Shown piece by piece: positions 1-39,837 of a DNA stretch of 39,837 nucleotides. The translations under genes were made by a program, and so were the position numbers. The first letter of the stretch is position 1. Each line of letters begins with the position of its first letter. This DNA comes from Endomicrobiia bacterium (lineage in GTDB: Bacteria; Elusimicrobiota; Endomicrobiia; DTEH01), in NCBI GenBank assembly GCA_025059805.1, contig JANXDG010000068.1:1-39837 (forward strand), given 5' to 3'. The notes beneath the pieces are model-generated. The model had not been told where the DNA came from. It worked only from the letters and a program-made list of their open reading frames with translations, and did no database searches.

Positions 1-140
1 AGATGGTGATGCCTGGTGATAACATAGAGATGGAGGTGGAGTTGATAACATCTATAGCGTTAGAGAAACAGTTAAGGTTTGCAATAAGAGAAGGTGGTAA
101 AACTGTAGGCGCAGGCGTTGTAACGGAAATTATTGAGTAA
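1..140 (+). CDS. tuf: Elongation factor Tu, C-terminal fragment (5' end outside window)
   Basis: The first complete codon is at position 3 and the frame closes with TAA at 138-140. The translated end, with [15 protein letters not shown] and then [15 protein letters not shown], matches the third beta-barrel domain of EF-Tu, which delivers aminoacyl-tRNA to the ribosome as a GTP complex. Only the last 46 or so residues are present. The gene lies 53 bp before rpsJ, the usual str-to-S10 junction. The gap is very T-rich and holds only a clear Shine-Dalgarno for rpsJ, so tuf may be co-transcribed with the S10 cluster. Identification is firm; the start and the GTPase domain cannot be seen. Confidence 0.97.
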
Positions 141-193
141 AGTTTTATTTTCAATTTTTGTATTAAATTTTTTCTAAAAGGTGGAAATTTAGT

Positions 194-517
194 ATGGTAG
201 CAGAGCAAAAAGCACAGAAAATACGAATAAAACTCAGAAGTTATGACCATAGAATATTAGACGAATCAGTTAAACAGATAGTAGAAACTGTTAAACACAC
301 AGGTGTACATATTTCTGGTCCGGTATTATTACCTGTAGAAATAAGAAAGTATACAATTTTGAGATCTCCACATGTGGATAAAAAATCACGGGAACAATTT
401 GAAGTTAGGATTCATAAGAGGCTTATAGACATTCTAGATCCTACACCGCAAACAGTTGAGGAATTAATGAAGTTACAGCTTCCATCTGGTATTGATGTTG
501 AAATTAAAATGGCATAG
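194..517 (+). CDS. rpsJ: 30S ribosomal protein uS10
   Basis: The 107-residue product is normal length for S10 and has the conserved path from [10 protein letters not shown] near the N-terminus, through GPVLLPVE, to [14 protein letters not shown] in the middle. S10 sits in the 30S head and in other bacteria also pairs with NusB in antitermination. A Shine-Dalgarno (aaggtgg, about 178-184) sets the ATG. It is the first gene of the S10 cluster, with rplC 20 bp downstream. I saw no convincing promoter or leader structure in the short gap after tuf, so S10-leader autoregulation of the E. coli type has no visible support here. Confidence 0.98.
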
Positions 518-537
518 AGGCAAGAGGAGATTATAAG

Positions 538-1218
538 ATGATAAATGCAATTTTAGGTAGAAAATTGGGTATGACAAGAATTTTTAATGAGAAAAATGAA
601 GTTGTGCCTGTTACCGTTGTTGAGGCAGGTCCTTGCAAGGTTGCTCAGGTTAAAAATGTAAATATGGATGGTTACAACGCGGTACAGATTTGTTTTGGTA
701 GAAAAAAGTTGCGCAATATCACAAAGCCTCTATTAGGTCATCTCAAAAAACATAAGGTGGATTTTTATCCAGAGAAAATTAGAGAAATAAGAGTTGGAAG
801 TGTAGATGGGATAAATCCAGGTGATGAAGTTAATATCTCTATTTTTAGTGTAAACGAATTAGTTGATGTACAAGGTTATACTAAAGGTAAAGGTTTTGCA
901 GGTGTTGTTAAACGTTGGGGTTTTGGTGGTGGTCCGAGGACACATGGACAATCTGACAGGTTACGTGCACCAGGATCAATTGGTTCTCAGCGACCACAAC
1001 GTGTACCGAAAGGTCGTAAGATGGCAGGTCATTTGGGTAACGAACTTGTGACAGTTAAGAACTTACAAATAGTACGAATTGATACAGAAAACAATTTATT
1101 ATTTATCAAAGGAGCGCTACCTGGTAATAAAAATTCTATCGTTCTAATTAAAAAAACTGGTAAAGTTTTGAAACCTAAACAAGAAGTTTCTGTAGAAAAA
1201 ACAAAAGGTAAGAAATAA
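538..1218 (+). CDS. rplC: 50S ribosomal protein uL3
   Basis: This 226-residue protein starts with the L3 signature ILGRKLGMTRIF. It carries the loop that reaches toward the peptidyl transferase centre as THGQSDRLRAPGSIGSQR, followed by GRKMAGHLGNE. L3 is an early 23S-binding assembly protein. A lysine-rich tail (KTKGKK) extends the usual end slightly. The gene follows rpsJ by 20 bp and precedes rplD by 2 bp, so translation is probably coupled. No catalytic or binding motif appears to be missing. Confidence 0.98.
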   Translation: MINAILGRKLGMTRIFNEKNEVVPVTVVEAGPCKVAQVKNVNMDGYNAVQICFGRKKLRNITKPLLGHLKKHKVDFYPEKIREIRVGSVDGINPGDEVNISIFSVNELVDVQGYTKGKGFAGVVKRWGFGGGPRTHGQSDRLRAPGSIGSQRPQRVPKGRKMAGHLGNELVTVKNLQIVRIDTENNLLFIKGALPGNKNSIVLIKKTGKVLKPKQEVSVEKTKGKK

Positions 1219-1220
1219 AT

Positions 1221-1844
1221 ATGAATAGTTTAGATGTAATAGATATAAAAACCGGTAAAAAAATAGACGAAGTTCAAATACCAGAGAATATTGTGAAATA
1301 CATTAATTACAAGAAACCTCAATATGTACTTCATGAATATGTTACAGCATATCTTGCAAACCAAAGACAAGGTACTCATTCGACGAAGACACGTTCTGAA
1401 GTTAGAGGTGGTGGTAGGAAACCGTGGGTACAAAAACATACTGGTCGTGCGAGACAAGGTTCAATAAGGTCTCCTTTGTGGAGAAAAGGTGGTGTGGTGT
1501 TTGGTCCGAAACCGAGAGATTACTACATAAGTTTACCAAAGAAAAAGAAGAGGTTAGCCAAATATTTAGCATTAGTAGAAAAACTAAAAAATAGTGATTT
1601 GATAGTAGTGCAAGAGTTAACAGTAGAATCAAATAAGACAAAATCGTTTGTTAAAATATTAAAAAATTTGCAATTGAATTCTGATAAAGTATTATTTGTA
1701 GACAAAAATTTTTCTGAAAATATCAAACTTGCCTCAAGAAATCTTAAAAATGTAAGTTTGGCAAGAATTAACGATTTAAATGCGTACATTGTACTTCAAC
1801 ATAGAAAATTAGTGTTATCAAGAGAGGCATTATTATGTCTATAG
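1221..1844 (+). CDS. rplD: 50S ribosomal protein uL4
   Basis: The 207-residue product has the L4 extended-loop region with RQGTHSTKTRSEVRGGGRKPW and TGRARQGSIRSPLWRKGG, the part that lines the nascent-chain exit tunnel. The globular C-terminal half follows. The ATG lies two bases after the rplC stop without a strong Shine-Dalgarno of its own, which fits reinitiation from rplC. The 3' end overlaps rplW by 10 bp. In E. coli L4 represses the S10 operon; no matching leader can be seen here, so that role is not supported by this sequence. Confidence 0.97.
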   Translation: MNSLDVIDIKTGKKIDEVQIPENIVKYINYKKPQYVLHEYVTAYLANQRQGTHSTKTRSEVRGGGRKPWVQKHTGRARQGSIRSPLWRKGGVVFGPKPRDYYISLPKKKKRLAKYLALVEKLKNSDLIVVQELTVESNKTKSFVKILKNLQLNSDKVLFVDKNFSENIKLASRNLKNVSLARINDLNAYIVLQHRKLVLSREALLCL

Positions 1845-2128
1845 ATATTTACACAGTAATAAAAAGACCGATAATTACCGAAAAGACTACGAAGCTGAGA
1901 GAACAAAGTATTTACGTTTTTGAAGTTGATAGGAATGCTGCAAAACCGTTAATTAAAGAAGCTGTAGAGAAGATATTCAATGTAGATGTTGTGAGTGTTA
2001 AGACAATTAATATAAAAGGTAAGCTTCGTCGTTATGGTAGGTATGAAGGTTACAGATCTGACTGGAAAAAAGCGATAGTAAGACTTAAATCAGGACAGAA
2101 AATTAAACAAATTGATGAGTTACAATAA
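1835..2128 (+). CDS. rplW: 50S ribosomal protein uL23
   Basis: This 97-residue protein has the L23 opening IKRPIITEKTTKLRE and the core VEKIFNVDVVSVKTINIKGK followed by a basic RRYGRYEGYRSDWKKAIVRL stretch. L23 forms the docking site for trigger factor and SRP beside the tunnel exit. Its start lies inside the rplD 3' end, with an agagagg Shine-Dalgarno there. The length and the position between L4 and L2 are typical. Confidence 0.97.
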   Translation: MSIDIYTVIKRPIITEKTTKLREQSIYVFEVDRNAAKPLIKEAVEKIFNVDVVSVKTINIKGKLRRYGRYEGYRSDWKKAIVRLKSGQKIKQIDELQ

Positions 2129-2143
2129 CGAGGTGGAAAGTTT

Positions 2144-2974
2144 ATGCCGATAAAAACATTTAAACCCTATACACCAACACGTCGTTTCTTAACAGTAGAA
2201 GATTTTTCTGATATTACAAAGACAGAACCTGAGAAATCTCTTATTGTACCATTAAAGAAGACTGGCGGAAGAAATAACACAGGTGAACTAACAGTACGTC
2301 ATATTGGTGGCGGACATAAACGATATTACCGTATTATAGATTTTAAACGTGACAAGTATGATGTAGAAGGTACTGTTGTAGCGATAGAATATGATCCTAA
2401 CAGATCCGCAAGGATAGCACTTGTTGAATATACTGATGGAGAAAAAAGGTATATCATTCAACCTTTGGGATTAAAAGTTGGTGATAAGATAATTAGCAGT
2501 AAGAATGCTGTTGAACATTCTGTAGGGAACGCTATGCCGCTAAAATATATTCAAGTTGGAACTTTAATACATAATATTGAAATATACCCTGGCAGTGGTG
2601 GTAAAATATGTCGTTCAGCTGGAAGTTGTGCACAATTGTTAGCAAAAGAAGGTGATTATGCAAATGTTAAACTTCAGTCTGGCGAAGTTAGAAAGTTAAA
2701 ACTTGACTGTATGGCAACTATAGGTCAGGTTGGTAATATTGACCACATTAATGTATCACTTGGTAAAGCAGGTAGGTCAAGACATATAGGTATACGTCCT
2801 ACGGTACGCGGTGTGAAGATGAATGCTGTTGACCATCCACATGGAGGTGGCCGTGGCAGATCTAAAGGTGGAAATATTCCTAGTTCGCCTACAGGTGTTT
2901 GTGCTAAAGGTGGAAAGACACGTAGAAAACGTAATGTGTGGACGAAATTTATTATTCAGAGGAGAAAAAAGTAA
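2144..2974 (+). CDS. rplB: 50S ribosomal protein uL2
   Basis: This 276-residue L2 is full length. It has the central RNA-binding segment with [17 protein letters not shown] and the conserved VDHPHGGG loop near residues 227-234, whose histidine is needed for peptidyl transferase activity and subunit joining. After HPHGGG the sequence reads [15 protein letters not shown], where many bacteria have an acidic residue directly after the glycines. This variant also occurs in some other lineages. A Shine-Dalgarno (gaggtgg) precedes the ATG. rpsS follows after a 28 bp gap. Confidence 0.98.
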
Positions 2975-3002
2975 ACATTTTGTTTTGGAGGTGTGTTAAG
3001 AG

Positions 3003-3275
3003 ATGGTACGGCAGCCATATGTAGACCCTAAAGTTTATAAGAAGGTAAAAAAAATTTTAGAAACTGGTGGGAAGAAAGTTATAAAAACATGGGCTCGTGA
3101 TTGTACGATAATCCCAGATTTTGTAGGATTTACTTTTTTGGTACATAATGGAAAAAAGTTTATACCTGTATATGTTACTGAACAAATGGTAGGGCATAAA
3201 CTTGGTGAATTTGCACCGACAAGAATTTTCCGTGGTCACGGTGAAGCACATAGAGAATCTACTGAACTGACATAA
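3003..3275 (+). CDS. rpsS: 30S ribosomal protein uS19 with shortened N-terminus
   Basis: The 90-residue protein matches S19 from PYVDP onward, including [47 protein letters not shown] and FRGHGEAH. S19 lies in the 30S head beside S13, near the A-site tRNA. The usual start (M-x-R-S-L-K-K-G-P-Y/F-V-D) is reduced to MVRQPYVD, so about four residues including the two conserved lysines are gone. A strong GGAGG at 2987-2991 fixes this ATG. The GTG codons between it and the start are followed by stops or lie out of frame, so a longer N-terminus is unlikely. Confidence 0.96.
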
Positions 3276-3286
3276 GGAGTGACAAA

Positions 3287-3634
3287 ATGCAAGGTGTTTG
3301 TATTGCTCGATATATAAGATATTCGCCTAGAAAAATTGCACAGGTTTTAAAAATAATCCGTGGAAAAAATGTTGCTGAGGTTTTTAAGATACTTGACAAT
3401 GTTAACAAATCGTGTTCATTGGATATTAAGAAAGCTGTGAAGAGTGCGCTTGCTAACGCTGGAGGGTTAAAAGAACCACATAAGTTTTATCTTAGTACGT
3501 GTTATGTAACAAAAGGTCCGTATATGAAACGTATTATGCCAAGAGCGTTTGGTCGTGCAGCTTTATATACTAGAAAAACTGCACATTTGACAGTAGTAGT
3601 AAGTGACCGTTTAGAAAAATCTAAGAGCAGTTAA
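3287..3634 (+). CDS. rplV: 50S ribosomal protein uL22
   Basis: The 115-residue L22 carries RYIRYSPRKIAQVLKIIRGK at the N-terminus and the tunnel-lining beta hairpin with KGPYMKRIMPRAFGRA near residues 82-97. With L4 it forms the tunnel constriction where macrolides bind. A ggagtg Shine-Dalgarno precedes the ATG. The C-terminal tail (LEKSKSS) is short and the length is usual. rpsC begins 31 bp later. Confidence 0.97.
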   Translation: MQGVCIARYIRYSPRKIAQVLKIIRGKNVAEVFKILDNVNKSCSLDIKKAVKSALANAGGLKEPHKFYLSTCYVTKGPYMKRIMPRAFGRAALYTRKTAHLTVVVSDRLEKSKSS

Positions 3635-3665
3635 TTTCTTAAAAATTTTAAGGAGTTTTAAATAT

Positions 3666-4388
3666 ATGGGACAAAAAGTTCCACCAAAAGCTAACAGGTT
3701 AGGATTTATTGAGAGCTGGGATTCACAATGGTTTGTAGATTTTAGAACAACACCAGAGTATGTAGAACAAGACCAAAAAATTAGACAATATATTGTTGAT
3801 AAATATAGGCATGCGATCATTTCTAAGATAGTAGTTGAACGCACAGGTGGGTTGATTATTATCAATATTTACACAGTACGTCCAGGTATTGTGATAGGCA
3901 AAGGTGGAGAAAATATAAATGAGATTTCGGGATTTATCCGCAGGATTACGGGCAGTGAGAATGTTTCAGTTAGAGTTACAGAAGTGAAACAGCCAGCATT
4001 AGATGCACAATGTGTTGCTGAGTTTATAGCGTTAGCGTTAGAGAAAAATATGAACTATCGTAGAGTTATAAAGAATGCAATTGCACGTACTATGGAGTCA
4101 GGCGCGTTAGGCATAAAAGTGCGTGTAAGTGGTAGGTTAGCAGGTGTTGAGATTGCACGTAGTGAATGGTTCCGTGAAGGGAGAATTCCGTCTAATACTT
4201 TTCGTGCATTGATAAGTTATGGTTTTTCTGAAGCGATAATTAAAAAGGGTAAAATCGGTGTTAAAGTTTGGATATTCTTGAAAGAATTACTTACTAAAGA
4301 AGAACAAGAGTTAGCTCGTAGTGGTAAAATTGAATTGTTATTAACTCAAGAGGATAAAGGTTATACTGTTGAAGAAGTTGGAGGTTAA
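3666..4388 (+). CDS. rpsC: 30S ribosomal protein uS3
   Basis: The 240-residue S3 starts with MGQKVPPKANRLGF. It has the KH domain GxxG loop in VRPGIVIGKGGENI (around residues 71-84) and the C-terminal signature GIKVRVSGRLAGVEIARSEW. S3 lies at the mRNA entry tunnel, contributes to helicase activity and binds S10 and S14. The Shine-Dalgarno aaggag lies about 10 bases before the ATG. rplP begins 5 bp after the stop. The family match is full length with no visible anomaly. Confidence 0.98.
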   Translation: MGQKVPPKANRLGFIESWDSQWFVDFRTTPEYVEQDQKIRQYIVDKYRHAIISKIVVERTGGLIIINIYTVRPGIVIGKGGENINEISGFIRRITGSENVSVRVTEVKQPALDAQCVAEFIALALEKNMNYRRVIKNAIARTMESGALGIKVRVSGRLAGVEIARSEWFREGRIPSNTFRALISYGFSEAIIKKGKIGVKVWIFLKELLTKEEQELARSGKIELLLTQEDKGYTVEEVGG

Positions 4389-4393
4389 GGTCT

Positions 4394-4801
4394 ATGTTAA
4401 TGCCAAGCAGGGTTAAATTTAGAAAACACCATTTGTTGAGCCCAAAAGGTGTCTCTTCTTGTGCTAACGAGTTGCATTTTGGTGATTACGGATTGAAAGC
4501 AATTGAAAGTGGTTATATTACTCAGAGACAGATTGAAGCATGCAGATTAACAATTTCACGATTTTTGAAACATGGTGGTAAACTGTGGATAAGAATTTTT
4601 CCTGACCTTTCTGTTACAAAAAAACCAGCTGAGACAAGAATGGGTAAAGGTAAGGGTGATCCAGCATATTGGTGTGCATGTGTAAGAAAAGGTAGGATAT
4701 TGTTTGAACTTGAAGGGTTATCAAAAGAAGAAGCTTTAGAAGCTCTGAGGCAAGCTTCGTTTAAATTACCTGTTAGGACAAAAGTTATATCTCGGCATTA
4801 A
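4394..4801 (+). CDS. rplP: 50S ribosomal protein uL16 with altered N-terminal basic patch
   Basis: The 135-residue L16 is identified by GGKLWIRIFPD, SVTKKPAETRMGKGKGDP and GRILFELEGLSKEEA. It organises the A-site tRNA elbow and 5S rRNA region. The conserved arginine equivalent to hydroxylated Arg81 of E. coli, in the TRMGKGKG loop, is kept. The normal N-terminal patch (RKMHKGRNRG in E. coli) reads RKHHLLSPKG here, so a Gly and two Arg are lost, and the next segment contains a Cys. I chose the first ATG because L16 proteins normally begin MLMP; a second ATG lies at 4400. Confidence 0.96.
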   Translation: MLMPSRVKFRKHHLLSPKGVSSCANELHFGDYGLKAIESGYITQRQIEACRLTISRFLKHGGKLWIRIFPDLSVTKKPAETRMGKGKGDPAYWCACVRKGRILFELEGLSKEEALEALRQASFKLPVRTKVISRH

Positions 4802-4805
4802 AAAT

Positions 4806-5012
4806 ATGAAAAAGAAACAATTTGAAGAGATAAAAAATTTGTCAAAAGAAGAATTGATTTTAAAACTTGAACAGTTTAAGAAAGAATTATTTGATGCGCA
4901 TCTTAAACATTCTACTATTCGTCTAAAAAATCCAATGATGTTGAGAAATTTAAGACGTGATATTGCTCGTATTAAAACTTTGTTAAGACAGAAATTTGGA
5001 GTTAAAGTTTAA
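4806..5012 (+). CDS. rpmC: 50S ribosomal protein uL29
   Basis: The 68-residue helical-hairpin protein has the L29 pattern: an LSKEELILKLEQFKKELFDAHLKHST-type first helix, then RLKNPMMLRNLRRDIARIKTLL. L29 lies near L23 at the tunnel exit. The ATG is 4 bp after the rplP stop with little Shine-Dalgarno, so coupled translation is likely. Position between L16 and S17 is standard. Confidence 0.96.
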   Translation: MKKKQFEEIKNLSKEELILKLEQFKKELFDAHLKHSTIRLKNPMMLRNLRRDIARIKTLLRQKFGVKV

Positions 5013-5037
5013 CCTAATTAGGGGAGTTTGACAAACT

Positions 5038-5271
5038 ATGATGATAACAAAAGTTGGAATTGTGGTATCTGATAAAATGAATAAGACACGAGTGGTAAAA
5101 GTTGAACGTTTTGTAAGAGTACCAAAATATGAAAAAGTTGTAAAGAAAATTAAAAAGTATTATGCTCACGATGAAAATAATACTACAAAAGTAGGAGATA
5201 AGGTTAAAATAAAATTGTCAAGGCCAATATCAAAACTTAAACGCTGGGAAATTATTGAGGTTATTAAATAA
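5038..5271 (+). CDS. rpsQ: 30S ribosomal protein uS17
   Basis: The 77-residue OB-fold protein has S17 features: [40 protein letters not shown] and a C-terminal [12 protein letters not shown]. It binds 16S rRNA helices 7 and 11 and is a primary assembly protein. Two adjacent ATG codons (5038 and 5041) follow a ggggag Shine-Dalgarno at 5021-5026; the first has the better spacing. Order and length are normal. Confidence 0.97.
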
Positions 5272-5293
5272 AAGTTTTTAGCTGGAGAAAAAT

Positions 5294-5659
5294 ATGATTC
5301 AGAAAAGGTCAATGTTAACAGTTGCAGATAATACTGGTGTGAAAAAAGTTATGTGTATACAATCACTGGGTAAGAATAAACTTTATGCTGAGGTAGGTGA
5401 GGTTATAGTAGCATCTGTCAAGGAAGCAACACCGGATGCTGTTATAAAACCCGGCGAAGTAGTAAAAGCTGTAATTGTCAGAACAGTGAAACAAATAGGT
5501 AGGAAAGATGGTACATATTTACGGTTTGACGATAACGCTTGTGTTATAATTGATAACAACCTTGAACCAAAAGGAACACGAGTCTTTGGTCCTGTAGCAC
5601 GCGAACTAAGAGAAAATAAATTTTTAAAAATCATTTCGTTAGCACCTGAAGTTGTTTAA
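5294..5659 (+). CDS. rplN: 50S ribosomal protein uL14
   Basis: The 121-residue L14 opens [19 protein letters not shown] and has [31 protein letters not shown]. It forms intersubunit bridge contacts with 16S helix 14 and binds the silencing factor RsfS in other bacteria. A ggag Shine-Dalgarno lies eight bases before the ATG. It is full length and conventional. Confidence 0.98.
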
Positions 5660-5676
5660 AAAATTTGGAGCAAGTA

Positions 5677-5988
5677 ATGAAAAAAATAAAAAAGAAAGAT
5701 GTAGTAATTGTTATTTCAGGTAAAGATAAAGGTAAAAAAGGTGAAGTAATAAAAGTTTTACCTGACGAAGACAAAATTATTGTTTCACGTGTTAATATTG
5801 TAAAAAAACATACCAGACCTACACAGACGGATCCTGGTGGTATCAAGGAAATTGAAAAACCAATTCATATAAGTAAAGTCAAACTTATTTGTCCAAAATG
5901 TAACCAGCCAACACGTGTTGGGTTTAAATTTTTACCTGATGGTAATAAAGTTAGATATTGTAAAAAATGTAAGGAAATGATAATGTAG
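5677..5988 (+). CDS. rplX: 50S ribosomal protein uL24, zinc-ribbon type
   Basis: I start this protein at the ATG at 5677, six bases after ggag at 5667-5670, rather than at the in-frame TTG at 5665 that overlaps that site. The 103-residue product has a KOW motif (VVIVISGKDKGKKGEVIKVL) and the GVNMVKKH-like helix. The C-terminal half carries Cys72, Cys75, Cys95 and Cys98 as CPKC...CKKC, which should bind zinc. L24 starts 50S assembly and sits at the tunnel exit. Confidence 0.96.
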   Translation: MKKIKKKDVVIVISGKDKGKKGEVIKVLPDEDKIIVSRVNIVKKHTRPTQTDPGGIKEIEKPIHISKVKLICPKCNQPTRVGFKFLPDGNKVRYCKKCKEMIM

Positions 5989-5998
5989 GAGTATTTTT

Positions 5999-6565
5999 AT
6001 GACTACTGCAGTACAGAAATATATACCTAGATTAAAACAATTTTACAAACAATTTGTTGTTAAAGAATTGATGTCAAAGTTTAATTATAAAAATGTGAAC
6101 GAAGTACCAAAGATAGAAAAAGTTATAGTTAGTATGAGTGTAAACGAAGCTAAGGAGAATATTAAAGCTTTAGATATTGCTATTGAAGAACTATCTGTGA
6201 TTACTGGTCAACGTCCTATGATCTGTAGGGCTAAGAAATCAATTTCTAACTTCAAACTTAAGAAAGGTATGCCGATTGGTCTCAAAGTAACTTTACATGG
6301 TGACCGCATGTACGATTTTTTAGAGAAACTAATATATATAGCATTACCAAAAATTCGCGACTTTCACGGTATATCACCGAAAGGTTTTGATGGTAGAGGA
6401 AACTACAACCTTGGCTTAACAGAACAATATGTTTTTCCTGAAGTGAATATAGAAAAATCGGACCGTGCACGTGGAATGAATATAACTATTGTAACATCGG
6501 CAAGAGTTGATAACGAAGCAAAAGAATTGTTGACATTATTAGGTTTTCCTTTTAGGAAATCATAG
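5999..6565 (+). CDS. rplE: 50S ribosomal protein uL5
   Basis: The 188-residue L5 has VPKIEKVIVSMSVNEAKEN, the ITGQRPMICRAKKSISNFKLKKGMPIGLKVTL core, and the LGLTEQYVFPEV and RGMNITIVT motifs. It binds 5S rRNA with L18 and contacts the P-site tRNA. The ATG follows tagga at a usual distance. Length is slightly above the E. coli form because of an N-terminal extension of around ten residues. Confidence 0.98.
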   Translation: MTTAVQKYIPRLKQFYKQFVVKELMSKFNYKNVNEVPKIEKVIVSMSVNEAKENIKALDIAIEELSVITGQRPMICRAKKSISNFKLKKGMPIGLKVTLHGDRMYDFLEKLIYIALPKIRDFHGISPKGFDGRGNYNLGLTEQYVFPEVNIEKSDRARGMNITIVTSARVDNEAKELLTLLGFPFRKS

Positions 6566-6597
6566 GTTTTTGTTAAAGGAGGATAAGGAAGGTAATT

Positions 6598-6783
6598 ATG
6601 GCAACATATGCTGACCTTGCAAAAATGCGAAAAGTTCCAAAGTATGCAATAAGGTACAGAAACAGATGCAGGATATGTGGTAGGCCACGTGGTTTTATTC
6701 GTGATTTCGGTATATGCAGAATATGTTTTCGTAACTTGGCTCATAAAGGTCAATTACCAGGTGTGAAAAAAGCAAGTTGGTAA
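6598..6783 (+). CDS. rpsN: 30S ribosomal protein uS14, short zinc (type Z) form
   Basis: The 61-residue protein is the short C+ form of S14. Cys24, Cys27, Cys40 and Cys43 form the zinc ribbon (CRIC...CRIC), and [14 protein letters not shown] plus [18 protein letters not shown] are diagnostic. S14 binds 16S rRNA in the head near S3 and S10. A strong aaggagg element lies 20 bp upstream with a second weaker ggaagg nearer the ATG. Gene position in the spc cluster is standard. Confidence 0.98.
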
Positions 6784-6807
6784 AAGCTAGGTTTTAGGAG
6801 GAGACAA

Positions 6808-7197
6808 ATGAGTAGCGATGTTATAGCAGATATGATAACAACTATAAAGAATGCAATATTATTATACAAAGAAAAAGTGGAAGTTCCATTTTCCAAACTT
6901 AAGTACGAGATTGCTAGAGTGCTAAAAGAAGAAGGCTTTATTGCTAACTATAAAAAAGTTGATGCACCTAACAAAAGTTACTTGCGAATATTTCTGAAAT
7001 ATGGTCCTAACAGAGAACAGGTTATAAGAGAAATAGTACGTATATCACGACCTGGTAGGCGTATCTATCGTAGTTACAAAGATCTTCCTGTGGATAAATT
7101 TACTACTTATATACTTTCAACACCAAAAGGTGTAATGAGCGATAAAGAAGCTAAAAGATTAAAAGTAGGTGGTGAAGTTATTTGTTATGTGAGATAA
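6808..7197 (+). CDS. rpsH: 30S ribosomal protein uS8
   Basis: The 129-residue S8 has the N-terminal DVIADMITTIKNA helix, the RISRPGRRIYRSYKDLP segment and the C-terminal STPKGVMSDKEAKRLKVGGEVICYV signature that binds helix 21 of 16S rRNA. A taggagga Shine-Dalgarno precedes the ATG. In E. coli S8 is the spc-operon repressor and binds the L5 mRNA; I did not identify a matching mimic here. Confidence 0.98.
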   Translation: MSSDVIADMITTIKNAILLYKEKVEVPFSKLKYEIARVLKEEGFIANYKKVDAPNKSYLRIFLKYGPNREQVIREIVRISRPGRRIYRSYKDLPVDKFTTYILSTPKGVMSDKEAKRLKVGGEVICYVR

Positions 7198-7214
7198 CAC
7201 AAGGGAGAAAGATT

Positions 7215-7778
7215 ATGAGCAAACTTGCAAAAAAACCTATTCAATTACCATCCGGTGTAAAGTTTTCGTATGAGAACAACATAGCTAAGATTGAAGGTCC
7301 TAATGGTCAACTACAAACAGAGATCAAGATGTTCCAATATGTTGACATTAGTGTTGAAGGTAATAATATATATGTAAGACGTAAACAGGATACCAAAGAA
7401 GCAAAGATGTATCAAGGACTTTATTTTGCATTGATAAAAAATATGGTCAAAGGTGTGTCTGAAGGGTATAAAAAAGTTTTAGAAGTTGTTGGTGTTGGTT
7501 ATCAAGCCCAAATTCAAGGTAAAAAACTTATACTCAAATTAGGTTTTTCTCATCCTGTAGAATTTGAGATTCCTGAAGGAGTTAAAGTAACAGTTGATCA
7601 AAAAGGGCAAGAAATTACAGTTTCTGGAATTGATAAATATTTGGTTGGAGAAACTGCTGCTCGTATTCGTAGAATAAAACCGCCTGAACCGTATAAAGGT
7701 ACAGGAATTAAATATAAAGGTGAACATATAATAAGGAAACTTGGTAAGGCAGCAATTGCTGCTGGTGGAAGGAAGTAA
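7215..7778 (+). CDS. rplF: 50S ribosomal protein uL6
   Basis: I place the start at ATG 7215, after aaggga at 7202-7207. An upstream in-frame start at 7182 would overlap rpsH and adds residues unlike L6. The 187-residue product has KKPIQLPSGVKF, the internal repeat, VGVGYQAQIQGKKLILKLGFSHPVEF, and the C-terminal signature RIRRIKPPEPYKGTGIKY. L6 sits near the sarcin-ricin loop. It ends with AAIAAGGRK. Confidence 0.96.
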   Translation: MSKLAKKPIQLPSGVKFSYENNIAKIEGPNGQLQTEIKMFQYVDISVEGNNIYVRRKQDTKEAKMYQGLYFALIKNMVKGVSEGYKKVLEVVGVGYQAQIQGKKLILKLGFSHPVEFEIPEGVKVTVDQKGQEITVSGIDKYLVGETAARIRRIKPPEPYKGTGIKYKGEHIIRKLGKAAIAAGGRK

Positions 7779-7784
7779 GAAACT

Positions 7785-8159
7785 ATGAATATTTCAGAAA
7801 AAATAATGCCTAAAAAAAGACTTTTTAGAAGAAAATTTTCTATACGCAAAAAAATTTTTGGTACGAAAGATAAACCACGTGTTTCTGTATATAAAAGTTT
7901 AAAACATATTTATGCTCAAGCAATAGATGACGTACAAGGTCATACTTTGGCAAGTTGTTCGACGTTATGTAAAGAAATTCGTAGACAGCTTGATGGTAAG
8001 AAAAAAACCGAGCAGTCAAAAATGGTTGGTTTACATTTAGCTGGGAAACTTAAGTCTATCGGGATTAAAAAAATTGTGTTTGACCGCAATGGTAGGAAGT
8101 ATATTGGAAGGATAAAAGCATTAGCTGAAGGGTTACGTGAAGGTGGTATAGAATTTTAG
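7785..8159 (+). CDS. rplR: 50S ribosomal protein uL18
   Basis: The 124-residue L18 has KDKPRVSVYKSLKHIYAQ in the middle and FDRNGRKYIGRIKALAEGLREGGIEF at the C-terminus. It binds 5S rRNA together with L5. The first ATG (7785) follows a ggaagga element that overlaps the end of rplF. A second ATG at 7806 (MPKKRLFRRKF) would give a 117-residue product closer to the common length, and I cannot decide between them. A lysine- and arginine-rich N-terminal tail is present either way. Confidence 0.95.
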   Translation: MNISEKIMPKKRLFRRKFSIRKKIFGTKDKPRVSVYKSLKHIYAQAIDDVQGHTLASCSTLCKEIRRQLDGKKKTEQSKMVGLHLAGKLKSIGIKKIVFDRNGRKYIGRIKALAEGLREGGIEF

Positions 8160-8181
8160 TATTATTAACAGGAGTTTGCGT

Positions 8182-8748
8182 ATGGAACAAGCAAGAGATG
8201 AAGAAATTAACATTACAACTGAATATCAAGAATCAGAACCGTATTCTACTGCGGAAGAGTTAGCAGAAGAAATAATTAGTGTTGAAGAACAACAGTTTGA
8301 AAAATACGTAGTGTCAATACGTCGTGTAGCAAAAGTTTTGAAAGGTGGTAAAAGATTGTCATTTTCAGCAATGGTTGTTGTAGGCAACAAGAATGGTCTT
8401 GTAGGTTTTGCTATGGGCAAGGCTAACGAGGTACCTTCTGCTATTGATAAAGCTGCACGTAGAGCAATGAAAAAACTTATGCAAGTGAAAATTGTTGATG
8501 AAACAATACCACATGAGGTGATAGGTAAATGGGGTGCAACAAAAGTTCTTCTAAAACCTGCAAAGAAGGGTACTGGTGTTATTGCAGGGTTAACTTTACG
8601 TGCAGTAATGGATGCTGCTGGTATCAAGAATATCGTCACTAAAATAATTGGTTCGACTAATCCTATCAATGTTGTATACGCTGCATTTAATGCATTACAA
8701 CAGTTGTATACCTATGAAGAAATTGTCAATCTTAGACAACAACAGTAG
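8182..8748 (+). CDS. rpsE: 30S ribosomal protein uS5 with acidic N-terminal extension
   Basis: I choose ATG 8182, seven bases after aggag at 8170-8174, over the in-frame TTG at 8176. The 188-residue protein has the S5 double-stranded-RNA-binding part (RVAKVLKGGKRLSFSAMVVVG, then GFAMGKANEVPSAI) and the fidelity region with GVIAGLTLRAVMDAAGIKNI and STNPINVVYA. About 38 residues precede the usual start and are rich in Glu. The GG-P-V-R of typical S5 reads G-L-T-L-R here. S5 helps set mRNA helicase activity and decoding accuracy. Confidence 0.97.
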   Translation: MEQARDEEINITTEYQESEPYSTAEELAEEIISVEEQQFEKYVVSIRRVAKVLKGGKRLSFSAMVVVGNKNGLVGFAMGKANEVPSAIDKAARRAMKKLMQVKIVDETIPHEVIGKWGATKVLLKPAKKGTGVIAGLTLRAVMDAAGIKNIVTKIIGSTNPINVVYAAFNALQQLYTYEEIVNLRQQQ

Positions 8749-8772
8749 TATGTGCCTTTAGGAGCAAAAACT

Positions 8773-9246
8773 ATGAATCTGTCAAATTTAAAACCGGCGC
8801 CTGGTTCACGACATAAACCTAAGAGGTTAGGCTGTGGTGAAGGTAGTGGTCATGGTGGTAGCGGTTCTACTCGTGGAATGAAGGGACAGAGGTCGCGTTC
8901 TGGAGAAGGTAAAAATCCTGGATTTGAAGGTGGGCAGATGCCGTTGTTACGAAGAATTCCCAAGTACGGTTTTTCAAATCTAAAATTTGCAAATGTTTAT
9001 CAAGAGGTTTGTTTGGAAGATATAATTTCTAAGATACCAAAGGATGTTAATGAGATAAAACCTGAATTGTTGAAAGAATACAAATTGATAAAATCGTTAA
9101 AGGAACCTATAAAAGTTTTATTAAGAAAAAAGGGTTCTGAATTAAAACTGGATAGAAAATTAAAACTATACGTTCATAAATGTTCAAAATCAGTACGAGA
9201 GTTAATAGAGAAATTCGGAGGTGAATATGTTCAGCTCAATAGTTGA
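8773..9246 (+). CDS. rplO: 50S ribosomal protein uL15
   Basis: I start at ATG 8773, eight bases after ggag at 8761-8764; an earlier in-frame GTG at 8752 is not supported. The 157-residue L15 opens [20 protein letters not shown] and has the glycine-rich loop with [19 protein letters not shown] and [17 protein letters not shown]. It follows rpsE directly: rpmD (L30), which usually sits here, is absent. The 3' end overlaps secY by 20 bp. Confidence 0.97.
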
Positions 9247-10558
9247 TATTTTCAAAATAGAGGAGTTACGAAAAAAAATATTGTTTACATTAGGTATATT
9301 AGCAATATTTAGGTTAGGTGCGGCAATACCTTTACCAGGTGTTAACCCGCAGGCGTTAAGAGCGTTGTTTGATGCACATCGTGGTGGTTTTTTAGGATTT
9401 CTTGATATATTTTCTGGTGGTGCAATGAGTAGGTTGTCTATCTTAGCTCTTGGTGTTATGCCGTATATTAATGCATCGATCATAATGTCGTTATTACAAG
9501 GTGCACATATGATACCATATCTTGACCAGCTTGCAAAGGAAGGAGAAACAGGTCGTAAGAAAATTTCGCAATTAACACGGTATTTAACTGTATTGATTGC
9601 TACGATACAAGCTGTGGGTTTAACTACGATGATAATTCATATGCCTGTACGTGGAAGTGAACTACCGGTAGTTTCCGATACGTCGTTTAGGTTTATTTTT
9701 ATAACAGTATTAACACTTGTAACAGGTACAATTTTTGTTATGTGGTTAGGAGAACAAATTACAGAATTAGGTATTGGTAATGGTATTTCGTTATTGATCT
9801 TTGCTGGGATAATAGACAGATTGCCAGGTTCAGTAAAAAATTTTTTCCAGTTGCTATACGCAGAGGAAATGAATTTTCTTGTTGCGATAGTGTTATTAGT
9901 GATAATATGTGCAACTTTAGTAGGCGTTGTTTGGTTAGAAACAGCACAAAGACGAATACCAGTTCAATATGCTAAGCGAATAATCGGACGGAGAATGTAC
10001 GGTGGTGCATCAACTTTTTTACCACTACGTGTGGATACTGCCGGGGTTATCTCTGTCATTTTTGCAGTGTCAATTATGACAGCACCTCTTACAGTGCTAC
10101 AGTTTTTCCCGCAGTCACCCTGGGCACAAAAAATTTCGTCATTTTGGACCCGTGGCGGAATTTTGTACGAGATAATATTTGCTGCTCTCATAATATTTTT
10201 CTGTTATTTTTATAACTCAATTATTTTGAATCCACAAGAGTTAGCTGAAAATCTCAAAAAATGGGGTGGGTTTATTCAGGGGATACGTCCAGGTGAACCT
10301 ACTGCAAAATATATTCAGTATATATTAGAACGGATAACTCTTGGTGGAGCTTTAGCCGTGGTCATTATAGCAGTGTTACCAGATTTGTTACGAAAATGGT
10401 TTAACGCACCATTTTATTTCGGTGGAACAACAATTCTTATAGCGGTAGGTGTTGCACTTGACACTGTAGGACAGATTGAGTCACAATTGCTTATGAGAAA
10501 TTACGAAAGCTTAGCAAAAAATATTAAGATAAAAGGTAGATGGTTTAATATAAGATAG
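9227..10558 (+). CDS. secY: Protein translocase subunit SecY
   Basis: The ATG at 9227 lies five bases after ggagg at 9217-9221, inside the end of rplO. The 443-residue product has ten hydrophobic segments. It has [17 protein letters not shown] in the second, the loop [10 protein letters not shown], and the C-terminal cytosolic loops with [22 protein letters not shown]. SecY forms the protein-conducting channel with SecE and SecG. secY-adk-map-infA-rpmJ is a standard spc-to-alpha order. No deletions are visible. Confidence 0.98.
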
Positions 10559-10560
10559 CA

Positions 10561-11211
10561 ATGACTGTTAAGAAAACACGTATTATTTTTTTAGGTCCGC
10601 CAGGATCAGGGAAAGGTACTCAGGCACAGTTAATATCCAAAAAATTTCGGATACCACATATTTCAACTGGTGAAATTTTTAGAAAGATAATAAGTACTAA
10701 CAAACCACAAAAGTTAGCTTCTGCGATTAAAAAATATGTGCAGAACGGTTTACTGGTACCTGATGAAATAGTGTTTAGAGCTTTAAAATCTGTGTTAGAT
10801 ACTAACGGCAAGTTTTTGCTTGACGGTTACCCTAGAAATATTAAACAAGCACAACTTTTAGATGATTATCTTGGTGATAACGGTATTGACATAGTTATAT
10901 ATTTTAAAGTTCCAGATAAGGAAATTATAAAACGTTTGACTGCCAGAAGAACATGTCCAAAATGTGGACGCGTATATAATATTTATACTTTAAAGCCAAA
11001 AAAAGATAATCTTTGCGATGTTTGTAATGTAAAACTTATTATTCGTCAGGATGATAAAGTTACGACTGTTAAAAAAAGATTAAAAATATATAAAGAAGAC
11101 ACAATGCCGTTAGTTGAATACTACAAAAAAAGAAATTTGCTTGTTGAAATTAACGCAAATGATACTGTTGACAATGTGTATAATAGTGTAGTGAAAATTT
11201 TAGAAAAATGA
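10561..11211 (+). CDS. adk: Adenylate kinase, zinc LID form
   Basis: The 216-residue enzyme converts ATP plus AMP to two ADP. The P-loop GPPGSGKGT is at residues 12-20, and DGYPRN and RRTCPKCGR are conserved. Cys132, Cys135, Cys152 and Cys155 form a structural zinc site in the LID domain, the long zinc type of Gram-positives and many thermophiles. ATG lies 2 bp after the secY stop and has almost no Shine-Dalgarno. The stop overlaps the map start (aATGa). Confidence 0.97.
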   Translation: MTVKKTRIIFLGPPGSGKGTQAQLISKKFRIPHISTGEIFRKIISTNKPQKLASAIKKYVQNGLLVPDEIVFRALKSVLDTNGKFLLDGYPRNIKQAQLLDDYLGDNGIDIVIYFKVPDKEIIKRLTARRTCPKCGRVYNIYTLKPKKDNLCDVCNVKLIIRQDDKVTTVKKRLKIYKEDTMPLVEYYKKRNLLVEINANDTVDNVYNSVVKILEK

Positions 11212-12026
11212 ACGGACTTTTATTAACTACTCACATAGTTGATATAAAGAGTGACAGAGAGATAATTGTAGTTAGGCAAGCTGCAAAGATTGTAAGTCAA
11301 ATATTAGCTGAGACAAAGTTGAATATAAAACCGGGGATCACAACACAGGAACTTGAAGAAATTATCTGTGAAAAAATTAGGAAGTATAACTGTGAACCTG
11401 CATTTAAAGGTTATAGGGGTTACCCTGCATGTAGTTGCATTTCTGTTGATGACGAACTTGTCCATGGAATACCAAAATGGACGAAAAAAATTAAAAAAGG
11501 TCAATTGGTGAAGATAGATATTGGTGTTAAATATAACGGTTTTTATGCTGATGCGGCAACTACTGTATATATTGATGATCCTAAAATTAATAAAACAGAG
11601 AGAAAAGAGATACTTAGATTACTTGAAACTACATATAATTCAATTTATGAAGTTTTACCGTTCATACGCGATGGTTGCAAAGTAGGTGACATTGGGTATC
11701 ATGTTCAGAAATATGTGGAGTCGCAAGGATTTAGTGTTATTCGTGAGTATGTTGGTCATACAACAGGAAGAAAACTTCATGAAAAACCTGACATACCAAA
11801 CTATGGAGAAAAAGGTGAAGGCGAAACATTAGTTAGCAACATGGTGATTTGTTTAGAGCCTATGGTGAGTGTAGGCAGTTGGGAGACGGTTGTTGACAGT
11901 GACGGTTGGACTGTAAAGATGAAAGATGGTTCATTATGTGCACATTATGAACATATGGTACTAGTTGGGTATGAAAGATCTGAGATAATTACTGATCCTG
12001 ATGTTATTAAACCAGAAGTTATATAG
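11208..12026 (+). CDS. map: Methionine aminopeptidase, type I
   Basis: The 272-residue enzyme removes the N-terminal methionine from new proteins. Two metal-binding aspartates lie in VKIDIGVKYNGFYADAAT. His184 is followed by His191 in GRKLHEKP. Glu ligands sit in VICLEPM and AHYEHMVLVG, and the substrate-pocket histidine is in ELVHGIP. The usual G-H-G-I-G around the first histidine reads G-H-T-T-G here. The ATG overlaps the adk stop by 4 bp, so translation is coupled. About ten residues before KSDREI are lineage-specific. Confidence 0.96.
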   Translation: MNGLLLTTHIVDIKSDREIIVVRQAAKIVSQILAETKLNIKPGITTQELEEIICEKIRKYNCEPAFKGYRGYPACSCISVDDELVHGIPKWTKKIKKGQLVKIDIGVKYNGFYADAATTVYIDDPKINKTERKEILRLLETTYNSIYEVLPFIRDGCKVGDIGYHVQKYVESQGFSVIREYVGHTTGRKLHEKPDIPNYGEKGEGETLVSNMVICLEPMVSVGSWETVVDSDGWTVKMKDGSLCAHYEHMVLVGYERSEIITDPDVIKPEVI

Positions 12027-12038
12027 TAAATTTATATT

Positions 12039-12275
12039 ATGGAGAAAAGACAAGATAAAATAGTTACTGAGGGAACAATAGTAGAAGTTTTGCCTGCGAC
12101 AATGTTTAGAGTAAAGATTGACAATACTCAACATATTGTATTAGCGCATCTTTCTGGCAAGATGCGCTTAAATTTTGTACAGTTAGTTGAGGGTGACAGA
12201 GTAAAATTAGAGATGTCACCATATGATCTTACAAAAGCAAGGATAGTTTGCAGGTTAAAGCCTGGGAGAAAATAA
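12039..12275 (+). CDS. infA: Translation initiation factor IF-1
   Basis: The 78-residue OB-fold protein matches IF-1 from [17 protein letters not shown] to [35 protein letters not shown]. It blocks the A site during initiation. A short KRQDK N-terminus and a LKPGRK tail are slight extensions. The ATG has little Shine-Dalgarno. The coding sequence contains a 10-bp perfect hairpin at 12143-12168, noted separately. rpmJ starts immediately at the next base after the stop. Confidence 0.95.
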
Positions 12276-12389
12276 ATGAAAATCCGTAGTTCAATAAAAA
12301 AAATTTGTAAAAAATGCAGAATTATAAAAAGAAAAAAAAGTATGTACATAATTTGTAGTGATCCACGACATAAACAGAAACAAGGATAA
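12276..12389 (+). CDS. rpmJ: 50S ribosomal protein bL36, zinc form
   Basis: This short gene encodes 37 residues starting [14 protein letters not shown]. Zinc ligands Cys11, Cys14, Cys27 and His32 are all present, so it is the C+ type. It ends DPRHKQKQG, the usual L36 end. A gggag Shine-Dalgarno at 12264-12268 overlaps the end of infA with seven bases of spacing. Length, spacing and position between infA and rpsM are standard. Confidence 0.97.
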
Positions 12390-12412
12390 GTTTATAAATC
12401 AGGAGGTAAGAA

Positions 12413-12820
12413 ATGGCACGTATTGCAGGAGTAAATTTACCAGGACATAAAAGAATTGATATCGCGCTAAGTTACATTTACGGGATTGGAAGAAGTTTAG
12501 CAAAAAAAATTTTACAAGATACAAATATTGATGGTTCTATAAGAACAAAAGATCTTACTGAAAGCCAGATCGCAGTTTTGAATAAATATATAGAAGAAAA
12601 TTTGAAAGTTGAAGGTGATTTAAGACGCGAAGTACAGCAGAATATTAAAAGGTATGTTGATATAGGTTGTTATCGTGGATTAAGACATAGACGAAACTTA
12701 CCTGTTCATGGTCAGAGGACACGAACTAATGCTAGAACGCGAAGAGGTCCTAGAAAGACAGTTGGTGCTGTCACTGCAAAGACTAAGAAAGCAATGGCAA
12801 AACAACAAACTAAACAGTAG
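12413..12820 (+). CDS. rpsM: 30S ribosomal protein uS13
   Basis: The 135-residue S13 has [19 protein letters not shown], the helix-hairpin-helix [14 protein letters not shown], and the C-terminal segment [25 protein letters not shown] near the A- and P-site tRNAs. The tail is longer than in E. coli and rich in lysine ([13 protein letters not shown]). An aggaggt Shine-Dalgarno precedes the ATG. It leads the alpha cluster rpsM-rpsK-rpsD-rpoA-rplQ. Confidence 0.98.
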
Positions 12821-12856
12821 ATAGAATTATTAGATTTATAAGGAGTAAGTAAAGTA

Positions 12857-13228
12857 ATGAAGAAAAAACATAAACAGATTTCGGATCCAGTAGGAAGAGC
12901 TTATATAAAAGCTACGTTTAACAATACAATTGTAACTATAACTGATACGAAAGGTAACGCTATATGCTGGAGTTCACCAGGTGCGTGTGGATTTAAAGGT
13001 ACGAAAAAAGGTACACCGTACGCTGCACAGGTTGCTGCAACAACAGCTGCAAAACGTGCTGTTGAACTTGGACTTAAATATGTAGCCGTATATGTCAAAG
13101 GTGCAGGTGCTGGTAGAGAAGTTGCAATTCGTTCACTTCAAAATGCTGGACTTACTATTACTGCAATTTATGATATCACACCCATCCCACATAACGGTTG
13201 TAGACCAAGAAAATTACGTCGGGTTTAA
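12857..13228 (+). CDS. rpsK: 30S ribosomal protein uS11
   Basis: The 123-residue S11 has [42 protein letters not shown], and the conserved end [15 protein letters not shown]. It lies on the 30S platform near the E site. A Shine-Dalgarno (aaggag) sits about ten bases before the ATG. No unusual features. Confidence 0.98.
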
Positions 13229-13260
13229 TTTTGTTATATCTTACTGGAGGTTAACATAGT

Positions 13261-13884
13261 ATGGGAAGATATTTAGGTAGTAGTTGTAGGCTATGCCGAA
13301 GAGAGGGAGAGAAATTATTCTTAAAAGCAGAAAAATGTTTTTCTGAAAAATGTCCTGTAGAGAAAGGGAAAAAATATCCACCTGGACAACATGGGAAAAA
13401 ACCTGCAAAACTTTCAGAATATGGTAGAAGGTTAAGGGAGAAACAAAAACTTAAACGTTTAGCAGGTATTACTGAGAGACAATTAAAGAGGTATTTTAAA
13501 ATTGCTCAAAGACAAAAGGGGTTGGTAGGTGAGAATTTGTTGCGAATAATCGAATGTCGCCTTGATAATGTAGTATATCGTATAGGTTGGGCAGGTTCCA
13601 GGAAATTCTCTCGGCAGTTGATTACACATAAAAAAATATGTGTTAACGGAAAGTATGTTACAACTCCTTCTTATTTAGTAACCCCTGGAGAAAAAATAAC
13701 ACTCAAAGATGACATGCGTGAAAATATTTACGTATTAAAATCACTTGAGAGAACCAGTTCTTTACCTAGCTGGATTAAGTATGATCCTGAACATTTCACA
13801 GCAGAAGTTGTGTCATCACCAACTATTGAAGAGATTTCATTCCCAGTGAATGCAACATTAATAGTAGAATTCTATTCAAGATAA
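13261..13884 (+). CDS. rpsD: 30S ribosomal protein uS4, zinc (C+) form
   Basis: The 207-residue S4 has an N-terminal zinc site from Cys9, Cys12, Cys26 and Cys31. This is followed by KYPPGQHGKKPAKLSEYGRRL and the S4 RNA-binding domain with ECRLDNVVYRIGWAGSRKFSRQLI and HKKICVNGKYV. S4 starts 30S assembly and forms part of the mRNA entry ring. The ATG has a ggagg Shine-Dalgarno. A 15-bp near-palindrome covers its stop codon (13876-13890), probably by chance. Confidence 0.98.
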   Translation: MGRYLGSSCRLCRREGEKLFLKAEKCFSEKCPVEKGKKYPPGQHGKKPAKLSEYGRRLREKQKLKRLAGITERQLKRYFKIAQRQKGLVGENLLRIIECRLDNVVYRIGWAGSRKFSRQLITHKKICVNGKYVTTPSYLVTPGEKITLKDDMRENIYVLKSLERTSSLPSWIKYDPEHFTAEVVSSPTIEEISFPVNATLIVEFYSR

Positions 13885-13923
13885 TCTTGACTAAAATTTC
13901 TTTGTACAGAGAGGTAATTAACT

Positions 13924-14907
13924 ATGGAGAAGTTACAGTTACCTAAAAAATTTGAAGATATTACTGAAAAAGATAAAATTGATGAATATGGACATGAAGT
14001 ATATGGCAAGTTTGCAATTTATCCTTTTGAACGCGGTTTTGGCCATACTCTGGGTAATTCCTTAAGAAGGATTTTGTTGTCAAGTTTAGAAGGTGCTGCT
14101 ATAACAAGCTGCAGGATAAACAATGTATTGCACGAATTTACTTCAATCCCTGGTGTTAAGGAAGATGTTATTTATATACTTATGAATTTGAAGAAAATAA
14201 GATTTAAAATGTATACAGATGAACCACAAAGAATTGTACTTACAGTACGTGGTTCTAAAGACAAAAACACAGTTGTAGCTGGCGATTTTCAGACAACACA
14301 AAATGTGGAAGTAGTTAACAAAAACGAATATATAGCAACAATTGATGAAAGAGCTTTTTTAGAAATTGAAGCAGAAGTAAGCAAGGGTAGAGGATATGTT
14401 TTAAGAGAACAAAATCAAAGACCAGGTATGCCTGTTGGTACCTTGTTTATAGATAGTATATTTTCTCCGATAGTGAAAGTAAATTACGAAGTGGAACCTG
14501 TTCGTGTTGGAGAAAAGACTAATTACGATAAGCTTATTCTTGAAGTATGGACAGATGGTACAATTTCTCCTAAAGATAGTGTAATATATGCAGCGAAGAT
14601 ATTAAAAGACAATCTTAATATTTTCTTTATTCAACCCGAAACTATTTTACAAAAAGAAGAAAAACAGGAACTTGATGAGCAAGAAAAAATACGGTTGGAA
14701 AATTTATTTTCTCAACCTATAGAAACATTAGGACTGTCAAACAGGCCTAAAAACTGCCTTAAGGAAAACAGAATTGAAACAATACGACAACTTGTGAAGA
14801 TGACCGAAGACGAATTAAAACTGTTAAGAAACTTAGGTGAAAAATCTTTGGAAGAAATAAAACAGAAACTTAAAGAACACAATTTATCGCTGGGGATGAA
14901 ATTATGA
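13924..14907 (+). CDS. rpoA: RNA polymerase alpha subunit
   Basis: The 327-residue protein has the N-terminal dimerisation domain with GKFAIYPFERGFGHTLGNSLRRILLSSLEGAA and the signature for binding beta, then a C-terminal domain with LGLSNRPKNCLKENRIETI and LRNLGEKSLEEIKQKL for UP-element and activator contact. The linker near residues 235-260 is very rich in Glu, Lys and Gln. A gaggt Shine-Dalgarno precedes the ATG. The stop overlaps rplQ by 4 bp. Confidence 0.98.
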   Translation: MEKLQLPKKFEDITEKDKIDEYGHEVYGKFAIYPFERGFGHTLGNSLRRILLSSLEGAAITSCRINNVLHEFTSIPGVKEDVIYILMNLKKIRFKMYTDEPQRIVLTVRGSKDKNTVVAGDFQTTQNVEVVNKNEYIATIDERAFLEIEAEVSKGRGYVLREQNQRPGMPVGTLFIDSIFSPIVKVNYEVEPVRVGEKTNYDKLILEVWTDGTISPKDSVIYAAKILKDNLNIFFIQPETILQKEEKQELDEQEKIRLENLFSQPIETLGLSNRPKNCLKENRIETIRQLVKMTEDELKLLRNLGEKSLEEIKQKLKEHNLSLGMKL

Positions 14908-15260
14908 TAAAAAATATTAAAAGAAGAAAACTTAACCGTCCGTCGTCACACAGAATGGCAACATTAAAAAATTTAGCAGGTAATCTCATCAGGTATGAAA
15001 GTATAAAGACTACTAAAGCTAAAGCAAAAGAACTAAAATGGTTTGTTGAAAGATTAATTTCGAGAGTAAAGAATGCAAAAGAAGAATTTAATAAATACAG
15101 AATCGCGAACAGATTTTTGTTTTCAAAAAGTCTAAGTGAGAAACTTATAAAGGTAATTATACCTAGGTATCAAAATGACAGTTCTGGATATGTTAAACTT
15201 GCGAGTTTATACAGACGTAAGGGCGATAATGCTGAAGTTGCAGTTGTTAAATTCAAGTAA
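14904..15260 (+). CDS. rplQ: 50S ribosomal protein bL17
   Basis: The 118-residue L17 has [40 protein letters not shown] and ends [18 protein letters not shown], the expected core. It lies near the tunnel exit on the solvent side. The ATG overlaps the rpoA stop (ATGA), so translation is probably coupled. The next gene is mreB, only 20 bp away, instead of the more common ecfA or truA neighbours. Confidence 0.97.
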
Positions 15261-15280
15261 TAAAAAGGAGTTATAATAAA

Positions 15281-16309
15281 ATGTTTGATTTTTTATTCAG
15301 GCTGTTCTCTAACGACATGGGGATGGATTTAGGCACTGCATCTGTATTGGTTTATGTAAAAGGACAAGGTGTTGTATTGTGTGAACCCTCAGTTGTTGCG
15401 GTAGATAAAGAAACACAGGAAATTCTTGCCATAGGTGCGGAAGCAAAACGTATGTTGGGTAAGACACCAGCTAACATAGTAGCGATACGTCCGTTAAGAA
15501 ATGGAGTAATTGCAAACTTTGATATTACAGAAAAAATGATTAGGTATTTCATACAGAAAGTTCATAATAAGAAAACACTGTTACATCCGCGTATTGTTAT
15601 AGGCATACCTTCAGGAATTACAGAAGTTGAACGTCGTGCTGTGAGAGAATCCGCAGCGCAGGCAGGTGCACGAGAGATATATTTGATAGAAGAACCGATG
15701 GCTGCAGCTATTGGTGCAGGGATTGAGATTAACCAACCTCGTGGAAGTATGATAGTAGACATTGGTGGTGGAACTACTGAGGTTGGAGTAATATCTTTAG
15801 GTGGTATGGTTGTAAGTAAATCTATTGATATTGCAGGTGATGAACTTGACGAAGCAATAATTCAGTATTTTAAACGCAGGTACAATTTGTTTATTGGAGA
15901 GAATACTGCCGAAGAAATAAAAATAAGGATAGGTTCCGTATATCCAATGGAAGAAGAACTTTCTATGGAAGTTAAAGGTAGGGACCAGGTTACAGGCTTG
16001 CCACGAACCGTAGTAGTAACCTCTGATGAGATTAGGACAGCGCTAATGGAACCTATATCTGCAATTGTGGGATTAATAAAAAACGCGCTTGAAGAAACAC
16101 CAGCAGAACTTGCTGCAGACCTTGTGGAGACAGGCATAACACTTGCTGGTGGAGGCGCATTGTTGCGTGGTATTGACAAATTAATAAATAAAGAGACAGG
16201 GTTACCTGTAAAAATTGCAGATGATCCGATAACATGTGTTGTTCGTGGTACGGGTAAATTTCTTGAGGAACTTGACTTGATCGGTAAAAGAAAAAAACTT
16301 TTTAGATGA
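15281..16309 (+). CDS. mreB: Rod shape-determining protein MreB
   Basis: The 342-residue actin-like ATPase has the phosphate-1 loop [18 protein letters not shown], the phosphate-2 loop [17 protein letters not shown] and the adenosine motif [15 protein letters not shown]. MreB filaments under the inner membrane guide lateral wall synthesis with MreC, MreD, RodA and PBP2, all encoded next. A Shine-Dalgarno aaaaggag precedes the ATG. The stop overlaps mreC by 4 bp. Family length is normal. Confidence 0.98.
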
Positions 16310-17139
16310 CACTTAAAGAATTTGTCTCAAAATACCGTCCCACAATTTTTTTTATCCTCTCATTATTTTTTTCTATACTCTGTCTGTCAACACAATCTAC
16401 TACGAAGTATCTTTTAACAATAAGAAGTTTTTTTGTCTATTTTTTTAGTTTTACATATATTCCGGTCTACAGAATAGTGAACTATCCCTTAGTTGTTGTA
16501 AACAGATTTGTCAAGATACCATTTCTGTATGAAGAGAATCTTAAGTTAAAAAAAGTGGTTAAGGATATGTACATACTTAAACTTCAGAATGAACATTTAA
16601 TTAGACAGATAGACGAGTTATCTACTTATAAAGGCCTGTCAGCTATTCCACAATATAGGTTTATCAATTGTGAAATAGTAACACGAGAATACAAGGAATG
16701 GTTTAACGAGTGTATAGTAAACATAGATGGTGACTCTGAATTAGTTACTGATGATTCTCCAGTTATTGCATACCTTGCTCCAGATAAATTTTTTTTTGTA
16801 GGACGTATTTGGTCTAAACGTGGGAATATAGCAAAAGTGTTGCTGGTGACTAACACTCTTAGTATGATTCCTGTAAGAATTAAGAACAAAAATACACATG
16901 GGATATTAATTGGTTCGTCTTCGCCAATTTTGTATATTGATTATATTCTTCTGGAGGATGATATAAGAATTGGCGATACTGTGGTAACATTCGGTATTAA
17001 TAATTTACCTGAAGGTGTTGAAATAGGTCGTGTAGAGAATATATTAGGAATTTCTGATACAGGATTTAAGAAAGTTTCAGTTAAGTTGGGTTATAATATA
17101 AATTCCATAAAAAATCTTTTGATACTTGTTAGACAATGA
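16306..17139 (+). CDS. mreC: Rod shape-determining protein MreC
   Basis: The 277-residue protein has one N-terminal membrane segment (about residues 12-50, in two hydrophobic stretches), then a short helical coiled-coil (about 75-105) and a beta-rich periplasmic domain. That domain carries the MreC-type [26 protein letters not shown] and [18 protein letters not shown] patterns. MreC links MreB to PBP2 in the periplasm. It starts inside the mreB stop and ends inside the mreD start, so mreBCD are translationally coupled. Confidence 0.94.
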
Positions 17140-17615
17140 AACGTTTATTGATGTTTTTAATTATAATAGTTTTCTTAATCTTTTTTGATGTATTAATTTC
17201 TATATCACTACCTTATTATTTAAGACCAAACATATGGCTAGCATATATTGTATTTGTTGCATTATTTAAATCGCACATAGAATCAGTTGTTAGTGGTTTT
17301 GTGTTAGGGGTAATTTATGATGTTATTCATTTGACTGTGTTTGGTGTTAATATCCTACTTTTCAGTTCAGTTGGATATGTATGTGGATGGTTGAATAAAC
17401 ATGTAGATGAAACTCTTTGGAACGTACAACTTATTGTTATGTTTTTAGGGACTATGGTGTATGTTTTTTTGTATTTCTTATTACTTTTGATAATAAAAAT
17501 AAGCAAACCAGGAATACATCATTTACTTTCCATTATTTCTACTGTGGTTGTAGGCTTCATTTTAATACGTTTACTTAATCTATTTTACAGTCAACAGATA
17601 GATAGACAACTTTAG
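17136..17615 (+). CDS. mreD: Rod shape-determining protein MreD
   Basis: The 159-residue protein is mostly hydrophobic with four or five predicted membrane helices. The order mreB-mreC-mreD, the size and the ATGA overlap with mreC identify it. The segment RPNIWLAYIVFVALFKSHIESVVSGFVLGVIYDV matches the MreD pattern of a short loop between helices one and two. MreD supports the elongasome with MreC, RodA and PBP2. Sequence identity to well-studied MreD is always low, so position carries much of the call. Confidence 0.9.
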   Translation: MKRLLMFLIIIVFLIFFDVLISISLPYYLRPNIWLAYIVFVALFKSHIESVVSGFVLGVIYDVIHLTVFGVNILLFSSVGYVCGWLNKHVDETLWNVQLIVMFLGTMVYVFLYFLLLLIIKISKPGIHHLLSIISTVVVGFILIRLLNLFYSQQIDRQL

Positions 17616-17620
17616 TAATA

Positions 17621-19453
17621 TTGGAAACTTTTCAACCCATGGACTGGGAAAATTCTCCATATTTGTTAAGAAAACAGTTTTATAGTGTATTGAACATACT
17701 AAGATATTTACTATTGTTACCTATTGGCGTGATATATTTATTTCTTATTTATTATCAGATTTTTCGCGGTGAGTATTATTATGAAATATCGGAGAAGAAC
17801 CGCCTAAGAATATTTAGTATTAATGCACCTCGCGGAATTATTTATGATGTTAATAATAATGTGATAGCAGATAATCGTCCATCAATTACTGTATTTTATT
17901 ATCCTCTACAAAGAGTTAATGCAGAAGAGGTTAATAATCTATTGTCTATATTACCTTTTGCCAGAGATAAAATTTTTAATGCGTTAAAAACAAAGAAGGT
18001 CGTATCTTTAGGATCAGACCTTGACAGACAAACTATATTTCATCTATTTTTGACAAAACATCGGATAGGCAATGTTTTTGTTTCAACAGAATTCAAAAGG
18101 AGATATCCGGAGAATGAACTTTTTTCACATTTAATTGGATATGTAGGTGAGATTACTTACTCTGAATATTTGTCATTAAGAACAAAAGGGTATGGTTATA
18201 CTGACATTGTTGGTAGATCTGGAATAGAAAAAGTATATGAAGAATACTTAAAAGGCGTCAATGGTGCATTATTTATGGAAGTAGATGCAAAAGGTAATCC
18301 TACGAGAATATTAAGAACTGTACCTCCAAAAGTGGGTAAAAATTTGTATTTAACTATAGATAAGGACTTACAAAAAGTCGCAAGAGATGCGATTGCAAGA
18401 ACTGGTAAAAACGGTGCAGTTGTTGGGGTAGATCCTCGTGATGGAGCAATTCGTATACTTGTATCATATAAAGACTTTAATCCAAATTTATTTGTTGTAC
18501 CAACGGAAGAGAAGAAAATATTATTGAAGGACAAAAGTTTGCCATTGCTTAATAGGGCACTACAGGGGATTTATCCGCCAGGGTCCACATTTAAAGTTTT
18601 GACTATGATTGCGGCACTGAATGAAAAAAAGTTTCCTTCAAAAACAACAGTTTTATGTCAAGGAAGTTTTAAGTTTGGAGATAAAATTTTTAAATGTTGG
18701 GAAAAAAAGGGTCATGGTTATGTTGATATGTTTAATGGTTTGAGAGTATCTTGTAATGTTTATTTTATAAATTTGGGTTTACGAATAGGCATTGACGAAA
18801 TAGAGAAATATGCGAAGATGTTTTATTTTGGTGAGAAGACAGGTATTGATCTGCCGTATGAAGTTGCAGGTATAGTACCGTCTAGAAATTGGAAAAAGAA
18901 CAAGTTTAAAGAGGAATGGTATGAGGGTGATACAGTTTCTGTAAGTATTGGTCAGGGATATATAGTTGTAACACCTATTCAGCTTGCAGTATTTGTTTCT
19001 GCGGTGGCCAATCGTGGTATATTTTACACTCCATATATCGTTTCAAGAGTAGAAGATGTAGATGGTGAGATACTCTATACGCATACCCCTAATAAAAAAG
19101 ATTTGACAAAAATAAATTCTGAGGTTTGGGATTTTGTAATAAATTCAATGAAGGCAGTAGTGTCCTCAGGGACAGGACGTGCAGCATACATTCCAGAATT
19201 TCCTGCTGCTGGTAAGACAGGTACAGCTCAAAATCCTCAAGGTGAAGACCACGCTTGGTTTATATGTTTTGCTCCTGCAGAAGAAGATAAACAAGCAGAA
19301 ATTGCCCTAGCGGTGATTGTTGAACATGGAGGCAAAGGTGGTAGCGTAGCTGCACCGATTGCACGGGAAGTACTTATTGAGTATTATAAAAAAACAAGGA
19401 TGAAACAAATTACACCACAAACAGTACATTCAGAGGTAGAATATGGAGACTGA
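17621..19453 (+). CDS. mrdA: Penicillin-binding protein 2 (elongasome transpeptidase)
   Basis: The 610-residue protein has a cytosolic N-terminus, one membrane helix (about 28-47), a PBP dimerisation domain with RGIIYDVNNNVIADNRPS, and a transpeptidase domain. Catalytic motifs are S322-T-F-K325 in PPGSTFK, S377-C-N379 and K532-T-G-T535. It cross-links peptidoglycan during elongation as partner of RodA, which overlaps its 3' end by 11 bp. The frame opens with TTG at 17621 just after mreD. An in-frame ATG at 17639 lacks a better Shine-Dalgarno, so the true start is uncertain by six residues. Confidence 0.95.
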   Translation: METFQPMDWENSPYLLRKQFYSVLNILRYLLLLPIGVIYLFLIYYQIFRGEYYYEISEKNRLRIFSINAPRGIIYDVNNNVIADNRPSITVFYYPLQRVNAEEVNNLLSILPFARDKIFNALKTKKVVSLGSDLDRQTIFHLFLTKHRIGNVFVSTEFKRRYPENELFSHLIGYVGEITYSEYLSLRTKGYGYTDIVGRSGIEKVYEEYLKGVNGALFMEVDAKGNPTRILRTVPPKVGKNLYLTIDKDLQKVARDAIARTGKNGAVVGVDPRDGAIRILVSYKDFNPNLFVVPTEEKKILLKDKSLPLLNRALQGIYPPGSTFKVLTMIAALNEKKFPSKTTVLCQGSFKFGDKIFKCWEKKGHGYVDMFNGLRVSCNVYFINLGLRIGIDEIEKYAKMFYFGEKTGIDLPYEVAGIVPSRNWKKNKFKEEWYEGDTVSVSIGQGYIVVTPIQLAVFVSAVANRGIFYTPYIVSRVEDVDGEILYTHTPNKKDLTKINSEVWDFVINSMKAVVSSGTGRAAYIPEFPAAGKTGTAQNPQGEDHAWFICFAPAEEDKQAEIALAVIVEHGGKGGSVAAPIAREVLIEYYKKTRMKQITPQTVHSEVEYGD

Positions 19454-20813
19454 ACACAAAGTTACTATAGTAACGCTTAAAAAGGAAAAAGATATTATCA
19501 GACAAGTTATAAATGAGTCAAACTGGTATTTGATAGGTTGTGTTTTATCACTTACAATGATTGGCCTATTGATGATTTATTCAACAACTTTGTCAAACAG
19601 CTTGTCTTATGTAATAAAACAGTTTTTTGCTTTTTTAGTAGGTGTAACTATTTTATTTTTATTTAGTATAATTAATTATCAATTATTTCAGGCATATTAT
19701 ATACACTTATATGGATTTTCTGTTATTTTGTTAACTTTAGTTTTGTTTATTGGTACGGCATACAGAAATACACGTGCGTGGATTGACTTTAAACTTTTTT
19801 CATTACAGGTATCTGAGATAGCTAGGATACTTTTTATTCTGTCACTGGCAGGTTTTATAGATAGAGATTATACGAAAAATCGACGATTAATACAATTATT
19901 TAAAATTGTAGCATTTTTTGGATTAATAGCATTCCTTCTAATTCTGCAACCAGACTTTTCTGCGCTTGTAGTATATTTCCCTATAATCACAATAATGCTT
20001 TATTTGTCCGGTGTTAACAGAAAATTACTTTCGTACGGATTGTTGTTCGGATTTACTACTGCTGTATTAGTACTAATAAAAATTTACCTAATGATAAAGG
20101 AAAATGTTAGAAGTTCTAATATTGTGAATTTTGTAAATGCTTCACTTAACGATATTAACATACAATATATAATCGTACTAATATTAATAGGAATACTAAC
20201 TTGGTTTGTGTGGTGGATTTTAAAAAAGTTATTATTTAGAGTAAAAATTAGCTATTTAATTCTTACAATTATAGTTTTGTGGTCAAGCTATACACTGGTT
20301 AACTTTAGTCATAGGTTTGTAAAGTTATATCAACAGAAACGGTTAATAGCTTTTTTGGACCCATATTTTGATCCTACAGGTGCTGGGTATCAAATAATAC
20401 AAACACGAATAGCTATTGGAAGCGGGAGAATTTTTGGTAAAGGCTTGTTTGGTAGTACTCAAGCTAAACTTGGTTTTGTACCAGAGAAACATACAGATTT
20501 TATATTTTCTGTAATTTGTGAAGAGTTTGGTCTTCTGGGTGCTACTATCGTTATTTCACTATATCTCTTATTGATTTTGGAAGGTACAAAAATTATGTTT
20601 AGTGCAAGAGATACATTCGGTGTGCTTTTGTCGTCATCCATAGTATCAATGTTTGCATTTTATTTTTTTATCAATGTTGGGATGTGTTTAGGAATTCTAC
20701 CGGTTGTTGGTTTACCTCTACCTTTTTTATCTTATGGTGGTTCAAACTTAGTTTCGTCTTATATGGCAGTTGGTATACTAAATTCAATTCATATAAGAAG
20801 ATATATCTACTAA
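19443..20813 (+). CDS. rodA: Peptidoglycan polymerase RodA (SEDS family), long form
   Basis: The 456-residue SEDS protein polymerises glycan strands from lipid II. It has LFDPYFDPTGAGYQ-like FLDPYFDPTGAGYQIIQTRIAI, then LGFVPEKHTDFIFSVICEE and the final GLPLPFLSYGGSNL, all diagnostic. It is longer than typical RodA (about 370-420). The extra residues fall before the YQQKRLIAFLDP segment and look like an inserted pair of membrane helices. A gaggt Shine-Dalgarno lies in the end of mrdA. Confidence 0.95.
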   Translation: METEHKVTIVTLKKEKDIIRQVINESNWYLIGCVLSLTMIGLLMIYSTTLSNSLSYVIKQFFAFLVGVTILFLFSIINYQLFQAYYIHLYGFSVILLTLVLFIGTAYRNTRAWIDFKLFSLQVSEIARILFILSLAGFIDRDYTKNRRLIQLFKIVAFFGLIAFLLILQPDFSALVVYFPIITIMLYLSGVNRKLLSYGLLFGFTTAVLVLIKIYLMIKENVRSSNIVNFVNASLNDINIQYIIVLILIGILTWFVWWILKKLLFRVKISYLILTIIVLWSSYTLVNFSHRFVKLYQQKRLIAFLDPYFDPTGAGYQIIQTRIAIGSGRIFGKGLFGSTQAKLGFVPEKHTDFIFSVICEEFGLLGATIVISLYLLLILEGTKIMFSARDTFGVLLSSSIVSMFAFYFFINVGMCLGILPVVGLPLPFLSYGGSNLVSSYMAVGILNSIHIRRYIY

Positions 20814-20829
20814 CAATAAAATTTCTTTA

Positions 20830-23310
20830 ATGAAACAACATATTGAAAAATTGTTAATGCAAGTTACAACTCCTGGACAGTATATTAATAATGAATATAA
20901 TTCAGACACACTATCAATAATTCCTAAGTGGCAGAATGACAAAATTGTTAAAATTTGCTTATGTTATCCTGACAAATATGTTATAGGTATGTCAAACCTT
21001 GGAATTGAAATACTGTATAAACTACTTAATTCTCTGGATATTGTTCTTTGTGAAAGAGTTTTTGTGCCTGAATTAGATATGGAACGATTATTGCAAGATA
21101 ATAATATACAGATTTTTTCATTAGAAACACAACGCAAGCTTTCAGAGTTTGATATTATTGGTTTTTCGTTACAACATGAACTTTGTTATACTAATATATT
21201 TACAGTTTTGTCACTTGCTAAAATACCGTTTAAAAGAAGTGAGCGTAAAGAAAAATTCCCTTTAATAATTGCAGGTGGTCCTTGCACGGTAAATCCTAAA
21301 GTTTTAAGTGACTATATAGATTTTTTTGTATTAGGTGAGGCAGAAGAAGTTATAGTTAAAATTGTTGAGATTATTTTTAAACATAAAAATGGAAATGATA
21401 TAAAAAAGGAAGAAGTTTTAAATGAAGTCAATAAGTTACCATCTGTATATGTACCGTCAATTGAATATGATAAAAAAGTTATACCTGCTGTAGTTGATAT
21501 TAATAAAAGTTTTTATCCTGAAATACCTACTGTACCTGTTATCAGAACCACACACTTAAGACTAAACATAGAACTTACACGTGGTTGTGCGTATAATTGT
21601 TATTTTTGCCAGGCTGGTTATATTCATAAACCGTTACGATATAGAAACAAAGAATTAGTATTTCATTTAATTGAGAAAGGATTAAGCAGTACGGGGTATG
21701 ACGAAGTAGCACTTACAGGTTTTTGTGTAACAAATTATCCATATTTAGTTGAAGTTATGGATTTTATTCATAGACGTTTTAAAGAACAATTTGTATCAAT
21801 ATCATTACCTTCTGTTAGATTAGAAGATTTAACTTCAGAAATACTTGAAAGGTTATCTTTTCCGAGAAAGTCAACGATAACATTAGCGCCTGAGGCTGGT
21901 AGTGAGAGGTTAAGGAAGGTTATAAACAAAAATGTTACCAATAATGAGATTTATAATAAAATTAGTTTGTTATACAAATATGGCTTTAGAAGAATAAAAC
22001 TTTACTTTATGATAGGTCTGCCAACGGAAACTAATGATGATATCATCGCTATAGTAAACTTTGTTAGACAGTTAAAAAAATTTTTCCCTGGTTTAAATTT
22101 AAATATTACAATATCAATATTTGTACCAAAACCGCATACACCATTTGAATTTTCAGATATGGATAATTATGATAGTTTAAATAAAAAGTTAATATTTTTA
22201 TTAAGAAATTTACGAAAAGAATTACATATAGGATCTGTCAAAAACAAAATATATTCTGCATTTGTAGAAGCGTTAATTTCGCGAGGTGACGAAAAAATTG
22301 GTAGTTTGATAGAATCTGTATGGTATGCGGGGGCACGGTTTGATAATTGGGATGAAAATTTTGATAGTGAAATTTGGTTAAGTAAAATAAAAGAGATTGG
22401 AATTAATATTGAAGAATATTTGTTTAAAAAAACTAATTTAGCCAAAGAGTTTGTTTGGGATAATGTTCAATTTAAAATTAATAAAAACAAATTATACGAA
22501 AATTATATATCTTCACTACAAAATGTAAACATAAAGAATGTTGAAGAAGGATCTGTTGTTGTCTCCCAGAACAAAAATGAAATAAAGGTAGGAACCTTAT
22601 ATAATGTCTCACGTAAGGATGAATTTTTGTTTACATTAAGATTAAGATTCTCTCGTAGAGGCAAAATTAAGTATATTTCTTATCTTGATGAATTAGAACT
22701 CATCAAACGTGCGTTGAGAATGGCACTTTTACCGTTGTGTTATACTCAAGGTTATAATCCACATATTAAAATGTCATTAGCCCCACCAATATCTGTAGGA
22801 TATGAAAGTAATTCAGAATATGTTGATGTTGAACTATTTAATAAGATAGACCTGAATGATACTATGGTTAAACTAAACAGGTTTCTACCAGCTGGTCTTT
22901 CACTTATAGGACTGAAAATTTTCTCATCATCGTTAAACAGAATTCCATCATTAAGCAGTATTGTAAATCTCATGGAATATATTGTAAGATACAATAATGA
23001 GTTTAGTAAAACTAAGTTGGACGAGTTTCTATCCTTAGATGATTTTAATATTCAAAAACGAAAAATTACAAAGTATGGTGAAGAAAAAGTAGAAATAATT
23101 AATCTACGCGATCTAATAAAAACTCTTGAACTTATTGACAAACATACAGTGCGTATGTTGTTGAGATTTGGTCCAGGTAAAACATTAAAACCAGAAATAA
23201 TTCTTTCAAAAATTTTTGATATTTCTGAGAATGAATATTATCAATTTGAAATTCTTAGAGAGAATTTGTACGTAGAAAGTAATAATTCTAATATTATTAC
23301 TTTAATGTAG
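20830..23310 (+). CDS. Fused TIGR03960-type radical SAM protein plus TIGR03936/DUF2344 domain
   Basis: The 826-residue protein has an N-terminal B12-binding-like region (residues 1-200) and a radical SAM core with C253-x3-C257-x2-C260 in [15 protein letters not shown]-terminal TIGR03936/DUF2344 domain starts near residue 598 ([20 protein letters not shown], then [16 protein letters not shown]). In many Firmicutes these two parts are separate adjacent genes; here they are one. The family is commonly next to rng, rplU, rpmA and obgE, and its function is not established. The ATG has no Shine-Dalgarno. Confidence 0.88.
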
Positions 23311-23327
23311 AAAGGAGGATTTCTGCT

Positions 23328-23570
23328 ATGGCACATGTAACAAACGGAAGGGATAGTAATCCTAAATATCTTGGTGTAAAATCTTATGAGGGAGAATTAG
23401 TAAAACCAGGCGAGATTATTGTTAAACAACGTGGTACTAAATTTTTGCCCGGTAAAAATGTGTTTGTTAGCAAAGATTTTTCTATACATTCAAAAATTTT
23501 TGGAAGAGTTATGTTTAAATATGTGAATAAAAATAAACAACGTATAGATGTAGAGTATATAAATATATAG
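23328..23570 (+). CDS. rpmA: 50S ribosomal protein bL27 with shortened N-terminal tail
   Basis: The 80-residue L27 has [34 protein letters not shown] and a C-terminal [13 protein letters not shown]. The usual tail (E. coli MAHKKAGGSTRNGRDS) is reduced to [10 protein letters not shown], so about six residues are lost. In E. coli this tail reaches into the peptidyl transferase centre. The ATG follows a strong aaaggagg (23311-23318), so the short start is secure. rplU, usually just upstream, is missing from this locus. Confidence 0.97.
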
Positions 23571-23581
23571 GAGCAAGGTAA

Positions 23582-24874
23582 ATGTTTGTTGATAGAGTAA
23601 AAATTTTTGTTGAATCTGGGAAAGGTGGAGATGGTTGTGTAAGTTTTCGTAGAGAGAAGTTTGTCCCTTTAGGTGGTCCTGATGGCGGTAATGGAGGAAA
23701 AGGTGGGGATGTATATCTTAGAGCTAACCCTGAAATGACAACATTATACGATTTTGTTCTCAGGCCACATTATAAAGCTGAAAATGGACAGCATGGCAGA
23801 GGAAAGAATATGGTAGGTAAGGATGGAAAGGATCTTTATATTGATGTACCGTGTGGAACCGTTGTGTATAAACTCACATCTGAAGGTAAACAAGAATTAG
23901 TTGCTGATCTGTCAAAACCGTATCAAACAATACTTGTAGCAAGAGGTGGTCGTGGTGGTCGCGGGAATGCAATGTTTAAATCTTCAACGAACCGTACACC
24001 AAGGGTAGCAGAGCTAGGTCAACCTGGGGAAAAGGTTACACTTGTATTAGAGTTAAAACTTATAGCAGATGTGGGAATAATTGGGTTACCAAATGTTGGT
24101 AAATCTACATTGTTATCAATAATTACCAAGGCGAAACCTAAAATTGCAGATTATCCATTCACAACTTTATCTCCGAACCTTGGAGTTTTAGAGTATGATT
24201 ATAACTACAAGATTGTTTTTGCTGACATTCCAGGTTTAATTGAAGACGCACATAAGGGTAAAGGTTTAGGTACGGATTTTCTCCGACATATAGAACGTAC
24301 TAAAGTTTTGTTACATTTGATAGATATTTCTTCTAGAAAGATTACAAAAATTTATAAGGATTACAATATTGTAATTAACGAATTAAAAAGTTATTCAGAG
24401 ATGTTAGTACAAAAACCAATGATTGTTGTTTTAAACAAGGCAGATTTAATAGGCAAGGATGAAGTTGAAGTAATCGTAAAAAAATTCAAAAACAAAATTA
24501 AATCTAAACATGAAATATTGGCTATTTCCGCTGTAAATAAGCAAAATATTGATATCATGCTTAAAAAAATTGTAAAGTTAATTCATTCTTTAAAACATCA
24601 GAAAGAATATACGCAAGTGTTAAGTAAAGATGTACAAAAAGTCTTTGCTTATAAAGAAATTTTCACAGTTGAGAAACATGAGGATAGATTTATAGTAAAA
24701 GGTAAAAAAGTTGAAGATATAGTAAAAATGACAGATTTTTCCTCACAGGATAGTATAAAAAGGTTACAAAAGATTTTTAAGCAATTGGGTGTAGAAAAAA
24801 AGTTAAAACAATACGGCATTAAAGAAGGCGATATAGTTGAAATTGCTGACGTAGAATTCACATATTTTGAGTAA
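23582..24874 (+). CDS. obgE: GTPase ObgE
   Basis: The 430-residue protein has the glycine-rich Obg fold (residues 1-160, with FRREKFVPLGGPDGGNGGKGGDV), a GTPase domain and a C-terminal OCT domain. In the GTPase domain the P-loop is GLPNVGKSTLL, followed by DIPGLIEDAHKGKGLG and NKAD. The OCT domain carries VKMTDFSSQDSIKRLQ. ObgE is a large-subunit assembly and stress factor that belongs with L27. A tagga Shine-Dalgarno precedes the ATG. tRNA-Thr starts 13 bp after the stop. Confidence 0.97.
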   Translation: MFVDRVKIFVESGKGGDGCVSFRREKFVPLGGPDGGNGGKGGDVYLRANPEMTTLYDFVLRPHYKAENGQHGRGKNMVGKDGKDLYIDVPCGTVVYKLTSEGKQELVADLSKPYQTILVARGGRGGRGNAMFKSSTNRTPRVAELGQPGEKVTLVLELKLIADVGIIGLPNVGKSTLLSIITKAKPKIADYPFTTLSPNLGVLEYDYNYKIVFADIPGLIEDAHKGKGLGTDFLRHIERTKVLLHLIDISSRKITKIYKDYNIVINELKSYSEMLVQKPMIVVLNKADLIGKDEVEVIVKKFKNKIKSKHEILAISAVNKQNIDIMLKKIVKLIHSLKHQKEYTQVLSKDVQKVFAYKEIFTVEKHEDRFIVKGKKVEDIVKMTDFSSQDSIKRLQKIFKQLGVEKKLKQYGIKEGDIVEIADVEFTYFE

Positions 24875-24887
24875 ATAAATTATTTTT

Positions 24888-24959
24888 GCCGGCATAACTC
24901 AGTGGTAGAGTACCCGCCTTGTAAGCGGGAAGTCGAGGGTTCAAATCCCTCTGCCGGCT
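24888..24959 (+). tRNA. tRNA-Thr (TGT)
   Basis: A complete 72-nt cloverleaf: 7-bp acceptor GCCGGCA with TGCCGGC, anticodon stem CCCGC with GCGGG and loop CTTGTAA, giving TGT at 24920-24922. The T arm GAGGG-TTCAAAT-CCCTC is perfect. The discriminator is T. CCA is not encoded. A run of six or seven T follows at once, and the next reading frame starts 11 bases after the 3' end. Confidence 0.97.
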
Positions 24960-24970
24960 TTTTTATTTCT

Positions 24971-26371
24971 GTGAAAAAAATTATACAGTCATTCATAGAA
25001 TTTATATCTTTTGTGATGGTAATTGTTGTCATATGGCTACTAATAAGATATCCTGCATACACCATATACATATATCCTTGTTTTGGTGCCTGCATCATTG
25101 TGTTTCACCTATGTGAAGACCTTTTCTTAGAATTTGTTGTTTTATTTGTCAGCATATTTGTTGGTTTGATAGTTATTATATTGCTTCCGAAAGAAATAAA
25201 TAATTTTTACAGGCTGGTTTTACTGGGTGAGATAATAATGGTGTTATTATGGTATTCGCTATTATTTAAATTAGATGCATACTTACAGAAACAACAAGGG
25301 TTATGGACAGAAAAAAAGGAATTTCTTGAGAAAGAAATAGGTAGGCTTACTCATGAAATTAATCTGTTGAAAGATGCAACGTTTAATAATATGATTAAAA
25401 TACAAAATTATAAGTTTATAGAAGAGGTGATAAATAAACTTGTTAGTTTTCAAGCATGCTCTCAGCTTTGTGAATATGTTTCAGAGGTATTGATTAGATT
25501 ATTACCACGATGTAAGAGCCGTCTCTATATTACAGGTGATTCTTCAGACAATTTCATTGAGAAATTGTTAGCGTATTATGATAAGAATGTTATATATATC
25601 CCGGAAGTCTCTACGTATGCGAAAAATTATGATCCAATGGTTCAATTAGTTGTAAGTTCTTTAGAACAGGGTAATGTTAAATCTGTTGTAAGTGTCAGGT
25701 TAGATAATCCAAAAAATGGTAATATTGAAGGACATTTGGTTGTTTACTCTACTGAATACTTAATATCTGAAGATGATTTGAGACTTATTTTGTTATTATC
25801 GTCATACATAAACATTGCAATTACTAATCTTAAAACATTTGAGTACGTAAAACAATTAGCTATATCTGATACATTAACAGGTCTATTTGTTCAAAGATAT
25901 TTCAAAGAATTATTAACAGAACAAATAAGGATTGCAAGATATTATGGTAAATCGTTAGTTTTAGCCATTTTTGATATTGATAATTTTAAACAAATAAATG
26001 ATACTTATGGACACAATATAGGTGACGAAGTTTTGGTAAGATTTGCTAACATTTTGAGAGCGAGGTTAAGAGAAACCGATATTATTGCACGATACGGTGG
26101 TGACGAATTTGCTACTGTTTTGTTGAATGTAGATTTGGACGAAGCAAGAAATATATGCGAAGAGATTAGAAGTACAGTTTTAAAGGAAACATTGGTTTTG
26201 TCAAAACCGACTGATTTTTCTAGCCGTGCACGAGTAAAGTTTGAAATATCATGTGGTATTAGTTTATATTCTACTAGATTTTCCACTACGGAAGAATTTA
26301 TAGATTATGTAGATAAGCTGTTGTATAAAGCTAAACAAACAGGTAAGAATAGAGTAATAGCAGAAGTATGA
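24971..26371 (+). CDS. Membrane diguanylate cyclase with GGDEF domain and intact I-site
   Basis: I choose GTG 24971, the first start after tRNA-Thr; the frame is open upstream but runs through the tRNA. The 466-residue product has about four membrane helices (residues 8-95), a coiled coil (about 100-140), a GAF-like region and a C-terminal GGDEF domain. GGDEF is residues 376-380. RETD at 367-370 fits the RxxD inhibitory site five residues upstream. The DIDNFKQINDTYGH metal/nucleotide motif is intact, so it probably makes c-di-GMP under product inhibition. The stop overlaps the next gene by 4 bp. No Shine-Dalgarno is visible. Confidence 0.86.
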   Translation: MKKIIQSFIEFISFVMVIVVIWLLIRYPAYTIYIYPCFGACIIVFHLCEDLFLEFVVLFVSIFVGLIVIILLPKEINNFYRLVLLGEIIMVLLWYSLLFKLDAYLQKQQGLWTEKKEFLEKEIGRLTHEINLLKDATFNNMIKIQNYKFIEEVINKLVSFQACSQLCEYVSEVLIRLLPRCKSRLYITGDSSDNFIEKLLAYYDKNVIYIPEVSTYAKNYDPMVQLVVSSLEQGNVKSVVSVRLDNPKNGNIEGHLVVYSTEYLISEDDLRLILLLSSYINIAITNLKTFEYVKQLAISDTLTGLFVQRYFKELLTEQIRIARYYGKSLVLAIFDIDNFKQINDTYGHNIGDEVLVRFANILRARLRETDIIARYGGDEFATVLLNVDLDEARNICEEIRSTVLKETLVLSKPTDFSSRARVKFEISCGISLYSTRFSTTEEFIDYVDKLLYKAKQTGKNRVIAEV

Positions 26372-27618
26372 TACCAGCAATTTTGAACTTAGTGTTAATA
26401 AATATTTTACCATTTTTGGTTTACGTAAATATTGATATTGCACGACTTAAAAATATTGAACGTAATAGAGAGATAATTTATTTCTTACTCTTAATTATAC
26501 CGGTATTTCTTCTTTTTTATTTAGTAAAAATTAAATTACTGATTTTAGTGACAATATTTGTAACAATAGCGTGGATTGCTGTAGCAGAATATTACTTTGT
26601 TCAAATAGATAAAGTAACGATTGCAGTATCAAAATCTGTAGATTCTTTAACTGAAGAAGTAAAAATACTTCAACAATTACATGGTGAAGTTTCTTTGCAA
26701 AATAATAACGTTTCAACTGAACTAATCAAATATACGAACATCTTTAGTCTTGTACAGGAGATAAATCAAAATATTGGTATTCATAAAATCGGATATGAAT
26801 TCTACATAAAAGTCTCATCTTACTTTCCAGATAAAATTAAATACATTGGTTTATTAGTTGTTAAGAAAAAAGATATTGTTGAAGTTATACCATTTTCACC
26901 TACTGGCATATTTGATGAAGCTAAGATTAGGTCTTTATGGTTATCAGAAAAAAAGAATACCGAAGTAACGAACAAAATTCTGGAGTATAAAATTTATGAA
27001 AACCAATATCAGTATATATTAATAATATTTCATGAATTTACTCGTGAGGAAATATCAAATTTTGAATTTTTTATTGAAGAGACTAAAATAGGTTTTGTAC
27101 GTAGTATACTTTTTAAAGAAGTAGATGAACTATCACGCACTGATGGATTGACAGGGTTATATTTAAGAAGATACTTTTTAGCACGACTAAATGAAGAAAT
27201 TGTTCGTGCAGTAAGATATAGCCAACGGTTTTCTCTTATTATGTTTGATATTGACTTTTTTAAGAAAATAAATGATACATATGGCCATATCGTTGGTGAT
27301 TTCGTGTTAAAAGAAGTTGCTGGTATAATCAAAACTACTGTCGGAGATCAAGGTTTGTGTTCACGCTGGGGCGGGGAAGAATTTCTTGTTTTTGTCCCTT
27401 ATCAAAGTAAAGAACAGGTCTATACACTTGCAGAAAATATTAGAAAATCAATTGAGCAATGTGAAATGAACTACGAAGGACATAACATAAAAATTACAAT
27501 AAGTGGTGGTATAAGTTCATATCCAGATGATGCTAAAGAAATTGAGAAATTAATTGAGCTTGCAGATCAAAGACTTTATAAGTCGAAACAAGCGGGAAGA
27601 AATTTAGTCACTATATGA
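26368..27618 (+). CDS. Membrane diguanylate cyclase with GGEEF motif, no I-site
   Basis: The 416-residue product has about three membrane helices in residues 4-75, a short coiled coil (about 85-120), a GAF-like middle domain (about 130-240) and a GGDEF domain. The active motif is GGEEF at residues 335-339, and FDIDFFKKINDTYGH is intact. Five residues before GGEEF the sequence is GDQG, so RxxD is absent. The ATG lies inside the stop of the previous cyclase, and the stop overlaps the next gene (ATGA). The two cyclases share an architecture but differ in feedback site and sensor region. Confidence 0.87.
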   Translation: MIPAILNLVLINILPFLVYVNIDIARLKNIERNREIIYFLLLIIPVFLLFYLVKIKLLILVTIFVTIAWIAVAEYYFVQIDKVTIAVSKSVDSLTEEVKILQQLHGEVSLQNNNVSTELIKYTNIFSLVQEINQNIGIHKIGYEFYIKVSSYFPDKIKYIGLLVVKKKDIVEVIPFSPTGIFDEAKIRSLWLSEKKNTEVTNKILEYKIYENQYQYILIIFHEFTREEISNFEFFIEETKIGFVRSILFKEVDELSRTDGLTGLYLRRYFLARLNEEIVRAVRYSQRFSLIMFDIDFFKKINDTYGHIVGDFVLKEVAGIIKTTVGDQGLCSRWGGEEFLVFVPYQSKEQVYTLAENIRKSIEQCEMNYEGHNIKITISGGISSYPDDAKEIEKLIELADQRLYKSKQAGRNLVTI

Positions 27619-28652
27619 GAAAATTCTTGCTGCGAGTGATAACACAATATTTATATTTGGTTATTTTAATGCTTACAATGAAGAATATTTGTTATTCAGC
27701 AGGTTTTATAGAATCTTATAAAGGTATTTATGGTAAAGAAATAGTTATATCAGCGACACAGCTTAGTTTAGGTAAAAATTTGACATTATGCGATAGCTTG
27801 AATATTTTAGCGAGTAATCCTGCGGGTGTAGTTGGTGATAGACACGCTAACTTGTTAGTGGAAACTAATTTTGGTTCTTTACTTAACAAAGTTTCTATTT
27901 CAGAGGATAGGATTGGTTATTACGAAGAAACTTATAGTTTCACTATGGGTTCGTTAGCATTAGCTTACTATTTTAACAGACAACCGTTCGTATTTGGTTT
28001 AGTATATCTGCCAGAATATGAGAACAACTATAACGACGGTAACATTAATACAACTGGAAGTATGTATAGCATAAATCTTCCTATACTATTTAGACTAAAA
28101 CAAGTTAATTTAGGATTAGCAGTTAAAACTTTGATGGGTAATTTAAAATCGCACAATAGCAAAATTGAACTGTCAGGCAATTCTATAATTGTTGGTACCA
28201 AGATAGATATTGGTGATGTTTCTTTAGCATGTGCGTATCATCCTGAGGCTGAATTAAAAATCACTGATGAGAGAGGAACTGTTAAGTTACCTAATAAAAT
28301 TTTGTTTGGTGTTAGATATGAATTTTCGGACGAAAGCAAGTTATATAGTGAAATAAAATTTTATAAATTTGATAGTAGAACTGACTTTTTGTTTTCGTTA
28401 GGTGCACAGATGAAAATATATGACAATGTGCAACTGTTACTTGGATATTCATATGAACGAAATTATTATTTGGAGACATCCGTACTGCCATCGTTGACAT
28501 GCGGAATCATTACAGAATTTTTCAATAAACTACAATTTAGTGTTGCTACAGCCTATGGTAAAGAAAACTATGCTGATCCTATTAATTCCAAACGAATATA
28601 TAGTATGGACTATTTGTTGATATCAATGAGTATTACATATAAGGTCTTTTGA
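27615..28652 (+). CDS. Predicted outer-membrane beta-barrel protein (PorV/FadL-like style)
   Basis: The 345-residue protein starts with a signal-like hydrophobic stretch (about residues 10-30, possible cleavage after CYSA). The segment SLNILASNPAGVVGD resembles the NPAG motif near the start of barrel proteins of the PorV/UPF0164/FadL type. Later strands alternate polar and hydrophobic residues and end near TYKVF, with an aromatic at the last position as in barrels. Specific function is not recognisable. It is coupled by ATGA to the second cyclase and by TGATG to the next gene. Confidence 0.68.
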   Translation: MRKFLLRVITQYLYLVILMLTMKNICYSAGFIESYKGIYGKEIVISATQLSLGKNLTLCDSLNILASNPAGVVGDRHANLLVETNFGSLLNKVSISEDRIGYYEETYSFTMGSLALAYYFNRQPFVFGLVYLPEYENNYNDGNINTTGSMYSINLPILFRLKQVNLGLAVKTLMGNLKSHNSKIELSGNSIIVGTKIDIGDVSLACAYHPEAELKITDERGTVKLPNKILFGVRYEFSDESKLYSEIKFYKFDSRTDFLFSLGAQMKIYDNVQLLLGYSYERNYYLETSVLPSLTCGIITEFFNKLQFSVATAYGKENYADPINSKRIYSMDYLLISMSITYKVF

Positions 28653-29575
28653 TGAGAAACACCCTACTTCTTATTCTCCTATCCGTTCTCTTCTTAACAC
28701 TATTTTCTTTTTCCGAAAGTCAAAAAATTGTTTATCTCTTACCTGAAGAATATGAGCTAACGAAGGAAGACCTTACGATTGTTTTTCTTGATGTTGGACA
28801 GGGTGATTGTAGTTTGATAGTTACTCCAAATAAAAAAACATTGTTGATAGACGCAGGTGGTTCTCCATATTGGATGGGAGATGACCGTTGGGATCCAGGT
28901 GAGGAAATTGTTGTACCATATCTTTTAGAAGACAAGATAAAAACACTTAATATGGTTGTTGTTTCACACCCGCACGGAGACCATTTCGGTGGGATGTTTG
29001 CAGTTTTAAATTCAATGAAAGTGATAAATTTTATAGACGGTGGATACCCATTTGGCGACCCTGACTATGAAGACCTGTTACATCTTGTTGAAAATAAAAA
29101 AATACCTTATACTCAGTTCAAAGAAGGAGATGAACTTGAAGTTGACAAAGATGTGAATCTACTTGTATTTTATCCACCGAAAGAAGCATTTCCGTTTGAA
29201 GGAGCAAATAATTCGTCATTAGTTTTTAAAATTATGTATATAAATTTTTCTTTACTTTTTACTGGTGATATTGAGATTGAAGCTGAACATTATATTTCTT
29301 CAAGATATAAAAAGCAGTTAAGAAGTTTAATATTAAAAGTGCCACATCATGGTTCAAGAACTTCGTCATCACCAGGTTTTATAAAATATGTTTCGCCAGA
29401 GGTTGCAGTGATACAATGTGGAAGAAAAAATATGTTTGGCCATCCTCATAGTGAAGTTGTTACACGTTATGAGAAAAGAAAGATTGAAATTTACAGGACA
29501 GATTTGGATGGTACCATAAAAATTCTGACTGACGGATACAAATATACAATTATTACTTCTAACGATAACGACTAA
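28652..29575 (+). CDS. Secreted ComEC-type metallo-beta-lactamase-fold hydrolase
   Basis: The 307-residue protein begins with a signal peptide (about residues 1-23). It has FLDVGQGDCSLIVTP and LIDAGG, then the zinc motif H106-P-H108-G-D110-H111, TGDIE, VPHHGSRTSSSP and an AVIQCG-KN-GHPH end. These are the patterns of the ComEC/Rec2 metallo-hydrolase domain as a free-standing secreted protein. Substrate is unknown; nuclease or phosphodiesterase activity is possible for the family. The start ATG shares its first base with the stop of the preceding gene (TGATG). Confidence 0.86.
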   Translation: MRNTLLLILLSVLFLTLFSFSESQKIVYLLPEEYELTKEDLTIVFLDVGQGDCSLIVTPNKKTLLIDAGGSPYWMGDDRWDPGEEIVVPYLLEDKIKTLNMVVVSHPHGDHFGGMFAVLNSMKVINFIDGGYPFGDPDYEDLLHLVENKKIPYTQFKEGDELEVDKDVNLLVFYPPKEAFPFEGANNSSLVFKIMYINFSLLFTGDIEIEAEHYISSRYKKQLRSLILKVPHHGSRTSSSPGFIKYVSPEVAVIQCGRKNMFGHPHSEVVTRYEKRKIEIYRTDLDGTIKILTDGYKYTIITSNDND

Positions 29576-29589
29576 TGTTATATTTTTTT
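29565..29589 (+). terminator. Weak rho-independent terminator candidate
   Basis: A 5-bp stem ATAAC with GTTAT and a 7-base loop is followed within two bases by seven T. It overlaps the stop codon of the metallo-hydrolase gene. The stem is short and AT-rich, so termination may be partial; position at the end of a gene chain is the main support. Confidence 0.3.
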
Positions 29590-29600
29590 GAAACTTAAAC

Positions 29601-29629
29601 TTGATTTTTACAATAAAAATTTTTATTAT
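29601..29629 (+). promoter_or_regulatory. Promoter for the tRNA cluster
   Basis: TTGATT (29601-29606) and TATTAT (29624-29629) are separated by 17 bases and resemble sigma-70 -35 and -10 boxes. A start near 29636 would give about 28 bases of leader before tRNA-Arg. A perfect 16-bp AT palindrome (29612-29627) fills the spacer and overlaps the -10. Confidence 0.45.
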
Positions 29630-29663
29630 TAAAATTCAAAAAATCTGAAGATAACTAACTAAA

Positions 29664-29737
29664 GCGCCTGTAGCTCAACTGGACAGAGCAACGGCCTTCT
29701 AAGCCGTGGGCTGTGGGTTCAACTCCCGCCAGGCGCG
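29664..29737 (+). tRNA. tRNA-Arg (TCT)
   Basis: A complete cloverleaf: acceptor GCGCCTG with CAGGCGC, anticodon stem ACGGC with GCCGT, loop CTTCTAA, so TCT reads AGA. T arm GTGGG-TTCAACT-CCCGC has one wobble. The discriminator is G and CCA is not encoded. First of six tRNAs. Confidence 0.97.
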
Positions 29738-29750
29738 TTTCCTACAGTGA

Positions 29751-29823
29751 GGGCCCGTAGCTCAGTAGGTAGAGCACCGGCCTTTTAAGCCGGGTGTCGA
29801 GAGTTCGAATCTCTCCGGGCTCA
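29751..29823 (+). tRNA. tRNA-Lys (TTT)
   Basis: A complete cloverleaf: acceptor GGGCCCG with CGGGCTC (one G-T pair), anticodon stem CCGGC with GCCGG, loop CTTTTAA, anticodon TTT. T arm GAGAG-TTCGAAT-CTCTC. The discriminator is A and CCA is not encoded. Confidence 0.97.
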
Positions 29824-29830
29824 TATTTTT

Positions 29831-29905
29831 GGTGGTTGTAGCTCAACTGGATAGAGCACCTGGCTGTGGCCCAGGTTGTTGCGGGTTCGAGTCCCGTCAA
29901 CCACC
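29831..29905 (+). tRNA. tRNA-His (GTG)
   Basis: A complete cloverleaf: anticodon stem CCTGG with CCAGG, loop CTGTGGC, anticodon GTG. An encoded extra G (29831) faces the C discriminator, the normal G-1:C73 identity pair of tRNA-His. The T arm is GCGGG-TTCGAGT-CCCGT. CCA is not encoded. Confidence 0.97.
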
Positions 29906-29919
29906 CATGTTGTTAGGTT

Positions 29920-29991
29920 GGGCGGTTAGCTCAGCGGGAGAGCGCCCGGTTTACACCCGGAAGGTCAGAGGTTCAAATCCTCTACCGCCCA
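29920..29991 (+). tRNA. tRNA-Val (TAC)
   Basis: A complete cloverleaf: acceptor GGGCGGT with ACCGCCC, loop TTTACAC, anticodon TAC. The anticodon stem CCCGG with CCGGA has a C-A mismatch at its outer pair (27-43). T arm AGAGG-TTCAAAT-CCTCT. The discriminator is A and CCA is not encoded. Confidence 0.96.
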
Positions 29992-29999
29992 TTTTATAC

Positions 30000-30075
30000 G
30001 GGCTCGTGGTGTAGCTTGGTTTAACACACTGGCCTGTCAAGCCAGAGATCGCGGGTTCAAATCCCGTCGGGCCCG
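30000..30075 (+). tRNA. tRNA-Asp (GTC)
   Basis: A complete cloverleaf: acceptor GGGCTCG with CGGGCCC (one T-G pair), anticodon stem CTGGC with GCCAG, loop CTGTCAA, anticodon GTC. T arm GCGGG-TTCAAAT-CCCGT. The discriminator is G, as expected for Asp, and CCA is not encoded. Confidence 0.97.
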
Positions 30076-30082
30076 TATTTTT

Positions 30083-30154
<72 letters not shown>

Positions 30155-30170
30155 GTGTTTACTTATAGGC

Positions 30171-30199
30171 TTGATAATACTTCCGAAAATACTTATGAT
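30171..30199 (+). promoter_or_regulatory. Promoter upstream of rpsR
   Basis: TTGATA (30171-30176) and TATGAT (30194-30199) have 17-base spacing, a good sigma-70 match. The expected start near 30206 falls inside the Shine-Dalgarno (30203-30210), so the leader would be only about 15 nt. Read-through from the tRNA cluster is also possible. Confidence 0.42.
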
Positions 30200-30220
30200 T
30201 TTGAAAGGAGAATAATTATT

Positions 30221-30451
30221 GTGAAACAAAAAATTGTTAAGAGAAAAAGTCAACGATGTATTTTTTGTTCAACGCGGTCAGAGCCGGATTATAAGAATGT
30301 TACTCAACTAAAGAGTTTTATCTCGGAAAAGTTTAAAATCTTACCTCGTAGAACAACAAAACTCTGTGCTAAGCACCAGCGTAGAGTTGCTAAAGAAATA
30401 AAATATGCTCGTATGTTAGCTTTGTTACCTTTTGTACCAAAATACAAGTAG
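30221..30451 (+). CDS. rpsR: 30S ribosomal protein bS18, zinc form
   Basis: The 76-residue S18 starts at GTG 30221, ten bases after gaaaggag at 30203-30210. Zinc ligands C13, C16, C49 and H52 form the C+ type; [30 protein letters not shown] is diagnostic. S18 pairs with S6 on the 30S platform. rpsF and ssb, usually just upstream, are absent; a tRNA cluster takes that place. The frame extends upstream into the tRNA region without a better start. Confidence 0.95.
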
Positions 30452-30479
30452 TTGAATTAAGCGTTTAGTTCTTTATAAT
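30452..30479 (+). promoter_or_regulatory. Promoter upstream of rplI
   Basis: TTGAAT (30452-30457), directly after the rpsR stop, and TATAAT (30474-30479) are 16 bases apart. The -10 is a perfect consensus. A start near 30486 leaves about 19 bases before the rplI ATG, with gaggtgg inside. Confidence 0.45.
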
Positions 30480-30504
30480 ATATTATATATAGAGAGGTGG
30501 ATGT

Positions 30505-30969
30505 ATGAAGGTAATACTTATTCACAATTTAGACAAGATTGGTAATTTTGGCGAAGTTAAAGAAGTATCAGACGGGTATGCAAGAAATTTTTTAATACCT
30601 AAAAAATTCGCAGTTCCGTTTACTGAAGAAAATTTGCGCTATGTTGAAAGTTTAAAAAAAAACATAGAATTTAAAAGAGAGCGAGAACAGAACTATATAA
30701 ACGAATTAAAACACACTTTAGAAAAAACATCAATAACTGTAACGGTTAGTACGGGTAAGGACAATAAAATATACGGGTCAGTAACAAAGGAGGATATCGT
30801 AGAGGCAATACAGCAGCAAATCGGTGTTAAAATAGACAAACACAGTATTAAAATTGACTTTCCAATAAAAGAATTAGGTGTACACAGTGTAGATATAGTT
30901 CTTCACTCAGATAAATTCCCTGAAATCTCAACAGTTGCAAAAACTAAGGTCTGGGTTGTTGGCAGGTGA
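30505..30969 (+). CDS. rplI: 50S ribosomal protein bL9
   Basis: The 154-residue L9 has MKVILIHNLDKIGNFGEVKEVSDGYARNFLIPK, a long central helix (about residues 40-75) rich in Glu, Lys and Arg, and a C-terminal domain with VSTGKDNKIYGSVTKEDIVEAIQQQ. It extends from the L1 base and influences frame maintenance. Shine-Dalgarno gaggtgg is strong. rplI and dnaB are nearly adjacent, which is common. Confidence 0.97.
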   Translation: MKVILIHNLDKIGNFGEVKEVSDGYARNFLIPKKFAVPFTEENLRYVESLKKNIEFKREREQNYINELKHTLEKTSITVTVSTGKDNKIYGSVTKEDIVEAIQQQIGVKIDKHSIKIDFPIKELGVHSVDIVLHSDKFPEISTVAKTKVWVVGR

Positions 30970-30976
30970 AGCCGTT

Positions 30977-32374
30977 ATGGCAATAAAAACGGTAGAAGTT
31001 ATAGACAAACTTCCAGAACGTGTCCCGCCTTATTCACAAGAAGCAGAGATAGCTGTCCTTGGTGCAATGCTTATAGATAAAGACACAATACCAAAAGTTT
31101 TATCTTCTTTAGTAAGAGATGATTTTTACATTGATGCACATGCGATTATTTTTGAAACCATACGTGATATGCATTTAAACAATATTGTTGTAGATTTTGT
31201 AACGTTGACAGAACAACTTAAAAAGAGGAACATACTAGACCGTGTTGGTGGCGCCGGATATATCACATCACTTGTTGACCTTGTTTCAAGTTCTGCTAAT
31301 GTTGATCATTATATAAGTTTAGTTAAAGAAAAATCAATGTTACGAGCACTTATAAAGACTTCAGCGAGGATTATTGAAGAAAGTTACTCTAATAATAAAA
31401 CTGCAGCAGAAATTATAAATGTTGCTTCTGAACAAATTTTTAAACTTGTACGTGAACACTATAAAACAGGATATTTTGTTCATGTTAAACAACCTGTTGA
31501 TGAAACATTAGAAAGAATAGATAAAATGATGAAGAAACCTCAAGAAGTTGGTGTTATTCCTACGGGATTTAAAAAACTTGATGAATTTTTAGCAGGCGGG
31601 TTACAAAAATCTAATTTTGTTATAATTGCAGGAAGACCCGGTATGGGTAAGACATCATTTGCGATGAACATAGCAGCAAATGTTGCGATAACGAAGAAGA
31701 TACCTGTTGGAATTTTATCGCTTGAGATGACAGCAAATGAACTTATTTTAAGACTATTATGTTCTAGGGCAAGAATTGATTCTAATCAGCTAAGGAAAGG
31801 AATTTTGAAAAAAGAACAGTGGGTGAAGTTGACAACACATGCTGGCATTATCTCTGAATCGCCATTGTACATTGATGATTCTCCTGACCTCAATATTTTG
31901 GAATTAAGAACGAGAACGAGACGTTTAGCACACGAGTTGCAGAGTAGTGGTCAACAATTAGGACTGATAATAGTGGATTATATTCAACGTATGAATGGTA
32001 TTAATCCTAGAGATACAAGACAGCAGGAAATTGCTGATATTTCTAATGCGATGAAAAGTTTAGCTAAAGAGTTGGAAATACCAGTTATTGGAATATCACA
32101 GTTATCTCGTAAGCCAGAAGAAAAAGATAGAGATAAAAGGCCAAGACTTTCAGACCTACGTGAGTCAGGTGCGCTTGAACAAGATGCTGATGTAGTAATC
32201 TTTATTTACACACCAGAGAAAAAGAAAAGTGTAGCAGAAGAAGGAATAGAAACAGTGGCAGAAACTCGTCTTTATATAGCTAAGAATCGTAATGGTCCAA
32301 CAGGAGAAATACCGATGTTGTTCATAAAAGAACATACTATTTTTACCGAATTAGAAGCAGAGTTGGAAGAATAA
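30977..32374 (+). CDS. dnaB: Replicative DNA helicase DnaB
   Basis: I choose ATG 30977, seven bases after aggtga at 30964-30969, rather than an in-frame start inside rplI. The 465-residue hexameric helicase has the N-terminal DnaG-binding domain (PPYSQEAEIAVLGAMLIDKD) and a RecA-like domain with Walker A GRPGMGKT at 219-226 and the IVDYIQRM Walker B. The LSDLRESGALEQDADVVIFIY arginine-finger region is also present. No intein is visible. alr begins 27 bp after the stop. Confidence 0.97.
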   Translation: MAIKTVEVIDKLPERVPPYSQEAEIAVLGAMLIDKDTIPKVLSSLVRDDFYIDAHAIIFETIRDMHLNNIVVDFVTLTEQLKKRNILDRVGGAGYITSLVDLVSSSANVDHYISLVKEKSMLRALIKTSARIIEESYSNNKTAAEIINVASEQIFKLVREHYKTGYFVHVKQPVDETLERIDKMMKKPQEVGVIPTGFKKLDEFLAGGLQKSNFVIIAGRPGMGKTSFAMNIAANVAITKKIPVGILSLEMTANELILRLLCSRARIDSNQLRKGILKKEQWVKLTTHAGIISESPLYIDDSPDLNILELRTRTRRLAHELQSSGQQLGLIIVDYIQRMNGINPRDTRQQEIADISNAMKSLAKELEIPVIGISQLSRKPEEKDRDKRPRLSDLRESGALEQDADVVIFIYTPEKKKSVAEEGIETVAETRLYIAKNRNGPTGEIPMLFIKEHTIFTELEAELEE

Positions 32375-32401
32375 TATGTGTCCTAATGACAAATCTTATA
32401 T

Positions 32402-33565
32402 ATGAATATTTTTGAATATAACAAGCCTTTTCTTAGCAGGCCTACCTGGATTGAAATTAACCATACAGCTTTAGAAAAAAATATTCAGAATCTTTATAAG
32501 TTTATAGAAAGAAATAAAGAGGGTAATAAGAAAGTTAGCATTTGTGCGATAATAAAAAGTAATGCATATGGTCACGGATTAGTGCAGATAGGAGGTATTG
32601 TTAATAAATTCAATTTTATAAAAATTCTTGGGATAACATCAGTAGAAGAAGCTTACATTTTGCGACATATTGGTGTTAAGAAACAAATTTTATTATTAGG
32701 AAGTATTTATCCTTTTTCTAATTTCAAATATTTGATAGAGTATAACATAACACCCACGGTTGCAAGTGTTTATCTGTTGGAAGAAATGAATAAATTTGCA
32801 AAAAAGCATAATGTTAGGATAAATTTCCATTTAAAAATAGATACAGGTATGGGTCGGATAGGAATTATTCCAGAGAACATAAATAAGTTTATTGAAAGTT
32901 ATAGTTCTATGTCTAACGTTTTCTGTGAAGGAATATATACACATTTTTCTTCAGCAGCAAATGATAAAGGATATACAATGTATCAACTAAGACTGTTTAA
33001 TCAAGCGTATAACAGATTAATTTCTGCTGGAATAAGGCCTAAGTATGTTCATGCGGCTAATTCTGCAGGTATAATACTTTATCCTGAGAGTTATTTTAAC
33101 ATGGTTAGGCCAGGATTAGCAATGTATGGTATGTTACCATTTAAAGATGTTAATAAGATTGTTGACCTTAAACCTGTGCTTTCTTTAAAAAGCAGAATTG
33201 TTTTTCTTAAAACTTTACCCAAAGGTAGATACATTAGTTATTCAAAAACATATTGTACAAAAAAGAAAACAAAAATTGCTACTATACCAGTTGGTTATGC
33301 AGATGGATTACTAAGAAAATTATCAAATATAGGTAAGGTGATAGTAAAAGGAAGAATGTGTGACATTATAGGTAGAGTAACAATGGATATGTTAATGATA
33401 GATGTTACTAAAGTAAAAAATGTTGAGATTGGTGATGAAGTGATATTTATAGGTCAACAAAAGGATAAAAAAATTACAGTAGAAGATGTTGCGAGATGGA
33501 GTGAAACGATAAATTATGAAATAACAACAAGACTTTCCGAACGTATCCCAAGAATTGTTACTTAA
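32402..33565 (+). CDS. alr: Alanine racemase
   Basis: The 387-residue PLP enzyme makes D-alanine for peptidoglycan. The PLP lysine is K52 in AIIKSNAYGHG. HLKIDTGMGRIGI, VRPGLAMYGMLP, the catalytic tyrosine in ISYSKTY and PVGYADGLLRKL are conserved. The start ATG lacks a Shine-Dalgarno. In the second motif common Gly-Arg is replaced by Ser-Lys (SYSK for SYGR). It lies between dnaB and a lipid transporter. Confidence 0.96.
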   Translation: MNIFEYNKPFLSRPTWIEINHTALEKNIQNLYKFIERNKEGNKKVSICAIIKSNAYGHGLVQIGGIVNKFNFIKILGITSVEEAYILRHIGVKKQILLLGSIYPFSNFKYLIEYNITPTVASVYLLEEMNKFAKKHNVRINFHLKIDTGMGRIGIIPENINKFIESYSSMSNVFCEGIYTHFSSAANDKGYTMYQLRLFNQAYNRLISAGIRPKYVHAANSAGIILYPESYFNMVRPGLAMYGMLPFKDVNKIVDLKPVLSLKSRIVFLKTLPKGRYISYSKTYCTKKKTKIATIPVGYADGLLRKLSNIGKVIVKGRMCDIIGRVTMDMLMIDVTKVKNVEIGDEVIFIGQQKDKKITVEDVARWSETINYEITTRLSERIPRIVT

Positions 33566-33575
33566 TAAAAGTTGT

Positions 33576-34331
33576 ATGAAAAAAATACTATTTAGTCTTG
33601 GACAATACCTACTTTTGGCCTATGACTGTTTGTTAAGCTTATTCACGCGTAATTTTGAGAGAGAAGTTTTGTTACAACAAATTTATGAAATAGGGGTTAA
33701 ATCAACACCTGTATGTTTAATGACAAGTGCAGCAGTTGGTATGGTGTTAGCGTTACAAACAGGGATGGCATCAATTTCTGTATTGAATGAACCTGCATAC
33801 ATAGGTACTGTTGTAACATTTTCATTAATTAAAGAGCTCGGCCCAATGTTAACAGCGGTTGTACTTGTTGGACGTATTGGTGCAGCAATTACTGCTGAGA
33901 TTGGTACCATGCGTGTTACTGAACAAATTGACGCAATGTATACGCTTGGTACTGATCCGATAAAGTATTTACTTGTACCAAGAATTTTAGGGTTTACAAT
34001 AGTGTTACCAATTTTAACAATGTTAAGCGATATCGTAGGAATAGTTGCAGGTGGTATTATGAGTTACTTACGGTTTGATATACCATCAACCACATATATA
34101 AGTGACAGTTTAGATTATCTTAGCATAAACGATTTTTTTCACGGGTTGATAAAAGCAATAATATTTGGTATTGTAGTTTCAACCATAGCCTGCTACAAAG
34201 GTTTTTATACTGAAGGCGGAGCAGAAGGTGTTGGTAAAGCAACAACAAGTTGTGTTGTAACATCAATTGTGTTTTTATTAATAGGTGATTACTTTCTGTC
34301 ATCTTTACTAATTTCTTTAGGTATAGGATAA
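33576..34331 (+). CDS. mlaE: MlaE-type lipid ABC transporter permease
   Basis: I choose ATG 33576; an in-frame TTG at 33555 overlaps alr. The 251-residue membrane protein has about five helices and the MlaE signature with ELGPMLTAVVLVGRIGAAITAEIG and TEQIDAMYTLGTDPIKYLLVPR. It works with the ATPase and MCE protein encoded next to move phospholipids between inner and outer membranes. No Shine-Dalgarno is evident. mlaF begins 3 bp after the stop. Confidence 0.94.
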   Translation: MKKILFSLGQYLLLAYDCLLSLFTRNFEREVLLQQIYEIGVKSTPVCLMTSAAVGMVLALQTGMASISVLNEPAYIGTVVTFSLIKELGPMLTAVVLVGRIGAAITAEIGTMRVTEQIDAMYTLGTDPIKYLLVPRILGFTIVLPILTMLSDIVGIVAGGIMSYLRFDIPSTTYISDSLDYLSINDFFHGLIKAIIFGIVVSTIACYKGFYTEGGAEGVGKATTSCVVTSIVFLLIGDYFLSSLLISLGIG

Positions 34332-34334
34332 AAA

Positions 34335-35078
34335 ATGATACAAATTATAAACTTACATAAATCGTTTAAAAATAAACCTGTTCTAAAAGGTGTAAATCTT
34401 GAAATTTACGATGGTGAAACTGTTACGATAATGGGTGGCAGTGGCCAAGGTAAAACAGTGCTACTAAAAAACATAATTGGTTTAATGAAACCAGATAAAG
34501 GAAAAATTATAATTGATGGTATTGATATAACAACTGCTGACAAAAAAACTTTACATAATGTACAGAAAAAGTTCGGATATTTATTTCAAGGGTCAGCATT
34601 GTTTGATTCTATGACGGTTTATGAAAATATTGCATTTGGTTTAAGACATATGAAACTTTCAGCGGCTGAAATTAAGGAAAGAGTTAAGCTATACCTAAGC
34701 TACGTAGGACTTGAAGGTATCGAAAATATGTATCCGTCGGAATTGTCAGGTGGTATGAAGAAAAGAGTAGCTTTAGCGCGTGCAGTTGCATATAGCCCAC
34801 AATATATACTATATGATGAACCAACAACAGGACTTGACCCACAAACTGCTGAAACAATAACAGATTTAATAATGAGTTTGCAGAAAAAACTAAATGTGAC
34901 ATCAATTGTTGTAACTCATGATTTAAAAGCTGCATTAAAAGTTTCTCAACGAATAGCATTCTTGTATAATGGAGAAATTATTGATATTGAACAACCAGAT
35001 AAATTACTAAATACTAGCAATTTGTTTCTAAGAGAGTTTGTGACATCAGCTCTTATTAATCAAACGAATTACAACTAA
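34335..35078 (+). CDS. mlaF: MlaF-type lipid ABC transporter ATPase
   Basis: The 247-residue ATPase has Walker A at residues 34-41 (GGSGQGKT), the Q-loop LFQGSALFDSMTVYENIAFGL, signature LSGGMKKRVALARA, Walker B YILYDEPTTGLDP and the switch histidine in VVTHD. SALFDSMTVYENIAF is typical of the MlaF subfamily. Two nucleotides bind at the dimer interface and drive the MlaE permease. It is immediately after mlaE and six bases before the MCE gene. Confidence 0.95.
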   Translation: MIQIINLHKSFKNKPVLKGVNLEIYDGETVTIMGGSGQGKTVLLKNIIGLMKPDKGKIIIDGIDITTADKKTLHNVQKKFGYLFQGSALFDSMTVYENIAFGLRHMKLSAAEIKERVKLYLSYVGLEGIENMYPSELSGGMKKRVALARAVAYSPQYILYDEPTTGLDPQTAETITDLIMSLQKKLNVTSIVVTHDLKAALKVSQRIAFLYNGEIIDIEQPDKLLNTSNLFLREFVTSALINQTNYN

Positions 35079-35083
35079 ACAGT

Positions 35084-36394
35084 ATGAAAAAAGAAATTGT
35101 CGTAGGATTATTTCTTTTTGTAGGACTTATGATTTTTGGAATTTCAATTTTTATAATTAAAGATATAAGATTACAGAAAGGATATAGACTCAATCTTTAT
35201 TTTGACGACGTTGGCAATTTAGCAGAACGTGCATGGGTACGTATGCGTGGTGTGAAAATAGGAAGAGTTGAAAGAATTAATATAGAAGATAATAAAGCAA
35301 GAGTTGTTGTTTGGATAGATGGTGATGTGAAACTTTACAAAGGTTCACGAGCAAAAATTTCATCTACTGGAGTGCTAGGTATAAAATATGTTGAAATGAT
35401 ACAAGGAAAGATACTAGAAGAAACACTTAAAGATGGCGACGCTATATATGAAACAGAAAGTATAGTGTCAATAGATGACGCTATAAATGAAGGCATCAAT
35501 AGTTTAAAAAAATTTGGTGATTTATTATCACGTTTGTCCAAAGAAGAGGACTTAGGTGTTCGTATTTTTTCAATAATAAATAATATTGAATCATTGACAA
35601 AAAAAATTGATAGTGCGTTAAATGAACAACAGTTAAGACAAACAGTAACAAATTTTGAAGTAGCGGGCAAAAACCTAAGTGAATTTTTAAGTAACACAAA
35701 AGATGATTTGAAAGTAGCAACGTTAGAATTAAGACAGATCTCTGAAAAACTTAATGAAGTTGTTGATAATATTAGATCTACACAAACAATTGCAGGGGTT
35801 ATAATTTCTGATAAAGAATCCGGGAAAAAAGTTGCTGAAACTTTGTCAACTTTAAAAGATGTAACAATGAAGGCTGACAAGACACTAAACAGAGTTAATA
35901 TGTTTACTACATATTGGGATTACAGATTAAGATATGATAACAAGGCACAACTTGCAAGAAGTGATGTAGGTATTGAAGTATATCCGAAACCGTCAAAGTA
36001 TTATTATCTTTCTGTAAATAATATATCTGCTGAAGAACAGGTAAGTTTTGAGAAAGTAAATGCGTTATCGTTAGGTATAGGAGGTTGTTTTTATGACAAA
36101 TTTGTTTTCTATGGCGGGCTTATACGTTCTTACGGTGGCCTCGGTGCAAAACTTTTCCCTCTTGGATACAAATCTAAGCTGTTAGAGTTTAACGCAGAAG
36201 TGTTCAATTTTTCAAAATCGCGTTCTTCACCACAGGTTGATGTTGGTATAAAACTTAAACTTCTTAGATGGTTATATTTTGGTGCTAAAGCTGAAGATGT
36301 AACCACGGATAATAGATTTAATACTATGTTAAATCTATACTTTGAAGATGAAGATATAGCATACCTTTTAGGACTTATCGGTCTGACAAGGTAA
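35084..36394 (+). CDS. mlaD: MlaD-type MCE protein with long barrel-like C-terminal domain
   Basis: The 436-residue protein has one N-terminal membrane helix (about 6-26) and an MCE domain (about 34-107, with YFDDVGNLAERAWVRMRGVKIGRVERI). A helical, coiled-coil-like middle (about 125-285) and a beta-strand-rich end (about 290-436) follow. E. coli MlaD is only about 180 residues. The C-terminal segment resembles outer-membrane barrel strands, as in MCE proteins of some deltaproteobacteria. MlaB and MlaC are not encoded nearby. The ATG lacks a Shine-Dalgarno. Confidence 0.9.
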   Translation: MKKEIVVGLFLFVGLMIFGISIFIIKDIRLQKGYRLNLYFDDVGNLAERAWVRMRGVKIGRVERINIEDNKARVVVWIDGDVKLYKGSRAKISSTGVLGIKYVEMIQGKILEETLKDGDAIYETESIVSIDDAINEGINSLKKFGDLLSRLSKEEDLGVRIFSIINNIESLTKKIDSALNEQQLRQTVTNFEVAGKNLSEFLSNTKDDLKVATLELRQISEKLNEVVDNIRSTQTIAGVIISDKESGKKVAETLSTLKDVTMKADKTLNRVNMFTTYWDYRLRYDNKAQLARSDVGIEVYPKPSKYYYLSVNNISAEEQVSFEKVNALSLGIGGCFYDKFVFYGGLIRSYGGLGAKLFPLGYKSKLLEFNAEVFNFSKSRSSPQVDVGIKLKLLRWLYFGAKAEDVTTDNRFNTMLNLYFEDEDIAYLLGLIGLTR

Positions 36395-36429
36395 GGAATA
36401 TTATAAGTCCACCACTTCCTTATTTTTTT
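36392..36429 (+). terminator. Rho-independent terminator after mlaD
   Basis: TAAGGAA (36392-36398, starting at the stop codon) pairs with TTCCTTA (36416-36422), followed by seven T. The loop is 17 bases, which is long. A second stem, GGACTTAT (36371-36378) with ATAAGTCC (36403-36410), is interleaved with it. It probably ends the alr-mlaEFD unit. Confidence 0.5.
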
Positions 36430-36439
36430 CTAACACAAT

Positions 36440-37873
36440 ATGAAAGTTTATAAAGTAAAACTCTTATGTTTTTCTCTTATCTTAATATTAACAAGTTGTG
36501 CTTCACGATACGGTTATTATTCAACTTTAAGTAGTTTGTTATTATCAGAAAATTACATAAAAGCTAATGAGTTTATAGAACAGAATAAATTCAAGTATTA
36601 TTCAGAAAAAGATGCGTTATTATATTGGTTAGACAAAGGAATTACATTGCATTATGCTGGCGATTACAATGAATCTATTAAAGCTTTTACGAAGGCAGAA
36701 AAAATTGCGGAAGAATTATATACTAGAAGTATTTCAGAAGAAGCAGCAAGTTTTCTTGTCTCAGACAGTGTTAAATCTTACTATGGGGAAGATTTTGAAC
36801 GAATTTTTATAAACGTGTTTCAGTCATTAAATTATTTATTTTTGCAGCAATATGAAGGCGCATTAGTTGAAGCAAGAAAAGTAGATCATAAGTTAAAAAC
36901 ATTACAGGTTGATTATGCTGGTAAAAATGTTTATAAAGAAGACGCATTTATGAGATATTTAACAGGATTATTATATGAGAGCCAAAAGGAATTTAATGAT
37001 GCGTTTGTTTCGTATAGAAAAGCAATTGGTGAATATTCAGCGAATAAAAAAATTTATAATTTTGCTATTCCTGAAGATTTGTTATATCGTATGTTGAAAG
37101 TTTCAAAAATTCTTCGCCTAAGGGAAGAGTTTGAAGAAATTACAACAAAGTTTTCTTTAAATACTCAATACAAGGAGTTCAACATTGATTTGGAAAACGG
37201 AGAAATTATACTGTTTCATTACAATGGTTTTGCTCCTTATAAAGTAGATAATTATATTGAAGTATCTTTTGGTGAAGCTTGGGCTTATGTTGGTAGTATA
37301 GAAGTTAAAACTCAAGATGAAGCGGAAGTAGAGAAAGCAAGGCAGATAGCTCGTGCTATTGCTTCAAATGAACAATTCATAGTTGCCTTCCCAAAATTTG
37401 TACCAATAGATAACAAAGTTAAAAGTGCAACAGTAGAAGTTTACGATGAAACTGGAGAAAAAATATACGCAGGTAAACCTTTCATTGTTGAGGATCTTGA
37501 TAATATTGCTATAAAAAATCTTGAGGATAGAATTGCAAAAATTAAGGTTAAATCAATAGCTCGTGCAGCAATAAAATATGCTTTGTCAAGAGAAATAGCT
37601 ATAAAACTTTCAAAAAATAGTGATGAACTTTCATCTTGGTTGATAAAAAAAGCATTACAGACAACATCAGTAGTTTTGGAACAAGCAGACAAACGTTCAT
37701 GGCGCACACTGCCTAAACAGATATTTATATTCACAGCGTCTTTAAAACCTGGGAAATATTTTGTAAAAATAAATTTTGAAGATGGGCAAAACAGAATTGT
37801 TCAAAAAAAAGAGTTTAATAATATTTTTATAACAAGCGGGAAGAAAACGTTTCTTTCTGTAAGGACTTATTAA
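36440..37873 (+). CDS. COG3014-like lipoprotein of unknown function
   Basis: The 477-residue protein has a lipoprotein signal ending at lipobox LTSC (Cys20). The N-terminal half has TPR-like helical repeats (WLDKGITLHYAGDYNESIKAF, then FQSLNYLFLQQYEGALVEARK), the pattern of COG3014 proteins. The C-terminal half is beta-rich. COG3014 proteins occur near LPP20 and penicillin-binding-protein activator-type lipoproteins. Start ATG has no Shine-Dalgarno; the stop overlaps the next ATG by one base (taATG). Function is not known. Confidence 0.72.
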   Translation: MKVYKVKLLCFSLILILTSCASRYGYYSTLSSLLLSENYIKANEFIEQNKFKYYSEKDALLYWLDKGITLHYAGDYNESIKAFTKAEKIAEELYTRSISEEAASFLVSDSVKSYYGEDFERIFINVFQSLNYLFLQQYEGALVEARKVDHKLKTLQVDYAGKNVYKEDAFMRYLTGLLYESQKEFNDAFVSYRKAIGEYSANKKIYNFAIPEDLLYRMLKVSKILRLREEFEEITTKFSLNTQYKEFNIDLENGEIILFHYNGFAPYKVDNYIEVSFGEAWAYVGSIEVKTQDEAEVEKARQIARAIASNEQFIVAFPKFVPIDNKVKSATVEVYDETGEKIYAGKPFIVEDLDNIAIKNLEDRIAKIKVKSIARAAIKYALSREIAIKLSKNSDELSSWLIKKALQTTSVVLEQADKRSWRTLPKQIFIFTASLKPGKYFVKINFEDGQNRIVQKKEFNNIFITSGKKTFLSVRTY

Positions 37874-39249
37874 TGAGAATTATAATACTGTTTCTTTACA
37901 TATTATTTTTTTTACCACATTGCGCTACTACGAAAAAGCCTTTATGGGTGAAAGAATTTGGAAAGAAAACATTTTCAGAAGATGGAATAGAAGGCATAGG
38001 TTTTGCAAGTTTTAACAAAAAAGATAAATCAACATTGCGTCCAGCAAGAGAAATTGCGTATAATGATGCAATCAAAAATCTTGCTATTAAACTCAAGACA
38101 GAATTAAGTGGTACGATACAGCACAAAATGGAAGACAAAATAACTAAAGTTGACAAAAAATATCATCAGCAAGCAGCTGACCAAATAGAATCTTTGACAA
38201 ATGTTGTATTTGAGTCAGTTTTAGGAAGAAAGTATTTTGAGGAATATATTGACTACGAAAATTCCTTATATTGGGTATATGTATGGACTACAAAAGAAGA
38301 ATTGTTTAGAACAATCAGTGAAGAACTTGAAAAGCAAGAAATTAAGAATTCAACAATGATGAAGTTGTGTATTAGGCGGTATAAAGATGCAGAACAGTTA
38401 ATATCTTCAGGACAAGTTTTGAAAGCAATAATGATCTTAAATGAAATTTTGAAAAATCTTCAAGAAATTAAAGGTATATATTTTGTTGACAACATTGACA
38501 ACATTTCGTTTTATTACATTGTTGATACAAAAATTAAAACAATTTCTTCAATTGAGTTATATTCAATTAGTGATACCAATCTTGAGACATTAGTAAATGT
38601 ACCAGCTCAGCTTGAACTAATTGTAAGATGCCAGTTTTACAACGAAGATGGTCAAACGATGCCAATTGTGTCTTTCCCACTAAAGGCTAAATTTGTTAGA
38701 GGATCAGGTGAAATTGAGTTAGCAAAACCTACCGATGCAAATGGTACAGCTAAATTTAGAATATATAAACTTACTTCAAGAGATAATGAAATAGAGATTT
38801 ATCCTGATACTGATTTAATAAAAGGACCTAAAGTTGTTTTTCATATAAAAGCAAAAGGGATATACGAAATTAAAAAAATAATGGTTGAAGTACAAAGTAA
38901 GGATATACTTTTATCAGATTTTTTAAAAAAAGAATTAATTTCTAAACTTAGGCATAACGAATTTAATATTGTAGAATCTCATACGGCTGATTATTGTTTA
39001 ACTATTAAGTTTAGTCTTGACTATTTAACTAACAGAGTTAATTTACTTGATGCACAAAGAACTATGGTAGAATCCTATACTGGTAGTGCAACTTTAGAAG
39101 TTTTTGAAATACAAACTAAGAATATAATTTTGAGTAAATCATTCACAGGAATAACAGGTTTCGGTAAAACACAAAAAGAAGCTGAGGAGAATACTGCTAA
39201 GAAGTTGGCAGATGTTATTGGTGACTACTTAATTAAAAACTTGAAATGA
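37873..39249 (+). CDS. LPP20-like lipoprotein
   Basis: The 458-residue protein has a lipoprotein-like signal ending LPHC (Cys17), an imperfect lipobox. An N-terminal LPP20-like domain follows, with [39 protein letters not shown] and [12 protein letters not shown]. The C-terminal half is beta-rich and ends with an [24 protein letters not shown] helix. Its function is unknown. It follows the COG3014-like gene with an aagga Shine-Dalgarno and overlaps trpB by 4 bp, so the three may be coexpressed. Confidence 0.7.
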
Positions 39250-39837
39250 GAAATATTAAACAATGGTATTTCGGTAATTTCGGTGGTAGATTCGTACCTG
39301 AGACATTATATTTTTGTCTTGATGAACTTGCTTGCAATTACTTTCGGTATATAAAAGATAAGAATTTTATTTCTCATTATAGGACTTATCTTACCAATTT
39401 TGTTGGCAGACCTACACCGCTTTATTTTGCAAGTAAACTTTCAGAATATTGTGGATTTAAAATTTATCTTAAGAGGGAAGATCTATGTCACACTGGCGCA
39501 CATAAAATAAATAATACTATTGGTCAAGTATTGCTTGCTAAACTAATGGGTAAAAAAAGGATAATTGCAGAGACAGGCGCAGGTCAACATGGTGTTGCAA
39601 CAGCTACAGCTTGTGCTTTGTTTGGTATTAAATGTGTGGTTTATATGGGTGAAGAAGATATGGTTCGGCAGGAGATAAACGTTTATAGGATGAAACTGTT
39701 AGGTGCGGAGGTAATTCCTGTAAAGACAGGTTCAAGAACATTAAAAGATGCGATTAATGAATGCTTACGTGATTGGGTAACCAATGTGAATGATACGTTT
39801 TATGTAATAGGTTCAGTAGTTGGTCCGCATCCTTATC
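39246..39837 (+). CDS. trpB: Tryptophan synthase beta chain, N-terminal part (runs off window)
   Basis: The opening [20 protein letters not shown] and [14 protein letters not shown], then [15 protein letters not shown] with the PLP lysine at residue 87, identify TrpB, which makes Trp from indole and serine. The residue number of the lysine is the same as in enterobacterial Trp[13 protein letters not shown] is also intact. The ATG lies in the stop of the preceding lipoprotein gene. About 197 codons are present; the remainder and any trpA lie beyond the end. Confidence 0.97.

Follow-up and report, generated by a model that had tools for sequence, protein, structure and literature searches.

The window analysed here, a whole stretch of 39,837 nucleotides from an Endomicrobiia bacterium, carries four overlapping plus-strand genes at 24971-29575. 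The first, DGC1 (24971..26371), begins with GTG and encodes three N-terminal hydrophobic stretches and a C-terminal GGDEF domain; the second, DGC2 (26368..27618), encodes N-terminal hydrophobic stretches and a GGEEF signature. The third (27615..28652) encodes a predicted FadL/TodX-like outer-membrane barrel of 345 aa, and the fourth (28652..29575, ATG start) a stand-alone ComEC-type hydrolase of the metallo-beta-lactamase fold with 307 aa, both with signal-type N-termini. Successive genes overlap by 4, 4 and 1 bases, and the arrangement reported in an earlier note on this DNA was thereby confirmed. Literature searches brought up no published description of this gene set among the papers they listed.

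The unit is flanked upstream by obgE and a plus-strand tRNA-Thr(TGT) (24888..24959), which lies directly 5' of DGC1 across an 11-base gap, and is closed downstream by a plus-strand cluster of six tRNAs, Arg-Lys-His-Val-Asp-Gly (29664..30154; tRNAs were called with ARAGORN). Genes after this cluster resemble, by eye, rpsR, rplI, dnaB and alr. The source genome, G000, belongs with G001, G002, G003 and G004 to a family of five genomes, f1, in which the order obgE, tRNA-Thr, DGC is shared with G002 and G003, and a tRNA-Lys 3' of the hydrolase gene is found in G002, G003 and G004 as well. No Shine-Dalgarno-like sequence is visible in the gap between tRNA-Thr and DGC1, and the GTG start of DGC1 aligns by eye with the ATG starts of its relatives. 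Scans for promoters and terminators were uninformative, with 39 promoter-like sites where 27.5 were expected and 2 terminator-like sites where 2.3 were.

Cyclases, barrel and hydrolase

Both cyclases match the GGDEF model PF00990 (E 2e-40 and 1e-44) and keep the FDxD/IND/GD core residues, a statement on the catalytic core that covers the window cyclases only, the core pattern having matched nothing in many relatives. DGC1 combines its GGDEF with the RxxD product-inhibition motif in the form RETD, which is present in 9/10 DGC1 proteins examined (the variant, in G001, is REVD), and DGC2 has GGEEF without an RxxD motif. By domain and motifs both are predicted to be diguanylate cyclases, as the earlier note had proposed.

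That note had also described the third protein as PorV/FadL-like, and of this only the second half finds support. PorV identity was rejected with PF19572 and NF033709 unmatched; no Pfam or NCBIfam model is reached above cut-off by the window barrel, and it has no Pfam match to Toluene_X. A barrel profile built from four relatives does match TodX of the FadL family (6z37) over the last 94 columns (E 7e-4), and the protein is therefore regarded as FadL/TodX-like rather than PorV; a relative in G007 matches Toluene_X with E 8e-6, below cut-off. The single-sequence AlphaFold model of the barrel is unusable (pLDDT 31.5). At E 1e-6, members of the barrel family occur in 12 of 294 phylum genomes. Outside f1, HHH_3-type proteins are encoded within the same few kb as the barrel in eight of nine genomes (G007, G010, G098, G100, G112, G162, G204 and G245), the calls in G098, G112 and G245 resting on HHH-protein profiles built here rather than on the Pfam model; G106, the one remaining genome, has its barrels starting at the edge of a contig.

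The claim of a secreted ComEC-type metallo-hydrolase is borne out by profile, which places the protein in the ComEC C-terminal family, and by its N-terminal hydrophobic stretch of signal type. Residues 41-288 match positions 440-663 of TIGR00361 at 156.7 bits, below the whole-protein cut-off, and the family profile matches the ComEC structures 9ic4 (3e-72) and 30bt, with E below 1e-69. The ligand set is complete (H106/H108/D110/H111, N187, D206, H232/H233 and H264). A transmembrane Competence domain was not found in the hydrolase, only Lactamase_B-type domains, and single-sequence AlphaFold gave a pLDDT of 35.2. The suggestion that the enzyme is displayed or released fares less well: no type IX sorting tail is detected in Pfam or NCBIfam, surface display by way of such a tail was rejected, and a periplasmic rather than surface-displayed location is therefore the likelier prediction.

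In the window hydrolase and most of its stand-alone relatives motif II is HxHxDH rather than HxDxDH, with Asp at the second ligand in 7/71 stand-alone relatives. Characterised ComEC nucleases have Asp at this position and Pce-type enzymes are reported to have His (PMC8579336), and the substrate of the hydrolase could differ from that of the ComEC nucleases. It is conceivable, if quite improbable, that the protein is a Pce-type envelope phosphodiesterase with phosphorylated polymers or lipids as substrates, and that the barrel imports hydrophobic compounds in the manner of FadL/TodX; beyond the His reported for Pce-type enzymes, Pce itself (1wra) is the next solved relative of the family profile, at E 2e-8, and the barrel profile reaches TodX. 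The ComEC structures nevertheless match far better (3e-72 against 2e-8), the Asn of motif III is as in ComEC (PMC8579336), and PLD-nuclease and HHH genes are among the neighbours.

Distribution among relatives

All four genes stand together in two of the five f1 genomes, G000 and G004, the latter of a different genus, with 30-61% identity to the window over the four genes and with different outer neighbours. G002 has DGC1, DGC2 and the hydrolase gene after obgE and tRNA-Thr, with the barrel absent; in G003 a single contig bears obgE, tRNA-Thr, DGC1 and DGC2 and, at a distance of about 60 kb, barrel, PLD, PorV, hydrolase and tRNA-Lys. G001 has the cyclase pair; it gave no barrel match, and the hydrolase is represented there by a distant paralog only. 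The scatter of members in relatives that the earlier note had named as telling against its proposal is thus partial, with four genes together in 2/5 f1 genomes and three in one more.

The pairing of DGC1 with DGC2 is present in all five f1 genomes, and it recurs without barrel and hydrolase in five genomes of other families (G037, G024, G013, G057 and G021), where an ABC ATPase, called by its similarity to a window ABC ATPase, comes after the pair. In G037 there is one more small gene between the pair and the ATPase. The tandem membrane cyclases constitute a first module, whose pairing is conserved throughout the class. GGDEF genes are found in 3/48 neighbourhoods of stand-alone hydrolases, those of the window, G002 and G004 only (47 loci of at least 5.5 kb plus the window, with a reach of <2 to about 11 kb on each side), and a functional link between cyclases and hydrolase may therefore be accidental. 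An ancient four-gene system was rejected on this rarity and on the occurrence of the cyclase pair by itself in other families. The cyclase-hydrolase link is genuine but confined to one family.

Base overlaps were likewise rejected as evidence of a system, because overlap is found in 14 of the 43 pairs of adjacent plus-strand genes in the window, by 4 bases in seven of those 14 (the hydrolase pair included, when counted from TTG 28649 and not from ATG 28652). Overlap this common fits with a reading to which we give appreciable weight while thinking it on the doubtful side, namely that two unrelated gene pairs came to lie side by side in a compact genome, the cyclases acting globally and the barrel and hydrolase a unit of their own, with no c-di-GMP control. 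The separated halves in G003, each with its own tRNA neighbour, and the ABC ATPase that follows the cyclase pair elsewhere point in the same direction, but the joined order is kept in G002 and, despite a change of genus and of outer neighbours, in G004. Conservation in this second genus is better evidence than the overlaps for a unit that did not arise by chance, and the unit is a lineage-specific, family-restricted joining of two modules, the second being the FadL-like barrel together with the secreted ComEC-type hydrolase.

ComEC nuclease domains and DNA-handling neighbours

The two ComEC proteins encoded by G000 measure 748 aa and 1132 aa; the longer one carries an SNase domain, and after its gene come those of a PD-(D/E)XK nuclease and of a stand-alone hydrolase. 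When metal-ligand positions were read in every collected protein matching the hydrolase profile, 19/21 proteins of at least 600 aa, from 14 genomes, were without metal ligands. These 19 comprise 12 ComEC1-type and 7 ComEC2-type proteins, and the motif-II Asp is gone in all of them; the Competence domain is present in the four of the 19 that were scanned. Both ComEC controls, from Smithella (L011) and from G151 of another family, are intact. The Smithella protein was the single relative to come from a scan of genome contigs. Among stand-alone proteins of 230-599 aa, motif II is kept in 69/71. The ComEC C-terminal domain is a Mn-dependent nuclease (PMC8579336, PMC12455585), and substitution of one ligand abolishes activity in the enzyme studied (PMC12455585); the residue changed in 19/19 appears to correspond to that ligand, the numbering being our own reading. 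Three genomes, G048 and G011 of the class and G057, have a degenerate ComEC although the thresholds applied revealed no stand-alone relative in them (for G057, in one search), so that supply of the nuclease in trans would not be universal.

Relatives of the second module lie within a wider gene set. Among 294 phylum genomes, 11 encode, at E 1e-20, a secreted PLD-type protein (PLDc_2, with a weak NucT match and a sub-cut-off type IX sorting tail). PorV comes after PLD, either directly or beyond one small gene, in G002, G003, G004, G007, G100, G106 and G108, and the order PLD, PorV, hydrolase is seen in G003, G007, G100, G106 and G108 (5/11 PLD genomes); in G162 and G204 the PLD position is taken by a FlgD_ig-tailed hydrolase, followed by PorV and two hydrolases. 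The contigs of G004 and G010 end at the PLD region. A PLD gene was not found in G000, where contig C23 holds an HHH pair but leaves only about 0.1 kb of sequence upstream of it. The HHHa protein of G000 has HHH repeats that match comEA models, with a weak PorV_fam match before the repeats. By eye, the HHH genes in f1 are followed by a pilin-like gene and, in G002 and G003, also by a prepilin-peptidase-like one. Genes for adenosine deaminase or purine phosphorylase (PNP) are nearby and Pfam-confirmed in five loci: both in L143, the deaminase in L147 and L063, and the phosphorylase in L146 and L099, with L063 and L099 surrounding hydrolase paralogs rather than the PLD cluster.

The DNA branch of the role suggested in the earlier note is supported by this context, in which barrel relatives adjoin ComEA-like HHH_3 proteins and hydrolase relatives adjoin the secreted PLD nuclease and the PorV barrel. 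The second module is drawn from a set with secreted PLD nuclease, PorV barrels and ComEA-like DNA-binding barrels. What such a set does with DNA can be read in more than one way. Purely nutritional scavenging, in which the breakdown of external DNA to nucleotides and nucleosides serves purine salvage and long DNA is not imported, seems to us somewhat unlikely; it would account for the deaminase or phosphorylase near related clusters, for the secreted PLD nuclease, for the multiple copies of the hydrolase, and for the degenerate ComEC nuclease domains. The ComEC channels, however, are kept, as the Competence domains of the four proteins scanned indicate, and ComEA-like proteins adjoin the pilin and prepilin-peptidase-like genes in G002 and G003.

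Proposed function and comparison with known systems

A candidate route from c-di-GMP to DNA is offered by type IV pili. On contig C13 of G000 two adjacent type IV pilus ATPases lie beside a PilT-like gene, and each has two copies of the MshEN motif with 10/11 consensus positions per copy; a third MshEN ATPase of this genome has poor motifs (6/11 and 5/11), and the best score among 45 window proteins is 7/11. The template was scored with a spacing of 24 residues, taken to be that of MshE. The motif and the control of type IV pili by c-di-GMP were drawn from a single source, in which the motif as printed gives 25 positions though 24 is stated (PMC11731258). The pilus is a plausible c-di-GMP effector, nothing more.

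A type-IX-like secretion route is likely to be present in G000. This genome encodes a divergent, 1712-aa SprA-like protein that scores 81.8 bits where the cut-off is 200, and near it are an M6 protease whose type IX tail exceeds its cut-off and a PorV-family protein below cut-off. SprA matches, all of them below cut-off, were obtained in 13/13 genomes and in 0/14 controls, in open frames that span 344-1836 aa and for the most part measure about 1,700-1,800 aa. Nothing in the window hydrolase points to its use of this route.

The best explanation of the unit, which we hold at a little short of even confidence, is that c-di-GMP coordinates how external DNA is captured and cut, a ComEC-type nuclease acting in trans. 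On surfaces or in biofilms the cyclases would raise c-di-GMP, which would favour extension of the type IV pilus via MshEN-type assembly ATPases; HHH and barrel proteins would bind external DNA and pass it through the outer membrane; and the secreted hydrolase, probably periplasmic, would cut the incoming DNA. The hydrolase may thereby supply in trans the nuclease step apparently lost by the two ComEC proteins of G000, and the cut products could feed nucleoside salvage, single-strand import or both. A more far-reaching reading, which we consider unlikely as a whole, is that ComEC shed its nuclease, that duplicated secreted copies came to serve in a type-IX-like external DNA machine made up of PLD nuclease, PorV carriers and ComEA-like barrels, and that in one family this machine came under a dedicated c-di-GMP cyclase pair. 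If the proposed function is true, the strand-cutting step of natural DNA uptake would be movable from the ComEC channel to free secreted enzymes, the catalytically dead look of the ComEC proteins examined here would be accounted for, and there would be a concrete site at which to test c-di-GMP steering of DNA acquisition in little-studied bacteria.

Parallels with described systems are each partial. The likeness of the window barrel to FadL/TodX channels consists in a distant TodX profile match over the C-terminal part, whereas the window barrel is shorter and its family has nuclease and HHH genes as neighbours rather than degradation genes. With type IX secretion these genomes share PorV-family, sorting-tail and divergent SprA-like proteins, but the window barrel is not PorV, the window hydrolase is untailed and the SprA matches fall far below cut-off. 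As in the MshEN-based control of type IV pili by c-di-GMP (PMC11731258), G000 has ATPases with two MshEN copies. The hydrolase shares with the ComEC C-terminal nuclease domain of B. subtilis and Moorella (PMC8579336, PMC12455585) its profile family, the motif III Asn and a full ligand set; it differs in being a separate secreted protein without a Competence channel and in having His where that domain has Asp at the second motif-II ligand. Streptococcus pneumoniae, as described in three sources, likewise combines a degenerate ComEC nuclease domain with a separate nuclease, EndA (PMC8579336, PMC5031224, PMC12455585). Unlike EndA, the separate enzyme here belongs to the ComEC domain's own family, is predicted to be secreted and is often present in several copies, and, in a further departure from the pneumococcal arrangement as given there, it adjoins cyclase genes in three genomes.

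The second ComEC and stand-alone hydrolases

Contig C69 of the window's own genome carries a second ComEC of 1132 amino acids (ComEC2; locus L064, 9773-13171), in which an SNase (staphylococcal-nuclease) domain is combined with a degenerate hydrolase domain that lacks metal ligands, and this gene is followed by a PD-(D/E)XK nuclease and then by a stand-alone hydrolase, that is, a ComEC-type metallo-hydrolase without the Competence channel. The gene order ComEC2, stand-alone hydrolase was found again in G002, G003 and G004, relatives in the same family, and in G007 and G106 from outside it. On contig C11 of the own genome, a CLP1_P (polynucleotide-kinase-like) protein (L063, 9341-10603) is flanked by adenosine deaminase and another stand-alone hydrolase, and is adjoined by an mnmA-like gene.

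HHH_3 proteins and the cyclase pair

Two large HHH_3 proteins, of 538 and 783 amino acids, are encoded on contig C23 of the own genome (L213, 7750-11772), which ends just upstream of them; the first has a weak PorV match ahead of its HHH repeats, and a pilin-like gene adjoins the pair. As for the tandem GGDEF cyclase genes, an ABC-transporter ATPase gene follows them in five genomes of other families (loci L086, L087, L088, L089 and L090).

PorP/SprF and SprA-like matches

One open frame of G002 (L149, 6983-8323) begins with a match to the 23S rRNA intervening-sequence protein, the remainder matching PorP/SprF, and this double match may be either an annotation artefact or a real fusion. SprA-like matches below the cut-off occur in all 13 genomes searched, none reaching it. 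On contig C26 of the own genome, one region (L220, 4056-14027) encodes a divergent SprA-like protein of 1712 amino acids close to an M6 protease that bears a type IX sorting tail and to a member of the PorV family.
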